Positions 1 through 64,000 of a DNA stretch of 64,000 bases are shown here, in pieces; positions within the stretch are counted from its first letter, which is position 1, and each line of letters starts with the position of its first letter. Source of the stretch: Pseudomonas maumuensis (GTDB taxonomy: Bacteria; Pseudomonadota; Gammaproteobacteria; Pseudomonadales; Pseudomonadaceae); assembly GCF_019139675.1 (NCBI RefSeq), contig NZ_CP077077.1, positions 310,001 to 374,000 on the forward strand, given 5' to 3'. The position numbers and the translations under genes were made by a program. The notes under the pieces were generated by a model that did not search any database, was not told the DNA's origin, and saw only the letters and a program-made list of their open reading frames with translations.

Positions 1-143
1 TGGCCTATGCCATCTGGGGCGGTTTTGGCATCCTTGCCACCGTGGCCATGGGCTGGGCCTTGTTCGGTCAGCGTCTGGCCGGGCGTGGTTGGTTGGGGCT
101 TGCGTTGCTGCTGGTAGGCATGGGCTTGCTCAAACTGGCTTGA
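1..143 (+). CDS. SMR-family multidrug efflux protein, C-terminal part (5' end outside window)
   Basis: The reading frame starting at base 3 runs 46 codons to a TGA at 141-143. The peptide contains [20 protein letters not shown], then FGQRL and a last hydrophobic helix ending in LLKLA. This matches the last third of EmrE/SugE-type small multidrug resistance transporters, where an AYAIW motif opens TM3 and FGQRL joins TM3 to TM4. These proteins are about 105-115 residues with four helices and work as inner-membrane dimers exchanging protons for cationic drugs or quaternary ammonium compounds. Only TM3-TM4 are visible, so the subtype and the drug-binding Glu in TM1 cannot be judged. Confidence 0.8.
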
Positions 144-368
144 CAAGTGCGCTGCCAAAGCGCTTGGCAAAATTGCTTATGCACAAGAAGCATTGGCCGC
201 TTGCGCGAAAGGCATGCCGACCGGCTCTACCACCGGTCTTTGCGCAAAGGCCTGTTTTTACTGGCTTTGCGACCCGAGTCGGAATAAGCAAAGCAGCGCA
301 AATAGCCCAAGGATCCAAGATTTGGTGATTTTCATCACAAGCTTGTTCACAGAGTTATCCACAGGCTG

Positions 369-1592
369 TCAACCGCGCTGCGGCGTTGCGTCGCGCTCAG
401 CTAGTACCAGCAGATTGCGAGGCGTCAGCGGGTAATCGCAGAAAACACCGACACGCACCGCGTAACCGTGCTCCTGCAAAAACAGGGCTCGGTCGAGTAC
501 CAGCCACATCTCCAGGGGGCGGCGGAAGAGGTTGCGTACCAGCTCGAGGTTGCGCACATGGGCCAGGCGCCGCTGGCCGGCGGCCTCCAGGGCAGCCCAG
601 TCGGGATGGCCGCAGATCGTCAGTTGCTTGAGTTCAGCCAGGTCGCGGCAATATTGCTCGTAGGATTTAGCCAGCCAGCTGACCGGCAGTGAGGGTGTAG
701 GCAGGTATTCGTCCACACCCCGTTGTTGGCGCTGCAGCAGTTCGAACCCTAGGCGACGGGCCATGGACTGGTCGCGCTGGCGCCGAGTGCGCAGGCTGGA
801 GGTGACCGCCTCGCTCAGCGGCAGGCCCAGGTCTTCCTGGGTCAATGCAAGGGCCGAGGTCTGGGCGGCGCCGGAGATCGGCTGATAGACCTTGCCCTGG
901 ATGCGGTTATAGCAGCAGGGCGCTACTGCGATCTGCCGACACCCTTGCTGACTTGCCAGTTGCAGCAACCGAACATGCAGGTCGCCGCAGGCGTGCAGGG
1001 CGACTGCGCTCTTGTCGCCATCCAGATGCCGGGCGCTGTCCGTGGCCATGACGTCCTGGTGGACATGGGTGGCGGCCAGGTGGTGATGTTCGCTCAGGGC
1101 CTTGCCGGCATCGACCAGTTCGGCGTCGTACTCCAGGCAGGTCAGTTGCTGGCCGGGTTGCAGCAGGCGTCTGCCCAGGTGGCCTTTGCCGGAGCACCAG
1201 TCGAGCCAGTGCCGCGCAGGCTGGTTGAACGCCAGGCGGCGGCTGAAGGCTTCGATCTGCTGCCATTTGCGGCCAGGGACGTTGACGTCGAGACGGTGGC
1301 CGGCGGGGTGCAGTCCGGCATCGGGCAGCTCGCCGACGACGGACAGTGCCTGCGCTTGTGAGGCCAGTTGTGCAAATGGGGCCGGGGCCGCAGGTTGCTC
1401 GGGCGCTTCGGCTTGCTCAAGGGTACGTTGGCGCAGCCATTGGGACAGCTCGGCGTGCTCGTCTTCCCAATCCAGGCGCAAGTGGTTGAACGGGCGCGGG
1501 CGCCACAGCTGCTGGTGCTGGAGCAGGAAACGGTCGAGGGCCTGGAAGCGCTCGAGCAGCTGCTGGTCGTGGAGGTAAGGCGTGGTCGGCAT
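369..1592 (-). CDS. SAM-dependent methyltransferase (Methyltransf_32/GSTCD-like)
   Basis: This is a 407-residue soluble protein. The middle carries a class I methyltransferase core: WLDWCSGKGHLGRRL is the glycine-rich SAM loop (about residues 130-145) and LTCLEYDAELV the acidic end of strand 2. VALHACGDLH and IAVAPCCYNR follow, typical of the family that includes the methyltransferase-like domain of human GSTCD. The N-terminal 100 residues look helical and family-specific. The substrate is unknown, and nothing nearby suggests one. The gene lies convergent to the SMR gene and downstream of the amino acid ABC operon on the same strand with a 59-bp gap. The start is the first ATG of the frame and has no strong ribosome binding site. 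Confidence 0.75.
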   Translation of the reverse strand: MPTTPYLHDQQLLERFQALDRFLLQHQQLWRPRPFNHLRLDWEDEHAELSQWLRQRTLEQAEAPEQPAAPAPFAQLASQAQALSVVGELPDAGLHPAGHRLDVNVPGRKWQQIEAFSRRLAFNQPARHWLDWCSGKGHLGRRLLQPGQQLTCLEYDAELVDAGKALSEHHHLAATHVHQDVMATDSARHLDGDKSAVALHACGDLHVRLLQLASQQGCRQIAVAPCCYNRIQGKVYQPISGAAQTSALALTQEDLGLPLSEAVTSSLRTRRQRDQSMARRLGFELLQRQQRGVDEYLPTPSLPVSWLAKSYEQYCRDLAELKQLTICGHPDWAALEAAGQRRLAHVRNLELVRNLFRRPLEMWLVLDRALFLQEHGYAVRVGVFCDYPLTPRNLLVLAERDATPQRG

Positions 1593-1651
1593 GCAGGCAC
1601 CGCAGCGCTATCGAAAGGGGCCGCCAAGCAGCCCCGATGGTGTTTACAGCC

Positions 1652-2341
1652 TCAACGCCCTTGGCAGGCATCCACGCGCAGCCAGCGCTCCAGCACTTTG
1701 AAGCCCTGCACCAGCACGAACGAGATCACCAGGTAGAACACCCCGGCGGCAAAGAAGATCTCCACCGGCAGATAGGTGCGGGCAATGATGGTCCGCGCCA
1801 TGCCGGTCAGTTCCAGCAAGGTGACGGTACTGGCCAGGGCGCTGGCCTTGAGCATCAGGATCACTTCGTTGCTGTACGCCGGCAGGCCGATGCGCGCAGC
1901 ACGTGGCAGCATGATGTACAACAGCGTCTTGCCCCGCGACATGCCCAGTGCCCGGGCCGCTTCGATCTCGCCCTTGGGGATCGCCTGCAAAGCACCGCGC
2001 AGGATCTCGGCGATGTAGGCGGCGGTGTGCAGGGTCATGGTCAGCACCGTGCACCAGAACGGATCGCGCAGGTAAGGCCACAGCGAGCTGTTGCGTACCA
2101 GGTCGAACTGGGCCAGGCCGTAGTACACCAGGAACAGCTGCACCAGCAGCGGCGTGCCGCGGAAGAAGAAGATGTAACCGAAGGGCAGGGCGCGCACATA
2201 CCAGTGTCGCGACGAGCGCGCCACGCCCAGTGGAATGGCCAGGATCAGGCCGGCGATGACGGCGATGGCCACCAGTTCCAGGGTCAGGGTGGCACCCTGG
2301 GCCAGGCGTGGCAGCCACTTGATGATGACTTCCCAGTTCAT
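1652..2341 (-). CDS. Basic amino acid ABC transporter permease, HisM type
   Basis: This is a 229-residue inner-membrane permease of the polar amino acid (HAAT) family. Hydrophobic segments are spread along the chain. The coupling-helix (EAA) region reads EIEAARALGMSRGKTLLYIM followed by LPRAAR, and FFFRGTPLLVQL is the family N-terminal motif. The length and the YIAEILRGALQAIPKGEIEAA stretch match HisM-like subunits of histidine/arginine/lysine/ornithine importers. The ATG directly follows the TAA of the HisQ-type gene, so the two are translationally coupled. It is the last gene of a minus-strand operon ordered ATPase, binding protein, HisQ-type, HisM-type. The precise substrate cannot be read from sequence. 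Confidence 0.85.
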   Translation of the reverse strand: MNWEVIIKWLPRLAQGATLTLELVAIAVIAGLILAIPLGVARSSRHWYVRALPFGYIFFFRGTPLLVQLFLVYYGLAQFDLVRNSSLWPYLRDPFWCTVLTMTLHTAAYIAEILRGALQAIPKGEIEAARALGMSRGKTLLYIMLPRAARIGLPAYSNEVILMLKASALASTVTLLELTGMARTIIARTYLPVEIFFAAGVFYLVISFVLVQGFKVLERWLRVDACQGR

Positions 2342-3034
2342 TTATTCGGCCCTCATGAAGCCGCGAGCGGCGCGCTTTTCCAGGAAGTGCATGCCGGTCA
2401 TGGCAATCACGGTCAGGCCCAGGTAGATGCAGGCGGCCACGGCGTAGAAGGTGAACGGTTCCTTGGTGACGGTCACGCCGATCTGCGCGTGGCGCATGAT
2501 CTCTTCCAGGCCGATCACCGACACCAGCGCAGTGTCCTTCATCAGGATCATGAACAGGTTGCCCAGGCCCGGCAGGGCGATGCGCCACATCTGCGGCAGG
2601 ATGATCCGCGACAGGATGCGACCCTTGGACAGGCCCAGGGCCAGGCCCGCTTCACGATGCCCCTTGGGGATGGCCAGGATCGCGCCGCGGAATACTTCCG
2701 TGGCGTAGGCGCCGAAGCACAGGCCAAGGGCGATCACGCCGGCGGTGAAGGCACTGAGCTCCAGGCCAGGCATGTTCAGCAGTTCGCCAAGGCTGTTCAT
2801 CAGCCCGACGGTGCCAAAGTAGATGAGCAGCACCCAGAGCAGTTCGGGTACGCCGCGCACCAACGTCGAATAAGTACCACCAAGCCATTGCAGCGGCTTG
2901 ATCGGTGAGGTCTTGGCCAGGGCGCCAAGCAGGCCCAGGACCAGCCCCAGCAGCAAGGCGCAGAGCGCCAGTTTTACGGTCATCAGGGTACCGGCCATCA
3001 TGGCCGGGCCGAATCCGTGCAGGTCGATATTCAT
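2342..3034 (-). CDS. Basic amino acid ABC transporter permease, HisQ type
   Basis: This 230-residue permease partners the HisM-type subunit immediately downstream. It has the HAAT N-terminal motif VRGVPELLWVLLIYFG and the coupling region KGHREAGLALGLSKGRIL with IILPQMWR. About five membrane segments are visible. HisQ/HisM heterodimers form the translocation pore for the ATPase and the periplasmic receptor encoded upstream. A perfect stem-loop separates it from the binding-protein gene. That is a common arrangement for making much more receptor than permease. The start codon has only a weak upstream ribosome binding site, consistent with low expression. Confidence 0.85.
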   Translation of the reverse strand: MNIDLHGFGPAMMAGTLMTVKLALCALLLGLVLGLLGALAKTSPIKPLQWLGGTYSTLVRGVPELLWVLLIYFGTVGLMNSLGELLNMPGLELSAFTAGVIALGLCFGAYATEVFRGAILAIPKGHREAGLALGLSKGRILSRIILPQMWRIALPGLGNLFMILMKDTALVSVIGLEEIMRHAQIGVTVTKEPFTFYAVAACIYLGLTVIAMTGMHFLEKRAARGFMRAE

Positions 3035-3052
3035 GGGTAATTTTGTTCAAGG

Positions 3053-3083
3053 GACAGGCATCGCCAGGGCGGCGATGCCTGTC
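3053..3083 (-). other. Intercistronic stem-loop between binding-protein and permease genes
   Basis: This is a perfect 13-bp inverted repeat, GACAGGCATCGCC and GGCGATGCCTGTC, separated by a 5-base loop. It sits in the 57-bp gap between the receptor gene and the hisQ-type gene, without a following T-run. By analogy with the hisJ-hisQ gap of enterics it probably protects the upstream mRNA 3' end or attenuates transcription, so that receptor exceeds permease. The function is inferred. Confidence 0.7.
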
Positions 3084-3091
3084 GGGGCGAA

Positions 3092-3853
3092 TCAATAGAT
3101 GCTGAACGGGAAGTACTTGTCGTTGATCTTCTTGTAGGTACCGTCGGCGACGATTTCCTTCAGTGCGGCATTGAGCTTGTTACGCAGCTCGTTGTCGCCT
3201 TTGCGTACTGCGATGCCGACCTTGTCGCTTTCGTTGACCGGTTCGCCCTTGAACTCGTAGTTCTTGCCGGCTTCGGACTTCAACCAGTCGTAGTTGGCGT
3301 ACTTGTCGGCAAGGATGGCGTCGACGCGGCCGGAGGTCAGGTCCAGGTAGGCGTTTTCCTGGCCGTCATACAGATTGACCTTGAATTTGCCGTCCATACC
3401 GCCGTGATCGTCCAGCCAGGTAGCAGCCTGGGTGGCGCGCTGGGTGCCAATGGTCTTGCCTTCGAGCGATTTGTCGTCAGTCTTGAAGTCGACGTTCTTC
3501 GGCGCGATGAACTGCTGCTTGTTCGAATAGTACGGGTCGGTGAAGTCCACGGCCTGCTTGCGCTCGTCGGTGATCGACAGCGAGGAGACGATGAAGTCGA
3601 ACTTCTTGGCGTTCAGGGCGGGAATGATGCCGTCCCAGTCGGAGGTGACCACTTCGCATTCGACCTTCATCTTGGCGCACAGGGCGTCACCGATGTCCTT
3701 GTCGAAGCCGACGACCTGGCCGCTGGCATCCTTGTTGTTGAACGGTGGGTAGGCAGCTTCGATACCCATGCGCAGTTTTTCCGCGGCCATGGCGTTGGCC
3801 GACATCACCAGCGTGGCAGCAGCTGCCAGGAGGAACTTCTTGTAGGTCTGCAT
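3092..3853 (-). CDS. Periplasmic lysine/arginine/ornithine/histidine-binding protein
   Basis: This is a 253-residue preprotein. MQTYKKFLLAAAATLVMSAN then AMA-A is a Sec signal peptide, giving a mature protein beginning AEKLRMG. The mature part follows the HisJ/ArgT pattern. AAYPPFNNKDASG-VVGFD covers the ligand pocket, SSLSITDERKQAVDFTDPYY is the hallmark segment, and DGTYKKINDKYFPF closes the C-terminus. An in-frame ATG upstream would add 14 residues before the signal peptide. I chose 3853 because GGAG lies at proper spacing and the signal peptide then starts correctly. It follows the ATPase gene by 11 bp. The likely ligands are basic amino acids, and specificity within that group is open. 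Confidence 0.85.
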   Translation of the reverse strand: MQTYKKFLLAAAATLVMSANAMAAEKLRMGIEAAYPPFNNKDASGQVVGFDKDIGDALCAKMKVECEVVTSDWDGIIPALNAKKFDFIVSSLSITDERKQAVDFTDPYYSNKQQFIAPKNVDFKTDDKSLEGKTIGTQRATQAATWLDDHGGMDGKFKVNLYDGQENAYLDLTSGRVDAILADKYANYDWLKSEAGKNYEFKGEPVNESDKVGIAVRKGDNELRNKLNAALKEIVADGTYKKINDKYFPFSIY

Positions 3854-3864
3854 GTATTGCTCCG

Positions 3865-4638
3865 TTAGCGGTGGCTGGACATGAATTGCTTGCAACGCGC
3901 CGAGGTCGGGTTCTCGAAGACCTGCTGCGGCGATCCTTGCTCTTCGACCAGGCCCTGGTGCAGGAAGACCACTTCACTGGACACCTGGCGGGCAAAGTTC
4001 ATCTCGTGCGTCACCAGCAGCATGGTACGGCCTTCTTCGGCCAGGGCGCGGATGACGTTAAGCACTTCCTGAACCATTTCCGGATCGAGCGCCGAGGTTG
4101 GCTCGTCGAACAGGATGACCTTGGGTTTCATGGCCAGGGTACGGGCGATGGCGGCACGTTGTTGCTGGCCGCCGGAAAGCTGGGCAGGGTAGCTGTGGCG
4201 CTTGTCGAAGATGCCGACCTTGTTCAGCAGCGCCTCGGCATGCTCGATGGCCTCGGCCTTGCTCTGGCCAAGCACGCGGCGCGGCGCCTCGATGATGTTG
4301 TCGAGGATCGACATGTGCGGCCACAGGTTGAAATTCTGGAAGACAAAGCCGATCTCGCTGCGCAGGCGGTTGATCTGGCGATTGTCGGCGGCGATCAGGT
4401 CGCCGTTTTTCTGCGCCTTGAGCTTGAGGGCTTCACCGGCGACCAGGATCTCGCCCTGGTGCGGGTTCTCCAGCAGGTTGATGCAGCGCAGCAGGGTGGA
4501 CTTGCCAGAGCCGGACGAGCCGAGGATGGAGATCACGTCACCGTCGCGCGCGGTCAGCGAAATGCCCTTGAGAATTTCCTGCTCGCCATAGCGTTTGTGC
4601 AGGTTGCGGATTTCCAGCGCGGGCGTGGCCTGGGCCAT
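3865..4638 (-). CDS. Amino acid ABC transporter ATPase, HisP/ArtP type
   Basis: This is a 257-residue ATPase. The Walker A motif GSSGSGKST is at residues 40-48, the signature LSGGQQQR starts at 154, Walker B VILFDE is at 174-179, and the switch His is H211 in VTHEMNF. It has the 15-20 residue insertion between strands that is typical of HisP-like proteins ([20 protein letters not shown] region). It is the first gene of the operon, with a GAGGA ribosome binding site before the ATG. It energises the HisQ/HisM-type permease with the LAO-like receptor encoded downstream. Placing the ATPase first and the permeases last is a recurring pseudomonad arrangement. Confidence 0.88.
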
Positions 4639-5244
4639 TTGCGGTCCTCATGTGTTCGGGTGCGTTCCCAGCTGTTGGCGGCCTTCCTGGCGAGCGCCAC
4701 GCTAGCATAGCGGCGCAACGGCGGCCAACCGGGTCGCGGGGTGCTCGGGTCGCTGGTGGGACAGTTTGTCGCATCGCTGCAGTGGACTGTCGCCAGGATG
4801 TCCGCAATAGCGTTTTGCCCAGCACCGGAGCCTTGATGAAAAAAGGCGCGATGGTGCCAGCTTTGGCCCGGTCTGGGAAGCCGTTTTTGGCCGGGTGGCA
4901 CTGTATCGCGGAGTTGGCAGGGGTCGGGTTGCGCCTGTTGGTTGCGCTTTCGGGTGTGCCAGTTTCGTGCGCTGGTGTTACCGAGGGGCACTTTCTGTGC
5001 GTTTGTAAGTGAGTATTTCCGTAATCCAGACTTGGCATGGGGTTTTGACGACCTTTCGGTCAAAGCTTGGCACAATGCCCTGCAAGCCGCGTCATTATTG
5101 GTGGCAGAAACATTTCAGACGAAAGTTATTCTCAGGTGGCCCGCTTATTGCCCTCTGGAAACCACTGAATGCGGCGACGCCTTTTCACACCCCGGCGCGC
5201 TGGCCAGTCATTCGTGTAGTCCACCTCCTTACAAAGGTAGTTTT
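4639..5244. other. Non-coding divergent promoter region between the ABC operon and the permease gene
   Basis: About 600 bp lie between two divergently transcribed transporter genes. I see no open frame with a good start, no RNA gene and no IS end. It must hold the promoters of both units. A sequence close to a sigma-54 site lies at 5068-5083, but its spacing is one base too long (see rejected items). The last 30 bp contain AAAGGTAG, a reasonable ribosome binding site for the permease. Confidence 0.5.
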
Positions 5245-6630
5245 ATGAGCGGTAACAATTCCAATGACCTCGCTCAGGGGCTCAAGCAACGGCATGTGAC
5301 CATGCTGTCCATCGCCGGCGTGATCGGTGCCGGGCTGTTCGTCGGCTCCGGCCATGCCATCGCCGCCGCCGGCCCCGCCGTGCTGCTGGCCTACGCCGCG
5401 GCCGGTACCCTGGTCGTGCTGGTGATGCGCATGCTCGGCGAAATGGCCGTCGCCTCGCCTGACACTGGTTCCTTCTCCACCTACGCCGACCGCGCCATCG
5501 GGCGCTGGGCCGGTTTCACCATCGGCTGGCTGTACTGGTGGTTCTGGGTGCTGGTGATTCCGCTGGAGGCCAACGCTGCCGCCGCCATCCTGCATGCCTG
5601 GTTCCCGTCGGTGGACCTGTGGGCGTTCTCGTTGATCATTACCCTGGCGCTGACCATCACCAACCTGTTCAGCGTGAAGAACTATGGTGAGTTCGAGTTC
5701 TGGTTCGCCCTGCTCAAGGTGCTGGCGATCATCGGCTTCATCGTCGTCGGTTGCGCGGCCATGTTCGGCATGGTGCCGAGCAGCCAGATCAGCGGCGTCA
5801 GCCACCTGTTCGACACCCAGGGCTTCATGCCCAATGGCCTGGGCGCCGTGCTGGCCGCCATGCTGACCACCATGTTCTCGTTCATGGGGACCGAGATCGT
5901 CACCATCGCCGCCGCCGAGTCGAAGGATCCGGGCAAGCAGATCAGCCGCGCCACCAACTCGGTGATCTGGCGTATCTGCCTGTTCTATCTGGTATCGATC
6001 TTCCTGGTCGTGGCCATGGTGCCTTGGAACGATCCGGCCCTGGCCGAGAAAGGTTCCTACCAGACCGTCCTCAGCCTGATCGGCGTACCTAACGCCAAGC
6101 TGATCGTCGACATCGTCGTGCTGATCGCCGTGACCAGCTGCCTGAACTCGGCGCTGTACACCTCTTCGCGCATGCTCTTCTCCCTGAGCAAGCGTGGCGA
6201 CGCTCCGGCGGTTGCCCAGCGCACCACCAAGGCCGGCACCCCGCACTGGGCCGTGCTGCTGTCCACTGCCGCAGCCTTCTTGTGCGTGTTCGCCAACTTC
6301 CTGGCCCCGGCCGCGGTGTTCGAGTTCCTGCTGGCCAGCTCCGGCGCCATCGCCCTGCTGGTTTACCTGGTGATTGCCGTGTCGCAACTGCGCATGCGTG
6401 CCCAGCGTGAAGCCAGCGGTGAGAAGATCTCGTTCAAGATGTGGCTGTTCCCGGGCCTGACCTGGGCGACCATCGCCTTCATCGTCGCCATTCTGGTGGT
6501 GATGGCGCTGCGCGAGGATCACCGTGCCGAGATCATCGCCACTGCGATCCTGAGCATTGGTGTGGTGGCAGCTGGTCTGCTGGTGCATCGCAAGCGTGGC
6601 GCTGCTGCGCGTGTGGCGCTGGATAGCTGA
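5245..6630 (+). CDS. gabP: APC-family amino acid permease, probable GABA permease
   Basis: This is a 461-residue, 12-helix APC-superfamily transporter. GLKQRHVTMLSIAGVIGAGL and FVGSG at the N-terminus are the diagnostic TM1 motif of the AAT subfamily. The segment VASPDTGSFSTYADRAIG and the TM6 MGTEIVTIAAAESKDPGKQI stretch resemble E. coli GabP, with which the overall length (about 466) agrees. It imports 4-aminobutyrate or a related amino acid with protons across the inner membrane. The frame is open further upstream, but the ATG at 5245 has AAAGG at good spacing and begins the conserved protein. A strong terminator follows 16 bp after the stop. Phenylalanine, lysine or other AAT substrates cannot be excluded. 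Confidence 0.75.
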   Translation: MSGNNSNDLAQGLKQRHVTMLSIAGVIGAGLFVGSGHAIAAAGPAVLLAYAAAGTLVVLVMRMLGEMAVASPDTGSFSTYADRAIGRWAGFTIGWLYWWFWVLVIPLEANAAAAILHAWFPSVDLWAFSLIITLALTITNLFSVKNYGEFEFWFALLKVLAIIGFIVVGCAAMFGMVPSSQISGVSHLFDTQGFMPNGLGAVLAAMLTTMFSFMGTEIVTIAAAESKDPGKQISRATNSVIWRICLFYLVSIFLVVAMVPWNDPALAEKGSYQTVLSLIGVPNAKLIVDIVVLIAVTSCLNSALYTSSRMLFSLSKRGDAPAVAQRTTKAGTPHWAVLLSTAAAFLCVFANFLAPAAVFEFLLASSGAIALLVYLVIAVSQLRMRAQREASGEKISFKMWLFPGLTWATIAFIVAILVVMALREDHRAEIIATAILSIGVVAAGLLVHRKRGAAARVALDS

Positions 6631-6645
6631 TCCACAAGTGAAATG

Positions 6646-6682
6646 AAAAGGCCGCGTCCTGTGAAGGGCGCGGCCTTTTTTG
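6646..6682 (+). terminator. Intrinsic terminator of the gabP-like gene
   Basis: AAAAGGCCGCG and CGCGGCCTTTTTT form a GC-rich stem with a run of six T. It lies just after the permease stop and also faces the convergent small gene. Confidence 0.85.
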
Positions 6683-6704
6683 TCTGCACGGGGTGCGGTT
6701 CGAC

Positions 6705-7148
6705 TCAGCCGAACTGCTTCTGCTGTTGTTGCTGCTTGGCCACGACCTCCGAGGCGGTGACATAGGCGTCCTGGAACTCGTCGCTCTCCAGCCAGGCCAT
6801 GGTCGCGTCCTCGTCGGTGCCGTCCAGCCATTTGCGGTAGGCGGTGAACACCATGACGATGTAGTCGGTGGCGTGCTCTTCCTTGTGGCCCTTGAGCACC
6901 AGTGCCAGCAGTGGGTCGACCAGGAACACCGAGATCATCGGCACCAGGCCGTTTTGCTGGGATTCCTTCATCTTTTCGAACAGGCTGTTGTAGCTGCCCG
7001 ATTCCATGGCCTTGTTGAACACCTGCTCGACACTGGCACTGTCGCCAGCGCTGGCCTTGACCGCCTGGCCGCTGCGCACCATGCGGTTCTGCTTGGCCTT
7101 GGTGGCGGCGCGCTTGGCGCGTTTCTGTTGCTTGGTGTTGGTGGCCAT
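6705..7148 (-). CDS. Conserved hypothetical protein with basic N-terminus
   Basis: This is a 147-residue protein. The first 35 residues are very rich in Lys, Arg, Ala and Gln (TKQQKRAKRAATKAKQNR), as in a disordered nucleic-acid-binding tail. The rest is amphipathic, with a short polyglutamine run (KQQQQQKQFG) at the end. No catalytic motif or transmembrane helix is visible. It is chosen to start at 7148, where AAGGAT precedes the ATG; 28 more codons are open upstream but have no ribosome binding site. It stands between the gabP terminator and ppk2, on the ppk2 strand. I recognise it only as a conserved Pseudomonas protein of unknown function. Confidence 0.6.
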   Translation of the reverse strand: MATNTKQQKRAKRAATKAKQNRMVRSGQAVKASAGDSASVEQVFNKAMESGSYNSLFEKMKESQQNGLVPMISVFLVDPLLALVLKGHKEEHATDYIVMVFTAYRKWLDGTDEDATMAWLESDEFQDAYVTASEVVAKQQQQQKQFG

Positions 7149-7237
7149 GGGTGGATCCTTGGGCTGACTGGTAAAGGCGCGTATTGAAGCGTAGTTGCGC
7201 GAGAAACCCAAGAGGCCGCCCAGCGGCCCCAAAGTGT

Positions 7238-8248
7238 TCAGCTCACCAGCGCCACCGGCTCATCCTCTTCGAACCCCCGCGACGCCCGCCCGACCAGCAG
7301 CGGATCCGGCGCATGCGCCACGCTGTGGTCCTTGTCTGGATAATCCAGCGAGTGCAGGAAGTGACGAATGCAATTGATCCGCGCGCGTTTCTTGTCGTCC
7401 GACTTGATCACCGTCCATGGCGCATCGGCCGTGTCGGTATGGAAGAACATCGCTTCCTTGGCAGCGGTGTAGTCCTCCCACTTGTCCAGCGACTTGATGT
7501 CGATGGGCGAGAGTTTCCAGTGCTTGAGCGGGTCGTCGCGGCGGGAGATGAAGCGGCGCAACTGTTCTTCGCGGTTCACCGAGAACCAGAACTTGAACAA
7601 CAGGAGGCCGCTGTTGCACAGCATGCGTTCGAGGTCTGGTGCCTGGCGCATGAACTCCAGGTATTGCAGCGGCGAGCAGAAGTCCATCACCTTCTCGACC
7701 CCGGCGCGGTTGTACCAGGAGCGGTCGAAGAACACCATTTCACCGGCGGTGGGCAGGTGCTGCACATAACGCTGGAAGTACCACTGGCCCTTTTCCTGCT
7801 CCGAAGGTTTCTCCAGCGCCACGATTCGGGCGCCACGCGGGTTCAGGTGCTCCATGAAGCGCTTGATGGTGCCACCCTTGCCGGCAGCATCACGGCCCTC
7901 GAACAGTACGACGATGCGCTGGCCGGTTTCCTTCACCCAGTTCTGTACCTTGAGCAGCTCGATTTGCAGGTCGTGCTTGGCCTTCTCGTAGTCCTGGCGG
8001 CGCATGCGCGTGCGGTAGGGGTAGCTGGCCGGCAGGCGCGCCGAGGTGCTGTCCTCGCTGCTGCCTTTGCGGGCGTTGGCCACTTCCAGGGCGGCGGGTT
8101 GCTGGCTGACTTGGGTGATGGTCTCTGGCGCGGCGGCGCTGGCGGCAGGCTTGCGCTGGCGTGGGCGTCGGGTGCGGGGGGCAGGCTTGGCGCTATCGCC
8201 AGTCTCGGAAGTTGGAGGCAGGAGGATGGGGGTGGATTCTTCGCTCAT
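7238..8248 (-). CDS. ppk2: Polyphosphate kinase 2 (PPK2 family)
   Basis: This 336-residue protein transfers phosphate between polyphosphate and nucleoside diphosphates or monophosphates. The PPK2 core begins near residue 75 with YPYRTRMRRQDYE. The phosphate-binding loop is GRDAAGKGGT (118-127), and the Walker B/lid region MVFFDRSWYNR is at 171-181. A lid segment rich in Arg/Lys (FISRRDDPLKHWKLS) follows. The first 70 residues are low-complexity, Pro/Ala/Arg-rich and probably disordered. I start at 8248 because AAGGACCTCC precedes that ATG; an in-frame ATG 39 bp upstream lacks a site. The one-domain architecture suggests class I (NDP-phosphorylating), but class cannot be fixed by eye. Confidence 0.88.
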   Translation of the reverse strand: MSEESTPILLPPTSETGDSAKPAPRTRRPRQRKPAASAAAPETITQVSQQPAALEVANARKGSSEDSTSARLPASYPYRTRMRRQDYEKAKHDLQIELLKVQNWVKETGQRIVVLFEGRDAAGKGGTIKRFMEHLNPRGARIVALEKPSEQEKGQWYFQRYVQHLPTAGEMVFFDRSWYNRAGVEKVMDFCSPLQYLEFMRQAPDLERMLCNSGLLLFKFWFSVNREEQLRRFISRRDDPLKHWKLSPIDIKSLDKWEDYTAAKEAMFFHTDTADAPWTVIKSDDKKRARINCIRHFLHSLDYPDKDHSVAHAPDPLLVGRASRGFEEDEPVALVS

Positions 8249-8364
8249 GGAGGTCCTTGCGGGGTCGTTCGAATGTCCACCTTCCATCCTATGGACGTAT
8301 GGCGAGTGGCTTTTTGATATCGATCAACCGGGCATTAAGGAGCTAAAGGAAAAATCGCAGGCAA

Positions 8365-8390
8365 CAAAAAACCCGCACTAGGCGGGTTTC
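8365..8390 (-). terminator. Intrinsic terminator downstream of tRNA-Phe
   Basis: Read on the minus strand, AAACCCGCC, a short loop and GCGGGTTTTTTG form a compact stem followed by six T. It is placed 44 bp after the tRNA 3' end. Confidence 0.8.
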
Positions 8391-8433
8391 TTGTGTCGCT
8401 TCGGGTAACTTTGCAACCACCAGAAGCTGAAGG

Positions 8434-8509
8434 TGGTGCCCAGAGACGGAGTCGAACCGCCGACACGAGGATTTTCAATCCTCTGCTCTACCGACTGAGC
8501 TATCTGGGC
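8434..8509 (-). tRNA. tRNA-Phe (anticodon GAA)
   Basis: 76 nt on the minus strand fold as a cloverleaf: acceptor GCCCAGA/TCUGGGC, D stem GCUC/GAGC, anticodon stem GAGGA/UCCUC with loop UUGAAAA, and T stem GGCGG/CCGUC with loop UUCGACU. The 3' CCA is encoded. The anticodon GAA reads Phe codons. No integrase gene or attachment-site duplication is seen beside it. Confidence 0.97.
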
Positions 8510-8599
8510 GACGAGGTGCATTAAATAGATTTCCGAACCGATCGTCAACGACTTTTTTGAAAAAATTTAAATTAATTCCGTCGCTTACGTTTTCCAGGG

Positions 8600-8872
8600 T
8601 CAATTCGAGGGTGGCACGTAGCCTTCGGCCTGGGCGTAGTCCTCGCCGGCGAAGAACTTGTCCATCTCGGCCTGGATGAACTTGCGGTCCTCGGCATTCA
8701 TCATGTTCAGGCGCTTCTCGTTGATCAGCATGGTCTGGTGGTCCTGCCACTCCTTCCAGGCCTTCTGCGAGATGTGCTCGAAGATGTCCTGGCCCTTGGC
8801 GCCCGGATAGGGTGGGCGGTCGAGGCCTGGGAGTTCTTCGTTGTACTTGCGGCACTTCACGGTGCGGGTCAT
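8600..8872 (-). CDS. yggX: Fe(2+)-trafficking protein YggX
   Basis: This is a 90-residue protein that starts [20 protein letters not shown], the family signature with its single conserved Cys at position 7. It continues with [19 protein letters not shown] and ends in the expected short acidic tail. YggX proteins protect and supply iron for Fe-S clusters and raise resistance to oxidative damage. The ATG overlaps the mutY stop by 4 bp. The pairing makes sense because MutY carries a 4Fe-4S cluster, and the same pair is conserved in enterics. Confidence 0.93.
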
Positions 8873-9936
8873 CGCTTCTCTCCTGCAATCAGTTCGTCGG
8901 CCGCGCGTTGCAGCAGCTTCTTGACCGGGGCGGCGAGGCCCAGGCGCGGCGGGGTGGCGAGGTTATACCAGAGCCAGTCGGGCTCGGCCACGTGCGCGCC
9001 GACGGGGTCGACACGCACCAGCCAGGGCTCGATGGCCAGCTGGAAATGGCTGAAGGTGTGGGTCAGGCCTGCCAGGGCCTGGCTGCCGGCCAGGCGCAGA
9101 CCGTGCTGGTAGGCGAGGTCTTCGAGCTGCTCGAGGCTGTCCAGCTCCGGCAGGCTCCACAGGCCGCCCCACAGCCCGGTGGAAGGCCGGCGGTAGAGCA
9201 GGATCGCGCCTTCGTGGTTGGTCAGCAGCGGCATCAGGGTCTTGCGCTGGGGCAGGGCCTTGCGCGGCTTGGGCTCGGGATAGCGGGTCTCTTCGCCGTG
9301 CAGGTGGGCTTCGCAACCGCGCTGCAACGGGCAGATCAGACAGCTGGGCTTGCTGCGCGTGCATAGTGTCGCGCCCATGTCCATCATCGCCTGGGTGTAG
9401 TGGTTGGCCCGGGTCATCGGCGTGAAGCGCTCGGCGCTGGCCCACAGTTGGTTGGCTACCTTCGGCTCGCCTGGGTAGCCGGCCTGGGCGGTGAAGCGGG
9501 CCAGTACGCGCTTGACGTTGCCGTCGAGGATCGGCGCGCGGATACCCATGCTGATGCTGGCGATGGCCCCGGCGGTGGAGCGACCGATACCGGGCAGCTC
9601 GGTGAGCTGCTCGACGCTGCGCGGAAACTCGCCGCCATGTTGCTCGACGACGATCTTCGCGGCCTTTTGCAGGTTACGGGCTCGGGTGTAGTAGCCCAGG
9701 CCCGTCCACAGGTGCAGTACCTCGTCCTCTGGCGCCTCGGCCAGCGCCTGCACGGTGGGCAGGGCCTGCATGAAGCGGTCGAAGTAGTTGAGCACGGTGC
9801 TGACCTGGGTCTGCTGCAACATGATTTCCGACACCCACACCCGATACGGGGTGATGCCCTGTTGCCAGGGCAGGTCATGGCGACCGTGCTGGTCGTACCA
9901 GTCCAGCACGGCGCTGGAGAACTGCTGGGGTGTCAT
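8869..9936 (-). CDS. mutY: Adenine DNA glycosylase MutY
   Basis: This 355-residue base-excision enzyme removes A opposite 8-oxoG. The catalytic Glu is in EIMLQQTQ (E37), the helix-hairpin-helix is [10 protein letters not shown] (114-123), and the catalytic Asp is D138 in [12 protein letters not shown]. The 4Fe-4S cluster ligands are C192, C199, C202 and C208 with exact C-X6-C-X2-C-X5-C spacing. The C-terminal 120 residues form the NUDIX-like 8-oxoG recognition domain ([12 protein letters not shown] region). It overlaps the upstream asmA-like gene and downstream yggX by 4 bp each, so the three genes are a coupled operon. Confidence 0.97.
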
Positions 9937-12182
9937 CGCTTGAACAGCCCCTTCAATGCATCTTTGAGTTCAGGGCTCACCTTGTCTCCGAGTTTCTCTT
10001 CGAGTTTTTCATCGATCTTGTCTTTCAAGCGGTTGCCGGCCAGCTTGGCGGCAACCTTGCCCAGGCCGTCCTGATCCAGGCGGCAGGCCTTGGCGCCCAG
10101 CTCCAGCGGGCCGCGGCAGCGCAGCGGCACTTCGACGCCGACATAGCGCTCGTTGACCTGGCAGGCCGGGTCGGGCATGGCGCGCTGGTCGCCTTCGACG
10201 ACCACGCCGACGTTGTAGTCCATGCCCAGCACGCGCAGGTCGAGGTCGCCGTGGCCGTTGACGGTCAGGCCTGGGATACGCACCTTGAGGTCCGGGTTGC
10301 TGGCCACGCCGTTACGCATTACCAGGCTGCCGCGCAGCTCGTGGAACGGCGTGTCCTTGCCACGGGGTTCGCCGCTGAGTTGCTTGCGGTTGAGGGTGGC
10401 GATGGCCTGGCACAGTTGCTGTTCCAGGTTGGCGTTGACCAGCACGCCGTCGTTGATGGTGAAGCTGGCATTGCCATTGAGCGTATCGACCAACGCCTTC
10501 TGGCTGTTGCCGGTGGCGGTGAGGTCGCTGTTCAGGGTAAGCAGGCCCTTGACCGGCGGCGCCTGCTCCGGGGATTCACGCTTGATGAAGTGTTCCACTG
10601 GCACGCGGTTGATCTTGGTATTCACGCCGATCTGCGGCACGGCAGGGCGTACATCCACGGTGCCCTTGGCCTCGAAGGTGCCGTTGTACAGGGCGCCGCG
10701 CAGGGTCTGCAGGGTGACCAGGCCGCCTTGGCCGCTGGCGGTCAGCTGCGCATCGCTGATCGGCAGCTTGTCCAGCGTCAGGGCGCCGAACGACAGGTCG
10801 GCCTGCAGATCGAGGGCGCGCAGACGATCGACCGGCAGCAACTTGTCGCTGCTCCAGGCAACTTGCGTCGGTGCGTCGGGTAGCGGCGTGGAGCCGGCGC
10901 CGGCGACGGCGCTGGCTTCCTGCTGCTTGACCTCGGCCTGGCGCGCTGCGGTGGCACCCTTGGCTTCCTCGCTCTTGGCCGGCAGGTAGCGGTCGGCGTC
11001 GAACTTGTCGCCCTTGAGGCGCACGCGCAAGGCCTGCTTGGCGAAGTCGTCCACGGCGACACGGCCGGTGAAGGTGCTGTCGTCCAGTTTCACCGCCAGG
11101 TCTTCGAGGGCGAGACTGTTCGGCGTGCCTTGCAGGCGGGTGACCAGTTCCAGCTTCTTGAACGCTGCCGCGTCCGCGGTGGCGGGCAGCGGGTGGCCGA
11201 TACCGTCGAGGAAGGTGCGCAGGTCGAACTGGGCGATGGACAGGCCGCCGCTGACCTGCGGCGCCTTGTCGAGGTCGCGTACATTCAGCTCGCCCAGGGC
11301 GCGCAACTGGTTGGCCGAGACCTTCAGGCCGCTCCAGGAGGCGACATTGGCCGCCAGGTCGACCTGCACCTGGCCTTGAGCGGCGAAGGTCATGGTCTTG
11401 CCGGCCAGTGGCTCGCCCGAGGTTTCGCCGGACAGGCGCATGTCCTCGAGGTTGTAGCGCTTGAGCTTGCGGTCGAAGCGCAGCTCGCCGGTCAGCTCGG
11501 TGCGCGCCTTGATGTTCGGCTGGCTGGCGCTGAGGAAGGCGCTGGCCTTGAGCGGGATGTTCACGCCTTCATGCACCGGGCCGGTGCTCAACTGAATGCT
11601 TTCGGCGCCGTAGGTCAGGCCAGCTTTCTCATCGGTGTAAAGCACGCGGGCGTTGTTGACGGTCAGGCTGTCGATGTCGAGTTTGACCGAACGCTCGCCA
11701 CTTTCCGGCTTGGCAGGTTCCGTCGCTGAGCTTGCATCGGGCGTGCTCGCCGGTGCGTTGGCGATCGCCGGGTCCGGCAATGGCTTGCCGATGTCTTCCC
11801 AGTTGCCATGGCCGTTGGCATCGCGGGTCAGCGTCAGGTTCAGGCCTTCGACCCGCACGTCGCTCATCTGCACTTCACGGCGCAGCAGCGGCAGCACGCG
11901 CACCGACAGGCCGAGCATCTGCAGGTCGGCGAAGGGCACCTTGGGATTTTTCAGCGTAGCGATGCTGGCCTCGTGCAGCTCCAGGCCCAGCCAGGGGAAC
12001 AGGCTCCAGCCGATGTCGCCGTTGAGGGTCAGTTCCACGTGGGCCTTGTCGCGGGCCAGCTGGCGGATTTCTTCTTTGTAGTCGTTGGGATCGAAGAGGT
12101 GGGTCAGGGCGAAGCCCAGCGCCACGATGATCAGCAACAACCCGAGAAGCCCCAGCCCCAGGATTTTGCCGAACGCTTTCAT
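9933..12182 (-). CDS. AsmA-family envelope protein
   Basis: This 749-residue protein has one N-terminal membrane anchor (LGLGLLGLLLIIVALGFALT) and a long periplasmic body. It carries AsmA hallmarks: LTLNGDIGWSLFPWLGLELH near residue 50, repeated beta-rich segments, and the C-terminal AsmA domain ending PLRCRGPLE. AsmA-like proteins belong to the bridge-like/translocator group linked to phospholipid transport and outer-membrane assembly. A low-complexity Ala/Pro/Thr stretch around residues 130-150 and another near 415-440 interrupt the fold. It is first in the asmA-mutY-yggX operon with 4-bp overlaps. A strong -10/-35 is not obvious upstream. Confidence 0.88.
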   Translation of the reverse strand: MKAFGKILGLGLLGLLLIIVALGFALTHLFDPNDYKEEIRQLARDKAHVELTLNGDIGWSLFPWLGLELHEASIATLKNPKVPFADLQMLGLSVRVLPLLRREVQMSDVRVEGLNLTLTRDANGHGNWEDIGKPLPDPAIANAPASTPDASSATEPAKPESGERSVKLDIDSLTVNNARVLYTDEKAGLTYGAESIQLSTGPVHEGVNIPLKASAFLSASQPNIKARTELTGELRFDRKLKRYNLEDMRLSGETSGEPLAGKTMTFAAQGQVQVDLAANVASWSGLKVSANQLRALGELNVRDLDKAPQVSGGLSIAQFDLRTFLDGIGHPLPATADAAAFKKLELVTRLQGTPNSLALEDLAVKLDDSTFTGRVAVDDFAKQALRVRLKGDKFDADRYLPAKSEEAKGATAARQAEVKQQEASAVAGAGSTPLPDAPTQVAWSSDKLLPVDRLRALDLQADLSFGALTLDKLPISDAQLTASGQGGLVTLQTLRGALYNGTFEAKGTVDVRPAVPQIGVNTKINRVPVEHFIKRESPEQAPPVKGLLTLNSDLTATGNSQKALVDTLNGNASFTINDGVLVNANLEQQLCQAIATLNRKQLSGEPRGKDTPFHELRGSLVMRNGVASNPDLKVRIPGLTVNGHGDLDLRVLGMDYNVGVVVEGDQRAMPDPACQVNERYVGVEVPLRCRGPLELGAKACRLDQDGLGKVAAKLAGNRLKDKIDEKLEEKLGDKVSPELKDALKGLFKR

Positions 12183-12584
12183 GGGCGAGTCCTTGTAGTC
12201 CGATTATGAAATTCAGCGGCGAGTATAGCGCCGTGGCACTTGGCTCTGCGTATCCGACATTTCGACAGTGGCAATGGCAGCAGTTCATTTATTGCCTGTC
12301 CGGGCCTCATCGCCGGCAAGCTGGCTCCGACAGAGACGGCGCGATCCGTGTGTAAGGGCGTGCCGGAGAAAAAGCCGAATCTGGACTTGGATCGACCGAT
12401 TCAGCTGACGAAAAAAACACGATATCAGATTGCTTTCATATCACCCGCTGCTGGTAATCTTGCGCCCGCCCGTGGAGCCCCGCGACCCATTGTCGCGGGT
12501 GATGCCTGAAACGGCCGGGCTGCCTTGCGTGCAGCCATACCAGAGCCGTCCACGCGCACAGCCCACCTACAAAAGGATCAATCC
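12183..12584. other. Divergent intergenic region with one REP element
   Basis: About 400 bp separate the asmA-like gene and the MFS gene. A single degenerate REP unit lies at 12304-12332 (TCGCCGGCAAGCTGGCTCCG). The remainder shows no open frame with a start signal and no RNA gene. It must hold both promoters. Confidence 0.5.
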
Positions 12585-14243
12585 ATGAACAGCAGTATCA
12601 CGGCAGGAGCGGTGGCCAGCGCGCCAGGCTTTCTGTCGAAGGAGCGCATCATCGCCCGCCCGGGCTTCAACCGCTGGCTGGTGCCGCCGGCGGCCCTGGC
12701 CATCCATCTGTGTATCGGCATGGCCTATGGCTTCTCGGTGTTCTGGCTGCCGTTGTCCCAGGCCCTGGGAGTCAGCGCGCCAGTGGCCTGCGCCGCCGAC
12801 ATGGGCTTCGTCGCCCGCCTGTTCAGCGCCGAGTGCGACTGGCCGATCTCCATGCTCAGCTGGATCTACACTCTGTTCTTCGTGTTCCTCGGCTGCTCGG
12901 CTGCGGTACTTGGTGGCTGGCTGGAACACGCCGGCCCGCGCAAGGCCGGCCTGGTCTCGGCACTGTGCTGGTGCGGCGGCCTGCTGATCTCGGCGATTGG
13001 CGTGAAGACTCACCAGCTGTGGTTGATGTGGCTGGGCTCGGGGGTGATCGGCGGGATCGGCCTGGGCCTGGGCTACATTTCGCCGGTGTCGACCCTGATC
13101 AAGTGGTTCCCGGACAAGCGCGGCATGGCAACCGGCATGGCGATCATGGGCTTTGGTGGAGGTGCCATGGTGGGCGCTCCTCTGGCCACCGCGCTCATGG
13201 GCCACTTCGGCAGCACGACCGAGGTGGGCGTATGGCAGAGCTTTGTCGCCATGGCCGCGATCTACTTCGTGTTCATGACCGCAGGCGCCCTGGCCTACCG
13301 GGTGCCGCCAACCGGCTGGAAGCCCGAAGGCTGGACACCGCCGGCGAAGAAAGCCAACGCCATGGTCACCGACCGCCACGTGCATGTGAGCGTGGCCTGG
13401 AAAACCCCGCAGTTCGCCCTGGTGTGGCTGGTGCTGTGCCTGAACGTCTCGGCCGGTATCGGCATTCTCGGCATGGCTTCGCCACTGCTGCAGGAAGTGT
13501 TCGCCGGCAAGCTGCTGGGCAACGAGCTGACCTTCAGTGAGCTGAATGCCGCGCAGTTGGCGCAGATTGCCGCGATCGCCGCTGGTTTCACCGGTCTGCT
13601 GAGCCTGTTCAACATTGGCGGGCGCTTCTTCTGGGCGTCGTTCTCCGACTATATCGGCCGCAAGAACACCTACTTTGCGTTCTTCGCCCTGGGTGTGGGC
13701 CTCTACAGCCTGGTGCCGAACATGGGGCACATCGGCAACGTGGCGCTGTTCGTGGCGGCGTTCTGCATCATCCTGTCGATGTACGGCGGTGGCTTCGCCA
13801 CCGTGCCGGCGTACCTGGCCGACCTGTTCGGCACGCAGATGGTCGGTGCCATCCATGGTCGCCTGCTGACTGCCTGGGCGGCGGCCGGCGTGCTCGGTCC
13901 GGTGCTGATCACTTACTTGCGCGAGGCGCAGCTGGCGGCGGGCGTGGAGCGGGCCGCGGCCTACGACATGACCCTGTACATCCTGGCCGGCCTGCTGGTG
14001 CTGGGGTTCATCTGCAACATGCTGGTGCGCCCGGTGGCGGACAAGTACTTCATGACCGACGCCGAACTGGCGGCCGAGCGCGCGCTGAGCCATGACAAGG
14101 GCGCCGATTCCGCGCGTTCGCTGGAGTGGCACGCGGCGCCGGGCAGCCTGCCGCTGGTGCTGGTGGCCTGGGCGGTGGTGGTGATTCCGCTGGCCTGGGG
14201 GGTGTGGATCACCCTGCAGAAGACGGCCGTTCTGTTCCATTGA
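12585..14243 (+). CDS. MFS transporter, oxalate/formate antiporter (OFA) family
   Basis: This 552-residue protein has about 12 hydrophobic helices. Features typical of OFA-type carriers (OxlT, YhjX) are LCIGMAYGFSVFWLPLSQAL in TM1, WIYTLFFVFLGCSAAVLGGW, GLGYISPVSTLIKWFPDKRG (motif A-like loop), and the second-half motif GRFFWASFSDYIGRKNTYF. It is longer than usual, with a periplasmic insertion after TM1 containing two Cys and an extra hydrophobic helix at the C-terminus (VLVAWAVVVIPLAWGVWITL). The start at 12585 has AAAAGGA upstream. The substrate is probably a small carboxylate, but there is no metabolic neighbour to define it. A REP pair follows the stop. Confidence 0.78.
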   Translation: MNSSITAGAVASAPGFLSKERIIARPGFNRWLVPPAALAIHLCIGMAYGFSVFWLPLSQALGVSAPVACAADMGFVARLFSAECDWPISMLSWIYTLFFVFLGCSAAVLGGWLEHAGPRKAGLVSALCWCGGLLISAIGVKTHQLWLMWLGSGVIGGIGLGLGYISPVSTLIKWFPDKRGMATGMAIMGFGGGAMVGAPLATALMGHFGSTTEVGVWQSFVAMAAIYFVFMTAGALAYRVPPTGWKPEGWTPPAKKANAMVTDRHVHVSVAWKTPQFALVWLVLCLNVSAGIGILGMASPLLQEVFAGKLLGNELTFSELNAAQLAQIAAIAAGFTGLLSLFNIGGRFFWASFSDYIGRKNTYFAFFALGVGLYSLVPNMGHIGNVALFVAAFCIILSMYGGGFATVPAYLADLFGTQMVGAIHGRLLTAWAAAGVLGPVLITYLREAQLAAGVERAAAYDMTLYILAGLLVLGFICNMLVRPVADKYFMTDAELAAERALSHDKGADSARSLEWHAAPGSLPLVLVAWAVVVIPLAWGVWITLQKTAVLFH

Positions 14244-14257
14244 TGTAGCTGTACTGG

Positions 14258-14345
14258 CCTCATCGCCGGCAAGCCGGCTCCCACAGGTATTGCACTGCCG
14301 CGATCTCTGTGGGGACCGGCCTGCCAGCGAAAGGCTGCAAAGCAG
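14258..14345. repeat. REP pair (inverted)
   Basis: Two P. putida-type REP units lie in opposite orientation: TCGCCGGCAAGCCGGCTCCC at 14263 and a degenerate GGGGACCGGCCTGCCAGCGA at 14311. They sit between the MFS gene and the his cluster. Confidence 0.8.
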
Positions 14346-14489
14346 CCCCAACTACACGCTTGTATAGACCTGTAAGCCTGTTGTCCCCCCGCAATTGCTT
14401 GCCTTGCCATATGTCATCCGCGTTTCAAGCCGGCGCGTTCTGGGCCTATAATGGAGCCCTTTTCGCCCAATGATTTTGCGGAGCTGGTG

Positions 14490-15083
14490 ATGGTCGAACG
14501 TAAGGCTTCCGTCGAGCGCAATACCCTGGAAACCCAGGTCAAGTGCTCGATCAACCTCGATGGCAGCGGCAAGGCCCGATTTGAAATCGGCGTGCCTTTC
14601 CTTGAACACATGCTCGACCAGATCGCCCGGCATGGGCTGATCGACCTGGACATCGAGTGCAAGGGCGACCTGCATATCGACGACCACCATACCGTCGAGG
14701 ACGTCGGCATCACCCTGGGCATGGCGTTCGCCCAGGCCATCGGCGACAAGAAAGGCATCTTCCGCTACGGCCATGCCTATGTGCCGCTGGACGAGGCCCT
14801 GTCGCGCGTGGTCATCGATTTCTCCGGCCGTCCGGGCCTGCAGATGCATGTGCCGTATACCCGCGCCAGCGTTGGCGGCTTCGATGTCGACCTGTTCCAG
14901 GAGTTCTTCCAGGGCTTCGTCAACCATGCCCTGGTGACCCTGCATATCGACAACCTGCGTGGCCACAACACCCACCACCAGATCGAGACCGTGTTCAAGG
15001 CGTTCGGCCGCGCGCTGCGCATGGCCGTTACCCTCGACGAGCGCATGGCCGGGCAGATGCCGTCCACCAAAGGGTGCCTGTAA
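14490..15083 (+). CDS. hisB: Imidazoleglycerol-phosphate dehydratase
   Basis: This 197-residue monofunctional HisB carries out the sixth step of histidine synthesis. It has the paired metal motifs of the family, [16 protein letters not shown] and [18 protein letters not shown], plus [15 protein letters not shown] at the start and [10 protein letters not shown] in the middle. There is no HolPase domain, as expected outside enterics. I start at 14490 because the conserved protein begins [16 protein letters not shown] and GGAG is suitably placed. The frame is open 39 bp upstream without a site. It is followed immediately by hisH with no gap, opening the hisB-hisH-DUF2164-hisA-hisF block. Confidence 0.95.
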
Positions 15084-15722
15084 ATGCAGACGGTAGCCGT
15101 AATCGACTATGGCATGGGCAACCTGCACTCGGTGGCCAAGGCCCTGGAGCATGTGGGCGCCGGCAAGGTATTGGTGACCAGCGACGCCGCGGTGATTCGT
15201 GAAGCCGACCGCGTGGTGTTCCCAGGCGTCGGCGCGATCCGCGACTGCATGGCCGAGATCCGCCGCCTGGGCTTCGACAGCCTGGTGCGCGAAGTCAGCC
15301 AGGACCGCCCGTTCCTCGGCATCTGCGTGGGCATGCAGGCGCTGCTCGAGCGCAGCGAGGAAAACGACGGTGTCGACTGCATCGGCCTGTTCCCCGGCCA
15401 GGTGCGCTTCTTCGGTAAAGACCTCAAGGAAGACGGCGAGCACCTGAAGGTGCCGCACATGGGCTGGAACGAAGTCGGCCAGACCATCGACCACCCGCTG
15501 TGGCATGACATCCCCGACCGTGCGCGTTTCTACTTCGTGCATAGCTACTTCATCGAGGCAGGCAAGCCGGGCCAGGTGGTTGGTCGTGGCCACTACGGCG
15601 TCGATTTTGCTGCCGCGCTGGCCGAAGGTTCGCGCTTCGCCGTGCAGTTCCACCCGGAGAAGAGCCATACCCATGGCCTGCAGCTGCTGCAGAACTTCGT
15701 CGCCTGGGACGGGCGCTGGTAA
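15084..15722 (+). CDS. hisH: Imidazole glycerol phosphate synthase, glutaminase subunit
   Basis: This 212-residue class I glutamine amidotransferase supplies ammonia to His[17 protein letters not shown] opens the protein, the nucleophile is C81 in FLGICVGMQ, and the His/Glu pair is in [14 protein letters not shown] near the end. It starts directly after the hisB stop and ends directly before the DUF2164 gene, so translation of the three frames is tightly coupled. Confidence 0.95.
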
Positions 15723-15983
15723 ATGAGCCGATCGAAGACCAAGGCCCCGATCATCACCCTGACTCCTGAGCAGGAGCGCGACGCGCTCGACACGCTCAAG
15801 CGCTTTCTCGAAGACCGTTTCGAGCTGGAGCTGGGATCGTTCGAGGTGGCCGAGGTCCTCGAGCTGTTCAGCAAAGAGATTGCACCCCATTACTACAACA
15901 GGGCGATTGCCGATGTTCAGCTGCACCTCAAGGAGCGGTTCGAGAGCATCGAAAGCGACCTGTGGGCGCTCGAGAAGCCCTGA
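15723..15983 (+). CDS. DUF2164 protein inside the his operon
   Basis: This 86-residue protein belongs to DUF2164: TLTPEQERDALDTLKRFLED then FELELGSFEVAEVLELFSKE and PHYYNRAIADVQLHLKER. It is predicted wholly helical, acidic at its centre, with no Cys or His cluster and no signal. Its ATG abuts the hisH stop, and hisA follows 27 bp later, so it is co-expressed with histidine biosynthesis. A role with HisH/HisA is suggested only by this placement. No biochemical function is known to me. Confidence 0.8.
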   Translation: MSRSKTKAPIITLTPEQERDALDTLKRFLEDRFELELGSFEVAEVLELFSKEIAPHYYNRAIADVQLHLKERFESIESDLWALEKP

Positions 15984-16010
15984 ATTCCAACGATTAGACA
16001 GGTTCCTCAC

Positions 16011-16748
16011 ATGCTGATTATCCCCGCTATCGATCTCAAGGACGGTGCCTGCGTACGCCTGCGCCAAGGCCGCATGGAAGACTCCACGGTATTTTCCGAC
16101 GACCCGGTGAGCATGGCCGCCAAATGGGTCGAGGGTGGCTGCCGCCGCCTGCACCTGGTCGACCTCAATGGTGCTTTCGAAGGCCAGCCGGTCAACGGTG
16201 AAGTGGTCACGGCCATTGCCAAGCGCTACCCGAACCTGCCGATTCAGATCGGTGGCGGCATCCGTTCGCTGGAAACCATCGAACACTACGTCAAGGCTGG
16301 TGTCAGTCACGTGATCATCGGCACCAAGGCGGTCAAGCAGCCGGAGTTCGTCGCCGAGGCGTGCAAGGCCTTCCCGGGTAAGATCATCGTCGGCCTGGAC
16401 GCCAAGGACGGCTTCGTCGCCACCGACGGCTGGGCCGAAGTGAGCAGCGTGCAGGTCATCGACCTGGCCAAGCGTTTCGAGGCCGATGGCGTCTCGTCGA
16501 TCGTCTACACCGACATCGCCAAGGACGGCATGATGCAGGGCTGCAACGTGCCCTTCACCAAGGCCCTGGCCGAAGCCACGCGCATCCCGGTGATCGCCTC
16601 GGGCGGCATCCACAACCTGGGCGACATCAAGGCCCTGCTGGACGCCAAGGCACCAGGCATTATCGGCGCCATCACTGGCCGTGCCATCTACGAAGGCACC
16701 CTCGACGTCGCCGAGGCCCAGGCCTTCTGCGACAACTACCAAGGCTGA
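16011..16748 (+). CDS. hisA: Phosphoribosylformimino-5-aminoimidazole carboxamide ribotide isomerase
   Basis: This 245-residue TIM-barrel isomerase acts just before HisF/HisH. The two catalytic aspartates are visible: D8 in IPAIDLKDG and D130 in IVGLDAKDG. Phosphate-binding loops are [11 protein letters not shown] and VIASGGIHN. The internal twofold repeat shared with HisF is evident. A spacer of 9 bp with GAGGAG leads to hisF. Confidence 0.96.
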
Positions 16749-16757
16749 GGAGCGACC

Positions 16758-17528
16758 ATGGCACTGGCCAAGCGCATCATCCCTTGCCTGGACGTGGACA
16801 ACGGCCGGGTGGTCAAGGGCGTCAAGTTCGAGAACATCCGCGATGCCGGCGACCCGGTGGAGATCGCCCGGCGCTACGACGAGCAGGGCGCCGACGAGAT
16901 CACTTTCCTCGACATCACCGCCAGCGTCGATGGCCGTGACACCACCCTGCATACCGTCGAGCGCATGGCCAGCCAGGTGTTCATCCCGCTGACCGTGGGC
17001 GGTGGCGTGCGCACTGTGCAGGACATCCGCAACCTGCTCAACGCCGGCGCCGACAAGGTGTCGATCAACACCGCCGCGGTGTTCAACCCGGAGTTCGTGG
17101 GCGAGGCGGCGGACCGTTTCGGTTCGCAGTGCATCGTCGTTGCCATCGACGCCAAGAAAGTCTCCGGCCCGGGCGAAACGCCGCGCTGGGAGATCTTCAC
17201 CCACGGTGGGCGCAAGCCTACCGGGCTGGATGCGGTGGAGTGGGCGAAGAAGATGGAAGGCCTGGGGGCCGGTGAGATCCTGCTGACCAGCATGGACCAG
17301 GATGGCATGAAGAACGGCTTCGACCTGGGCGTGACCCGCGCCATCAGCGATGCGCTGGGGATTCCGGTGATTGCTTCCGGTGGCGTGGGTAACCTGCAGC
17401 ACCTGGCCGACGGCATTTTGGAAGGGCATGCCAGCGCGGTGCTGGCGGCGAGCATCTTCCACTTTGGCGAGTACACGATACCGGAAGCCAAGGCCTACAT
17501 GGCTTCGCGCGGGATCGTCGTACGCTGA
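16758..17528 (+). CDS. hisF: Imidazole glycerol phosphate synthase, cyclase subunit
   Basis: This 256-residue TIM barrel closes the imidazole ring, releasing AICAR. The catalytic aspartates are D12 in [14 protein letters not shown] and D131 in VVAIDAKK. Phosphate sites are TVGGGVRT and [29 protein letters not shown] is the loop contacting HisH. It is the last gene of the block, followed by a REP pair that also faces the convergent cbcV. Confidence 0.97.
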
Positions 17529-17535
17529 AAAATTG

Positions 17536-17662
17536 ATTGGGGCTGCTTTGCAGCCCTTTCGCCGGCAAGCCGGCTCCCACAGGTAAAGCGCAGGCCTTGA
17601 GGTTGGCGCGGTTGGTGTGGGAGCCGGCTTGCCGGCGAAAGGGCCGCAACGCGGCCCCGGTT
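17536..17662. repeat. REP pair between convergent hisF and cbcV
   Basis: Two inverted REP units (TCGCCGGCAAGCCGGCTCCC near 17559; GGGAGCCGGCTTGCCGGCGA near 17617) are each flanked by a small GC hairpin: GGGGCTGC/GCAGCCC at the left and GGGCCGC/GCGGCCC at the right. It probably acts as a bidirectional transcript end. Confidence 0.85.
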
Positions 17663-17665
17663 GCT

Positions 17666-18844
17666 TTACCCGTGATTCTTGCCGAGCAACGCGTGATACA
17701 ACTCGGTATCCCCGAGTATCCCCACCACCTTGTCGTTATCCTGCAGCACCAGCTTGTTGCCGGTTTGATAACGAATCTGCAGTGCCTCGCGCATGCCGAT
17801 ATCGGCATGCACCACGGTCGGCCTGCGTTCCAGCAAGCCCACGTCCTGCCCCGGCGCCCAGTTCTGCATGTCCAGGCCATTCTGGCCCTGGCGTGCGCGC
17901 TTGAGCGAGCCGCCTTCGCCAAGGTCCAGCCATGAGTCGATGCCAGGGTCCAGGCACACCGAACCGTTGACCCGCCGGCAATTGTCCAGGCTGCGCATCA
18001 GGCTGCGCCCGCACAGCACATTCAATGGGTTGGTGTGGGCGACGAAGGTGCGCACGTACTCATCGGCCGGGTTGAGCACGATCTCTTCCGGCTTGCTGTA
18101 CTGGATAATGCGTCCGTCCTTCATGATGGCGATGCGGCTGCCCAGTTTCAGCGCCTCGTCCAGGTCGTGGCTGACGAACACGATGGTCTTGCTCAGCTTG
18201 CTCTGCAGGGCCAGCAGTTCGTCCTGCAGGCCCTGGCGGATCAGTGGGTCGAGGGCCGAGAACGGCTCGTCCATCAACAGGATATCGGCGTCCATCGCCA
18301 GCGCCCGGGCCAGGCCCACGCGCTGCTGCATGCCGCCGGAGAGTTCGTCCGGTTTCTTGTTGCGCCACTGGGTCAGGCCCACCAGCTCGAGCTTTTCATC
18401 CACCAGCTTGCGCCGTTCCTTCTCCGGCCGGCCCTGCATCTCTAGGCCGAAGCTGATGTTCTCGCGCACCGTCAGCCAGGGCATCAGGGCGAACTTCTGG
18501 AACACCATGGCGATGCGCTTGGTGCGCATCATCTTCAGCTCTGCCGGGGTGCAGTGGGCGATGTCGATGTGCTTGCCTTCGTGCTCGACGAACAGCTTGC
18601 CGCGGCTCACGGTGTTGAGGCCGTTGATGCAGCGCAACAGGCTGGACTTGCCCGAGCCGGACAGGCCCATCAGCACACAGATCTCGCCCTTGTTGATGTC
18701 CAGGTTGGCCTTTTCGACGCCGACCACCAGGCCCGTCTGCTTGAGGATCTGCTCACGGGTCTGGCCTTGGTCTAGCAGGGCCAGCGCTTCGCGCGGCTTG
18801 CTGGAGAAGATGACGTCGACGTCTTCGAAACGAATGATGCTCAT
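17666..18844 (-). CDS. cbcV: Choline/betaine/carnitine ABC transporter ATPase
   Basis: This 392-residue ATPase is of the ProV/OpuAA type. Walker A is GLSGSGKSS (60-68), the signature LSGGMQQR starts at 168, Walker B ILLMDE is at 188-193, and SHDLDEAL contains the switch His. The long N-terminal lead (residues 1-45, containing EILKQTGLVVGVEKANLDI) and the C-terminal 120 residues resembling CBS-type sensor modules are typical of quaternary amine importers. It overlaps cbcW by 4 bp. In P. aeruginosa CbcWV is a shared core used with several receptors (CbcX, CaiX, BetX). The presence here of both a CbcX and a CaiX gene, with no second core nearby, fits that model. Confidence 0.92.
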   Translation of the reverse strand: MSIIRFEDVDVIFSSKPREALALLDQGQTREQILKQTGLVVGVEKANLDINKGEICVLMGLSGSGKSSLLRCINGLNTVSRGKLFVEHEGKHIDIAHCTPAELKMMRTKRIAMVFQKFALMPWLTVRENISFGLEMQGRPEKERRKLVDEKLELVGLTQWRNKKPDELSGGMQQRVGLARALAMDADILLMDEPFSALDPLIRQGLQDELLALQSKLSKTIVFVSHDLDEALKLGSRIAIMKDGRIIQYSKPEEIVLNPADEYVRTFVAHTNPLNVLCGRSLMRSLDNCRRVNGSVCLDPGIDSWLDLGEGGSLKRARQGQNGLDMQNWAPGQDVGLLERRPTVVHADIGMREALQIRYQTGNKLVLQDNDKVVGILGDTELYHALLGKNHG

Positions 18845-19686
18845 GCCTCACCCCTTACCGGCAGCTCCGGTTGCTTGCAGATACGGTCGAGCATGATCGC
18901 CAGCAGCACGATGGCCAGGCCCGCTTCGAAGCCCAGGGAGATATCGGCGGTGTTCAGTGCGTTGACCACGGGTTTGCCCAGGCCGTCGGCGCCGACCAGG
19001 GCGGCGATCACCACCATCGACAGCGACAGCATGATGCATTGCGTCACCCCGGCGGCGATGCTCGGCATGGCGTGTGGTAGTTCGATGCGGGTCAGCAGTT
19101 GGCGGCGCGAGCAGCCGAAGGCCTTGCCGGCGTCCATCAGCTCCTGCGGCACGTCGCAGATGCCCAGATAAGTGAGGCGGATGGGCGCGGCGATGGCGAA
19201 CACCACGGTGGAGATCAGCCCCGGCACCACGCCCAGGCCGAACAGGGTCAGGGTCGGGATCAGGTAGACGAAGGTGGGCACGGTCTGCATCAGGTCCAGC
19301 ACCGGGCGCATGGCGGTATAGAACATCGGTTTGTGCGCCGCGGCGATGCCCAGCGGCACGCCGATGACCACGCAGACCACCGTAGCGAAGGTGACCTGCG
19401 CCAGGGTTTCCATGGTTTCCTGCCAGTAGCCCAGGTTGAGGATCAGCAGGAACGACAGGGCGACGAAGACGGTGAGCGCCCATTTGCGCTGAATCAGGTG
19501 CGCGAGGGCGGCGAACAGGGCGATGAGCACGAATGGGTTGAACCAGGTCAGGGTGCTGGTGACCCCATGGATCATGAATTCCAGGCCTGCGGCGATGGCG
19601 TCGAAGTAACTGGCGCCATTCTGGGTCAACCATTCGACGAATGAGGCGATGTACTGCCCCAGGGGTATTTTCTGATCGATAAGCAT
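18841..19686 (-). CDS. cbcW: Choline/betaine/carnitine ABC transporter permease
   Basis: This 281-residue permease is of the ProW/OpuAB type with about six membrane segments. The coupling region reads AGKAFGCSRRQLLTRIELPH, and QTVPTFVYLIPTLTLFGLG is the conserved quaternary-amine permease stretch. I start at 19686 (MLIDQKIPLGQ) because homologous proteins begin there, although the frame is open upstream. The stop overlaps the cbcV start as ATGA. A stem-loop separates it from cbcX upstream. Confidence 0.9.
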   Translation of the reverse strand: MLIDQKIPLGQYIASFVEWLTQNGASYFDAIAAGLEFMIHGVTSTLTWFNPFVLIALFAALAHLIQRKWALTVFVALSFLLILNLGYWQETMETLAQVTFATVVCVVIGVPLGIAAAHKPMFYTAMRPVLDLMQTVPTFVYLIPTLTLFGLGVVPGLISTVVFAIAAPIRLTYLGICDVPQELMDAGKAFGCSRRQLLTRIELPHAMPSIAAGVTQCIMLSLSMVVIAALVGADGLGKPVVNALNTADISLGFEAGLAIVLLAIMLDRICKQPELPVRGEA

Positions 19687-19723
19687 GATAGCGAGCTTCC
19701 ACCTGCAAAGATTGAAATCAGTT

Positions 19724-19747
19724 CGGGGTGGGCACGGTCCCACCCCG
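19724..19747 (-). other. Intercistronic stem-loop between cbcX and cbcW
   Basis: A perfect 9-bp inverted repeat, CGGGGTGGG and CCCACCCCG, with a 6-base loop lies in the 84-bp gap after the receptor gene. There is no T-run. It resembles the stem-loop after the LAO receptor gene at 3053-3083 and probably gives receptor excess over permease. Confidence 0.65.
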
Positions 19748-19770
19748 CGGTGTTGCCATGGCGTCTTGCG

Positions 19771-20718
19771 TTATTGCGTCAGTTTGGCCTTGGCCGCCTC
19801 AAGGCCGGGTTTGCCGTCCACGGTGGTCACGCCGGCGAGCCAGGCGTCGAGCTTGCCGGGGTTATCCTTCAGCCATTTTTTCGCGGCCGCCTCGGGCTTC
19901 ATCTTGTCGTCCAGGACATAGCCCATCATGGTGCTTTCATCCTTGAGCTCGAACGACAGGTTCTTCAACAGCTGGCCAACGTTGCCGCATTCCTGCGCGT
20001 AGCCCTTGCGGGTGTTGGTCAATACGGTGGCCTTGCCGAAGTCGGGACCGAAGTAGGCGTCCCCGCCGGTCAGGTACTGCATCTTGAAGCGGGTGTTCAT
20101 CGGGTGCGGCTCCCAGCCGAGGAAGACGATCGCGTCTTCGCGCTTCTGCGCCCGGTCGACCTGCGCCAGCATGCCCGCCTCGCTGGACTGCACGATCTGG
20201 AAGCCGGCGTCCTTCAGGCCGAAGGCGTTGTCGTCGATCATCTTCTGGATGGTGCGGTTGCCATCGTTGCCCGGCTCGATGCCGTAGATCTTGCCCTTGA
20301 GCTCCTGCTTGAACTTGGGAATGTCGGCGAAGTCCTTCAAGCCCTTGTCATACAAAGCCTGGGGCACGGCCAAGGTGTACTTGGCGTTTTCCAGGTTGGC
20401 GCGCACGGTCTCGACGGTACCGGCATCGCGGTACTGCTTGATGTCGTTCTCCATGGTCGGCATCCAGTTGCCGAGAAACACGTCCAGGTCCTTGCCGGTG
20501 GCCAGCGACTTGTAGGTCACCGGTACCGAGATCATGGTGGTGTGGGTCTTGTAGCCCAGGGCTTCGAGCACGACGCTGGTGGTGGCGGTGGTGACCGTGA
20601 TGTCGGTCCATCCGACATCGGAGAAACGCACCAATTGACACTGCTCGGGTTCGGCGGCCTGGGCCAGCAGTGGAGCGGACAGCAACGCGACCAGCAACAG
20701 CTTGGGTACACCTTTCAT
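19771..20718 (-). CDS. cbcX: Periplasmic choline-binding protein of the Cbc system
   Basis: This 315-residue preprotein has a Sec signal peptide (MKGVPKLLLVALLSAPLLAQ, cut after AQA). The mature protein is an OpuAC/ChoX-type receptor. VGWTDITVTTATTSVVLEAL, FLGNWMPTMEND and FLGWEPHPMN supply the aromatic residues that form cation-pi boxes for trimethylammonium groups. Two Cys (in EQCQL and QECGN) could form a disulfide as in choline-binding homologues. It heads cbcX-cbcW-cbcV. In P. aeruginosa the orthologous operon is induced by betaine through GbdR. Confidence 0.88.
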   Translation of the reverse strand: MKGVPKLLLVALLSAPLLAQAAEPEQCQLVRFSDVGWTDITVTTATTSVVLEALGYKTHTTMISVPVTYKSLATGKDLDVFLGNWMPTMENDIKQYRDAGTVETVRANLENAKYTLAVPQALYDKGLKDFADIPKFKQELKGKIYGIEPGNDGNRTIQKMIDDNAFGLKDAGFQIVQSSEAGMLAQVDRAQKREDAIVFLGWEPHPMNTRFKMQYLTGGDAYFGPDFGKATVLTNTRKGYAQECGNVGQLLKNLSFELKDESTMMGYVLDDKMKPEAAAKKWLKDNPGKLDAWLAGVTTVDGKPGLEAAKAKLTQ

Positions 20719-21162
20719 GGATGGACTCCTGTGATTTTATCTTCGGGTTCGCGTGGGGCGCCGGGCGTTCTCAGGGCTCCGGTCGACCAGGCCTGCAGAG
20801 GGCAGGATGCGAGGCCGTGCAATACGAGTCGCTTTCGATAATCCTCCAGCGTTCGGCAATCGCCTACTGGTGGCGTCGTATCCAGTACAGGACGGGTCGT
20901 ATCCAGTACGGACGATGTCGTAACTGGATTTTTCCACCCCCTTACCTCGGTTTTTGCGTCGCCCTGCCGCTGGAAAACGGCGCACGAATGGCCCGTGCAG
21001 CGGCGGCGCTGCTGGACAAAAGTACGTCGGTTGCAGACGGCGAGGGGCTGGGCAAAAGCCCGATGATGCGAGCATTCAAGGCGGCTCGACTGATTCAGCC
21101 TAGCAGTTGCTCCGCCCTGCGCCTGGCGCGCAGAGACAAGCCCAGCAAGAGGTGATTCGACA
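20719..21162. other. Divergent regulatory region between cbcX and sdaB
   Basis: 444 bp lie between divergent genes with no credible open frame. The centre contains the phased direct repeats described separately (20875-20927). It probably contains both promoters and the binding sites of the quaternary amine regulator. Confidence 0.55.
20875..20927. promoter_or_regulatory. Tandem GTCGTATCCAGTAC repeats at 21-bp spacing, candidate AraC-type operator
   Basis: GTCGTATCCAGTAC begins at 20875 and again at 20896, and a partial third copy GTCGTAACTGG begins at 20917. The period is exactly 21 bp, two helical turns, so all copies face the same side of the DNA. AraC-family activators typically bind such direct repeats. 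GbdR is the natural candidate because both flanking genes (choline uptake, serine dehydratase) belong to its pathway. The assignment is inferred. Confidence 0.55.
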
Positions 21163-22539
21163 ATGGCCATCAGCGTGTTCGACCTGTTCAAGATCGGTGT
21201 CGGGCCTTCCAGCTCGCACACCGTCGGCCCCATGCGCGCCGGTGCGCTGTTCGTCCAGGGGCTGCGTGAGCGCGGCGAGCTGGAGCGGGTGCGGCGTATC
21301 GAAGTGAGGCTGTATGGCTCGCTGTCGGCCACCGGCGTCGGCCATGGCACCGACAACGCCACGATCATGGGCCTGATGGGCGAATGGCCGGACGCCATCG
21401 ATCCCAGCCAGATCACCCCACGCATCGCCGACCTGCGCGAAACCAACGTGCTCAAGCTCGACAACCGCCTGCTCATCGAGTTCGTCTGGGCCCGCGACAT
21501 GCTGCTGCTGGACGAGAACCTGCCGTACCACCCCAATGCCATGACCCTGATTGCCGAAGGCGAGGCGGGCGAGCTGCACCGCGACACCTATTACTCGGTG
21601 GGTGGAGGCTTCGTGGTCGATGCCGCCCAGGCCGCCAGTGGCGTGCTGGACGCCGACCAGACCGTGCTGCCCTACGACTTCGACAGCGCTGCCGAACTGC
21701 TGCGCCTGTGCAAGCAAAACGACCTGCGCGTGTCGCAATTGATGCTGAAGAACGAAAAGGTCTGGCGCAGCGAAGCCGAGATCCGCGCCGGCCTGCTAAA
21801 GCTCTGGCAAGCCATGCAGGAGTGCGTGAACAACGGCCTCAAACATGAAGGCATCCTGCCCGGCGGGCTCAATGTGCGCCGTCGCGCCGCCCGCCTGCAC
21901 CGCAGCCTGCAGGAGCTGGGCAAGCCCAACGTGATCGGCTCGACCATGAGCGCCATGGAGTGGGTCAACCTGTTCGCCCTGGCGGTCAACGAAGAGAACG
22001 CCGCTGGCGGGCGCATGGTCACCGCGCCCACCAACGGCGCGGCGGGCATCATCCCGGCGGTGTTGCACTACTACATGCGTTTCTCCGATGCGGTGGATGA
22101 GTCCAACGTGGTGGACTTCTTCCTCGGCGCGGCTGCCGTGGGCATCCTGTGCAAGAAGAACGCCTCGATCTCCGGCGCCGAGGTTGGTTGCCAGGGCGAG
22201 GTCGGTTCGGCCTGCGCCATGGCTGCCGCGGGCTTGGCCGAAGTGCTTGGCGCTACCCCGGCGCAGCTGGAGAACGCCGCCGAGATCGCCCTGGAACACA
22301 ACCTTGGCCTGACCTGCGACCCGGTCGGTGGCCTGGTGCAGGTCCCATGCATCGAGCGCAACGCCATCGCCGCGGTAAAGGCGATCAATGCCGTGCAAAT
22401 GGCCCTGCGCGGTGACGGCGAACACTTCATCTCGTTGGACCAGGTGATTCGCACCATGCGCGACACTGGCGCCGACATGCATGACAAGTACAAGGAAACC
22501 TCTCGTGGGGGCCTGGCGGTCAGCGTCATCGAGTGCTGA
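21163..22539 (+). CDS. sdaB: L-serine dehydratase (L-serine ammonia-lyase), iron-sulfur type
   Basis: This 458-residue single-chain SdaA/SdaB-type enzyme converts serine to pyruvate and ammonia. The N-terminal half starts [20 protein letters not shown], the family signature. The C-terminal half has the 4Fe-4S ligands in [20 protein letters not shown] and the later [18 protein letters not shown]. It is not PLP-dependent. It disposes of serine formed from betaine-derived glycine by GlyA, which explains its place between cbcX and gbdR. The start follows AGAGGTG. The orthologue in P. aeruginosa sits in the same catabolic district. Confidence 0.93.
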
Positions 22540-22928
22540 TGCGCTGTTCTGGCCCACACGTGACCGATGCGCCACATTCTGGCGCAGCGGTTGTCATCTA
22601 CCGGCCGTCGCCTGTCGTTACCAGCAGGGTCGTTGTCGGTGACACTCAAGTCTGTCGCATCTGGGCAACCTTCCCACAAGTGCTACCGAATTGCTCAGAG
22701 CTGACACGCAAGGGCGCTGGCGCGCCCGTTTGCGTTTGACCTGACGCTCATCACCCAGGCCGCTGGAAGGCGCATGCCGACGTCGTTTTTGGGTTTTATT
22801 GGATGAGCGTTCAATTTCAGGCATGCCATTTGCGTTGAGATTGGCAAAGCCCCTGCATACGAAACGGGGCCATTACAAGAACAGTGCTCGCCTGAGGCAC
22901 ACCCTGCATTGTGTGAGGAGAAATCGCG
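22540..22928. other. Upstream region of gbdR with a widely spaced dyad
   Basis: 389 bp lie between sdaB and gbdR without an open frame. A perfect 9-bp inverted repeat, ACGCTCATC at 22744-22752 and GATGAGCGT at 22802-22810, brackets GTCGTTTTTG (22782-22791). That 10-mer recurs upstream of the dgc operon at 31921. No terminator with a T-run is apparent after sdaB. Confidence 0.45.
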
Positions 22929-24035
22929 ATGACGTCGTACACCTCCGGGACCCCAACCCAGAACCGCACAGCACCCCAGTCCATTGGTTTTCTCCTGCTG
23001 GATAACTTCACCCTCATCTCCTTGGCATCCGCGGTCGAACCGCTGCGTATGGCCAACCAGCTGTCGGGCCGCGAGCTGTACCGCTGGCACACCCTGACCG
23101 TCGACGGTGGCCAGGTCTGGGCCAGCGATGGCTTGCAGATCACCCCCGATGCGGCCATGCACAGCGCTCCGCCGATCGACACCGTGATCGTCTGCGGTGG
23201 CGTCGGCATCCAACGCACCGTCACCCGTGAGCACGTCACCTGGCTGCAGGCCCAGGCCCGTCAGTCGCGCCGCCTGGGCGCGGTGTGTACCGGCAGCTGG
23301 GCATTGGCCTGCGCCGGGCTGCTCGACGGCTTCGATTGCAGCGTGCATTGGGAATGCCTGGCGGCGATGCAGGAGGCCTACCCGCGGGTGAACATGAGCA
23401 CCCGCCTGTTCACCCTCGACCGCAACCGCTTCACCAGCTCCGGTGGCACCGCGCCGCTGGACATGATGCTGCACCTGATCAGCCGCGACCATGGCCGCGA
23501 GCTGTCGGCGGCGATCTCCGAGATGTTCGTCTACGAGCGCATCCGCAACGAGCAAGACCACCAGCGGGTACCGCTCAAGCACATGCTCGGCACCAACCAG
23601 CCGAAGCTGCAGGAAATCGTCGCGCTGATGGAGGCCAACCTCGAGGAGCCGATCGACCTCGACGAACTGGCGGTCTATGTGGCGGTGTCACGGCGCCAGC
23701 TGGAGCGCCTGTTCCAGAAGTACCTGCACTGCTCGCCGTCGCGCTACTACCTCAAGCTGCGGTTGATCCGCGCCCGGCAACTGCTCAAGCAGACGCCGAT
23801 GTCGATTATCGAGGTGGCCTCGGTGTGCGGGTTCGTCTCTACACCGCACTTCTCCAAGTGCTACCGCGAGTATTTCGGAATTCCGCCGCGTGACGAGCGG
23901 GTTGGTTCGAATACCACCCAGCAGGTGGCGATGATGCCGATCCCGCAGGCCATGGCGCTGTCACCGCACAGTGGGCCGATGGCGGCGCTGAGCCAGGCGC
24001 GCAACGAGTCGACGTTTGCCAGCGTGCGTTTGTAG
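22929..24035 (+). CDS. gbdR: GbdR, AraC-family activator of glycine betaine catabolism
   Basis: This 368-residue regulator is of the GATase1-like AraC class. The N-terminal domain (about 18-200) resembles the DJ-1/glutamine amidotransferase fold: IGFLLLDNFTLISLASAVEP, and VCTGSWALACAGLLDG at the elbow position. The C-terminal 100 residues hold two helix-turn-helix motifs (LDELAVYVAVSRRQLERLF and IEVASVCGFVSTPHFSKCYR). In P. aeruginosa GbdR senses betaine/dimethylglycine and activates gbcA, gbcB, dgc, sox, gly and cbc genes. All those targets are in this window, which supports the assignment over its paralogue CdhR. Confidence 0.92.
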   Translation: MTSYTSGTPTQNRTAPQSIGFLLLDNFTLISLASAVEPLRMANQLSGRELYRWHTLTVDGGQVWASDGLQITPDAAMHSAPPIDTVIVCGGVGIQRTVTREHVTWLQAQARQSRRLGAVCTGSWALACAGLLDGFDCSVHWECLAAMQEAYPRVNMSTRLFTLDRNRFTSSGGTAPLDMMLHLISRDHGRELSAAISEMFVYERIRNEQDHQRVPLKHMLGTNQPKLQEIVALMEANLEEPIDLDELAVYVAVSRRQLERLFQKYLHCSPSRYYLKLRLIRARQLLKQTPMSIIEVASVCGFVSTPHFSKCYREYFGIPPRDERVGSNTTQQVAMMPIPQAMALSPHSGPMAALSQARNESTFASVRL

Positions 24036-24053
24036 CAGGCATAGCACTCTCCT

Positions 24054-24142
24054 GAAAACGGGCTTGCCCGCGATAGTGTCGGCAGGGGCAACGTCGCTGC
24101 CTGATCGGACGCTATCGCGGGGCATGCTCCCTCCCACAGGTA
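24054..24142. repeat. REP-like inverted pair
   Basis: Two units of the GGGCTTGCCCGCGATAG type lie in opposite orientation: CGGGCTTGCCCGCGATAG near 24059 and CTATCGCGGGGCATGCTCCC near 24112. They are the variant with a GCGATAG end, different from the CCGGC type seen elsewhere. They lie between convergent gbdR and the small minus-strand gene. Confidence 0.7.
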
Positions 24143-24153
24143 CAGCGCCCACC

Positions 24154-24411
24154 TCAGGCGCGCTTGTTGTACTGCGCCAGCGCTGGCAAAAGCTGCTTGT
24201 CGATGGCTTGGCGAACCGCCGGCAGGATCGTCGCACTGCCGGTGTACATCTGTTCCACCATGCCCTTGAGCGCTCGCGCGTTAGGCTCGGTAAGCCCCCG
24301 TACCACGACTTCGCACGCCTCTTCGGCACTGGCACCGGCCGGAATGTCGAAGCCTCGTGAGCGCAATTGACCTAACAGGTCGTCCTGGTCGATCAGATCC
24401 GCATGCATCAT
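24154..24411 (-). CDS. Small conserved hypothetical protein
   Basis: This 85-residue protein, MMHADLIDQDDLLGQLRSRG then FDIPAGASAEEACEVVVRGL and a helical tail, has no signal peptide, membrane helix or Cys. AAAGGA precedes the ATG at 24411; a second ATG follows immediately. The frame is open further upstream but those codons look unlike a protein start. I do not recognise the family. It is convergent to gbdR, and its promoter would lie inside the 386-bp gap that also carries the candidate sRNA in the opposite direction. Confidence 0.6.
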   Translation of the reverse strand: MMHADLIDQDDLLGQLRSRGFDIPAGASAEEACEVVVRGLTEPNARALKGMVEQMYTGSATILPAVRQAIDKQLLPALAQYNKRA

Positions 24412-24499
24412 GGCTGTTGTCCTTTGCTCGTGGTGTTCAAGATCGATTCTGGGACGACAGCGCCAGGGGCGGCAAGGGTAGATTGTCGCGATGGCCGCT

Positions 24500-24659
24500 T
24501 TGGCTAAGAACAGGTCGTTTACGGCTAAATCGGACGGAGGCGAAGGACGCACACTGAAGTCATTCACGGCACCGAGGGCTTGGTCACCCTCACTTCATGC
24601 ACAGTGGATGTTGCTCGCTCTTGATCCCGGAAGCTCACGGCTTTCCGGGATTTTTTTTG
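24500..24659 (+). ncRNA. Candidate small RNA ending in a strong intrinsic terminator
   Basis: A textbook terminator (24624-24659) lies on the plus strand more than 580 bp after the nearest plus-strand stop codon, so it does not end a known gene. Just upstream, TGAAGT (24555) and GAGGG (24574) pair with CCCTC (24587) and ACTTCA (24592), giving an 11-bp bulged hairpin. No open frame with a ribosome binding site fits between. A short structured transcript is the simplest reading. The 5' end is a guess. Confidence 0.4.
24624..24659 (+). terminator. Intrinsic terminator without an upstream protein gene
   Basis: ATCCCGGAA, a 10-base loop and TTCCGGGAT are followed by eight T. It is the strongest terminator by eye in the window and belongs to the candidate sRNA. 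Confidence 0.85.
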
Positions 24660-24797
24660 TTGCCTGGCTAAGGCACCTAGTAATTCTGTCAGTTGCTGAC
24701 GGGGTGTCGATGGAGTCTTATGAAGCCGCGTGCAGTATCGATGAAAGGTGGGGTCGATACGGGCGGTGTTGTAAGTCATCAAAGACAGGGGAATAAA

Positions 24798-25262
24798 ATG
24801 CATAAGATTTATAAGGCGGTACTCTGTGTTGGTCTACCTATTATCCTTTCGGCATGTGCTACAAAATCCGCTGTGGACGAGTCTCCGACTGCGAATAATT
24901 TGGTAGTTGGTTTTAGTAAATACAAGTATGGGGCAGGTGGATCCGAGTGTGCGGTCTACGTGCCTGATAACGGGACTGCGCCAGTATGCAAGGAGGCGCT
25001 GGATAACATGGAAGGAATCACTTCGTTAATTTTACATCAATGGCAGGGAGCCCGCATTGTTTGTTTTCGGACAGCGCAGGATCGGGACGCATTCTGCCTG
25101 CAGGGAGTTCTTCCAGATAACAGCATGAGAGAACGAATTGTTGCGGATATCAATTTTTTGACGGGTTATCCTGAGTTCCTTGATCCTTTAACGGCTAATA
25201 GAGTGGTTCCAATTTCATTCAAGGACGTCGTCAAGATTCAGAGCTGGAGGTTTGAAAATTGA
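24798..25262 (+). CDS. Putative small lipoprotein of unknown function
   Basis: This 154-residue protein has the lipoprotein signal MHKIYKAVLCVGLPIILSAC, with the lipobox LSAC and no Asp at +2 (ATKS), so it is probably sorted to the outer membrane. The mature part contains four further Cys (SECAVY, PVCKEA, RIVCFR, AFCLQG), enough for two disulfides. I recognise no family. AGGGG precedes the ATG. Codon use is clearly AT-richer than the betaine genes on both sides, shared only with the next gene. That suggests the two arrived together. Confidence 0.65.
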   Translation: MHKIYKAVLCVGLPIILSACATKSAVDESPTANNLVVGFSKYKYGAGGSECAVYVPDNGTAPVCKEALDNMEGITSLILHQWQGARIVCFRTAQDRDAFCLQGVLPDNSMRERIVADINFLTGYPEFLDPLTANRVVPISFKDVVKIQSWRFEN

Positions 25263-25377
25263 ATTGCTTGCCAGCTTCATGTCAGGGTGCATCCTGCGTA
25301 GTATTTAGTGATCTTGGGTTAGGTTAGATTTTGCTCTGCGGAGTACGTATTCGATGTATCGATTCAAGGAGAGTGAT

Positions 25378-26679
25378 ATGGCTATTCAGCGATGCTTGCC
25401 GTTATGCTTTGTTTTTTTCGGGGTTCTCTTGCTATCGGCTTGTAAAGTGCATGACCACTCGAAGGCCTCATCGGTGAACGATGAACCTAGGCTCTTTGAG
25501 ATCAAGCAACCCATGGACCTCCAGCGTTTGTCGACCCAGGCTTCCAGCGATCCAGACGAAATTTTTCTGAAGGCGCTGCAGGGTTCGGCTGCTATAAAAG
25601 ACGCACGATTTATCGATATCGATCCGGCCCTGGTGAAGGCGGGAACCAGTCGGCTGTCGGTGCCACTGCCGAACGGGAAAACCGTCACGTTCCAGCGGCG
25701 GCATGTTCATGAGGAGGGTGGCGATATCGCGTACTGGTATGGCGATATTGTGTCTGATCGCAAGCTACTCTACCCGTCCCCAAGCGAAGTTGAAATAGAC
25801 CCGACCAGTCAAATGATACTGATGCGCCAAGGGCAGCGCCTGAATGGGACGATCTCTCTTCCCGGCCAGCGCTATCGCTTGGAGAATGCTGGCAATGGTC
25901 GACATACTATCCTTACGCTGGGTGCAAGCAACTTAGTATGTGAACCTATAGAGGGTTTGTCAGGAAGAAATGATGAACGCTCAGGCGGCGCTCCACCGCC
26001 CAAAGCGCGCAGTACTATTCGGGTCATGTTCGCGAGTACGGAGGAGGCGCGTGCAGCTTATCCTAATAGTCTTGAGGGAAGACTCAAGTGGCTGTTGTGG
26101 CAGGTTTCTACAAACTTCCAGAATAGTAACGTCGATGTCGAGTTTGAGTACGCCGGCTATATGCCGTTGGACCTCAGTGAACAGAGCTTTAATTTGAATC
26201 TAGACAAATTACTGGCCGAGATTCGCGGGCCAAACACAGATCTCGCAAAAAAAGTGGCTGCCGTCAGAGAGTCGAATCGGGCTGATTTGGTGCTCACTGC
26301 GGGTCTATTCACTCTCGCTGCTGGCAAGGCCCCCATCGGAGTCAGAAAGACGACGGCATTTAGTCTATTCTCTATAACTCATCAAGGCGATGCTCTCTCG
26401 AATCAAATAGGACATATGTTTGGGGCGCGGCATACCTGGAAGGATGGAAGCCCGCCGCCGCCGGGGGCTCCTTACGCTTTCGCACATGAGTTACGCGTGA
26501 ATAACGCTAAGTATCGTACGATAATGGGTATTTTCGATGGCAGTGATCATTATGAGCTCAATCAGTTCTCTGATCCCACTGTCACCTTCGGGGGTATCCC
26601 GCTGGGAACGAAAGAGCACAGTGACACCGTTCGTCTGTTCAATGAGGTGCGTGATGAAATCGCCAATTTCTATCCTTAA
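25378..26679 (+). CDS. Metzincin-like lipoprotein with a degenerate zinc motif (predicted inactive)
   Basis: This 433-residue protein has a type II signal ending LLSAC (C22). The C-terminal half matches reprolysin-like (M12B-type) bacterial peptidases: a long region with DLVLTAG, then the zinc helix, the Met-turn (M383 in YRTIMGIFDG), and the closing segment FSDPTVTFGGIPLGTKEHSD with NEVRDEIANF. The zinc motif, normally HEXXHXXGXXH, reads NQIGHMFGARH at 342-352. The first His is Asn and the catalytic Glu is Gln, while the second and third His remain. Fold retained but catalysis probably lost. AAGGAG precedes the ATG at 25378. AT-rich codon use matches the preceding lipoprotein gene. Confidence 0.7.
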   Translation: MAIQRCLPLCFVFFGVLLLSACKVHDHSKASSVNDEPRLFEIKQPMDLQRLSTQASSDPDEIFLKALQGSAAIKDARFIDIDPALVKAGTSRLSVPLPNGKTVTFQRRHVHEEGGDIAYWYGDIVSDRKLLYPSPSEVEIDPTSQMILMRQGQRLNGTISLPGQRYRLENAGNGRHTILTLGASNLVCEPIEGLSGRNDERSGGAPPPKARSTIRVMFASTEEARAAYPNSLEGRLKWLLWQVSTNFQNSNVDVEFEYAGYMPLDLSEQSFNLNLDKLLAEIRGPNTDLAKKVAAVRESNRADLVLTAGLFTLAAGKAPIGVRKTTAFSLFSITHQGDALSNQIGHMFGARHTWKDGSPPPPGAPYAFAHELRVNNAKYRTIMGIFDGSDHYELNQFSDPTVTFGGIPLGTKEHSDTVRLFNEVRDEIANFYP

Positions 26680-26715
26680 ATTTTAATATGCTGGTTGTTT
26701 TTCTCCGCTTTGTAT

Positions 26716-26752
26716 AAGAAGGCATATCGACAGTTGATATGCCTTCTTTTTT
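26716..26752 (+). terminator. Intrinsic terminator after the metzincin-like gene
   Basis: AGAAGGCATATC, a 7-base loop and GATATGCCTTCT are followed by T6. The stem is long and also lies at the 3' end of the convergent cdhB, so it may serve both directions. Confidence 0.85.
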
Positions 26753-26765
26753 CGATCAGGCATAT

Positions 26766-27236
26766 TTACTTATGCATACCAATGGTCCGCCCCAGGTAGG
26801 CCGGAACCGTTTGGTTATCCTGCCCATCGACCAAGGTTTCCAGTTGCGCGAGGGTGCCTGCCGCAAACGGCGCAGACTTGGGCCCGGCCATGTCCACATG
26901 CACTAGCATTTGCTCGCTGGCGGCGAGCGCTTCATCAAAATCTTTCCTGTGCAAGCTGTGGTAAAGGTGCAGACGCTTGTTATCGAAGCCGATGATGTGT
27001 GTCTGCACCTCTACTTCAGTATCGAGTTTCACCTCGTGCAGGTAGTTGATGTGCGCCTCCAGGGTGAACAACGAATGCCCGCTCTGGCCCCGGGCATCGG
27101 CATCCAGGCCGATACGTTCCATCAGTGCGTCGGTGGCGTAGCTGAAGATCAGCAGGTAATAGGCGTCGCGCAGGTGGCCGTTGTAGTCGACCCAGTCCGG
27201 CAGCACCGGCGTGCGGTAGGTGATCAGTGCGGGCAT
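26766..27236 (-). CDS. cdhB: Betainyl-CoA thioesterase of carnitine catabolism
   Basis: This 156-residue hotdog-fold thioesterase is of the 4HBT type. VDYNGHLRDAYYLLIFSYAT carries the catalytic-region Asp-Tyr-Asn-Gly-His, and HINYLHEVKLDTEVEVQTHI is the central strand. In pseudomonad carnitine degradation it hydrolyses betainyl-CoA, formed by CdhC, to glycine betaine. It is the last gene of caiX-cdhC-cdhA-cdhB, 11 bp after cdhA, with GAGGAG before its ATG. Product identity rests on operon context, which matches P. aeruginosa and P. putida carnitine loci. Confidence 0.85.
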   Translation of the reverse strand: MPALITYRTPVLPDWVDYNGHLRDAYYLLIFSYATDALMERIGLDADARGQSGHSLFTLEAHINYLHEVKLDTEVEVQTHIIGFDNKRLHLYHSLHRKDFDEALAASEQMLVHVDMAGPKSAPFAAGTLAQLETLVDGQDNQTVPAYLGRTIGMHK

Positions 27237-27247
27237 CGTCGTCTCCT

Positions 27248-28213
27248 CTAGTCGCCGAAGGCCATGCCGTGGCTGGCCTTGCTGCTTTTCACCGCGTCCA
27301 GCACCGCCAGCAGTGTGTCATCACGATAGCGCTCCAGCGCGGCGATGCTGCGCTCGCCCAGTTGTTCGGCGGTGCCTTCGACCACATCGTCGATCAGTTT
27401 TTCGGTCAGCTCCGGCGCAGGCAGATAGGTCCAGGGCAGCTTCAACGCCGGCCCGAATTGGGCCATGAAGTGGCGCATGCCTGCATCGCCACCAGCCAGG
27501 GTATAAGTGAGGAAGGTCCCCATGAACGACCAGCGCAAACCGGCGCCAAAGCGAATCGCGTCGTCGATCTCGCCGGTGCTGGCGACGCCGTCGTTGACCA
27601 GGTGCAGGGCTTCGCGCCAGAGCGCTTCGAGCAGGCGGTCGGCGATGAAACCGGGGACCTCCTTGCGCACGTGCAGCGGGCGCATGCCCAGGCTGGTGTA
27701 AATGACTTTCGCGGCTTCGATGGCCTCGGCGCTGGTGTTACGGCCACCGACGATTTCCACCAATGGCAGCAGGTACACCGGGTTGAACGGGTGCCCCACT
27801 ACGCAGCGTTCGGGGTGGGTCGCCGACTCGTAGAACTCGCTGGGCAGCAGCCCCGAGGTGCTGGAGCCGATGATTGCGTCGGGCTTGGCGGCGGCGCTGA
27901 TCTTCGCGTGCAGGTCGAGTTTGAGGTCCAGACGTTCGGGGGCGCTCTCCTGAATGAAGTCGGCGCCGCGCACGCATTCCTCGATAGTGCTCACGAACCT
28001 CAGACGATCTTGCGATGCGCCGGGTGCCAAGCCTTGTTTTTGCAGGGCCGGCCAGGCATTGGTGATGCGTTTGCGCAGTGCGGTCTCGGCACCTGGGGCA
28101 GGGTCCCAGGCAATCACGTCCAGGCCGTGGGCCAGGGCACGCGCGACCCAGCCGCTGCCGATCACGCCACTACCCAGGGCGGCGAAGGTCTTGATGTCGG
28201 TGATGAAAGGCAT
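27248..28213 (-). CDS. cdhA: L-carnitine 3-dehydrogenase
   Basis: This 321-residue NAD-dependent dehydrogenase is of the 3-hydroxyacyl-CoA dehydrogenase fold. [11 protein letters not shown] (12-22) is the Rossmann loop. [30 protein letters not shown] and [20 protein letters not shown] supply the catalytic His/Glu region and the dimerisation helix. It oxidises carnitine to 3-dehydrocarnitine in the cytoplasm. It lies between cdhC and cdhB. The sequence alone could also fit another 3-hydroxy acid dehydrogenase, but the operon decides. Confidence 0.9.
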
Positions 28214-28233
28214 ATCTGGCTCCTACGGGGATA

Positions 28234-29118
28234 TTAGCGGTGCTTGAGGTTCATCTTTTCCCGGCCTTCAGCCGGGGTGAGCACGCGGCCACCCATGCGG
28301 GTGATGATCTCGGCGGCCCGCTCGACCAGTTGACCGTTGCTGGCCAGCACGCCACGGTCCAGGTACAGGTTGTCTTCCAGCCCGACCCGCACATTGCCGC
28401 CAAGCAGCACCGCCTGGGCAGCCATCGGCATCTGCATGCGACCAATGCCGAAACCGGCCCAGGTAACGTCGGCAGGCAGGTTGTCGACCATGGCCTTCAT
28501 GGTGGTGGTGTCGGCCGGGGCGCCCCACGGGATGCCCAGGCACAGCTGGAACAGCGGGTCTTGCAGCAGGCCTTCCTTGATCATCTGTTTGGCGAACCAC
28601 AGGTGGCCGGTATCGAAGATCTCCAGCTCCGCCTTCACGCCTAGCTCGGTGATGCGCTTGGCGCCAGCACGCAGTTGGGCGGGGGTGGAGACATAGATGG
28701 CGTTGCCATCGCCGAAGTTGAGGGTGCCGCAGTCCAGGGTGCAGATTTCCGGCAGCAGTGCCTCGACATGGGCCAGGCGCTCCAGCGGGCCGATCAGGTC
28801 GGTGCCTGGGCCGAACTCCATGGGCGATTCGCCGGGACCGATCTCCAGGTCGCCGCCCATGCCGGCGGTGAGATTGACGATGATGTCGACGTCGGCCTCG
28901 CGGATGCGTTCCATCACTTCGCGGTAGAGGTTGACGTCGCGGCTGAAGCGGCCGGTCTGCGGGTCGCGAACGTGGCAGTGGACCACCGTGGCACCGGCCT
29001 TGGCGGCTTCGACGGCGGACTCGGCAATCTGTTTCGGGGTGACCGGGACCAGGTGGCTCTTGGCTACGGTGTCGCCGGCACCGGTGAGGGCGCAGGTGAT
29101 GATGACGTCGTGGTTCAT
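28234..29118 (-). CDS. cdhC: 3-Dehydrocarnitine:acetyl-CoA trimethylamine transferase (BKACE family)
   Basis: This 294-residue member of the beta-keto acid cleavage enzyme family (formerly DUF849) transfers the betainyl group of dehydrocarnitine to acetyl-CoA, giving betainyl-CoA and acetoacetate. The zinc-binding HxH is at H47/H49 in [38 protein letters not shown] and [17 protein letters not shown] are family landmarks. AAGGAAC precedes the ATG. A REP pair separates it from caiX upstream, and cdhA follows within 20 bp. Confidence 0.9.
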
Positions 29119-29145
29119 TGATCAGTTCCTTATGGTGTCTTTGCT

Positions 29146-29241
29146 GGCCCTATCGCCGGCAAGCCGGCTCCCACAGGGTTGGCGATGAACCCTGGCCGTG
29201 TGGATGTTCCGTGGGAGCTGGCTTGCCAGCGATGAGGCCGT
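29146..29241. repeat. REP pair inside the caiX-cdhC gap
   Basis: Inverted REP units (TCGCCGGCAAGCCGGCTCCC near 29154; GGGAGCTGGCTTGCCAGCGA near 29213) lie between the receptor gene and its catabolic genes on the same strand. They may stabilise the caiX transcript, as REP elements do after receptor genes in enterics. Confidence 0.85.
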
Positions 29242-29242
29242 G

Positions 29243-30187
29243 TCAGTTGGCGGTGAGCTTGAGGTTGTCCGCGGCTGGTTTGCCGTCGAAGGTGGTCACC
29301 CCGTCAAGCCAGCGGGCCTTGTCCTCGGGGTGGTCCTTGAGCCACTGGCGTGCGGATTCCAGCGCGTCCTTGTGGTCGAGCAGCGGCTGCATCATGCGGC
29401 TCTCGTCTTCGGCGCTGAAGCTCAGGTTGGCCAGCAGGCGGTGGGCGTTGGGGCAGCGCTGGGCGTAGTCCGGTGCGGTCACCGTCCACACCGTGGCGCG
29501 GCCCTCGTCCGGGCCGAGGGCGTCCTGGCTGTCGCCGAGGTAGACCATGTCGATGTTCACGTTCATCGGGTGCGGCGCCCAGCCGAAGAACACCACCGCC
29601 TCCTTGCGCCGCACGGCGCGGTCGACGGCGGCGAGCATGCCGGCCTCGCTGGACTCGACCAGCTGGAACTTGCCCAGGTCGAACTGGTTCTTGCTGATCA
29701 TCGCCTTGATTTGGGTGTTGGCGCCGGAGCCGGGCTCGATGCCGTAGAGTTTGCCGCCGAGCTCCTTGTGGAACTTGTGGATGTCGGCGAACGTCTTCAG
29801 GCCCTTGTCGGCCAGGTACTTCGGCACGGCGAGGGTGGCACGGGCGTCTTCCAGGCTGGGCTTGTCGAGCACCTTGACCTGGCCGGCCTGGACGAACGGC
29901 GTGATGGTCTGGGTCATGATCGGGTTCCAGTACCCGAGGAACATGTCCAGGCGCTTGTCGCGGATACCGGCGAAGATGATCTGCTGCGAGGCGCTGGTCT
30001 GCTTGGTCTGGTAACCCAGGCCATCGAGCAGCACCTGGGCCATGGCGCTGGTGGCGATCACATCGGTCCAGTTGACCACGCCCAGGCGCACGTCCTTGCA
30101 GGCGGCGGGTTCGGCGGCAAAAAGCGGAGTAGCTACGGTAGTGCTGAGCGCGAGGGACAACAGGCTGCGGCGGATAAAGCGATGCAT
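29243..30187 (-). CDS. caiX: Periplasmic carnitine-binding protein
   Basis: This 314-residue preprotein is homologous to CbcX. The signal peptide MHRFIRRSLLSLALSTTVAT plus PLFA-A is cleaved before AEPAAC. The trimethylammonium box residues lie in VNWTDVIATSAMAQVLLD, FLGYWNPIMTQT and FFGWAPHPMN. Compared with CbcX, the pocket loops differ, in keeping with carnitine rather than choline. No permease or ATPase is encoded next to it, so it should use CbcWV. It is divergent from cdhR with a 146-bp gap. I chose 30187 because the signal peptide starts there; 21 upstream codons are open. Confidence 0.87.
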   Translation of the reverse strand: MHRFIRRSLLSLALSTTVATPLFAAEPAACKDVRLGVVNWTDVIATSAMAQVLLDGLGYQTKQTSASQQIIFAGIRDKRLDMFLGYWNPIMTQTITPFVQAGQVKVLDKPSLEDARATLAVPKYLADKGLKTFADIHKFHKELGGKLYGIEPGSGANTQIKAMISKNQFDLGKFQLVESSEAGMLAAVDRAVRRKEAVVFFGWAPHPMNVNIDMVYLGDSQDALGPDEGRATVWTVTAPDYAQRCPNAHRLLANLSFSAEDESRMMQPLLDHKDALESARQWLKDHPEDKARWLDGVTTFDGKPAADNLKLTAN

Positions 30188-30333
30188 GGTGGCTCTCCAT
30201 CGGCAGTGCGTATTGTTATCGGTTCTGGCCTCTGCGGGCCGTGAGAACACGCTACGCTGGCGGCAGGGTGGAAAATCGCACCCTGGCGACCAACACTTGC
30301 ACGGAGGCGACCACCTTTGCCGCGGAGCATGCG

Positions 30334-31281
30334 ATGCCGGAAACCATAGACTTCCTGTTGCTGCCAGGCTTTTCCGCCATGGGCTTCATCAGCGCCATCG
30401 AGCCGCTGCGCGTGGCCAATCGCTTTCGTGGCCCGCTGTACCGCTGGCGCGTGCTGAGCCTGGACGGTGAGGCGGTGCAGGCCAGCAATGGCATGTCGGT
30501 GAATGCCGACGGTGCGCTGGGGGAGGGTGAACACGGGCGCCTGCTGCTGCTGGTGGCCGGTTTCGAGCCGCTGGCGTGCTATGGGTTGAAGTTGCAGCAC
30601 ATGCTGCGTCGTCTCGACCATGAGGACGTGGTGCTGGGCGGGATCGACACCGGCGCCATGGTACTGGCCGAGGCCGGCCTGCTCGATGGTCACCGGGCCA
30701 CCCTGCATTGGGAGGCGCTGGACGCGTTCAAGGAGCGCTATCCACGCCTGCAGGCAACCCAGGAGCTGTTCGAGATCGACCGCCGACGCATCACCTGCGC
30801 CGGCGGCACGGCCTCCATCGACCTGATGCTCGACCTGATCGCCCAGGCCCATGGCAGCGAGCTGGCGGTGCAGGTGTCCGAACAGTTCGTGCTCGGGCGC
30901 ATACGTCCGCGTCAAGATCACCAGCGGATGCAGATAGCCACCCGTTATGGCTTGCGCAACAAGAAGCTGGTGAGGGTGATCGGCGAGATGGAGCGCAACA
31001 CCGAATTGCCGTTGAACACCCAGGTGCTGGCCGATGGGGTGCAGGTGACACGGCGGCAGTTGGAGCGGCTGTTCCGCCTGCACCTGGATGACACGCCCAG
31101 TGGCTTTTACCTGCGTCTGCGCCTGGAGAAGGCCCGGCAGCTGTTGCGCCAGACCGACATGAGCGTGCTGGAGGTGGCGGTGGCGTGCGGGTTCGAGTCG
31201 GCGTCGTACTTCACCCGTTGCTACCGGGCGCGGTTCGAGCGGTGCCCGCGGGAGGATCGGCGGGTGGCGGTAGTGTCATGA
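30334..31281 (+). CDS. cdhR: CdhR, AraC-family carnitine-responsive activator
   Basis: This 315-residue GATase1-like AraC regulator is paralogous to GbdR. It opens PETIDFLLLPGFSAMGFISA. The amidotransferase-like elbow reads IDTGAMVLAEAGLLDG, where GbdR has a Cys, so the nucleophile position is not conserved. The C-terminus has two HTHs (ADGVQVTRRQLERLFRLH and LEVAVACGFESASYFTRCYR). Divergent orientation to caiX-cdhCAB fits its known role as activator of the carnitine operon. The start at 30334 has GGAG 7 bp upstream; an in-frame start 93 bp earlier is less likely. Confidence 0.88.
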   Translation: MPETIDFLLLPGFSAMGFISAIEPLRVANRFRGPLYRWRVLSLDGEAVQASNGMSVNADGALGEGEHGRLLLLVAGFEPLACYGLKLQHMLRRLDHEDVVLGGIDTGAMVLAEAGLLDGHRATLHWEALDAFKERYPRLQATQELFEIDRRRITCAGGTASIDLMLDLIAQAHGSELAVQVSEQFVLGRIRPRQDHQRMQIATRYGLRNKKLVRVIGEMERNTELPLNTQVLADGVQVTRRQLERLFRLHLDDTPSGFYLRLRLEKARQLLRQTDMSVLEVAVACGFESASYFTRCYRARFERCPREDRRVAVVS

Positions 31282-31298
31282 TGTGAACATGTGTGTTG

Positions 31299-31344
31299 CC
31301 TGTACTGCCCCATCGCCCGTAACCCGGCGATGAGGCAGTACAGG
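31299..31344. terminator. Long stem-loop between convergent cdhR and the LprI-like gene
   Basis: CCTGTACTGCC-CATCGCC and GGCGATGAGGCAGTACAGG form a stem of about 18 bp with one mismatch. It probably serves as a bidirectional transcript end. There is no long T-run. Confidence 0.6.
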
Positions 31345-31345
31345 A

Positions 31346-31747
31346 TCACTGCTGCCCGATGGTCTGCAGATACTCCGAGCGCTCATCGCTACGCTGCGCC
31401 ACGCAGGTATTCCACGCTGCCTCGAAGGCCTTGCTCCCCGGTTTTTCGGCCCAGGTCTCGACCTTGCAGTCAGCGTCGCGCAGCTGGAGCCACAGCTTTT
31501 CGGCGGCCTCCATCTTGCCGCTCAGCGCCACGGCCTTGTCGCTTTCATCCGCGTACTGGTCGCGGATGCGCTGCATCAGGTCGTCGTAGGCCGCCTTCAG
31601 CTCGCGCTCGGCGGTTTGCTTGTTGTAGGCCGCGCACGCATAGCTCTGCTGGTCGGTGTCGACATTGTCGCAGGGCGTGCTTTCTTCCTCGGCGGCCTGA
31701 GCGCCGCCTGCGACGGCCAACAGAACCAGCCATGCCATTGATTTCAT
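31346..31747 (-). CDS. LprI/DUF1311-family secreted protein
   Basis: This 133-residue protein has a signal peptide (MKSMAWLVLLAVAGGAQA-A). The mature part has the DUF1311/LprI pattern, CDNVDTDQQSYACAAYNKQT then AERELKAAYDDLMQRI and AEKLWLQLRDADC, with four Cys that would form two disulfides. Related proteins include lysozyme inhibitors, and many have no assigned role. AGGAGA precedes the ATG. It is a single gene, divergent from the dgc operon and convergent to cdhR. Confidence 0.8.
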   Translation of the reverse strand: MKSMAWLVLLAVAGGAQAAEEESTPCDNVDTDQQSYACAAYNKQTAERELKAAYDDLMQRIRDQYADESDKAVALSGKMEAAEKLWLQLRDADCKVETWAEKPGSKAFEAAWNTCVAQRSDERSEYLQTIGQQ

Positions 31748-32023
31748 CCGTTTTCTCCTGAACAGGCTGACGAATTGCTGGGATTCTCGCTCAGCCCGAC
31801 GGTAGGCGATAGCTCCCGCGGCGAAATGTTCATGAACGGCGTTATCGAGACTGTCTCTCATCTGCCAGGGCCGGGCCAGAGCATGCCGTTCCGGCCTTTG
31901 ACGCTTTCGGCAAACCCCCTGTCGTTTTTGCATCGGGGCGCCTCGGGCCGCAGGCATATGCTGGCCCCAAAGCGCCGGCACAAGGTTCGGCGCCTGCAAA
32001 CTCAAATAAAAGGGGACAGCCTG
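31748..32023. promoter_or_regulatory. Upstream region of the dgc operon
   Basis: 276 bp lie between the LprI-like gene and the dgc operon. It contains GTCGTTTTTG at 31921-31930, identical to a 10-mer upstream of gbdR. As the dgc operon is a GbdR target in P. aeruginosa, this region should carry its activator site. The exact site is not proven. Confidence 0.4.
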
Positions 32024-33001
32024 ATGAGCCCAGCCGAACTTCACGCCGACAGCATCGTCATCGACGGCCTGATCATTGCCAAGTGGAACCGCGAGCTGTT
32101 CGAGGACATGCGCAAGGGCGGGCTGACCGCGGCCAACTGCACGGTCTCGGTGTGGGAGGGCTTCAAGGCCACCGTCGACAACATCGCCGCCAGCCAGAAG
32201 CTGATCCGCGAGAACGGCGACCTGGTGATGCCGGTGCGCACCACCGCCGACATCCGCAAGGCCAAGGAGCTGGGCAAGACCGGCATCCTCTTCGGCTTCC
32301 AGAACGCCCACGCGTTCGAGGACCAGATCGCCTATGTCGACGTGTTCAAGCAGCTCGGCGTGGGCATCGTGCAGATGTGCTACAACACCCAGAACCTGGT
32401 CGGCACCGGTTGCTACGAGCGCGACGGCGGGCTGTCGGGCTTCGGCCGCGAGATCGTCGCCGAGATGAATCGCGTCGGCATCATGTGCGACCTCTCCCAT
32501 GTCGGCTCGAAAACCTCCGAGGAAGTCATCCTCGAATCGAAGAAGCCGGTCTGCTATTCCCACTGCCTGCCTTCGGGCCTCAAGGAACATCCGCGCAACA
32601 AGTCCGACGCAGAGCTGAAATTCATTGCCGACCACGGCGGTTTCGTCGGTGTGACCATGTTCGCGCCGTTCCTGGCCAAGGGTATCGACTCGACCATCGA
32701 TGACTACGCCGAGGCCATCGAGTACACCATGAACATCGTCGGTGAAGACGCCATCGGTATCGGTACCGACTTCACCCAGGGCCATGGCCAGGACTTCTTC
32801 GAGTACCTGACCCACGACAAGGGCTACGCCCGGCGCCTGACCAACTTCGGCAAGATCATCAACCCGCTGGGTATTCGCACCGTCGGCGAATTCCCCAACC
32901 TCACCGAGACCTTGCTCAAACGCGGCCACAGCGAGCGCGTGGTGCGCAAGATCATGGGCGAAAACTGGGTCAGCGTCCTCAAGGATGTGTGGGGCGAGTA
33001 A
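32024..33001 (+). CDS. Renal dipeptidase-like (M19) protein of the dgc operon
   Basis: This 325-residue protein has the M19 dipeptidase fold. IMCDLSHVG and VCYSHCLPSG hold two metal-ligand His, and AIGIGTDF and IMGENWVSVL match the family end. The N-terminal zinc motif, normally DGHNDLP, reads DGLIIAKWN, so the His-x-Asp ligands are missing. The bridging Glu position reads FGFQNAHAF, with Gln. Ordinary binuclear dipeptidase chemistry is therefore doubtful. The gene is first in the dimethylglycine operon, as I recall for P. aeruginosa. AAGGGG precedes the ATG. A hairpin lies in the 76-bp gap before the next gene. Confidence 0.8.
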   Translation: MSPAELHADSIVIDGLIIAKWNRELFEDMRKGGLTAANCTVSVWEGFKATVDNIAASQKLIRENGDLVMPVRTTADIRKAKELGKTGILFGFQNAHAFEDQIAYVDVFKQLGVGIVQMCYNTQNLVGTGCYERDGGLSGFGREIVAEMNRVGIMCDLSHVGSKTSEEVILESKKPVCYSHCLPSGLKEHPRNKSDAELKFIADHGGFVGVTMFAPFLAKGIDSTIDDYAEAIEYTMNIVGEDAIGIGTDFTQGHGQDFFEYLTHDKGYARRLTNFGKIINPLGIRTVGEFPNLTETLLKRGHSERVVRKIMGENWVSVLKDVWGE

Positions 33002-33022
33002 GCCGCACTCCAAGCCTGAAAA

Positions 33023-33043
33023 CCCCGGCCAGCAACGCCGGGG
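33023..33043 (+). other. Small intercistronic hairpin in the dgc operon
   Basis: CCCCGGC and GCCGGGG pair around a 7-base loop between the dipeptidase-like gene and the DUF5943 gene. No T-run follows at once. It may be an attenuator or processing site. Confidence 0.45.
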
Positions 33044-33077
33044 CATCCAAACAAAAATTTTATGGAGTTGAGTTTCC

Positions 33078-33608
33078 ATGGCCAAGATCGCCCCGCAATT
33101 GCCAATCGAAGTCGACAGCGAGACCGGTGTCTGGACCAGCGATGCCCTGCCGATGCTCTACGTGCCCCGGCATTTCTTCGTCAACAACCACATGGGCATC
33201 GAGGAAGTGCTGGGCGCCGACGCCTATGCCGAGATCCTCTATAAGGCCGGCTACAAGTCCGCCTGGCACTGGTGCGAAAAAGAGGCCGAGTGCCATGGCC
33301 TGGAAGGCGTGGCGGTGTTCGAGCACTACATGAAGCGCCTTTCCCAGCGTGGTTGGGGCCTGTTCGAGATCCAGGACATCGACCTGGATAAAGGCACCTG
33401 CAGCGTCAAGCTCAAGCACTCGGCGTTCGTGTACGTCTATGGCAAGTGCGGCCGCAAGGTCGACTACATGTTCACCGGCTGGTTCGCCGGCGCCATGGAC
33501 CAGATTCTCGCCGCTCGCGGCAGCTCGATCCGCACCGTGGCCGAGCAGGTCTACGGCGGGTCGGAAGAAGGCCACGAAGATGGCCTGTTCGTTACAAAGC
33601 CGTTGTAA
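33078..33608 (+). CDS. DUF5943 protein of the dimethylglycine operon
   Basis: This 176-residue cytoplasmic protein, IDSETGVW-type start (IEVDSETGVWTSDALPMLYV), is followed by AGYKSAWHWCEKEAECHGLE and ending GGSEEGHEDGLFV. It resembles DUF5943 proteins, which look distantly like 4-vinyl-reductase (V4R) small-molecule-binding domains. Three Cys (two in WCEKEAEC, one in YGKCGRK) are notable. It is regularly placed just before dgcA. Its role is unknown; ligand sensing or an accessory role for DgcAB would fit. GGAG lies before the ATG. Confidence 0.75.
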   Translation: MAKIAPQLPIEVDSETGVWTSDALPMLYVPRHFFVNNHMGIEEVLGADAYAEILYKAGYKSAWHWCEKEAECHGLEGVAVFEHYMKRLSQRGWGLFEIQDIDLDKGTCSVKLKHSAFVYVYGKCGRKVDYMFTGWFAGAMDQILAARGSSIRTVAEQVYGGSEEGHEDGLFVTKPL

Positions 33609-33623
33609 GCCGGAGATAGCGTC

Positions 33624-35684
33624 ATGGCCTTCGAAGCAATGTTCCAGCCGATCCAGATCGGCAAGCTGACCATCCGCAACCGCGTGCTCAGCACCGCGCA
33701 CGCCGAGGTGTATGCCACCGACGGCGGCATGACCACCGACCGCTATGTGAAGTACTACGAAGAGAAGGCCAAGGGCGGTATCGGCCTGGCCATCTGCGGC
33801 GGCTCGTCGGTGGTGGCCATCGACAGCCCGCAGGAGTGGTGGTCGTCGGTCAACCTGTCCACCGACCGTATCATCCCGCATTTCCAGAACCTCGCCGACG
33901 CCATGCACAAGCATGGCGCCAAGATCATGATCCAGATTACCCACATGGGCCGCCGCTCGCGTTGGGACGGTTTCAACTGGCCGACCCTGATGTCGCCGTC
34001 GGGTATCCGCGAACCGGTACACCGCGCCACCTGCAAGACCATCGAGGTGGAGGAAATCTGGCGCGTGATCGGCAACTACGCGCAAGCTGCGCGCCGGGCC
34101 AAAGAAGGCGGCCTGGACGGCGTCGAACTGTCGGCCGTTCACCAGCACATGATCGACCAGTTCTGGAGCCCACGGGTCAACAAGCGTACCGACGAGTGGG
34201 GCGGCACCTTCGAAGGCCGCATGAAGTTCGGCCTGGAAGTGCTCAAGGCCGTGCGCAAGGAGGTCGGTGACGACTTCTGCGTGGGCATGCGCATCTGCGG
34301 CGACGAGTTCCACCCCGATGGCCTGAGCCACGAGGACATGAAGCAGATCGCCGCCTACTACGACGCCACCGGCATGCTCGATTTCATCGGCGTGGTCGGC
34401 TCGGGCTGCGACACCCACAACACCCTGGCTAACGTCATCCCCAACATGAGCTACCCGCCGGAGCCGTTCCTGCACCTGGCGGCGGGCATCAAGGAGGTGG
34501 TCAAGGTACCGGTGCTGCACGCGCAGAACATCAAGGATCCGAACCAGGCCACGCGTATCCTCGAAGGCGGCTACGTGGACATGGTCGGCATGACCCGCGC
34601 GCACATCGCCGACCCGCACCTGATCGCCAAGATCAAGATGGGCCAGGTCGACCAGATCAAACAGTGCGTCGGCGCCAACTACTGCATCGACCGCCAGTAT
34701 CAGGGCCTGGATGTGCTGTGCATCCAGAACGCCGCCACCTCCCGTGAATACATGGGCGTGCCGCACATCATCGAAAAATCCACCGGGCCGAAGCGCAAGG
34801 TGGTGGTGGTCGGTGCCGGCCCAGCTGGCATGGAGGCTGCGCGGGTGGCCGCCGAGCGTGGTCACGACGTTACCGTGTTCGAGAAAAAGGAGCAGATCGG
34901 CGGACAGATCACCATCGCCGCCAAGGCGCCGCAGCGCGACCAGATCGCCGGTATCACCCGTTGGTACCAGCTGGAGTTCGCCCGCCTGAAGGTCGATCTG
35001 CGCCTGGGTACCGCGGCGGATGTCGCGACCATCCAGGACCTGCGCCCGGACATCATCGTCCTGGCGGTGGGCGGCCATCCGTTCGTCGAGCAGAACGAGC
35101 ACTGGGGCGCCGCCGAAGGCCTGGTGGTGAGCAGCTGGGACGTGCTCGACGGCAAGGTCGCGCCAGGCAAGAACGTGCTGGTGTACGACACCATCTGCGA
35201 GTTCACCGGCATGTCGACGGCGGACTTCATCGCCGACAAGGGCAGCCAGGTCGAGATCGTCACCGACGACATCAAGCCGGGCGTGGCCATGGGCGGCACC
35301 AGCTTCCCGACCTACTACCGCAGCATGTACCCGAAAGAAGTGATCATGACCGGCGACATGATGCTGGAGAAGGTCTACCGCGAGGGCGACAAGCTGGTGG
35401 CGGTGCTCGAGAACGAGTACACCGGCGCCAAGGAAGAACGCGTGGTCGACCAGGTGGTGGTGGAGAACGGCGTGCGCCCCGACGAGCAGCTGTACTACGC
35501 GCTCAAGGAGGGTTCGCGCAACAAGGGCCAGATCGACGTGGAGGCGCTGTTCGCCATCAAGCCGCAGCCGATTCTCGGCCAGCCGGGCGACGGCTACCTG
35601 CTGTACCGCATCGGCGACTGCGTGGCCCAGCGCAACGTGCATGCGGCGATCTATGACGCCTTGCGCCTGTGCAAGGATTTCTGA
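33624..35684 (+). CDS. dgcA: Dimethylglycine demethylase subunit DgcA
   Basis: This 686-residue flavoprotein is of the trimethylamine dehydrogenase/2,4-dienoyl-CoA reductase class. The N-terminal OYE-type FMN barrel occupies about 1-370 (MIQITHMGRRSRW, GVELSAVHQHMIDQF), followed by an FAD/NAD domain with VVVVGAGPAGMEAARVAAER (393-412) and GGQ. The Fe-S region between them reads CVGANYC and then C366. Relatives have CxxC at the start, but here position 351 is Ala, so one of four cluster cysteines is missing. With DgcB it demethylates dimethylglycine to sarcosine, passing electrons to the ETF encoded downstream. The stop is followed by a REP pair before dgcB. Confidence 0.9.
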   Translation: MAFEAMFQPIQIGKLTIRNRVLSTAHAEVYATDGGMTTDRYVKYYEEKAKGGIGLAICGGSSVVAIDSPQEWWSSVNLSTDRIIPHFQNLADAMHKHGAKIMIQITHMGRRSRWDGFNWPTLMSPSGIREPVHRATCKTIEVEEIWRVIGNYAQAARRAKEGGLDGVELSAVHQHMIDQFWSPRVNKRTDEWGGTFEGRMKFGLEVLKAVRKEVGDDFCVGMRICGDEFHPDGLSHEDMKQIAAYYDATGMLDFIGVVGSGCDTHNTLANVIPNMSYPPEPFLHLAAGIKEVVKVPVLHAQNIKDPNQATRILEGGYVDMVGMTRAHIADPHLIAKIKMGQVDQIKQCVGANYCIDRQYQGLDVLCIQNAATSREYMGVPHIIEKSTGPKRKVVVVGAGPAGMEAARVAAERGHDVTVFEKKEQIGGQITIAAKAPQRDQIAGITRWYQLEFARLKVDLRLGTAADVATIQDLRPDIIVLAVGGHPFVEQNEHWGAAEGLVVSSWDVLDGKVAPGKNVLVYDTICEFTGMSTADFIADKGSQVEIVTDDIKPGVAMGGTSFPTYYRSMYPKEVIMTGDMMLEKVYREGDKLVAVLENEYTGAKEERVVDQVVVENGVRPDEQLYYALKEGSRNKGQIDVEALFAIKPQPILGQPGDGYLLYRIGDCVAQRNVHAAIYDALRLCKDF

Positions 35685-35698
35685 GCCCAGGACCAACG

Positions 35699-35770
35699 CG
35701 GTCCCTATAGGTGCGGGCTTGCCCCGCGATAGCGTGACTGGACGCCATCGCGGGGCAAGCCGCTACTACA
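35699..35770. repeat. REP pair between dgcA and dgcB
   Basis: CGGGCTTGCCCCGCGATAGCG (35709) and CGCCATCGCGGGGCAAGCCG (35742) are inverted and close enough to form one long hairpin. It interrupts an otherwise compact operon and may set the dgcA to dgcB ratio. Confidence 0.85.
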
Positions 35771-35811
35771 GAGAGACCGGCGCACGCTTACCGCTGTTGT
35801 GGGAGCCTCCC

Positions 35812-37764
35812 ATGTTGAACACCCTTCTACCCATCCTGCTGTTCACCGCCCTTGCCCTGGCGGTGCTCGGCGCCCTGCGCCGGGTGCGCATGTGGCGGCG
35901 TGGGCGACCAAGCAAGGTCGACCTGCTCGGTGGCCTGCTGGCCATGCCACGGCGCTACCTGGTGGATCTGCACCATGTGGTCGAGCGCGACAAGTACATG
36001 TCGAAGACTCACGTCGCCACGGCAGGCGGCTTCGTGCTCTCGGCGTTGTTGGCGATCCTGGTTCATGGCTTCGGCCTGCACAGCAAGATCCTCGGCTACG
36101 CCTTGCTGGTGGCCACGGTGATCATGTTTTGTGGCGCCCTGTTCGTCTTCAAACGCCGGCTCACCCCCCCTTCACGGTTGTCGAAAGGCCCGTGGATGCG
36201 CCTGCCCAAGAGCCTGCTGATGTTCGCGGCGAGCTTCTTCATCGCCACCTTGCCGGTGGCGGGCATCCTGCCTGAAGGCACGGGTGGCTGGGTGTTGGTC
36301 GCACTGCTGGGTATCGGCGTGCTGTGGGGCGTGTCCGAGCTGTTCTTCGGCATGACCTGGGGCGGGCCGATGAAGCACGCCTTCGCCGGCGCCCTGCACT
36401 TGGCCTGGCACCGCCGCGCCGAACGCTTTGGCGGTGGTCGTTCCACCGGCCTCAAGCCGCTGGATCTGGAAGACCCGAATGCGCCGCTGGGCGTGGAAAA
36501 GCCGGTGGACTTCACCTGGAACCAGTTGCTCGGTTTCGACGCCTGTGTGCAGTGCGGCAAGTGCGAGGCCATGTGCCCGGCGTTCGCCGCTGGCCAGCCG
36601 CTGAACCCGAAGAAGCTCATCCAGGATATGGTCATCGGCCTCGCCGGAGGCACCGACGCACAGTTCGCCGGCAGTCCATACCCCGGCAAACCGCTCGGTG
36701 AACACGGCGGCCACCCGCACCAGCCGATCGTCAACGGCCTGGTCGATGCCGAAACCCTGTGGTCGTGTACTACCTGTCGCGCCTGCGTCGAGGAGTGCCC
36801 GATGATGATCGAGCACGTCGATGCCATCGTCGACATGCGCCGCCACCTGACGCTGGAAAAAGGCGCCACCCCGAACAAGGGCGCCGAGGTGCTGGACAAC
36901 CTGATCGCCACCGACAACCCCGGCGGCTTCGCCCCTGGCGGGCGGATGAACTGGGCGGCCGACCTGAACCTGCAACTGCTCAGTGATGTGAAGCGCACCG
37001 AGGTGCTGTTCTGGGTGGGCGACGGCGCTTTCGACATGCGCAACCAGCGCACCCTGCGCGCCTTCGTCAAAGTGCTGAAAGCGTCCGGCGTGGACTTCGC
37101 CGTGCTCGGCCTGGAAGAACGCGACAGCGGTGACGTGGCACGCCGCCTGGGCGATGAAGCGACCTTCCAGCAACTGGCCAAGCGCAACATCCAGACCCTG
37201 GCCAAGTACCAGTTCCAGCGCATCGTCACCTGCGACCCGCACAGTTTCCATGTGCTGAAGAACGAGTATGGCGCCCTTGGTGGCGACTACCAGGTGCAGC
37301 ACCACAGCACCTACATCGCCGAACTGATCGCCGCCGGCAAGCTCAACCTCGGCCAGCACAAGGGCGGCAGCGTCACCTACCACGACCCGTGCTACCTGGG
37401 TCGTTACAACGGCGAGTACGAAGCCCCGCGCGAAGTGCTCAAGGCCCTCGGTATCGAAGTGCGCGAGATGCAGCGCTCGGGCTTCCGTTCCCGTTGCTGT
37501 GGAGGCGGCGGCGGTGCGCCGATCACCGATATCCCCGGCAAGCAGCGTATCCCCGACATGCGCATGGACGATATCCGCGAGACCGAGGCCGAGCTGGTGG
37601 CCGTGGGCTGCCCACAATGCACGGCGATGCTCGAAGGCGTGGTCGAACCGCGCCCACAGATCAAGGACCTGGCCGAGCTGGTCGCCGATGTGCTGATCGA
37701 AGATGAGGCCCCCGCCAGCGCAAAGTCGCCAGCGGCCAAACGTGAACCTGCGGAGGTGCATTGA
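35812..37764 (+). CDS. dgcB: Dimethylglycine demethylase Fe-S subunit DgcB
   Basis: This 650-residue membrane-linked ferredoxin/CCG protein has an N-terminal third with about four helices (LLPILLFTALALAVLGAL; TAGGFVLSALLAILVHGF; and two more). Two 4Fe-4S motifs, CVQCGKCEAMCP and CTTCRACVEECP, follow, then two CCG-type domains (HDPCYLGRYNGEYEAPREVL and SRCCGGGGG) as in heterodisulfide reductase HdrD and glycolate oxidase GlcF. It transfers electrons between DgcA/ETF and the membrane quinone pool. The stop codon shares its last base with the etfA ATG, so translation is coupled. Confidence 0.9.
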   Translation: MLNTLLPILLFTALALAVLGALRRVRMWRRGRPSKVDLLGGLLAMPRRYLVDLHHVVERDKYMSKTHVATAGGFVLSALLAILVHGFGLHSKILGYALLVATVIMFCGALFVFKRRLTPPSRLSKGPWMRLPKSLLMFAASFFIATLPVAGILPEGTGGWVLVALLGIGVLWGVSELFFGMTWGGPMKHAFAGALHLAWHRRAERFGGGRSTGLKPLDLEDPNAPLGVEKPVDFTWNQLLGFDACVQCGKCEAMCPAFAAGQPLNPKKLIQDMVIGLAGGTDAQFAGSPYPGKPLGEHGGHPHQPIVNGLVDAETLWSCTTCRACVEECPMMIEHVDAIVDMRRHLTLEKGATPNKGAEVLDNLIATDNPGGFAPGGRMNWAADLNLQLLSDVKRTEVLFWVGDGAFDMRNQRTLRAFVKVLKASGVDFAVLGLEERDSGDVARRLGDEATFQQLAKRNIQTLAKYQFQRIVTCDPHSFHVLKNEYGALGGDYQVQHHSTYIAELIAAGKLNLGQHKGGSVTYHDPCYLGRYNGEYEAPREVLKALGIEVREMQRSGFRSRCCGGGGGAPITDIPGKQRIPDMRMDDIRETEAELVAVGCPQCTAMLEGVVEPRPQIKDLAELVADVLIEDEAPASAKSPAAKREPAEVH

Positions 37765-38996
37765 TGAGCGACATCATCCGCCGCGACCCACGCGCCGAGT
37801 GGATCGCCCGTAACCGCCTGCACCCGCTGCATGCGGCGATGCAGACGCAACAAACCAGCTGGATGGGCCCCAATGGGCTGATGCGCAAGAACCCCCATGC
37901 GCTCGCTGCCGGCTTCATCGGCCCCGCCGGGATAAAGCGCATCGACCGCAGCGGCGCCCAGCAGGGCACCGGCGTCGGCGGTCGGCGCACGGCGGCTGCC
38001 GAAGTGCAGTTGCCGCTGCATAGTGTGGCTGCGCCTGCGTACTACATCGCCGTGGTGCCAGACATGGTCGGTGGCCGTCTCGGCAGCCACGACCGCGACC
38101 TGCTCGGCCTGGCCCACAGCCTGGCCGGTAGCGAGGGTGCGGTGCTGGCCGTGGTGTTCGGCGAGCATAAGGAAAGCAACTTTTCCACAGCCGGCGTCGA
38201 CCGCCTGCTGGTCATCGAGGGTGAGGCCTTCGAGGGTTATGCACCGGAACAACTGGTCCAGGGTCTGCGGGCTGTGGATAACCAGTTCGCGCCGCGCCAC
38301 TGGCTGCTGCCCGACAGCCGCAGCGGTGGCGGCGAGCTGGGCCGGCGCTTTGGCGCGGCCCTAGGCGAACGCCCGGCAACGCGGGTGTGGCAGATCAAGG
38401 ACGGCCAGTGCATCGGCCGTGCCGGCGCGGGCCAGCAGGATATCCAGCGTGAGGTGCCGCGACTGATCCTGGCCGCCGCCGAATGCGCCGAACCGGTGAG
38501 CGAAACTCGGCATGAAGCCCTGCCGGTGGAGTTGTCCACAGGCGTGGCGCGCAGCCTGTCGCGTATCGAAGACCTTGGCTCGGTGGCCGTGGACCCGGCC
38601 GCCATCGCCATGGCCGAGGCCGAGTTCATCGTCTCTGGCGGTAACGGCGTCAAGGACTGGGATTTGTACCACCGGGCCACGGCGGCTCTCGGCGCTACAG
38701 AGGGTGCCTCGCGGGTGGCGGTGGACGACGGCTTCATGCCGCGCAACCGCCAGGTCGGCGCCACCGGCACCTGGGTCACCGCGCGGGTCTATGTGGCTGT
38801 GGGTATCTCCGGCGCCATCCAGCACCTGCAGGGCATCGGCGCCTGCGACAAGGTGGTGGCGATCAACATGGACCCGGGCTGCGACATGATCAAACGGGCT
38901 GACCTGTCGGTGATTGGCGACAGCTCGGCGATTCTCCAGGCACTGATCGAGGCTGTGGACAACTTCCGCAGCGGCGGCCAGCGCGACGCGGCATAG
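37764..38996 (+). CDS. etfA: Electron transfer flavoprotein alpha subunit (dgc operon)
   Basis: This 410-residue EtfA carries the FAD-binding C-terminal domain: VSGGNGVKDWDLYHRA, ASRVAVDDGFMPRNRQVGAT, GTWVTARVYVAVGISGAIQH and the closing DLSVIGD. An N-terminal extension of about 85 residues (rich in Arg, with QTSWMGPNGLMRKNPHALAA) is longer than in the housekeeping EtfA. A TTG directly before the ATG is in frame, but the ATG overlapping the dgcB stop is preferred. It accepts electrons from dimethylglycine oxidation. Confidence 0.9.
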   Translation: MSDIIRRDPRAEWIARNRLHPLHAAMQTQQTSWMGPNGLMRKNPHALAAGFIGPAGIKRIDRSGAQQGTGVGGRRTAAAEVQLPLHSVAAPAYYIAVVPDMVGGRLGSHDRDLLGLAHSLAGSEGAVLAVVFGEHKESNFSTAGVDRLLVIEGEAFEGYAPEQLVQGLRAVDNQFAPRHWLLPDSRSGGGELGRRFGAALGERPATRVWQIKDGQCIGRAGAGQQDIQREVPRLILAAAECAEPVSETRHEALPVELSTGVARSLSRIEDLGSVAVDPAAIAMAEAEFIVSGGNGVKDWDLYHRATAALGATEGASRVAVDDGFMPRNRQVGATGTWVTARVYVAVGISGAIQHLQGIGACDKVVAINMDPGCDMIKRADLSVIGDSSAILQALIEAVDNFRSGGQRDAA

Positions 38997-39006
38997 GGGC
39001 ATGAGC

Positions 39007-39777
39007 ATGAGTACCAAAGTCATCAGCCTGGTGTCGATCGGCGCCCACCCCAGCTCAGGCCGCGCCCGTCGCGCCGAGCAGGATGCCCGTGCCGTGGAAC
39101 TGGGTTTGCAACTGGCTGGGGATAACTTGCAGGTGGTGCATGCTGGCGATCCTCATGAAGAGGCGCTGCGTGCCTACCTGGGCATGGGGCTGGATCATCT
39201 GGATGTGCTGGAGCAGCCCGTTGGCGCCGATGTGCTGGGCGTGCTCGGCGATTACCTGCGCAATGCCGGCGCCCAGTTGGTGCTGGCCGGCAGTCAGGCC
39301 GAGACGGGCGAAGGCTCGGGCATGCTGCCGTTCCTGCTGGCCGAGAAGCTGGGCTGGCCGTTGGTGGTTGGGCTGGCTGAGGTGGAATCCATCGACAACG
39401 GTACTGCTCAAGTGCTGCAGGCTCTGCCTCGTGGCCAGCGGCGTCGCCTGAAAGTGCGCCTGCCGTTGTTGGCGACTGTGGATAACGCCGCACCCAAGCC
39501 ACGCCAATCAGCCTTCGGCCCGGCCCGGCGTGGGGTGCTGGCTGCGCGCACTGTAGAGGTTGTGGAGGATCCGGTGCTAGCCGAAGACGCCCTGCAACCG
39601 GCCCGCCCACGGCCCAAGCGGCTCAAGGTGATCAAGGCCAAGAGTGGCGCCGACCGCATGAAGGCCGCCACGGCCAAGGCCAGTGGTGGGGGCGGGAAGG
39701 TGCTCAAGGATGTTTCTCCACAGGAAGGGGCCGATGCCATTCTCAAGTTGCTGATGGAGGAGGGGGTGCTGCGTTGA
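39007..39777 (+). CDS. etfB: Electron transfer flavoprotein beta subunit (dgc operon)
   Basis: This 256-residue EtfB has VISLVSIGAHPSSGRARRAE at the start, AGSQAETGEGSGMLPFLLAE as the AMP-side signature, and a C-terminal recognition arm that is Lys/Ala-rich. Two ATGs lie 6 bp apart; 39007 is preferred because GGGG is then at workable spacing. It pairs with the upstream etfA and ends the dgc operon. Beyond it lies the Rhs/IS accessory patch, so the link to gbcA has been widened here. Confidence 0.88.
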   Translation: MSTKVISLVSIGAHPSSGRARRAEQDARAVELGLQLAGDNLQVVHAGDPHEEALRAYLGMGLDHLDVLEQPVGADVLGVLGDYLRNAGAQLVLAGSQAETGEGSGMLPFLLAEKLGWPLVVGLAEVESIDNGTAQVLQALPRGQRRRLKVRLPLLATVDNAAPKPRQSAFGPARRGVLAARTVEVVEDPVLAEDALQPARPRPKRLKVIKAKSGADRMKAATAKASGGGGKVLKDVSPQEGADAILKLLMEEGVLR

Positions 39778-40316
39778 TTGCCATCAGGGGTCACGTCGTC
39801 TCCGTATAGCTCCGCTCCTGTTGGCCTTGCGTATCGCCCGTAGGTGCGATCATTGCTTTTGCCCACCGTTTCTGTTCGCCACACTGTGGATAAAGTGTTC
39901 GCCATTTGCTGGAGCGTACGAAAATCAAGGTGTACAGGCCTTTGAACGAAAAATGATCAGTGCATGCTTCGGCGAGTTGAAAGCCACGAATCTGGATTGG
40001 ATACCTTTAGCAGCTACTTGCCCGCAAATGCTGTTGGCGCCTCTGTGGATAACATGTTGGACGAGTGCTACAGACCTTTATTTGCGCGGCGCTCATAAAC
40101 TTGATCATCTTTTGATCGGTCGGCTAGCAGCCGCCACATAGGCATCTTGTGGATAAAAAGGGGGGCTGAAGGTCAAGAAGCTTGCCCTTGGCCTGGCATT
40201 TTTTACAGTTATCACAAATGCACGTCGGTGATAGCGTGCTTCCAGTCGGCGTGATGCAGCGCCGCGGGGCAGGCTCGCCCCTATCGACTGCCTTTTCAGA
40301 GTAGGAGTTGCGGGTA
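39778..40316. other. Non-coding region with repeated TGTGGATAA boxes before the first Rhs gene
   Basis: About 540 bp carry no credible open frame. TGTGGATAA, the complement of the DnaA-box consensus TTATCCACA, occurs at 39885, 40044 and 40148. The first two are followed by similar text (A/C-ATGTT-C/G-G, then TACAG-G/A-CCTTT), so this looks like a decayed repeat of a longer unit. A REP-like hairpin (GCCGCGGGGCAGGCTCGCCC) lies near 40260-40280. Confidence 0.55.
40148..40210 (+). promoter_or_regulatory. Conserved Rhs leader, copy 1
   Basis: TGTGGATAA (40148-40156) is followed 35 bp later by CCTGGCATTTTTTACAGTT (40192-40210). The same pair precedes the second Rhs gene at almost equal spacing, and the 19-mer also precedes the fourth. 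It probably contains the promoter or a regulator site of these genes. Here a REP-like insert separates it from the start codon. Confidence 0.55.
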
Positions 40317-41105
40317 ATGTCTAGCACGCTATTGGCAACTGACCGCCTTCACAGTCCGCTCGCTCGGTTTGGTACCAATAACAGCATTAGCGCATACACA
40401 CCATACGGTCACAGGTACAAGCTGACAGAGAAACCTAGCTTGGGATTCACCGGCCAATTGCGCGAACCTGCATCAGATTGGTATCTGCTGGGCAATGGCC
40501 ATAGGGTCTACAGTCCGGTACTCATGTGCCTGTGCTCTCCCGACAGACTCAGCCCTTTTGGAAAAGGAGGGGTTAATGCGTATGCCTATTGTCAGCGAGA
40601 CCCGATAAATCTAGTCGATTCAAGTGGCAGATTTGCAGTAGAGATAGTTTCCTATTACCTCGCAGCGAAAATATCGTTGGAATTTATCAATGTTGGATTG
40701 AAGCAATGGAAGAAGCTGGTCACGGGGTCAAGTCGCCCTTGGTCAGACCCTTTGAAATATGCCGAATATACCAGTACTGCCCTGAAGGTATCGACCCTCA
40801 CCTTTCTGGCAGGTGCCGAAATTACTAAAAGATCTGCGCCGGCGATTACAGATCCCAGCAATAATTTTCAGGTGCATATGCGCCAGGACCGACTCTGGGA
40901 TGCGGACGTTGTAAAGGGCGTGGCGATGATTACCGGACTTACAGCCATTACGATAGATGGTTACGTTAATGGTGTCGATTTAGATAGGGCGAGAAAAAAG
41001 GCGCACCTAAATAAACATAAAAATGACATACGTCGGGGAGATGAAGGAACTGCTGGGGGAGATGCTGATGCCGCAATAAATGTTGACGATATTGACGTGG
41101 TCTGA
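40317..41105 (+). CDS. Orphan Rhs-core protein 1
   Basis: This 262-residue protein holds only the end of an Rhs polypeptide. After a short start (MSSTLLATDRLHSPLARF), AYTPYGHRYK opens the core, followed by GFTGQLREP, YLLGNGHRVYSP and GKGGVNAYAYCQRDPINLVD. There the constant part stops near residue 100, and a unique C-terminal region of about 160 residues follows (hydrophobic, then a KKAHLNKHKNDIRRGDEG basic stretch and an acidic end). There are no YD repeats, shell, signal or PAAR. Full-size Rhs toxins are over 1,000 residues. No immunity-like gene follows; an IS5-type element begins 45 bp downstream. The function is unknown. Confidence 0.75.
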   Translation: MSSTLLATDRLHSPLARFGTNNSISAYTPYGHRYKLTEKPSLGFTGQLREPASDWYLLGNGHRVYSPVLMCLCSPDRLSPFGKGGVNAYAYCQRDPINLVDSSGRFAVEIVSYYLAAKISLEFINVGLKQWKKLVTGSSRPWSDPLKYAEYTSTALKVSTLTFLAGAEITKRSAPAITDPSNNFQVHMRQDRLWDADVVKGVAMITGLTAITIDGYVNGVDLDRARKKAHLNKHKNDIRRGDEGTAGGDADAAINVDDIDVV

Positions 41106-41150
41106 CGGCAGTCTGTCGGAGTTCGGCAATGCTCCAGGTTACCAACCCTA

Positions 41151-42079
41151 GGTTCTGTATGAAAACCTTTGAAACCTCACCGGAGCCTCTGGAAGCCTGA
41201 TTTTCCGTAGAGTCTCGCTTTTTAGGCGAAGGATTCTGCCATGGCCAAGCGATACGAACTTTCCGACGCAGAATGGGAAATAGTCGCGGACTTCTTCGCA
41301 GCACATCGACGTAAAGGACGCCCAAGAGTTGACGATCGTTTGATGCTCAACGGCGTGTTGTGGGTGCTGTGCTCCGGTGCAACCTGGCGGGACATGCCTG
41401 AACGATTCGGGCCTTGGTCGACGGTTTATCAACGATTTCGGGACTGGCGAAACCAAGGAACCTTCAACAAGTTGCTCAAGCGGTTACACCTCAAACTCAA
41501 TGCACAGGGCCAGATTGACTTGACCACCTGGTGCGTCGACTCAACCGCCGTGAGGGCCACCCGTGCCTCTGCCGGAGCAGGCAAAAAAGGGGGCTGAAGA
41601 GCCAACGGACCACGCACTTGGACGAAGCCGGGGCGGGTTGACGACGAAAATTCACATGGTCAGTGACGTCCGTGGCATCCCACTCCACTTCACGCTCTCA
41701 GCGGGTAACGCCAGCGACATCTCCCATGCTCAGCGACTGCTGGACGGTATCCACATCCCCTCGAATCGAGGTAGGCCACGCAAGCGCTGCCGCTGGCTCC
41801 TGGCCGACAAAGGCTATGACGCAGAATCCTTGCGGCAATACTGCGACCGCTATCGGATACAGCCGGTTATTCCGCTGCGTGACATGAAGCGCAAGCCGAA
41901 GCCGGGCTTACCGCGCCTGTTTGACAAGCCCAAGTATCGGCAGCGGAACGCTATCGAACGGCTGTTTGGTTGGTTGAAGGAGCACCGCCGCCTATTGCAA
42001 GCTAGCAGAAAGCTTCGTTGCTATGGTAACGCTGGCTTGCTGGCGGCGGTGTTTACGACATTATTTTTCGTACAGTACC
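41151..42079 (+). mobile_element. IS5-family (IS427-group-like) insertion sequence
   Basis: About 930 bp are bounded by inverted ends GGTTCTGTATGAAAA (left) and, on the other strand, GGTACTGTACGAAAA (right), each flanked by CTAG (41148-41151 and 42079-42082), i.e. the TA-type target duplication common in this group. It encodes a two-frame DDE transposase. It is inserted between Rhs genes 1 and 2. The frame of the second half runs on past the right end into host DNA. Confidence 0.75.
41241..41597 (+). CDS. IS5-family transposase, first frame (OrfA)
   Basis: This 118-residue N-terminal half holds MAKRYELSDAEWEIVADFF, GRPRVDDRLMLNGVLWVLCS and GATWRDMPERFGPWSTVYQR (DUF4096-type start), plus the first catalytic Asp in TTWCVDSTAVRA. 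The frame ends at TGA (41595) immediately after the run A6G5 (41583-41593). The second half continues in the +1 frame from that run, so slippage on it would give full-length transposase. Confidence 0.88.
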   Translation: MAKRYELSDAEWEIVADFFAAHRRKGRPRVDDRLMLNGVLWVLCSGATWRDMPERFGPWSTVYQRFRDWRNQGTFNKLLKRLHLKLNAQGQIDLTTWCVDSTAVRATRASAGAGKKGG

Positions 42080-42126
42080 TAGATTTCAAAGGGTTGGATG
42101 AGGCTGGTTGTTTTTTGATCAATTAA
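41563..42126 (+). CDS. IS5-family transposase, second frame (OrfB)
   Basis: This frame has no initiation signal of its own and begins in practice near the A6G5 run. It contains HALGRSRGGLTTKIHMVSD, the second catalytic Asp in WLLADKGYDAES and the Glu in YRQRNAIERLFGWLKEHR (DDE set complete with OrfA). The last 15 or so codons lie beyond the right inverted repeat, so the C-terminus is supplied by flanking DNA. Whether the split is programmed or mutational cannot be decided from one copy. Confidence 0.85.
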   Translation: MPLPEQAKKGAEEPTDHALGRSRGGLTTKIHMVSDVRGIPLHFTLSAGNASDISHAQRLLDGIHIPSNRGRPRKRCRWLLADKGYDAESLRQYCDRYRIQPVIPLRDMKRKPKPGLPRLFDKPKYRQRNAIERLFGWLKEHRRLLQASRKLRCYGNAGLLAAVFTTLFFVQYLDFKGLDEAGCFLIN

Positions 42127-42172
42127 AAAATCCTTGTCATTCAAACTACGTCACCCAGCCTACTTGAGGGAC

Positions 42173-42234
42173 TGTGGATAAAAACCCTTCGATTAGGCGC
42201 TTTCCCAGAGGGATACCTGGCATTTTTGTCAGTT
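42173..42234 (+). promoter_or_regulatory. Conserved Rhs leader, copy 2
   Basis: TGTGGATAA (42173-42181) and CCTGGCATTTTTGTCAGTT (42216-42234) are separated by 34 bp, against 35 bp in copy 1. The start codon of Rhs gene 2 is 59 bp beyond. The text between the two blocks is not conserved, which points to two separate functional sites. Confidence 0.55.
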
Positions 42235-42292
42235 TTCGCAGCACAACGGCAATGCTAGTTTGGCCCCAATCAACCCCCGTGAGAATAAGCAC

Positions 42293-43144
42293 ATGGCCAG
42301 GAAAAGTTTGCTTGGCGTAGACAGGCTGCAAAGCCCACATTCAAGAATGACTTCTTCTGGCCGGACAGCGATCGCCTACACACCCTATGGCTGGCGCCCC
42401 GCGCCGCAAGAGCCCTCTATGACGGAGTTCACTGGCCAACTGCGAGAGGTCGAATTGGGCTGTTACCTGCTGGGTAATGGTCATCGCGCTTTTTGCCCGT
42501 CGTTGATGCGGTTTTTTTCTGCTGATGTGATGAGCCCGTTTGGGACAGGTGGAGTGAATAGTTATGCCTACTGTCAAGGTGATCCTATTAACAAGATAGA
42601 CCCTACAGGGCAAGCTGGCTGGCTTCCACACCATGTCACAATAGCAGCAAATGGATTAACTTTAGCTGCGACGGGGCTTGATTATGTTAATAAAAAAATT
42701 ACAGGAGAGCATATTAGTTATACAGACCATGCCCGTCTGGCTGCAGCAGGAACTCTTGCATTATGGGGAGAGGTAGCTGGAATTCATCAATATCAAAGAG
42801 GTGACGAAGGGGGTGTTGTAGCTGATGTGACGACAGTTCTAGCCCCGCTAGTGTTTTTCGCTGATCAGCTTGGTCACTTCGGGATGAATTCTTATCGCTG
42901 GCTTAGGGAGCGTATGGCTGCTCGCAGTGGTACGCCGCCACCGTCTCCTAATCAGGTGATAGTCAATCGGAGAGAACCAAATATTGCAGATCGTAGAGCA
43001 ACTACCGTTGGCGAGGCCGTGAATTTAGCTCAAATGATCCTTACACAGCAAGATGGAGTTCCAGTTACTGTCTTTCAATTCCCTCCCGCTGCCGAACTTC
43101 AGGATTCTCAGGCTTCAATCAGGGATGGAATAGGAACTTTCTAG
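42293..43144 (+). CDS. Orphan Rhs-core protein 2
   Basis: This 283-residue protein has the same plan as protein 1: start MARKSLLGVDRLQSPHSRM, then IAYTPYGWRP, EFTGQLREVELGCYLLGNGH, MRFFSADVMSPFGTGGVNSY and AYCQGDPINKIDPTGQ, followed by a unique C-terminus of about 170 residues. That region begins with a hydrophobic helix (VTIAANGLTLAATGLDYV), has a second (ADVTTVLAPLVFFADQLG), and ends in a polar tail. There is no export signal and no following immunity gene. The variable tail is AT-rich compared with the betaine genes. Toxicity is possible by homology of the core only. Confidence 0.75.
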   Translation: MARKSLLGVDRLQSPHSRMTSSGRTAIAYTPYGWRPAPQEPSMTEFTGQLREVELGCYLLGNGHRAFCPSLMRFFSADVMSPFGTGGVNSYAYCQGDPINKIDPTGQAGWLPHHVTIAANGLTLAATGLDYVNKKITGEHISYTDHARLAAAGTLALWGEVAGIHQYQRGDEGGVVADVTTVLAPLVFFADQLGHFGMNSYRWLRERMAARSGTPPPSPNQVIVNRREPNIADRRATTVGEAVNLAQMILTQQDGVPVTVFQFPPAAELQDSQASIRDGIGTF

Positions 43145-43193
43145 TCTGTAAAGTATCGCAGGCGGTCTGCTGTTAATTATTTGGAGGTATAGA

Positions 43194-44029
43194 ATGCGAC
43201 CATCGATTATTTTGGGGGGCGACCATCAGTCGAGTAGAGTGATAGCCCTCACTCAAGGACTTTTGCAATGTGTTACTTATACGCCCTATGGTTATAACCG
43301 ACCCCAGGTTGGGGGGGGGATTTTGGCTATACAGGGCAATACTTTGATGGTTGCTTGGAAAGGTATTTACTGGGTAATGGTTATCGAGTGTATAGCCCAT
43401 GGCTGATGCGCTTTAATTCCCCGGATCGTATAAGTCCGTTTGAACGAGGGGGGATCAACGCCTATGCATACTGTGAGGGGAGTCCAGTTAACTGGCAGGA
43501 CCATTCTGGGAGTCAAAGAAGTAAAGCAGGATCTATGCATGACCTCAGGCAGTCCGGTGCTTTATCGGATGTTTCTGTTAGGGCTATGCATGAAGTCTTT
43601 TCTTACGCAAAGTCCGTTCGGAAGCAATTGAGCCTCAGCCAGCTAGATGTGGAAGGTCGAGTCGGGGATGCTGAATACTTCCTTGATATAGCCAGGAGGG
43701 ACAAACGGAAATTTGAAATAGCGCATCATAACCTTTTAGCGGCACTTGTTCCGTTGGAGGCTAAACTTCGTAATGTTCAAGGGTACAAGTCTAGGGTTGA
43801 AGGTGGTATCAAAAAGCTGAGTATTTATATAGGTAAAGTTGACGTTGAGATGTTTAAGGAGCCTTCGCACGATAGTGGTATGATTCCATTCGGAGAAAGT
43901 TATGAAGGAAATTATTTTAATTATTCAATTGATTCAATTGATTCGAGTGGCTCGAATGATTCAATACCTTATGAACGTCCTCGATTAGGCACTTGGCCTT
44001 CCTCTAAGATGGGCGAGGTTCGGCAGTGA
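43194..44029 (+). pseudogene. Orphan Rhs-core gene 3, out of frame at a G9 tract
   Basis: TTTGGAGG precedes ATG at 43194. The first frame encodes MRPSIILGGDHQSSRVIALT and VTYTPYGYNRPQVG, and the second (in frame from about 43322) encodes FGYTGQYFDGCLERYLLGNG, YRVYSPWLMRFNSPDRISPF, GGINAYAYCEGSPVNWQD and a helical, charged tail. They are separated by a run of nine G at 43311-43319. Seven or ten G would join them into one protein of about 278 residues. It is listed as a pseudogene because the present copy is broken, but poly-G phase variation or a sequencing error are alternatives. Its upstream region lacks the 19-bp leader of the others. Confidence 0.7.
43923..43967 (+). repeat. Imperfect 9-bp tandem repeat in Rhs gene 3
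   Basis: Five 9-bp units, variants of ATTCAATTG, encode an Ile-Asp-Ser-type tripeptide series (SIDSIDSSGSNDSI). The unit is a multiple of three, so copy-number change would alter tail length without breaking the frame. Confidence 0.6.
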
Positions 44030-44262
44030 CTTTCGAATGGTGCCTTGATTCATATTAGGCTGCATGGGCGAAGACGTAAACTAGGCCATGTGCCTGAAGG
44101 AAGCCGGTATAGATTTTTCCCACCTAGAAGTCCCCAAAGCAAAATGGCATAAAACAAGCGATCTAAGCGATTGATATGCGTGACCCTGTGTAAACCCGCG
44201 CCATTCAAAGGGCCGCAACGCAGCCCTTTGGGAAAAGTAGTTGACTGTGCCCTTCTACTACC

Positions 44263-45555
44263 TTATTGAGCCTGTACTTCTCTCAAATAAGCCGCCGGCT
44301 CCGCCCCCAGATTGTTCAACAACCGCTGGCTGTACCAATCAATAAAATTCACCACCCCAAACTCATAAGTCTTCGAATACGGCCCCGGCTGGTAAGCCGT
44401 TGAATTTATCCCCCGCTGGTTCTCCTCCGCCAACCGCCGATCCTGGTCATTGGTGGCATCCCACACCTTGCGCATCTCTTCAGGGTTGTAGTCCACCCCC
44501 TCCACCGCATCCTTGTGCACCAGCCACTTGGTGGTGACCATGGTCTCCTGGGCACTGATCGGCCACACGGTGAACACGATCATATGGTCGCCCATGCAGT
44601 GGTTCCACGAATGCGGCAGGTGCAGGATGCGCATCGAGCCGAGGTCCGGGTTCTTGATGCGCCCCATCAGCTTCTTGCACGCCACCTTGCCGTCCATGGT
44701 CATCGACACGGTGCCCTTGAGCAGCGGCATGCGCACGATGCGGTTACGCAGGCCGTGGCTTTTGTGCAGGTAAGGGATCTTCTCGGCTTCCCAGGCGGCG
44801 GCGGAGGCGGCGACGTGGTCCTTGAATTCCTGGCTGGCGCGGGGGTCGTTGGTGTCGTCCCATTCCAGCAGGGTCTTCAGCAATTCTGGGTGCGAGCCGT
44901 TGCAGTGGTAGCACTCGCGGTTGTTCTCCAGTACCAGTTTCCAGTTGGCCTTTTCCATCAAGGTGGTCTGCACCGCCACCTTGGTGTTTTCCATGTCGTA
45001 CGGTTCCATGTAGTGGTCGAGCGTGGCGAGGAACTCGTCGATGGCCGGTGGATTCTCGGCCAGGCTGATGAAGATGTAGCCCCCGGCCACCTTCACGTTC
45101 ACCGGTTTCAGGCCGTAGTCCTTCATGTCGAAGTCGGCGCCCATCTCGGTGCCGGCGAACAACAGGCGGCCATCGAGTTCGTAAGTCCACTGGTGGTAAT
45201 GGCAGACCAGCTTGGCCACCTTGCCTTTGTCGCTCACGCACAGCCGCGAGCCGCGGTGGCGGCAGACGTTGTGGAAGGCATGCACTTTACCTTCGGCACC
45301 GCGTATCACGATGATCGGGTTCTTGCCGATCTGCAGGGTGATGTAGTTGCCCTTGGTCGGGATCTCGCAAACCATGCCGGCGATCAGCCACTCCTTGTGG
45401 AAGATCTCCTGCATGTCGATCTGGAACAGGCGCTCATCGCAGTAGAACGGTTGCGGCAGCGAGTAGGTGCGCTCGCGGGTCTGCAGCATCTCGGCGGTTG
45501 CCTTGCGTGCAGGTTCCAGTGGATCGCCCAGGCTCAGGGTTGCGGTGACGTCCAT
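44263..45555 (-). CDS. gbcA: Glycine betaine monooxygenase, Rieske oxygenase subunit
   Basis: This 430-residue enzyme hydroxylates and demethylates glycine betaine to dimethylglycine and formaldehyde. Rieske 2Fe-2S ligands are C98, H100, C118 and H121 (CRHRGSRL and CHYHQW). The mononuclear iron His pair lies in NNRECYHCNGSHPE (H217, H222). Length and the SFD-like DGRLLFAG segment match the choline monooxygenase-like family. GAGGA stands before the ATG. It is divergent from gbcB, its reductase. No strong terminator follows; a GC hairpin at 44206-44232 lacks T. Confidence 0.94.
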   Translation of the reverse strand: MDVTATLSLGDPLEPARKATAEMLQTRERTYSLPQPFYCDERLFQIDMQEIFHKEWLIAGMVCEIPTKGNYITLQIGKNPIIVIRGAEGKVHAFHNVCRHRGSRLCVSDKGKVAKLVCHYHQWTYELDGRLLFAGTEMGADFDMKDYGLKPVNVKVAGGYIFISLAENPPAIDEFLATLDHYMEPYDMENTKVAVQTTLMEKANWKLVLENNRECYHCNGSHPELLKTLLEWDDTNDPRASQEFKDHVAASAAAWEAEKIPYLHKSHGLRNRIVRMPLLKGTVSMTMDGKVACKKLMGRIKNPDLGSMRILHLPHSWNHCMGDHMIVFTVWPISAQETMVTTKWLVHKDAVEGVDYNPEEMRKVWDATNDQDRRLAEENQRGINSTAYQPGPYSKTYEFGVVNFIDWYSQRLLNNLGAEPAAYLREVQAQ

Positions 45556-45850
45556 CGTGTGGTCCTCGTGGCCGCGTGCGGCCGGCTGAAGTGGCTAATC
45601 GTTGTTGTAGTGCCGCAAGGCTGTCGTTGGATGAACAGCGTGTTGTTTTGCCGAGGAGTGTGCGTCCGGGCCGGGAAAGGACCATATCCACGGGCGACAT
45701 GGCCGCATCGAATTCCGACGCGCCAGCCCTTGTAGCGCGGGGCTGGTCGCGATAAGCACGCCGATGTCGCGGATGGGAATGTACGTAGACGGCGCTATGC
45801 GCATTATCGGAGCCATAAGAAAGGCCGACAGTCGGCTGCTGGAGATGAAC
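45556..45850. promoter_or_regulatory. Divergent gbcA-gbcB promoter region
   Basis: 295 bp separate the two start codons. GTCGCGAT at 45746 and GTCGCGGAT at 45766 are direct repeats 20 bp apart, the second within ATGTCGCGG. This resembles the ATGTCGTAA shared by the cbcX/sdaB and glyA upstream regions. In P. aeruginosa GbdR activates gbcA and gbcB from this gap, so the repeats are candidate half-sites. Inferred. Confidence 0.45.
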
Positions 45851-46951
45851 ATGTCCGATACCTTCCTCAATCCGGTTACCACCCAGACCTGGGCCAATGG
45901 CCGCCACATCGTGCGCTGCGTCAAGGTCATCCAGGAAACCTGGGACGTGCGCACCTTCTGCTTCATGGCCGACCAGCCGATCATGTTCTTCTTCAAGCCC
46001 GGGCAGTTCGTCACCCTGGAGCTGGAGATAGAAGGCAAGCCGGTGATGCGTTCGTACACCATATCCAGCTCACCATCGGTGCCTTACAGCTTCTCGATCA
46101 CCGTCAAGCGCGTACCGGGCGGGCTGGTCTCCAACTTCCTCCACGACACCATGCACGAAGGCGCTGAGCTGCCGGTGCATGGGCCGGTGGGGCTGTTCAA
46201 CGCCATCGACTTTCCGGCCGGCAAGACGCTGTACCTGTCCGGCGGCGTCGGCATCACCCCGGTGATGTCCATGGCCCGCTGGTTCTACGACACCAACGCC
46301 AATGTCGACATGGTGTTCGTACACAGCGCCCGCTCGCCGAAAGACATCATCTACCACCGCGAGCTGGAGCAGATGGCCTCGCGCATCCCCAACTTCAGCC
46401 TGCATATCATTTGCGAGAAGCATGGGCTGGGTGAGCCGTGGGCGGGTTATCGCGGCTACCTCAACCAGCGCCTGATGGAGCTGATCGCCCCGGACTACCT
46501 GGAACGCGTGATCTTCTGCTGTGGCCCCACGCCCTACATGAGCGCGGTCAAGCGCATGCTCGAGGCGGTCGGCTTCGACATGAAGAACTACCACGAGGAG
46601 TCGTTCGGCGCGACGCCGCCGGAGGCCAAGGCCGACGCGGTGGAGCATGCCGAAGCGGCTGCCGATGCACCGGAAGTGGATGTGGCCGACCTCAACCTGG
46701 TGGAGTTCGTCGGCAGCGACAAGAGCATCCGCGTGGCCCCGGGCGAGACCGTGCATGCGGCGGCGGCCAAGGTCGGGCTGATGATCCCCAAGGCCTGTGG
46801 CATGGGCATCTGCGGCACCTGCAAGGTACTCAAGCTGGGCGGCGAGGTGGAGATGGAGCACAACGGCGGGATCACCGAGGAGGACGAGGCCGAGGGCTAC
46901 ATCCTGTCATGCTGCAGCGTGCCGAAGGGGGATGTGCGGATCGAGTATTGA
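45851..46951 (+). CDS. gbcB: Glycine betaine monooxygenase, ferredoxin reductase subunit
   Basis: This 366-residue reductase has an FAD-binding domain with MRSYTISSSP (RxYS type), an NAD domain starting LYLSGGVGITPVMSMARWFY and ending IFCCGPTPYM, and a C-terminal plant-type 2Fe-2S ferredoxin with CGMGICGTCKVLKLGG and SCCS (C-X4-C-X2-C plus distal C). A spacer of about 30 Ala/Glu/Asp residues links the ferredoxin domain. It feeds electrons from NADH to GbcA. The start at 45851 has GGAG at 6 bp; an ATG 6 bp upstream is less well placed. Confidence 0.93.
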   Translation: MSDTFLNPVTTQTWANGRHIVRCVKVIQETWDVRTFCFMADQPIMFFFKPGQFVTLELEIEGKPVMRSYTISSSPSVPYSFSITVKRVPGGLVSNFLHDTMHEGAELPVHGPVGLFNAIDFPAGKTLYLSGGVGITPVMSMARWFYDTNANVDMVFVHSARSPKDIIYHRELEQMASRIPNFSLHIICEKHGLGEPWAGYRGYLNQRLMELIAPDYLERVIFCCGPTPYMSAVKRMLEAVGFDMKNYHEESFGATPPEAKADAVEHAEAAADAPEVDVADLNLVEFVGSDKSIRVAPGETVHAAAAKVGLMIPKACGMGICGTCKVLKLGGEVEMEHNGGITEEDEAEGYILSCCSVPKGDVRIEY

Positions 46952-46995
46952 TCTGCATTGGGGGGGCCGCAAAGCGGCCTTGGTTGCATGGGGCA

Positions 46996-47014
46996 CCTGA
47001 TATTTTTGGCAGTT
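46996..47014 (+). promoter_or_regulatory. Conserved Rhs leader, copy 3
   Basis: CCTGATATTTTTGGCAGTT differs from the two other leaders only at variable positions. It is 61 bp before the start codon of Rhs gene 4, against 59 bp for gene 2. No TGTGGATAA box is present at the expected distance, which falls in the gbcB end/hairpin region. Confidence 0.5.
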
Positions 47015-47074
47015 CCACTACCGCCGCAGCGCTGCCAATCTTCGGATGGCACTCTCGGCGAAGAACTGTGGACA

Positions 47075-47860
47075 ATGCCTACCTACTTGCTTGCCTGTGA
47101 CAAACGGTACACCCCCTTCGACGGCATTGGTTTTTCCGGTCGCGGCTATACCCCCTATGGGGCGTTAACGTCACTGACCAGCCCGATGACAGGTTTCTGT
47201 GGCCAGCCTCGTGACCCCCGGATGGATCGCTATCCGCTGGGCAATGGGCACCGTCGGTACAGTCCTGCCTTGATGCGGTTCCAAGAACCTGACGCGTTGA
47301 GTCCGTTCGACGAGGGCGGCATCAACGCGTACATGTATTGTGCGGGAGATCCGGTGAACCGGATTGATCCGACTGGGGGTTACTCTGCCTTGGTCTCGCA
47401 GATCATTCAGCGCTCCGGGACCATCGCATTGCATGCTGCCTCCCCGCTGGCATTGTTGTTGGGACCCGAGCCCAAGGGGACGTTGGCGGTGAACGCCACA
47501 CGGGTTGCCCTGGCTGGCTCCGCCACCAGTGTGGTGGCAGCAGGGTTGGGGTTGGCCGGGGTGGCGGCGGCAACCTATGTTGCCAATGCCGGGACTGCTC
47601 TGCTGGCAGCGGGAGCAGGGACTCGAATTGCCAAGGCGGTCTGGGAGAACCGAACGGAGCTCTGGCAGTATGTCAAGGACAGTGTCAGCACCAATGCAAG
47701 GGCAGTGCTGGGGCTGCGCAGAGAAAGTCCAGTCGGAGTAACTGGTGGAATTTCCAACGATCGTGTCTTCACAATTGACGACGAAGAGACTTTGCCGGCT
47801 GACGCTGCGAATGGCATCAGGGTTGGGTCTGATGCCATTAAGCCGGGTGTATGGACTTGA
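47075..47860 (+). CDS. Orphan Rhs-core protein 4, 3' end altered by an IS481 insertion
   Basis: The 261-residue product has a start MPTYLLACDKRYTPFDGIGF, then GYTPYGALT, GFCGQPRD, YPLGNGHRRYSPALMRF, DEGGINAYMYCAGDPVNRID and a C-terminal tail rich in Ala/Gly/Val helices (LAVNATRVALAGSATSVVAA and AAATYVANAGTALLAAGAGT) that could insert in a membrane. Its last residues and stop come from the left end of the IS element starting at 47848. Joining the flanks without the IS and one GCCGGG copy gives a frame ending at the TGA at 49143, about ten residues longer. The codon use is GC-rich, unlike Rhs genes 2 and 3. Confidence 0.7.
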   Translation: MPTYLLACDKRYTPFDGIGFSGRGYTPYGALTSLTSPMTGFCGQPRDPRMDRYPLGNGHRRYSPALMRFQEPDALSPFDEGGINAYMYCAGDPVNRIDPTGGYSALVSQIIQRSGTIALHAASPLALLLGPEPKGTLAVNATRVALAGSATSVVAAGLGLAGVAAATYVANAGTALLAAGAGTRIAKAVWENRTELWQYVKDSVSTNARAVLGLRRESPVGVTGGISNDRVFTIDDEETLPADAANGIRVGSDAIKPGVWT

Positions 47861-49108
47861 GACATCGCTGACACATGTGCGGGGACATGGTGGACACATT
47901 ATCGCTTACCGTCGGGGTTGTTGAAGTCGATGGTTCGCAGCTTGTGCTGGCAGAAGTAAACATCAAAATGGTCAGGCCCTTGATCGCTGCGGCGGAGCGC
48001 CAACACATAGCCTGCTAGCGCCTTGGCTATCCGAAATGAGCGTTTCTTGAAGCGGAACTGACTGCTGTAGGGTTTCACCAAAATATCATCGGGACCGTAT
48101 TCAACGGGCGGTAGACGGCTTGGGAAAGCCCGCCTGCTCATCTGGTAGCGATCTGCCGGTACTTTGTAGCCCAACTGCTGATGAGGACGCTTGTAGTTGT
48201 AAATGCCCCGCCAGAGGTCGAAAGCTTCTTGCGCTTCTCGCAGATCCCGAAAACTGCGCCCGGTTAGTACCTCGGCCTTGAGCGTCCGGTGGAATCGCTC
48301 ATCCTTGCCATTGGTTTGTGGGTGGCCTGGCCTGCTGAAAGTCAGTCGAATTCCCAGACGAACCAGCCAGATACCTAGCGGTGTGAGTTCTCCGGGATTT
48401 CTTGGCGCCCCCCAGGGCGAGCCATTATCCGCGTTGATCTGCACGGGCAGTCCATACCGGCTGAACAGATCGGTCAGGTGCTCCATGACCAACCCTGTGC
48501 GCTGATGTGTGCAGGCCTGTATCACAAGGTTAAAGCGTGAGTGGTCATCAATCAGCGTCAGCGGATAACAAGGTCCCTGAGCCGTTTGGAAGAAACCTTT
48601 AAAATCGATCTGCCACAGATCATTCGGGGCTTCGCGCTCAAAGCGTGTCCATGGTTTAGCCGCCTCGGAGGCCTCCGCGGTGATCAATCCATGCCGATGC
48701 AGGACATTGGTTACGGTACTGGCACAGATGCGCTGATCAAGCAGGTGACTGATCTTTCGGCCACCCCACGTGGAGTGCTCCTTACGGATGGCAATCACTT
48801 CCTCTTCTAGCCCAGGCTGAGTCTTGCGAGGGCTGACGGCTGGCTTTCGAGAGCGCTCCTTCAAGCCGAGCAAGCCCTCCTGTCGAAATCGATTGAGCCA
48901 TTTGTAACCCGTCTGAGGGCTAATGCCGAACCGGCGGCATAGCTCCCTCATATTGGCGCCCGGGTGATTGGCCAGGCTAACGAACTCTTCTCTTAAGCTC
49001 ATGGCATCTCTCGCGTTCCAAGGCATGGTCGTATTCCCGGCAGATTGCTTGCCGAAAAGTGTCAACCATGTCTCCGCACACGTGTCCACCATGTGTCCGG
49101 TCCATACA
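47848..49108 (-). mobile_element. IS481-family insertion sequence with target duplication
   Basis: The ends are TGTATGGAC...GACAC and its inverted counterpart. Similarity between the ends extends about 60 bp, including repeated GACAC/GACATGG blocks. GCCGGG occurs directly outside both ends (47842-47847 and 49109-49114), a 6-bp target duplication. The 1,261-bp element carries one transposase gene on the minus strand and disrupts the end of Rhs gene 4. Intact ends, duplication and frame suggest a recent insertion. Confidence 0.88.
47899..49026 (-). CDS. IS481-family transposase
   Basis: This 375-residue transposase has an N-terminal HTH (MRELCRRFGISPQTGYKWLN) followed by the integrase core. 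The DDE residues are in LWQIDFKGFF, VQINADNGSPWG and KDERFHRTLKAEV, with HPQTNGKDERFHR typical of IS481. The C-terminal Mu-type segment YKRPHQQLGYKVPADRY is present. The frame is intact. The start at 49026 gives the usual length for the family; an upstream in-frame ATG at 49092 lies within the terminal repeat. Confidence 0.9.
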   Translation of the reverse strand: MPWNARDAMSLREEFVSLANHPGANMRELCRRFGISPQTGYKWLNRFRQEGLLGLKERSRKPAVSPRKTQPGLEEEVIAIRKEHSTWGGRKISHLLDQRICASTVTNVLHRHGLITAEASEAAKPWTRFEREAPNDLWQIDFKGFFQTAQGPCYPLTLIDDHSRFNLVIQACTHQRTGLVMEHLTDLFSRYGLPVQINADNGSPWGAPRNPGELTPLGIWLVRLGIRLTFSRPGHPQTNGKDERFHRTLKAEVLTGRSFRDLREAQEAFDLWRGIYNYKRPHQQLGYKVPADRYQMSRRAFPSRLPPVEYGPDDILVKPYSSQFRFKKRSFRIAKALAGYVLALRRSDQGPDHFDVYFCQHKLRTIDFNNPDGKR

Positions 49109-49122
49109 GCCGGGGCAAAGTA

Positions 49123-49145
49123 CTAGCGGGCTTGCCCCGCGATGA
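49123..49145. repeat. Single REP unit
   Basis: CTAGCGGGCTTGCCCCGCGATGA lies between the IS481 right flank and the chemoreceptor gene. It overlaps the reconstructed original 3' end of Rhs gene 4. Confidence 0.65.
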
Positions 49146-49154
49146 CTGTGAAGG

Positions 49155-50780
49155 TCAGGTACGGAATCGCGCCACCAAACCGTTCAAATCCACCGCCAGA
49201 CGCGACAGTTCGGCACTCGCCGCGCTGGTCTGATGTGCCCCGGTAGCGCTCTGCACCGACAGGTCGTTGATGTTCACCAGGTTGCGGTCCACCTCGCGGG
49301 CCACCTGGGCCTGCTCCTCGGCGGCACTGGCGATCACCAGGTTGCGCTCGTTGATCTGCGCCACCGCGCCGGCGATGGTGTCTAGCGCCAGGCCTGCGCC
49401 ACGGGCGATGTTCAGGGTCGATTCGGCGCGCTCGGTGCTGGTGCGCATCGAGTCCACCGCCTGCTCGGTACCGCCCTGGATGCTGCCGATCATCCGTTCG
49501 ATCTCGCTGGTGGACTGCTGGGTGCGGTGGGCCAGGGCGCGCACCTCGTCGGCGACCACGGCAAAACCACGGCCCGCCTCGCCGGCCCGGGCGGCCTCGA
49601 TGGCGGCGTTGAGCGCCAGCAGGTTGGTCTGATCGGCCAGGCCACGGATCACATCGAGCACTTTGCCGATATCGCGCGACTGCTCGGCCAGGTGCGCGAT
49701 CAGCTTGGCGGTGGCCTGCACATCGCCGCTCATGCGCTCGATGGCGCCCACGGTCTCCAGTACCAGGTCGCGGCCATCGCCAGCCGAACGGCTGGCTTCG
49801 CTGGAGGCTTCCGAAGTGCTGACCGCATTGCGTGCCACTTCTTCGACGGCACTGGTCATTTCGGTGACGGCGGTGGCGGCCTGTTCGATCTCGTTGTTCT
49901 GCTGCTGCAGGCCACGGGCGCTTTCGTCGGTGACGCTGTTCAGCTCTTCGGCGGCGGAGGCCAGCTGGGTGGCGGAGCCGGCGATCAGTTGCAGGGTGTC
50001 GCGCAGCTTGTCCTGCATCTTGGCCATGGCTTGGAGCAGGCGCGCGGCCTCATCGGTGCCGTCGGTGTGGATGCTGTGGGTCAGGTCGCCTTCGGCAATC
50101 TGCTCGGCGGCCTTGAGCGCCTCGTCGATGGGCTTGACGATGCTGCGGGTGAGCAGGAAGGCGAACAGCAAGGTCAGCACCGTGGCCGCAACCAACAGGC
50201 TGATGACCAGGGCGAAGGCGCCGCTGTACTGGTCGGCCGCCTGGGCATTGGTGGCGCTGGTCTGGTCGGTGTTGATGCGTACCAGCGCGTCCATGATCTT
50301 GTTGATCTGCTCGGAGTTCTCCAGCAGGTCGCGGTTGAGCAGGTCACGCAGGGCATCGAGGTCACCGGCCTGGCTCAGGCTGCGCATGCGCGCCTCGAGC
50401 TGGCGGTACTGGTTGAGCAGCACGCCGTACTGGTCGAAAGCGGCCTTCTCGTCGGCGGCGGTCACCAGCGGCTCGTAGGCGCGGCGGGCCTTGTCGATCT
50501 GCGCGTTACGCTCGTCCAGCAGGCGCAGGGTGTCTTGCTGGGTGGCCGGCTCGCGGTTGAGCAGCAGGCGATAGGAGAGGGTGCGCAGACGCAGGTTCAG
50601 CGCGGTCAGCTCGTCGAGGGTCTTGATGCTGGGCACGCTCACTTGCTCGATGGTCACGCCGGCCTGGCGGATGTTGCCCATCTGGATCAGCGAGAAGATA
50701 CCCAGGCCGAGCATCAGCACGCCGATCACGGCGAAACCGAGCAACGCGCGGGGCGCGATATTCATATTGCGTAGGGACAT
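49155..50780 (-). CDS. Methyl-accepting chemotaxis protein with four-helix-bundle sensor
   Basis: This 541-residue chemoreceptor has TM1 at about 11-31 ([20 protein letters not shown]), a periplasmic helical domain of about 155 residues (4HB_MCP type), TM2 ([20 protein letters not shown]), HAMP starting [20 protein letters not shown], and the signalling tip [20 protein letters not shown] then [15 protein letters not shown]. No CheR-binding pentapeptide is present. I start at [11 protein letters not shown], the usual family beginning, though the frame is open 60 bp upstream; no start has a strong ribosome binding site. Its ligand is unknown, but its place beside gbcAB makes a nutrient amine conceivable. 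Confidence 0.88.
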
Positions 50781-51056
50781 GGAGGCGGTTTCCAAGGCAG
50801 AGGAGGTGCCGCGATCCATGCGACGGAAGAAGACCTGCATGCCTATCGGTCGTGACCGGACAGTCTTGAGGGTGAACTGACGAAATTGTGAGGCAGCTAA
50901 CGATTTTCCTGACCAGTGGTTGATCCAGGTCGGAACAAGGACGGCGATCCTGGGTCAACCTGAACCCGGCAAACACCCTTTGAATCCGATATTTAATGGC
51001 GGGGGCGGCGGTTTTTCCTTATCGTGTGCGCCCTTTGCAACAACCGAGATAGACGC

Positions 51057-51287
51057 ATGTTGGAAACTTCCCTGAATCAACTCGAGCAACTGGTCAGCGA
51101 CCTGATGCACAAGAACGCGCAGCTGGCCGAACAGAACGCCAGCCTCAGCCAGGAACTGGCCCAAGCCAAGGAAGAGAACGACAGCCTGCAGTTGTCGCTG
51201 ATGGAACAGGAAGAGAAGCACGGTGCTACCGCCGCGCGCATCCAGGCCTTGGTCGAGCGCGCCAGCGCAGGTGTCGTGAACGCATGA
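51057..51287 (+). CDS. TIGR02449-family coiled-coil protein
   Basis: This 76-residue protein, [20 protein letters not shown] then [20 protein letters not shown], is an almost continuous coiled coil with Leu/Asn heptads. It matches the short TIGR02449/ZapB-like proteins that usually precede zapA. The stop overlaps the zapA start as ATGA. Such a pair is expected at the 6S RNA/ygfB locus; here it sits between two chemoreceptor genes, so it may be a second copy. Function is inferred as a ZapA partner. Confidence 0.7.
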
Positions 51288-51586
51288 GACTGCAAGCGCA
51301 GCCGATCAATGTCGTGTCCATCCTGGGCAACGACTATTCGCTGAAGGCCCCCGAGGGTCAGGAAGAAACCCTGAATCAGGCCGTGCGCATGCTCAATGTC
51401 GCTTTGGCCGAGACCAAGCGCAGCTTCCCGACCTTGATCGGCGACAAGCTGCTGGTGCTGGCCGCTCTGAACCTGTGCTCCAGGCAGATCGAACTGCAGC
51501 GCGAGCACGACCGCACCCTCGAGCGCACCCAGGCGCAGATCGACGCCACGGTCGATGCCATCAGCAGGGCCGTCTCCGACGTCTGA
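51284..51586 (+). CDS. zapA: ZapA-like cell division protein
   Basis: This 100-residue protein has the ZapA pattern. An N-terminal domain with [20 protein letters not shown] and [19 protein letters not shown] is followed by a C-terminal coiled coil ([20 protein letters not shown]). ZapA tetramers bundle FtsZ filaments. It is coupled to the TIGR02449 gene by a 4-bp overlap. No 6S RNA gene follows; only 137 bp separate it from the next chemoreceptor gene. Whether this is the main zapA or a paralogue needs the rest of the genome. Confidence 0.8.
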
Positions 51587-51593
51587 CGGATGT

Positions 51594-51640
51594 CATCGCC
51601 GGGGCTTCGTGGGAGAGGGCTTGTCCGGCGACGGGGGTGT
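51594..51640. repeat. Degenerate REP-like dyad
   Basis: TCGCCGG and CCGGCGA, spaced by GGCTTCGTGGGAGAGGGCTTGT, lie just after zapA. They resemble a decayed REP pair and could serve as a transcript end. Confidence 0.5.
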
Positions 51641-51677
51641 CCAGCCTGTCGCAGATCACTGGAATAACTGGATACTT

Positions 51678-51691
51678 AAGTGTATACACTT
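51678..51691. promoter_or_regulatory. Perfect 14-bp palindrome upstream of the chemoreceptor gene
   Basis: AAGTGTATACACTT is self-complementary and lies 32 bp before the start codon of the dCache chemoreceptor gene. The core TGTATACA is typical of GntR-family operators. A repressor site is likely; the regulator is not in this window. Confidence 0.5.
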
Positions 51692-51723
51692 CCCGAAAAA
51701 CAATAATTATCGGGGAGTGGCAC

Positions 51724-53661
51724 ATGCGCATCTGGCGGCGGAGCATTCAATGGCAATTGATCGCGAGCATGGGCGCCGCCCTGCTGGCGAGCATCCTGGT
51801 GGTGGTGGCGATCTACACGATGGCGCTCAACCGCCTCACCGAGCGCTACCTGGTGGACACGGCCTTGCCGGCCAGCATCGAAGCCATCCGCAACGATATC
51901 GAGCGCATGCTCGGCCGCCCGCTGGTGGCGGCTGCGGATATCGCCGGCAATACCCTCCTGCGTGACTGGCTGGCTGCCGGCGAAGACCCCGCTGCGTTAC
52001 CGGCGTTCATCGAGTACCTCGATGCCGCCAAACAGCGCAACCATGCTTTCACTACCCTGTTCGCCTCCACGGTGAGCGGCAACTACTACAACGAAAAAGG
52101 CCTGGACCGCACCCTCAGCCGCGCCAACCCCAAGGACAACTGGTTCTACGGCTACATCGACAGCGGCGCCGAACGCATGTTGAACATCGATATCGATGGC
52201 TCCACGGGGGAACTGGCGCTGTTCATCGACTATCGCGTGGAAAAGGCCGGTCAGCTGGTGGGCGTGGCAGGCATGGGCCTGCGCATGACCGAGCTGTCCA
52301 AGTTGATCCACGACTTCAGCTTCGGCGAGCACGGCAAGGTGTTCCTGGTGCGCAACGACGGGCTGATCCAGGTGCATCCCGACCAGCAGTTCAGCGGCAA
52401 GCGTCAACTTGCCGAGCAGCTGGACGTCGAGGCGGCGAAGGCTGTGCTGGTGGGCGGCGAGGGCCTGCGCAGCAGCCGTTTCCAACGTGATGGCGAGGAC
52501 TACCTGGCCTTGGGCTTGCCCTTGCGCGACCTGAACTGGACGCTGGTGGCCGAGGTGCCGGAAGCCGAGATCTACGCCCAGGCGCGCCAGGCCGTCTGGC
52601 AGACCTGCCTGATCGGCGGCGGCGTGGCGCTGATCTCGTTGTTGCTGGTGGTGCTGCTGGCGCGCGGTCTGGTGCGGCCAATCCGCCAGGTCACGGCGGC
52701 GCTGGTGCAGATCGGCGGTGGCGCGGGCGACCTCAGCCATCGCCTGGACGATACGCGCCAGGACGAACTGGGCGATCTGGCCCGGGGCTTCAACCGTTTC
52801 CTCGACAGCCAGCGCGGCCTGATCGGCGAAGTGCTGAACACCACCGAGCGCCTGCACCGGTCGGTGGAGCAGGTAACCCTGGTGGTAGACAACACCGCCG
52901 AGCGCTCGGGCCGCCAGCAGGAGATGACCGAGATGGTCGCCACCGCCGTGCATGAGATGGGCCTGACCGTCCAGGACATCGCCCAGAACGCCGGCTCCGC
53001 CGCCCACGCCTCGCAGTCGGCGCGGGATGAGGCGCTGCAGGCGCGGGAAGTGGTGCGCCGCTCCATCCACAATATCGAGGGTATGTCCGGCGAGATTGGG
53101 CGCGCCGCCGAGGCCGTGACCCAGTTGGCCGACGAGGTTGCCTCGATCGATGAAGTGCTGGCGGTGATCCGCAGCATCTCCGAGCAGACCAACCTGCTGG
53201 CGCTCAACGCCGCCATCGAGGCGGCGCGGGCCGGCGAGATGGGCCGGGGTTTCGCGGTTGTCGCCGATGAAGTGCGCACCTTGGCGCGGCGCACCCAGGT
53301 GTCCACCGACGAAGTGCAGCAGATGATCCAGCGCCTCAAGCACGGCGCCGGCATGGCGGTGGCGTCGATGCAGGCCGGGCAAACGGCCACCGGCAACGGG
53401 GTCGAGTCGAGCCAGCGTACCGGCACCTCGCTCGGTGCGATCACCGATCAGGTCGAGCGCATCAGCGGCATGAACGAGCAGGTGGCCACGGCCACCGAGG
53501 AGCAGTCGGCGGTGACCGAGGAGATCAACCGGACGGTGCAGGGGATTTCCGACCTGGCGCGGCAGACAGCCAGCGAAGTGCAGGGTTGCCGCGACGAGTG
53601 CCAGGCGCTGCGTGGGCTGGCCGATGACCTGGCGCGGCAGATGGGTGGCTTCCGCCTTTGA
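51724..53661 (+). CDS. mcpH: Methyl-accepting chemotaxis protein with dCache sensor, McpH-like
   Basis: This 645-residue chemoreceptor has TM1 near 10-32 and a large periplasmic domain of about 245 residues with two alpha/beta modules (dCache_1: [18 protein letters not shown] first pocket and [20 protein letters not shown] second module). TM2 ([20 protein letters not shown]), HAMP with [20 protein letters not shown], and the tip [20 protein letters not shown] follow. GGGGAG precedes the ATG. The locus between gbcAB and ltaE/glyA corresponds, as I remember it, to P. putida McpH, which recognises purines. The name therefore rests on position and domain type, not on ligand residues. Confidence 0.7.
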
Positions 53662-53686
53662 ATCGCAGGCGAGCGCTTTGCGCTCG

Positions 53687-53757
53687 TTTCGCCGGCAAGT
53701 CGGCTCCCACAGGTGATCGCTTAACCCTGTGGGAGCCGGCTTGCCGGCGATGGCGGC
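53687..53757. repeat. REP pair between convergent genes
   Basis: TCGCCGGCAAGTCGGCTCCC near 53690 and GGGAGCCGGCTTGCCGGCGA near 53731 are inverted with a 20-bp spacer. They lie between the McpH-like gene and ltaE and probably act as a two-way transcript end. Confidence 0.85.
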
Positions 53758-53760
53758 CTG

Positions 53761-54801
53761 TCAGGCGTTGAAGATAGCGCGGATATCCGCCGCCAGCTCC
53801 CGCACGCGCGATTCCTGGGTATCCCACGAGCACATGAACCGTGCACCACCGCTACCGATGAAGGTATAGAAGCGCCAGCCTTTGTTGCGCAGCGCCTCCA
53901 GCGCATGTTCCGGCATCTGCAGGAATACCCCGTTGGCCTCCACCGGGAACATCAGCTCCACCCCCGGCAGGTCACTCACCAGCGACGCCAGCAGCTGCGC
54001 GCAGTGGTTGGCATGCCGGCCATGGCGCATCCAGGCGCCGTCTTCGAGCAGCCCGACCCACGGCGCCGACAAGAAGCGCATTTTCGAGGCCAGCTGCCCG
54101 GCCTGCTTGCAGCGGTAGTCGAAGTCCTCGGCCAGGTCGCGGTTGAAGAACAGGATCGCCTCGCCCACCGCCATGCCGTTCTTGGTGCCGCCGAAGCACA
54201 GCACATCGACGCCAGACTTCCAGGTCAGCTCGGCTGGCGAGCAGCCGAGGAAGGCGCAGGCGTTGGTGAAGCGTGCGCCGTCCATGTGCAGGTTCAGGCC
54301 CAGCTCCTTGCAGGTGGCGCTGATCGCCTTGAGCTCGTCGGGGCGGTAGACGGTGCCCACTTCGGTGGCCTGGGTGAGGGTCACCACCCGTGGCTTGGGG
54401 TAGTGGATGTCCTGGCGCTTGAGTGCTACTTCGCGGATCGACTCGGGGGTGAGCTTGCCGTTGACGCTAGGCGCGGTCAGCAGCTTGGAGCCGTTGGAGA
54501 AGAACTCCGGCGCGCCGCATTCGTCGGTCTCGACGTGGGCGGTCTCGGAGCAGATCACGCTGTGGTAGCTCTGGCACAGCGAGGCCAGGGCCAGGGAGTT
54601 GGCGGCGGTGCCGTTGAAGGCGAAGAACACTTCGCAGTCGGTCTCGAACAGCTTGCGGAAGTATTCCGAGGCGCGCTCGGTCCACTGGTCGTCGCCGTAG
54701 GCGCGTTCGTGGCCCTGGTTGGCCTTTTCCATGGCGGCCCAGGCTTCGGGGCAGATGCCGGAGTAGTTGTCGCTGGCGAATTGTTGGTTGTTGTCGGTCA
54801 T
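53761..54801 (-). CDS. ltaE: Low-specificity L-threonine aldolase
   Basis: This 346-residue PLP enzyme cleaves threonine/allo-threonine to glycine and acetaldehyde. SDNYSGICPEAWAAM is the N-terminal family motif, the PLP Lys lies in VLCFGGTKNGMAVGEA, and LGLNLHMDGARFTNACAFLG holds the cofactor Asp. AAGGA precedes the ATG. It is divergent from glyA, and both act on glycine, so it belongs functionally to the glycine/serine end of the betaine route. Confidence 0.92.
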   Translation of the reverse strand: MTDNNQQFASDNYSGICPEAWAAMEKANQGHERAYGDDQWTERASEYFRKLFETDCEVFFAFNGTAANSLALASLCQSYHSVICSETAHVETDECGAPEFFSNGSKLLTAPSVNGKLTPESIREVALKRQDIHYPKPRVVTLTQATEVGTVYRPDELKAISATCKELGLNLHMDGARFTNACAFLGCSPAELTWKSGVDVLCFGGTKNGMAVGEAILFFNRDLAEDFDYRCKQAGQLASKMRFLSAPWVGLLEDGAWMRHGRHANHCAQLLASLVSDLPGVELMFPVEANGVFLQMPEHALEALRNKGWRFYTFIGSGGARFMCSWDTQESRVRELAADIRAIFNA

Positions 54802-55120
54802 GACGCCTGTCCTTTTGTACGACGCAGGCACGCACTCTAAACCATCGATTTGGCGGTTGCCTATACAGGCCATCGCTATCCCTGTGGGAGCCGGCTTGCC
54901 GGCGATAGCGTCCGCCCATTCAGCGACGTTTCTGCGTCTGGCCCCATCGCCGGCAAGCCAGCTCCCACTGGGCTGTGTGGCGCTTGGGGTAGCAATGTCG
55001 TAAACGCGCCATTGCAAGGCGCGCGCAGGCATCTGTGCGCCCCGGCCCGGTCATACCATCGCTGCAAAGGGTGGGAAAACCCTCACCAGACAAGAAACGA
55101 TCGCTGCCGGGAGATACACG
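54802..55120. promoter_or_regulatory. Divergent ltaE-glyA region with REP pair and candidate GbdR site
   Basis: 319 bp hold an inverted REP pair (about 54880-54970) and then ATGTCGTAA at 54995-55003, identical to the 9-mer upstream of cbcX/sdaB at 20915. CGCGCC and GGCGCG around ATTGCAA form a small dyad directly after it. The glyA-sox operon is GbdR-dependent in P. aeruginosa, so ATGTCGTAA is a candidate half-site. Confidence 0.5.
54880..54970. repeat. REP pair upstream of glyA
   Basis: GGGAGCCGGCTTGCCGGCGA (54887) and TCGCCGGCAAGCCAGCTCCC (54948) are in inverted orientation, tail to tail relative to the other pairs. Confidence 0.85.
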
Positions 55121-56374
<1,254 letters not shown>

Positions 56375-56389
56375 GTGGAGCAGAACACC

Positions 56390-57640
56390 ATGCAACGTTA
56401 TTCGGGCTTCGGCCTCTTCAAGCACTCTCTCAGCCACCACGAGAACTGGCAGCGCATGTGGCGCACGCCAACGCCGAAGAAGGTCTACGACGTGGTCATC
56501 GTCGGCGGTGGCGGCCACGGCCTGGCCACCGCCTACTACCTGGCCAAGGAGCACGGCATCACCAATGTCGCGGTGATCGAGAAGGGCTACCTGGGCGGCG
56601 GCAACACCGCCCGCAACACCACCATCGTGCGTTCCAACTACCTTTGGGACGAGTCGGCTCATCTGTACGAGCATGCCATGAAGCTGTGGGAAGGCCTCTC
56701 GCAGGACATCAACTACAACGTGATGTTCTCCCAGCGCGGCGTCTACAACCTGTGCCACACCCTGCAGGACATCCGCGACTCCGAGCGCCGGGTCAACGCC
56801 AACCGCCTCAATGGTGTCGACGGCGAGCTGATCCGCACCGAACAGGTGGCGGCCGAGATCCCCTACCTGGACTGCTCGAAAAACACTCGCTACCCGATCC
56901 TCGGCGCCACCGTGCAACGACGTGGCGGCGTGGCTCGCCACGATGCCGTGGCCTGGGGCTTCGCCCGTGCCGCCGACGCCCTGGGCGTGGACCTGATCCA
57001 GCAGACCGAAGTGATCGGTTTCCGTAAGGAAAACGGCGCGGTGATCGGTGTCGAGACCAACAAAGGTTTCATCGGCGCCAAGCGCGTCGGCGTGGTCACC
57101 GCCGGTAACTCCGGGCACATGGCCAAGCTCGCCGGCTTCCGCCTGCCATTGGAATCGCATCCCCTGCAGGCACTTGTCTCGGAGCCGATCAAGCCGATCA
57201 TCGACAGCGTGATCATGTCCAACGCCGTGCATGGCTATATCAGCCAATCCGACAAGGGCGACCTGGTGATCGGTGCCGGTATCGACGGCTGGGTCGGCTA
57301 CGGCCAGCGCGGTTCGTACCCGGTCATCGAGCACACCCTGCAGGCGATCGTCGAGATGTTCCCGATCCTTTCCCGCGTACGCATGAATCGCCAGTGGGGC
57401 GGCATCGTCGACACCACCCCCGACGCCTGCCCGATCATCTCCAAGACCCCGGTGAAGAACATGTTCTTCAACTGCGGCTGGGGCACCGGCGGTTTCAAGG
57501 CCACCCCGGGCTCGGGCAACGTGTTCGCCGCGAGCCTGGCCAAGGGCGAGATGCACCCGCTGGCCGCGCCTTTCTCCATCGACCGTTTCTACAACGGTGC
57601 GCTGATCGACGAACACGGCGCCGCTGCCGTCGCCCACTGA
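56390..57640 (+). CDS. soxB: Sarcosine oxidase beta subunit
   Basis: This 416-residue subunit of heterotetrameric sarcosine oxidase has a dinucleotide loop [20 protein letters not shown] (35-54) and [16 protein letters not shown], whose H184 is the probable covalent FMN site. [17 protein letters not shown] is the substrate-side loop. It oxidises sarcosine to glycine. I start at 56390 with GGAG before ATG, 15 bp after the glyA stop. Confidence 0.94.
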
Positions 57641-57656
57641 CCCGGAGACAACCGTC

Positions 57657-57992
57657 ATGTTGCAAATCTTCTGTCCCCACTGCGGCGAGCTGCGCTCCGA
57701 GGAAGAATTCCACGCGTCCGGCCAGGCGCATATCGCCCGCCCGCTGGACCCGAACGCCTGCTCCGACGAGGAGTGGGGCACCTACATGTTCTTCCGCGAC
57801 AACCCGCGTGGCATCCACCACGAGCTGTGGGATCACGTTGCCGGCTGCCGCCAGTACTTCAACATCACCCGCGACACCGTGACCTACGAGATTCTGGAAA
57901 CCTACAAGATCGGCGAGAAGCCTCAGGTCACCGCCGCCTCGAAACAGAGCAGCGCGCCAGCGACCGCCAAGGGCCAAGGGGAAAAAGTATGA
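57657..57992 (+). CDS. soxD: Sarcosine oxidase delta subunit
   Basis: This 111-residue subunit binds structural zinc. Ligands C6 and C9 (CPHCGELR) and H60/C64 (WDHVAGC) are all present. The C-terminal 20 residues are low-complexity Ala/Ser/Lys, as common in SoxD. CGGAGA precedes the ATG, and the stop overlaps the soxA start as ATGA. Confidence 0.93.
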   Translation: MLQIFCPHCGELRSEEEFHASGQAHIARPLDPNACSDEEWGTYMFFRDNPRGIHHELWDHVAGCRQYFNITRDTVTYEILETYKIGEKPQVTAASKQSSAPATAKGQGEKV

Positions 57993-60900
57993 GCCAGACC
58001 TATCGCCTCGCCAGCGGCGGCCGTATCGACCGCAGCAAGGTGCTGAACTTCACCTTCAACGGCAAGACCTACCAGGGCTATGCCGGCGACACCCTGGCCG
58101 CCGCGCTGCTGGCCAACGGCGTCGACATCGTCGGGCGCAGCTTCAAGTACTCGCGCCCACGCGGGATCATCGCCGCCGGTACCGAAGAGCCGAACGCGAT
58201 CCTGCAGATCGGCGCCAGCGAAGCCACCCAGATCCCCAACGTGCGCGCCACCCAGCAGGCCCTGTACGCAGGCCTGGTGGCCAGCAGCACCAACGGCTGG
58301 CCGAACGTCAACAACGACATGATGGGCATCATCGGCAAGGTCGGCGGCAACATGATGCCGCCGGGGTTCTACTACAAGACCTTCATGTACCCCAAGTCGT
58401 TCTGGATGACCTACGAGAAGTACATCCGCAAGGCCGCGGGCCTGGGCCGCGCGCCGCTGCAGAACGACCCGGACAGCTACGACTACATGAACCAGCACTG
58501 CGACGTGCTGATCGTCGGCGCCGGCCCCGCCGGCCTGGCCGCCGCGCTGGCTGCCGCCCGTAGCGGCGCCCGAGTGATTCTCGCCGATGAACAGGAAGAG
58601 TTCGGCGGCACCTTGCTCGATAGCCGTGAAACCCTCGACGGCAAACCGGCCGCCGATTGGGTCAGTGCGGTTGTGGCCGAGCTGGAAAGCCTGCCGGAAG
58701 TTACCCTGCTGCCGCGCAGCACGGTCAACGGCTACCACGACCACAACTTCCTCACCATCCACGAACGCCTCACCGACCATCTTGGTGACCGCGCCCCGAT
58801 CGGCCAGGTGCGCCAGCGCGTACACCGTGTGCGCGCCAACCGCGTGGTGCTGGCGGCTGGCGCCCATGAGCGCCCGCTGGTGTACGGCAATAACGACCTG
58901 CCGGGCAACATGCTCGCTGGCGCCGTGTCCACCTATGTGCGCCGCTATGGTGTGGCCCCAGGCCGTAAGCTGGTGCTGTCGACCAACAACGACCATGCCT
59001 ACCGCGCCGCGCTGGACTGGCACGATGCCGGCCTGCAGGTGGTGGCCATCGCCGATGCCCGCCACAATCCACGTGGTTCGCTGGTCGAGGAAGCGCGTGC
59101 CAAGGGCATCCGCATCCTCACCTCCAGCGCCGTGATCGAGGCCAAAGGCAGCAAGCACGTCACCGGCGCCCGTGTGGCCGCCATCGATGTGCAGGCGCAC
59201 AAGGTCACCAGCCCCGGTGAAACCCTCGACTGCGACCTGATCGCCACCTCCGGCGGCTACAGCCCGGTGGTACACCTTGCCTCGCACCTGGGCGGCCGCC
59301 CGGTCTGGCGTGAAGACATCCTCGGCTTCGTGCCGGGCGATGCCCCGCAGAAGCGTGTGTGCGTCGGTGGCGTGAACGGCGTCTACGCCCTCGGTGACGT
59401 GATCGCCGACGGTTTCGAAGGCGGTGTTCGCGCCGCCACCGAGGCCGGCTTCAAGGCCAGCGTCGGCACCTTGCCGAAAACCCTGGCGCGCAAGGAAGAG
59501 GCCACCGTGGCGCTGTTCCAGGTGCCCCACGATAAAGGCACCGCCCGTGCGCCGAAGCAGTTCGTCGACCAACAGAATGACGTCACCGCCGCGGCCATCG
59601 AGCTGGCCACCCGCGAAGGCTTCGAGTCGGTCGAGCACGTCAAGCGCTACACCGCGCTGGGCTTCGGCACCGACCAGGGCAAACTGGGCAACATCAATGG
59701 CCTGGCCATCGCCGCCCGTTCGCTGGGGATAGGCATCCCGGAAATGGGCACCACCATGTTCCGCCCCAACTACACGCCGGTGACCTTCGGCGCGGTAGCG
59801 GGCCGGCACTGCGGCCACCTGTTCGAGCCGGTGCGCTTCACCGCGCTGCATGCCTGGCACATCAAGAACGGCGCCGAGTTCGAGGACGTCGGCCAATGGA
59901 AGCGCCCGTGGTACTTCCCCAAGCCCGGCGAAGACATCCACGCCGCCGTGGCCCGCGAATGCAAGGCCGTGCGTGACAGCGTCGGCCTGCTGGACGCCTC
60001 GACCCTGGGCAAGATCGATATCCAGGGCCCGGACGCCCGCGAGTTCCTCAACCGCATCTACAGCAACGCCTGGACCAAGCTCGACGTGGGCAAGGCCCGC
60101 TACGGCCTGATGTGCAAGGAAGACGGCATGGTCTTCGACGACGGCGTGACCGCTTGCGTCGGCGACAACCATTTCATCATGACCACCACCACCGGCGGCG
60201 CAGCCCGCGTGCTGCAGTGGCTGGAGCTGTACCACCAGACCGAATGGCCGGAAATGAAGGTGTACTTCACCTCGGTCACCGACCACTGGGCGACCATGAC
60301 CCTGTCCGGCCCCAACAGCCGCAAGCTGTTGGCAGAGGTCAGCGACATCGACCTGGACAAGGACGGCTTCCCGTTCATGAGCTGGAAGGAAGGCCTGGTC
60401 GGCGGCGTGCCGGCGCGGGTGTTCCGCATCTCGTTCACCGGCGAGCTGTCGTACGAGATCAACGTGCAGGCCAACTACGCCATGGGCGTGCTGGAGCAGA
60501 TCGTCGAGGCGGGCAAAAAGTACAACCTGACCCCGTACGGCACCGAAACCATGCACGTGCTGCGTGCCGAGAAGGGCTTCATCATCGTCGGCCAGGACAC
60601 CGACGGCTCGATGACCCCGGACGACCTCAACATGAGCTGGTGCGTGGGCCGCAACAAGGCCTTCTCGTGGATCGGCCTGCGCGGCATGAACCGTGAAGAC
60701 ACCACCCGCGACAATCGCAAGCAGCTGGTGGGCCTCAAGCCTGTGGACCCGAACGTGTGGTTGCCGGAGGGCGCCCAGCTGGTGTTCGACCCCAAGCAGC
60801 CGATCCCGATGGACATGGTCGGCCACGTCACCTCCAGCTACGCGGCCAACTCCCTGGGCTATTCGTTCGCCATGGGCGTGGTCAAGGGCGGTCTCAAGCG

Positions 60901-61006
60901 CATGGGCGAGCGGGTGTATTCGCCGCAGGCCGATGGCAGCGTGATCGAGGCGGAAATCGTGTCCTCGGTGTTCTTCGATCCGAAGGGTGAGCGGCAGAAC
61001 GTTTGA
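57989..61006 (+). CDS. soxA: Sarcosine oxidase alpha subunit
   Basis: The 1005-residue large subunit begins with a ferredoxin-like fold (FTFNGKTYQGYAGDTLAAAL). A NAD-binding domain with VLIVGAGPAGLAAALAAARS follows, plus a second nucleotide stretch (YALGDVIADGFEGG). The C-terminal 400 residues are a GCV_T/aminomethyltransferase domain (DASTLGKIDIQGPDAREFLN) that uses THF to capture the methyl carbon as methylene-THF. It is thus the bridge from sarcosine to folate. The 4-bp overlap with soxD indicates coupled translation. A REP pair separates it from soxG. Confidence 0.95.
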   Translation: MSQTYRLASGGRIDRSKVLNFTFNGKTYQGYAGDTLAAALLANGVDIVGRSFKYSRPRGIIAAGTEEPNAILQIGASEATQIPNVRATQQALYAGLVASSTNGWPNVNNDMMGIIGKVGGNMMPPGFYYKTFMYPKSFWMTYEKYIRKAAGLGRAPLQNDPDSYDYMNQHCDVLIVGAGPAGLAAALAAARSGARVILADEQEEFGGTLLDSRETLDGKPAADWVSAVVAELESLPEVTLLPRSTVNGYHDHNFLTIHERLTDHLGDRAPIGQVRQRVHRVRANRVVLAAGAHERPLVYGNNDLPGNMLAGAVSTYVRRYGVAPGRKLVLSTNNDHAYRAALDWHDAGLQVVAIADARHNPRGSLVEEARAKGIRILTSSAVIEAKGSKHVTGARVAAIDVQAHKVTSPGETLDCDLIATSGGYSPVVHLASHLGGRPVWREDILGFVPGDAPQKRVCVGGVNGVYALGDVIADGFEGGVRAATEAGFKASVGTLPKTLARKEEATVALFQVPHDKGTARAPKQFVDQQNDVTAAAIELATREGFESVEHVKRYTALGFGTDQGKLGNINGLAIAARSLGIGIPEMGTTMFRPNYTPVTFGAVAGRHCGHLFEPVRFTALHAWHIKNGAEFEDVGQWKRPWYFPKPGEDIHAAVARECKAVRDSVGLLDASTLGKIDIQGPDAREFLNRIYSNAWTKLDVGKARYGLMCKEDGMVFDDGVTACVGDNHFIMTTTTGGAARVLQWLELYHQTEWPEMKVYFTSVTDHWATMTLSGPNSRKLLAEVSDIDLDKDGFPFMSWKEGLVGGVPARVFRISFTGELSYEINVQANYAMGVLEQIVEAGKKYNLTPYGTETMHVLRAEKGFIIVGQDTDGSMTPDDLNMSWCVGRNKAFSWIGLRGMNREDTTRDNRKQLVGLKPVDPNVWLPEGAQLVFDPKQPIPMDMVGHVTSSYAANSLGYSFAMGVVKGGLKRMGERVYSPQADGSVIEAEIVSSVFFDPKGERQNV

Positions 61007-61027
61007 TTCCGGGCCCTGTGGGTGCAG

Positions 61028-61125
61028 GCCAGGCCCTTCGCCGGCAAGCCGGCTCCCATAGGTTCGATGCAGTTCCTGAGGTCGACGCGGTCCCTGTGGG
61101 AGCTGGCTTGCCAGCGATGGGGCCA
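61028..61125. repeat. REP pair between soxA and soxG
   Basis: TCGCCGGCAAGCCGGCTCCC (61039) and GGGAGCTGGCTTGCCAGCGA (61098) are inverted. They interrupt the sox operon and may tune the relative amounts of the subunits. Confidence 0.85.
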
Positions 61126-61183
61126 GCGCATCCATCCAGTTGCTGCATCGCTTCGACGAACACGAATTCAAGGCAGGTAAGAA

Positions 61184-61816
61184 ATGAGCGCTATCAACGT
61201 CTTCCAGCAAAACCCCGGCGCCGACGCCAAGGCTCAGTCGCCACTGCACCACGCCGACCTGGCCAGCCTGGTCGGCAAGGGCCGCAAGAACGCAGGCGTG
61301 ACCCTGCGCGAAAAGAAATTCCTCGGCCACCTGACCCTGCGTGGCGACGGCCATGACCAGGCCTTCGCCGGCGGCGTGCACAAGGCCCTTGGCCTGGAGC
61401 TGCCGGTGGCCCTGACGGTGGTCGCCAACAATGAGATGTCGCTGCAGTGGGTCGGCCCGGACGAGTGGCTGCTGATCGTCCCCGGCGGCCAGGAGTTCAC
61501 TGTGGAGCAGAAGCTGCGCGATGCCCTCGACGGCCAGCACATCCAGGTGGTCAACGTCACCGGCGGGCAGACCCTGCTCGAGCTGCGCGGCCCCAACGTG
61601 CGCGACGTGCTGATGAAATCCACCAGCTATGATGTACACCCGAACAACTTCCCGGTCGGCAAGGCCGTCGGCACTGTGTTCGCCAAGTCGCAACTGGTGA
61701 TCCGCCGCACCGCCGAGGACACCTGGGAGTTGGTGATTCGCCGCAGCTTCTCCGACTACTGGTGGCTGTGGCTGCAGGACGCATCGGCCGAGTACGGCCT
61801 GGCCATCGAAGCCTAA
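61184..61816 (+). CDS. soxG: Sarcosine oxidase gamma subunit
   Basis: This 210-residue GCV_T-fold subunit includes LRGDGHDQAFAGGVHKALGL, LQWVGPDEWLLIVPGGQEF and VGTVFAKSQLVIRRTAEDTW as its typical segments. It completes the BDAG tetramer and packs near the folate domain of SoxA. The ATG follows GGTAAG. purU starts 11 bp downstream. Confidence 0.92.
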   Translation: MSAINVFQQNPGADAKAQSPLHHADLASLVGKGRKNAGVTLREKKFLGHLTLRGDGHDQAFAGGVHKALGLELPVALTVVANNEMSLQWVGPDEWLLIVPGGQEFTVEQKLRDALDGQHIQVVNVTGGQTLLELRGPNVRDVLMKSTSYDVHPNNFPVGKAVGTVFAKSQLVIRRTAEDTWELVIRRSFSDYWWLWLQDASAEYGLAIEA

Positions 61817-61827
61817 GGAGCAGCACC

Positions 61828-62685
61828 ATGAGTCGGGCACCGGACACCTGGATTCTCACCGCCGACTGCCCGAGCATGCTCGGCACGGTCGATGTGGTGA
61901 CGCGTCACCTCTACGAGCAGCGCTGCTACGTCACCGAGCACCACTCCTTCGATGACCGGCTTTCGGGGCGGTTCTTCATTCGTGTGGAGTTCCGCGCCGC
62001 GGACGGCTTCGACGAGGAGGGCTTCCGTGCCGGCCTCGCCGAACGCAGCGAAGCCTTCGGCATGGCCTTCGAGCTGACTGCGCCCAACCACCGCCCCAAG
62101 GTGGTGATCATGGTGTCCAAGGCCGACCATTGCCTGAACGACCTGCTGTACCGCCAGCGCATCGGCCAGTTGGCGATGGACGTGGTCGCGGTGGTGTCCA
62201 ACCATCCCGACCTGGAGCCCCTGGCGCACTGGCACAAGATTCCCTACTACCACTTCGCCCTCGACCCCAACGACAAGCCGGCGCAGGAGCGCAAGGTGCT
62301 GCAGGTGATCGAGGAGAGCGGCGCCGAACTCGTCATCCTCGCCCGCTACATGCAAGTGCTGTCGCCGGAGCTGTGCCGGCGGCTGGATGGTTGGGCGATC
62401 AACATTCACCACTCGCTGCTGCCTGGGTTCAAGGGCGCCAAGCCGTATCACCAGGCCTACAACAAGGGCGTGAAGATGGTCGGCGCCACCGCGCACTACA
62501 TCAACAACGACCTGGACGAAGGGCCGATCATCGCCCAGGGCGTGGAGGTGGTGGATCACAGCCACTACCCGGAAGACCTGATCGCCAAGGGGCGGGATAT
62601 CGAGTGCCTGACCCTGGCGCGGGCGGTCGGCTATCACATCGAACGGCGGGTGTTCCTCAACGCCAATCGCACGGTCGTGCTCTGA
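61828..62685 (+). CDS. purU: Formyltetrahydrofolate deformylase
   Basis: This 285-residue enzyme has an N-terminal ACT domain (TADCPSMLGTVDVVTRHLYE, about 8-85) and a formyltransferase-fold catalytic domain with VVIMVSKADHCLNDLLYR, WAINIHHSLLPGFKGAKPY (catalytic Asn/His) and DEGPIIAQGVEVVDHSHY (Asp). It hydrolyses 10-formyl-THF to formate and THF. This resets the folate pool loaded by SoxA. AAGGAG precedes the ATG. Confidence 0.94.
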   Translation: MSRAPDTWILTADCPSMLGTVDVVTRHLYEQRCYVTEHHSFDDRLSGRFFIRVEFRAADGFDEEGFRAGLAERSEAFGMAFELTAPNHRPKVVIMVSKADHCLNDLLYRQRIGQLAMDVVAVVSNHPDLEPLAHWHKIPYYHFALDPNDKPAQERKVLQVIEESGAELVILARYMQVLSPELCRRLDGWAINIHHSLLPGFKGAKPYHQAYNKGVKMVGATAHYINNDLDEGPIIAQGVEVVDHSHYPEDLIAKGRDIECLTLARAVGYHIERRVFLNANRTVVL

Positions 62686-62693
62686 TAGATCGC

Positions 62694-62800
62694 CGGGGCT
62701 GCTGCGCAGCCCTTTCGCTGGCAAGCCAGCTCCCACAGGTTCTGCGCGGACACTGTGGGAGCTGGCTTGTCGTGGCGACGAACCGCAGCGAATGGGCCGC
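62694..62800. repeat. REP pair between purU and fdhA
   Basis: TCGCTGGCAAGCCAGCTCCC (62718) and GGGAGCTGGCTTGTCGTGGC (62757) are inverted, with short GC hairpins (GGGGCTGC/GCAGCCC and GGGCCGC/GCGGCCC) outside them, as at the hisF-cbcV junction. They probably end the sox-purU transcript, leaving fdhA with its own promoter. Confidence 0.8.
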
Positions 62801-62971
62801 AAAGCGGCCCCAGGTTTTTGCGCCGCAAACAGGCATCCCCCTGTCGCATCCAGTCACCGCCCGATCCCCCATCAAGCCCACAATCCCTTCATTCCAGTAA
62901 CACAGGCCGCCCACGGAAAGGCGGCGCTTTCCACCACCGCTGCATAAATACAAATCAAGCGAGGTAAGAGC

Positions 62972-64000
62972 ATGTCTGGTAACCGTGGAGTGGTGTATCT
63001 CGGCGCGGGCAAGGTCGAGGTGCAGAAGATCGACTACCCCAAGATGCAGGACCCGCGCGGCAAGAAGATCGAGCACGGTGTCATCCTCAAGGTGGTCTCC
63101 ACCAATATCTGCGGCTCCGACCAGCACATGGTCCGTGGCCGCACCACCGCCCAGGTCGGCCTGGTACTGGGCCACGAAATCACCGGTGAAATCGTCGAGA
63201 TGGGGCGTGACGTCGAACGCCTGAAGATCGGCGACCTGGTGTCGGTGCCGTTCAACGTCGCCTGCGGCCGTTGCCGTTCGTGCAAAGAGATGCACACCGG
63301 TGTCTGCCTTACCGTCAACCCGGCCCGCGCCGGCGGCGCCTACGGCTATGTCGACATGGGCGACTGGACCGGCGGCCAGGCCGAATACGTGCTGGTGCCG
63401 TACGCCGACTTCAACCTGCTGAAACTGCCGGACCGCGACAAGGCCATGGAGAAGATCCGCGACCTGACCTGCCTGTCCGACATCCTCCCTACCGGTTACC
63501 ACGGCGCCGTCACCGCAGGCGTTGGCCCAGGCAGCACCGTGTACGTCGCGGGAGCCGGCCCGGTCGGCCTGGCCGCCGCAGCGTCCGCCCGCCTGCTGGG
63601 CGCCGCCTGCGTGATCGTCGGCGACCTCAACCCGCTGCGCCTGGCCCACGCCAAGTCCCAGGGCTTCGAGGTGGTCGACCTGTCCAAGGACACCCCGCTG
63701 CACGAGCAGATCATCGATATCCTCGGCGAGCCGGAAGTGGACTGCGCGGTGGATGCCGTTGGCTTCGAGGCCCGTGGCCATGGCCATGAAGGCGCCAAGC
63801 ACGAAGCACCGGCCACCGTGCTCAACTCGCTGATGCAAGTGACTCGGGTCGCCGGCAAGATCGGTATCCCGGGCCTGTACGTGACCGAAGACCCGGGCGC
63901 GGTGGATGCCGCCGCCAAGATCGGCGCACTGAGCATCCGCTTCGGCCTCGGCTGGGCCAAGTCACACAGCTTCCACACCGGGCAGACCCCGACTATGAAG
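62972..64000 (+). CDS. fdhA: Glutathione-independent formaldehyde dehydrogenase (3' end outside window)
   Basis: 343 codons are visible of an expected 399 or so. It is a zinc alcohol dehydrogenase superfamily member with the catalytic Cys47 in NICGSDQHMV and the structural-zinc Cys set CGRCRSCKEMHTGVC. The Rossmann loop VYVAGAGPVGLAAAASARLL and the long inserted loop typical of P. putida formaldehyde dehydrogenase are also seen. It oxidises formaldehyde from betaine, dimethylglycine and sarcosine demethylation to formate with tightly bound NAD. GAGG precedes the ATG. Confidence 0.95.
   Translation, partial: MSGNRGVVYLGAGKVEVQKIDYPKMQDPRGKKIEHGVILKVVSTNICGSDQHMVRGRTTAQVGLVLGHEITGEIVEMGRDVERLKIGDLVSVPFNVACGRCRSCKEMHTGVCLTVNPARAGGAYGYVDMGDWTGGQAEYVLVPYADFNLLKLPDRDKAMEKIRDLTCLSDILPTGYHGAVTAGVGPGSTVYVAGAGPVGLAAAASARLLGAACVIVGDLNPLRLAHAKSQGFEVVDLSKDTPLHEQIIDILGEPEVDCAVDAVGFEARGHGHEGAKHEAPATVLNSLMQVTRVAGKIGIPGLYVTEDPGAVDAAAKIGALSIRFGLGWAKSHSFHTGQTPTMK

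Follow-up and report, generated by a model that had tools for sequence, protein, structure and literature searches.

A lux-box-like promoter precedes dispersed short Rhs-tip genes in Pseudomonas maumuensis: a predicted PpoR regulon

The four short Rhs-core genes of the window (the whole 64,000-nucleotide stretch analysed), here called A, B, C and D, are 4 of 16 such genes scattered over the 5.76 Mb chromosome of P. maumuensis, and by weight matrix a lux-box-like dyad lies upstream of 15 of the 16, the exception being C, which has no box of its own and starts 49 nt past the stop of B. We consider it reasonably probable that A–D and the other tips are free-standing effectors belonging to one signal-controlled regulon, with control predicted to be by the LuxR-type regulator PpoR. 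Because 15 of the 16 lie behind a site of the same type, predicted to serve PpoR, the tips are likely switched on as one set.

Short Rhs-core genes in the window and beyond

A profile search matched A, B, C and D to the NCBIfam model TIGR03696 at 58.6–70 bits (cut-off 32.5), with the match in C confined to its second piece (43355–44029); this bears out the initial annotation, which had seen the end of an Rhs core in four open reading frames of the window. Apart from that model, NCBIfam and Pfam gave no match to the proteins of A–D with E up to 1, and since TIGR03696 was the sole model matched, the models for PAAR, YD repeats and the shell are unmatched in all four, as had also been claimed. 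We take the core letters of the tips to look TcC-like. The genes and the element that interrupts one of them are as follows.

40317..41105, + strand, tip gene A: uninterrupted frame joining the end of the Rhs core to a tail
42293..43144, + strand, tip gene B: open frame
43194..44029, + strand, tip gene C: two frames, broken at a G8 run
47075..47860, + strand, tip gene D: final codons, including the stop, inside an IS481 terminal repeat
47843..49113, - strand, IS481-family element (transposase profile match and repeat arms): interrupts the 3' end of D

The initial count of four genes stands for A and B, whose frames are open, and in part for D, whose frame is present with its 3' end in the IS481 repeat (arms at 47843–47900 and 49056–49113). 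It does not stand for C, which is not one gene as it now reads: 43194–43406 plus 43355–44029, with a change of frame at the G8 run near 43310. Within this cluster A and B would be the working copies and C and D the damaged ones. Downstream of A is a transposase gene and downstream of B is C, while in the 250 nt after C and after D there is no start of an ORF that has a ribosome site and reaches 50 aa, so that A–D indeed have no recognisable immunity gene behind them.

TIGR03696 matches the P. maumuensis genome 20 times, 16 of them in frames of 243–342 aa and 4 in frames of 905–2813 aa. The window cluster is therefore not special, the 16 short tips being dispersed genome-wide; the initial suggestion that the tips form an independent family and have a leader of their own is supported, the leader being a lux-box-like promoter common to this genome and other species. 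An intracellular role, also suggested at the outset, is conceivable. The dispersed tips are likely free-standing effector genes, where “effector” is a label given by analogy, since the tails have no toxin-domain or fold match.

A common promoter and its association with PpoR

The tips are preceded by a 16-bp dyad, CT-N12-AG, which we take to be of the lux-box form. In the window, the dyads (found by motif search) and the -10 elements (predicted from their fixed spacing from the dyad) are these.

40193..40210, + strand, lux-box-like dyad before A: CTGGCATTTTTTACAGTT
42217..42234, + strand, lux-box-like dyad before B: CTGGCATTTTTGTCAGTT
46997..47014, + strand, lux-box-like dyad before D: CTGATATTTTTGGCAGTT
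40232..40237, + strand, predicted -10 of A, TAGCGT
42256..42261, + strand, predicted -10 of B, TAGTTT
47036..47041, + strand, predicted -10 of D, CAATCT

Over the whole 5.76 Mb, all nine exact matches to the motif precede short tips (reversed control, 0), and with one mismatch allowed 13 of 20 do so (reversed control, 1). The -10-like element keeps a constant spacing, with A at +40 in 30 of 38 sites and T at +44 in 29 of 38. The weight matrix was trained on 13 of the 15 P. maumuensis sites, so its score within this genome is partly circular; applied to the short core genes of relatives, it scored 18 of 29 at p<0.01 and 22 of 29 at p<0.05. A looser box rule found 21 of 29 in the relatives and 15 of 16 in P. 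maumuensis, where C was counted through a poor dyad at 43146, taken as chance, and the tip L028 failed though the matrix scores it. The box was also upstream of 10 of 11 fetched homologues of the tails and, on named Pseudomonas contigs, before 9 of 11 core genes vs 109 of 3300 shuffled stretches. We read the box as a probable LuxR-family site in the -35 position, some 43 bp ahead of the predicted start of transcription. A reading of the box as an RNA hairpin was set aside by eye; several sites are mismatched at the fourth arm position.

In a survey of 28 genomes the listing stopped at about 82 bits and therefore leaves out most of the short tips; two of the seven stretches fetched, and one further locus, scored as the same core type (G121, G056 and G210). 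In G121 and G056 the core runs straight on from Rhs coding sequence with no box in 900 nt, and in G210 a dyad lies 315 nt upstream of the core. Two long Rhs proteins are predicted to be box-driven as well; their C-termini are QIRG and NNLRFW.

P. maumuensis has three AHL-domain LuxR proteins, and the one of the PpoR type also carries a GerE domain. Read by eye, its gene is flanked by fpr-type and methyltransferase-type ORFs, which matches the subgroup A context: according to a survey of the subgroup, the LuxR solo PpoR has a ferredoxin-NADP reductase gene on one side and a 23S rRNA methyltransferase gene on the other (PMC8546723). A solo of this subgroup would have no cognate LuxI. In a tree of 22 of the 28 LuxR proteins (2313860 left out), the PpoR clade consists of genomes G000, G003, G007 and G009, precisely the 4 of 19 that have the exact motif. 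Across 298 Pseudomonas genomes the motif is found in 38 of 43 with PpoR vs 11–13 of 255 without, an association inflated by the shared descent of these genomes; five PpoR genomes are without the exact motif, and 11 of the non-PpoR genomes give 13 exact-motif matches.

It is possible, if rather unlikely, that the regulon is the same and its driver a different LuxR protein, the candidates being the other two AHL-domain genes, 2922705 (between two alpha/beta-hydrolase-type genes) and 2313860. The tips persist, with boxes differently centred, in genomes G002, G006, G256 and G137, none of which has a PpoR relative above the cut-off; in these the task must fall to other LuxR proteins. The 2922705 type, however, is present in G004 and G010 too, both without the motif, and the PpoR clade is the only one in that 22-protein tree common to G003, G007, G009 and P. 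maumuensis.

We prefer PpoR, which would bind the common box before each transcription unit and, once bound, would activate the whole scattered set of tips together; the indirect evidence for this regulatory part is good. Both steps, that PpoR and not another LuxR protein binds the boxes in this genome and that its binding activates the tip genes, are put forward from sequence and should be read as predicted.

The tails, their C-terminal signature and their origin

The tails had been described as completely divergent, which needs revision, since most of them end in [ILV]R: the signature closes 64 of 95 clusters of unrelated tails, against a shuffled mean of 15.4 and a maximum of 29 in 500 rounds. 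In the window, B and C carry it and A does not. Such a shared ending may be read in delivery or storage. More tentatively, and with doubts of our own, we suggest that a LuxR-solo regulon drives a genome-wide arsenal of shell-less Rhs tips in which [ILV]R would be the delivery or loading signal of an undescribed export route, a signal shared with the two box-driven long Rhs proteins (QIRG, NNLRFW).

By analogy, the tails would be toxic to competitors or hosts. A search for tail domains gave no Pfam match in A–D at E up to 1; ten of the twelve other P. maumuensis tips (L011 and L028 left out) gave two weak matches, both below cut-off, and PADLOC gave zero matches among ten tips. The structure model of A has a mean pLDDT of 63.8, with tail helices near 90 and residues 1–105 below 50, and had 194 matches in the PDB at E up to 10, none at E up to 0.001 among the 50 listed; the model of B has a mean pLDDT of 50.3. 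By sequence, the solved relatives of the core are the Rhs family protein 7q97 and teneurin-like proteins (E 0.0002–0.004) and Tse5 (E 0.2).

Across the 298 genomes the tails of A, B and D occur in 2, 3 and 11 genomes, respectively (P. maumuensis included), and all matches, with up to 12 candidates per genome scored in one search, are in frames of 72–326 aa and none in a full-size Rhs gene. Since the tails were never matched in a long Rhs frame, the initial idea of a reservoir of toxin tips is left unsupported. Tails found solely as the 3' ends of full-size genes, with the copies here decaying, would have spoken against the initial reading: the tails of A, B and D are in short frames only, but decay is half borne out, by C (frame break) and D (IS481).

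These results bear on the further alternatives. We regard it as quite improbable that the tips are displaced, unexpressed 3' ends that once belonged to full-size Rhs genes and now serve as a stock for recombination, the situation proposed for enteric bacteria (PMC2935791); the build is the same, a core piece and an unrelated tail, and C and D are damaged, but promoters and start codons of their own are predicted, the tips are scattered with the long Rhs genes far off (4.19, 4.32, 4.52 and 5.45 Mb vs 0.35 Mb for the window tips), the cores of A–D show only moderate mutual likeness, and A, B and D have tail matches in short frames only. Decaying remnants with no function, as the broken C and the IS481-cut D might suggest, are very improbable: the remaining 14 copies are open (248–342 aa), 646 proteins similar to A and 134 similar to B were found, D and its G116 relative (one orthologue pair) give a dN/dS of 0.33, and both the promoters and the C-terminal signature are conserved. 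Equally improbable are short intracellular toxin-antitoxin units in the manner of the Salmonella orphan rhs (as its paper, in part, describes; PMC7043789), which tip-only proteins with their own promoter would fit, for A–D have no partner gene behind them and just three of the 16 tips, none of them A–D, are followed by a possible ORF that has a ribosome site (lengths 55, 105 and 227 aa).

Significance and comparison with known systems

The box and the list of targets make the direct regulon of PpoR testable. Should the tips prove to be effectors, Pseudomonas would possess a large and polymorphic repertoire that has no need of an Rhs shell in cis and probably responds to chemical signals from neighbouring organisms. 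How shell-less Rhs tips are recognised can be approached through their common C-terminal signature.

PpoR was described in 2009, and the accessible part of the 2021 subgroup survey calls its molecular mechanism unknown (PMC8546723). No Rhs gene is among the 62 genes of the PpoR over-expression microarray, as far as the available portion of that report extends (PMC2703642), nor among 21 of the 84 genes reported for the PplR deletion (PMC11543582); an Rhs-named gene of another type (COG3501) appears in the P. chlororaphis quorum regulon in the excerpted account (PMC7048289). Our literature search found no paper tying PpoR or a lux box to shell-less Rhs tips, and the tip genes as PpoR targets would be new predictions. 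The P. maumuensis regulator resembles the subgroup A solos in having both domains and the described neighbours; it differs in that the box and direct targets proposed here are not named in the available parts of that literature (PMC2703642, PMC8546723, PMC11543582).

Type VI Rhs effectors have a PAAR or N-terminal loading domain and a YD-repeat shell, all unmatched in A–D, where TIGR03696 alone is found. TcC subunits and orphan TcC proteins likewise carry a hypervariable tail after an Rhs core, but 97.2% of them are 851–1050 aa long according to the partial text (PMC7861908), whereas the tips described here are frames of 243–342 aa with no shell. The orphan rhs toxin of S. Typhimurium is similarly a tip minus its delivery part, with its own promoter; unlike A–D, it has an immunity gene and adjoins a full-length rhs, and a LuxR box is not mentioned in the available part of its description (PMC7043789). 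The dissociated rhs tips of the Enterobacteriaceae share the order of core piece and unrelated C-terminal tip, but, in the portion of the account at hand, they form strings downstream of intact rhs genes, have near-identical cores and are thought silent (PMC2935791), whereas the P. maumuensis tips are dispersed away from intact rhs genes, with diverged cores and with promoters and starts of their own.

Short Rhs core genes in the window and across the genome

The initial annotation held that four window genes keep the end of the Rhs core, and this is borne out: A, B, C and D all match TIGR03696, the NCBIfam model of that segment, at 58.6-70 bits (C by its second piece only), and in the profile search none of them matched any other NCBIfam or Pfam model. 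A and B are open; in C the frame shifts at a G8 run, and the end of D lies in an insertion sequence repeat.

Short genes joining the Rhs core end to a tail ("tips") in the window
Tip gene A, 40317-41105: open frame, Rhs core end
Tip gene B, 42293-43144: open frame, Rhs core end
Tip gene C, from 43194: two overlapping pieces, Rhs core end
Tip gene D, 47075-47860: Rhs core end; last codons within an IS481 element's 58-nt terminal repeat

Electron-transfer flavoprotein subunit genes lie upstream of these tips, an IS5-type element separates A from B, and a Rieske oxygenase gene with its reductase gene (the putative gbcA/gbcB) lies between C and D. The IS5-family transposase (41241-42126) is spread over two overlapping frames, between which lies an A6G stretch; it is possibly a normal frameshifting transposase. 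In another Pseudomonas genome, G116, the stretch of the corresponding block (L175, G116:C1:362000-381000) that A, IS5, B and C take up in the window is again bounded by flavoprotein genes and a Rieske oxygenase gene, and it holds a single recognised tip, whose tail is different. The D relative in G116 is free of IS481, and dN/dS between it and the window's D comes to 0.33 across 248 codons, with 0.25 for the first 100 and 0.42 for the remainder. Between the two genomes the tip locus is a fixed slot with changing content.

The window cluster is not special: the own genome (G000; one contig, 5,758,328 bases, with the window at 310001-374000; profile search) has 20 TIGR03696 matches, 16 of them in frames of 243-342 aa and the other four in frames of 905, 1471, 1662 and 2813 aa. 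The 905-aa frame seems to be the latter half of a longer, frame-broken Rhs gene; from G000:C1:4320761 onward (L191, L186, L014) a long Rhs gene is apparently split into an upstream frame and this one. All nine named loci recovered with D are from Pseudomonas, which points to a host of this genus, probably one of the putida group. At another locus, L022, the tip is followed 66 nt further on by an ORF of 105 aa whose start is signal-like, a possible partner gene.

A predicted lux-box-like promoter before the tips

The suggestion that tips have their own leader is upheld by a dyad, for example CTGGCATTTTTGCCAGTT, that precedes the short genes with a -10 element at fixed spacing. Lux boxes take the form CT-N12-AG. 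All nine exact matches to CTGNNATTTTTNNCAGTT in the own genome precede short tips (reversed control, zero); with one mismatch allowed there are 20 matches, 13 of them before tips (reversed control, 1). A weight matrix places a site before 15 of the 16 own tips, a count that is partly circular because 13 of those sites also trained the matrix. The sole exception is C, which is preceded by GGAGG and starts 49 nt past the stop of B; G180 likewise has a C relative that follows a B relative, with the core in one frame in the part fetched. Counted from the box start, A stands at +40 in 30 of 38 sites and T at +44 in 29 of 38, positions that we read as a predicted -10 element (TAGCGT for A, TAGTTT for B, CAATCT for D), and the box lies anywhere from 58 to about 280 nt away from the core. 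With its centre near -43, such a box would have the class II layout of LuxR activators, and the tip leader is a predicted promoter.

The box extends to other Pseudomonas genomes. Among 29 short core genes of G002, G003, G006 and G009, the own-genome matrix gives p<0.01 in 18 and p<0.05 in 22, and a [CT]T-N12-AG dyad is readable before 24; three of the five without one are the second gene after a boxed tip, and the other two (L102, L112) look by eye to be 3' parts of longer Rhs genes. There were 13 tail matches beyond the own genome: 10 of the 11 fetched are boxed, the exception being a 72-aa G293 fragment that yielded no core, and the two unfetched belong to the 29-gene set and have dyads. In nine named contigs the box precedes 9 of 11 core genes versus 109 of 3300 shuffled stretches; one of the two unboxed genes (L240) is a G002 sequence already in the 29-gene set. 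G071, among the genomes examined, was also recovered through the motif. The box centre varies by genome, with TTTTT in some and GTTCT or GAACT in others.

Boxes before other genes
G000:C1:4186683-4186700 (L117 684-701): shared between the 1662-aa long Rhs gene and a divergent gene of 472 aa or more; on the Rhs side a -10-like TAGCCT stands at the right spacing (counted by hand)
G000:C1:4531197-4531214 (L187): perfect-armed dyad CTGGCATTTCTGCCAGTA, immediately before the 2813-aa long Rhs gene
G000:C1:3450251-3450268 (L189): one-mismatch box ahead of a 904-aa frame that encodes a Peptidase_M60 (enhancin-like) domain
G000:C1:1946441-1946458 (L190; also L097, L103): before a gene of 126-132 aa adjoining an alpha/beta-hydrolase gene, found in the own genome (126 aa), G003 and G007

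No box was found in the 5.8 kb read at the split long Rhs gene. At L101 (G009:C27:69600-74600) each of three boxes stands before a gene whose product, of about 460-490 aa, looks secreted; the three products belong to one family.

PpoR as the candidate regulator

The own genome encodes three proteins with an AHL-binding domain. One, at 851882-852583, also carries a GerE domain and is flanked by ORFs reading as ferredoxin-NADP reductase and rRNA methyltransferase, the context of subgroup A and of PpoR, a LuxR solo of that subgroup, as given in one study (PMC8546723). Its clade in a LuxR tree covering 22 of the 28 proteins found (the own 2313860 protein is among the six left out) comprises G000, G003, G007 and G009, exactly the genomes that carry the exact motif among 19. 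Across 298 genomes of the genus the motif occurs in 38 of the 43 that encode a PpoR relative (at least 230 bits, a cut-off set in the observed gap from 231.8 to 220) versus 13 of the 255 others, an association inflated by the common descent of the genomes. Matches per genome number 3.4 with PpoR and 0.09 without, the reversed motif gives 10 in all 298, and counting the borderline G116 and G071 as PpoR genomes gives 40 of 45 versus 11 of 253. Five PpoR genomes (G063, G078, G231, G262, G281) lack the exact motif.

Published expression data, as far as the accessible parts of the sources go, count against the PpoR link: no Rhs-named gene appears among 62 genes in a PpoR over-expression microarray (PMC2703642) or in the 21 tabulated rows of the 84 genes from RNA-seq of a deletion of the subgroup A regulator PplR (PMC11543582), and one subgroup A regulator left its own and its neighbours' promoters unaffected (PMC8546723).

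Tails and a possible mode of action

The tails of A, B and D were matched in 2, 3 and 11 of the 298 genomes, own included (one of the searches scored up to 12 candidates per genome), at 26-79% identity outside the own genome. All matching frames measure 72-326 aa. None of these tails turned up on a full-size Rhs gene, and the earlier idea of a reservoir of toxin tips finds no backing.

Contrary to the initial annotation, the tails do not diverge completely. A set of 262 tails, from which D, L102, L112, any tail no longer than 60 aa and any protein whose core is incomplete were excluded, falls into 95 clusters, one of them with 80 tails. Judged by one representative each, 64 of the 95 clusters have [ILV]R within the last 12 residues, versus a mean of 15.4 and a maximum of 29 over 500 rounds of shuffling; IR by itself is 15 times as frequent there as elsewhere. 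The Arg codons are mixed, so that the constraint is on the protein. The signature lies within 15 residues of the end in 11 of the 15 own tips other than D; in the window it is present in B and C and absent in A. It occurs in 10 of 11 proteins of the named contigs and in 3 of 22 closed long Rhs frames of relatives. The own boxed long Rhs proteins end in QIRG (1662 aa) and NNLRFW (2813 aa), and the 1471-aa protein and the 905-aa frame lack the signature. No domain or fold match supported any activity of the tails. A model of the A tail has long helices, and in 4 of 16 tails the mean hydropathy of a 19-residue stretch exceeds 1.5, features that fit membrane action.

We propose PpoR, AHL-bound or not, as the protein that binds the boxes; it would activate the tip genes and, probably, the two long Rhs genes, the M60-type peptidase gene and the 126-aa gene. 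The tip products may act as effectors, delivered by release, by a long Rhs partner or by a route that reads the C-terminus. The components, Rhs cores and LuxR-type boxes, are ordinary; their sum is unusual.
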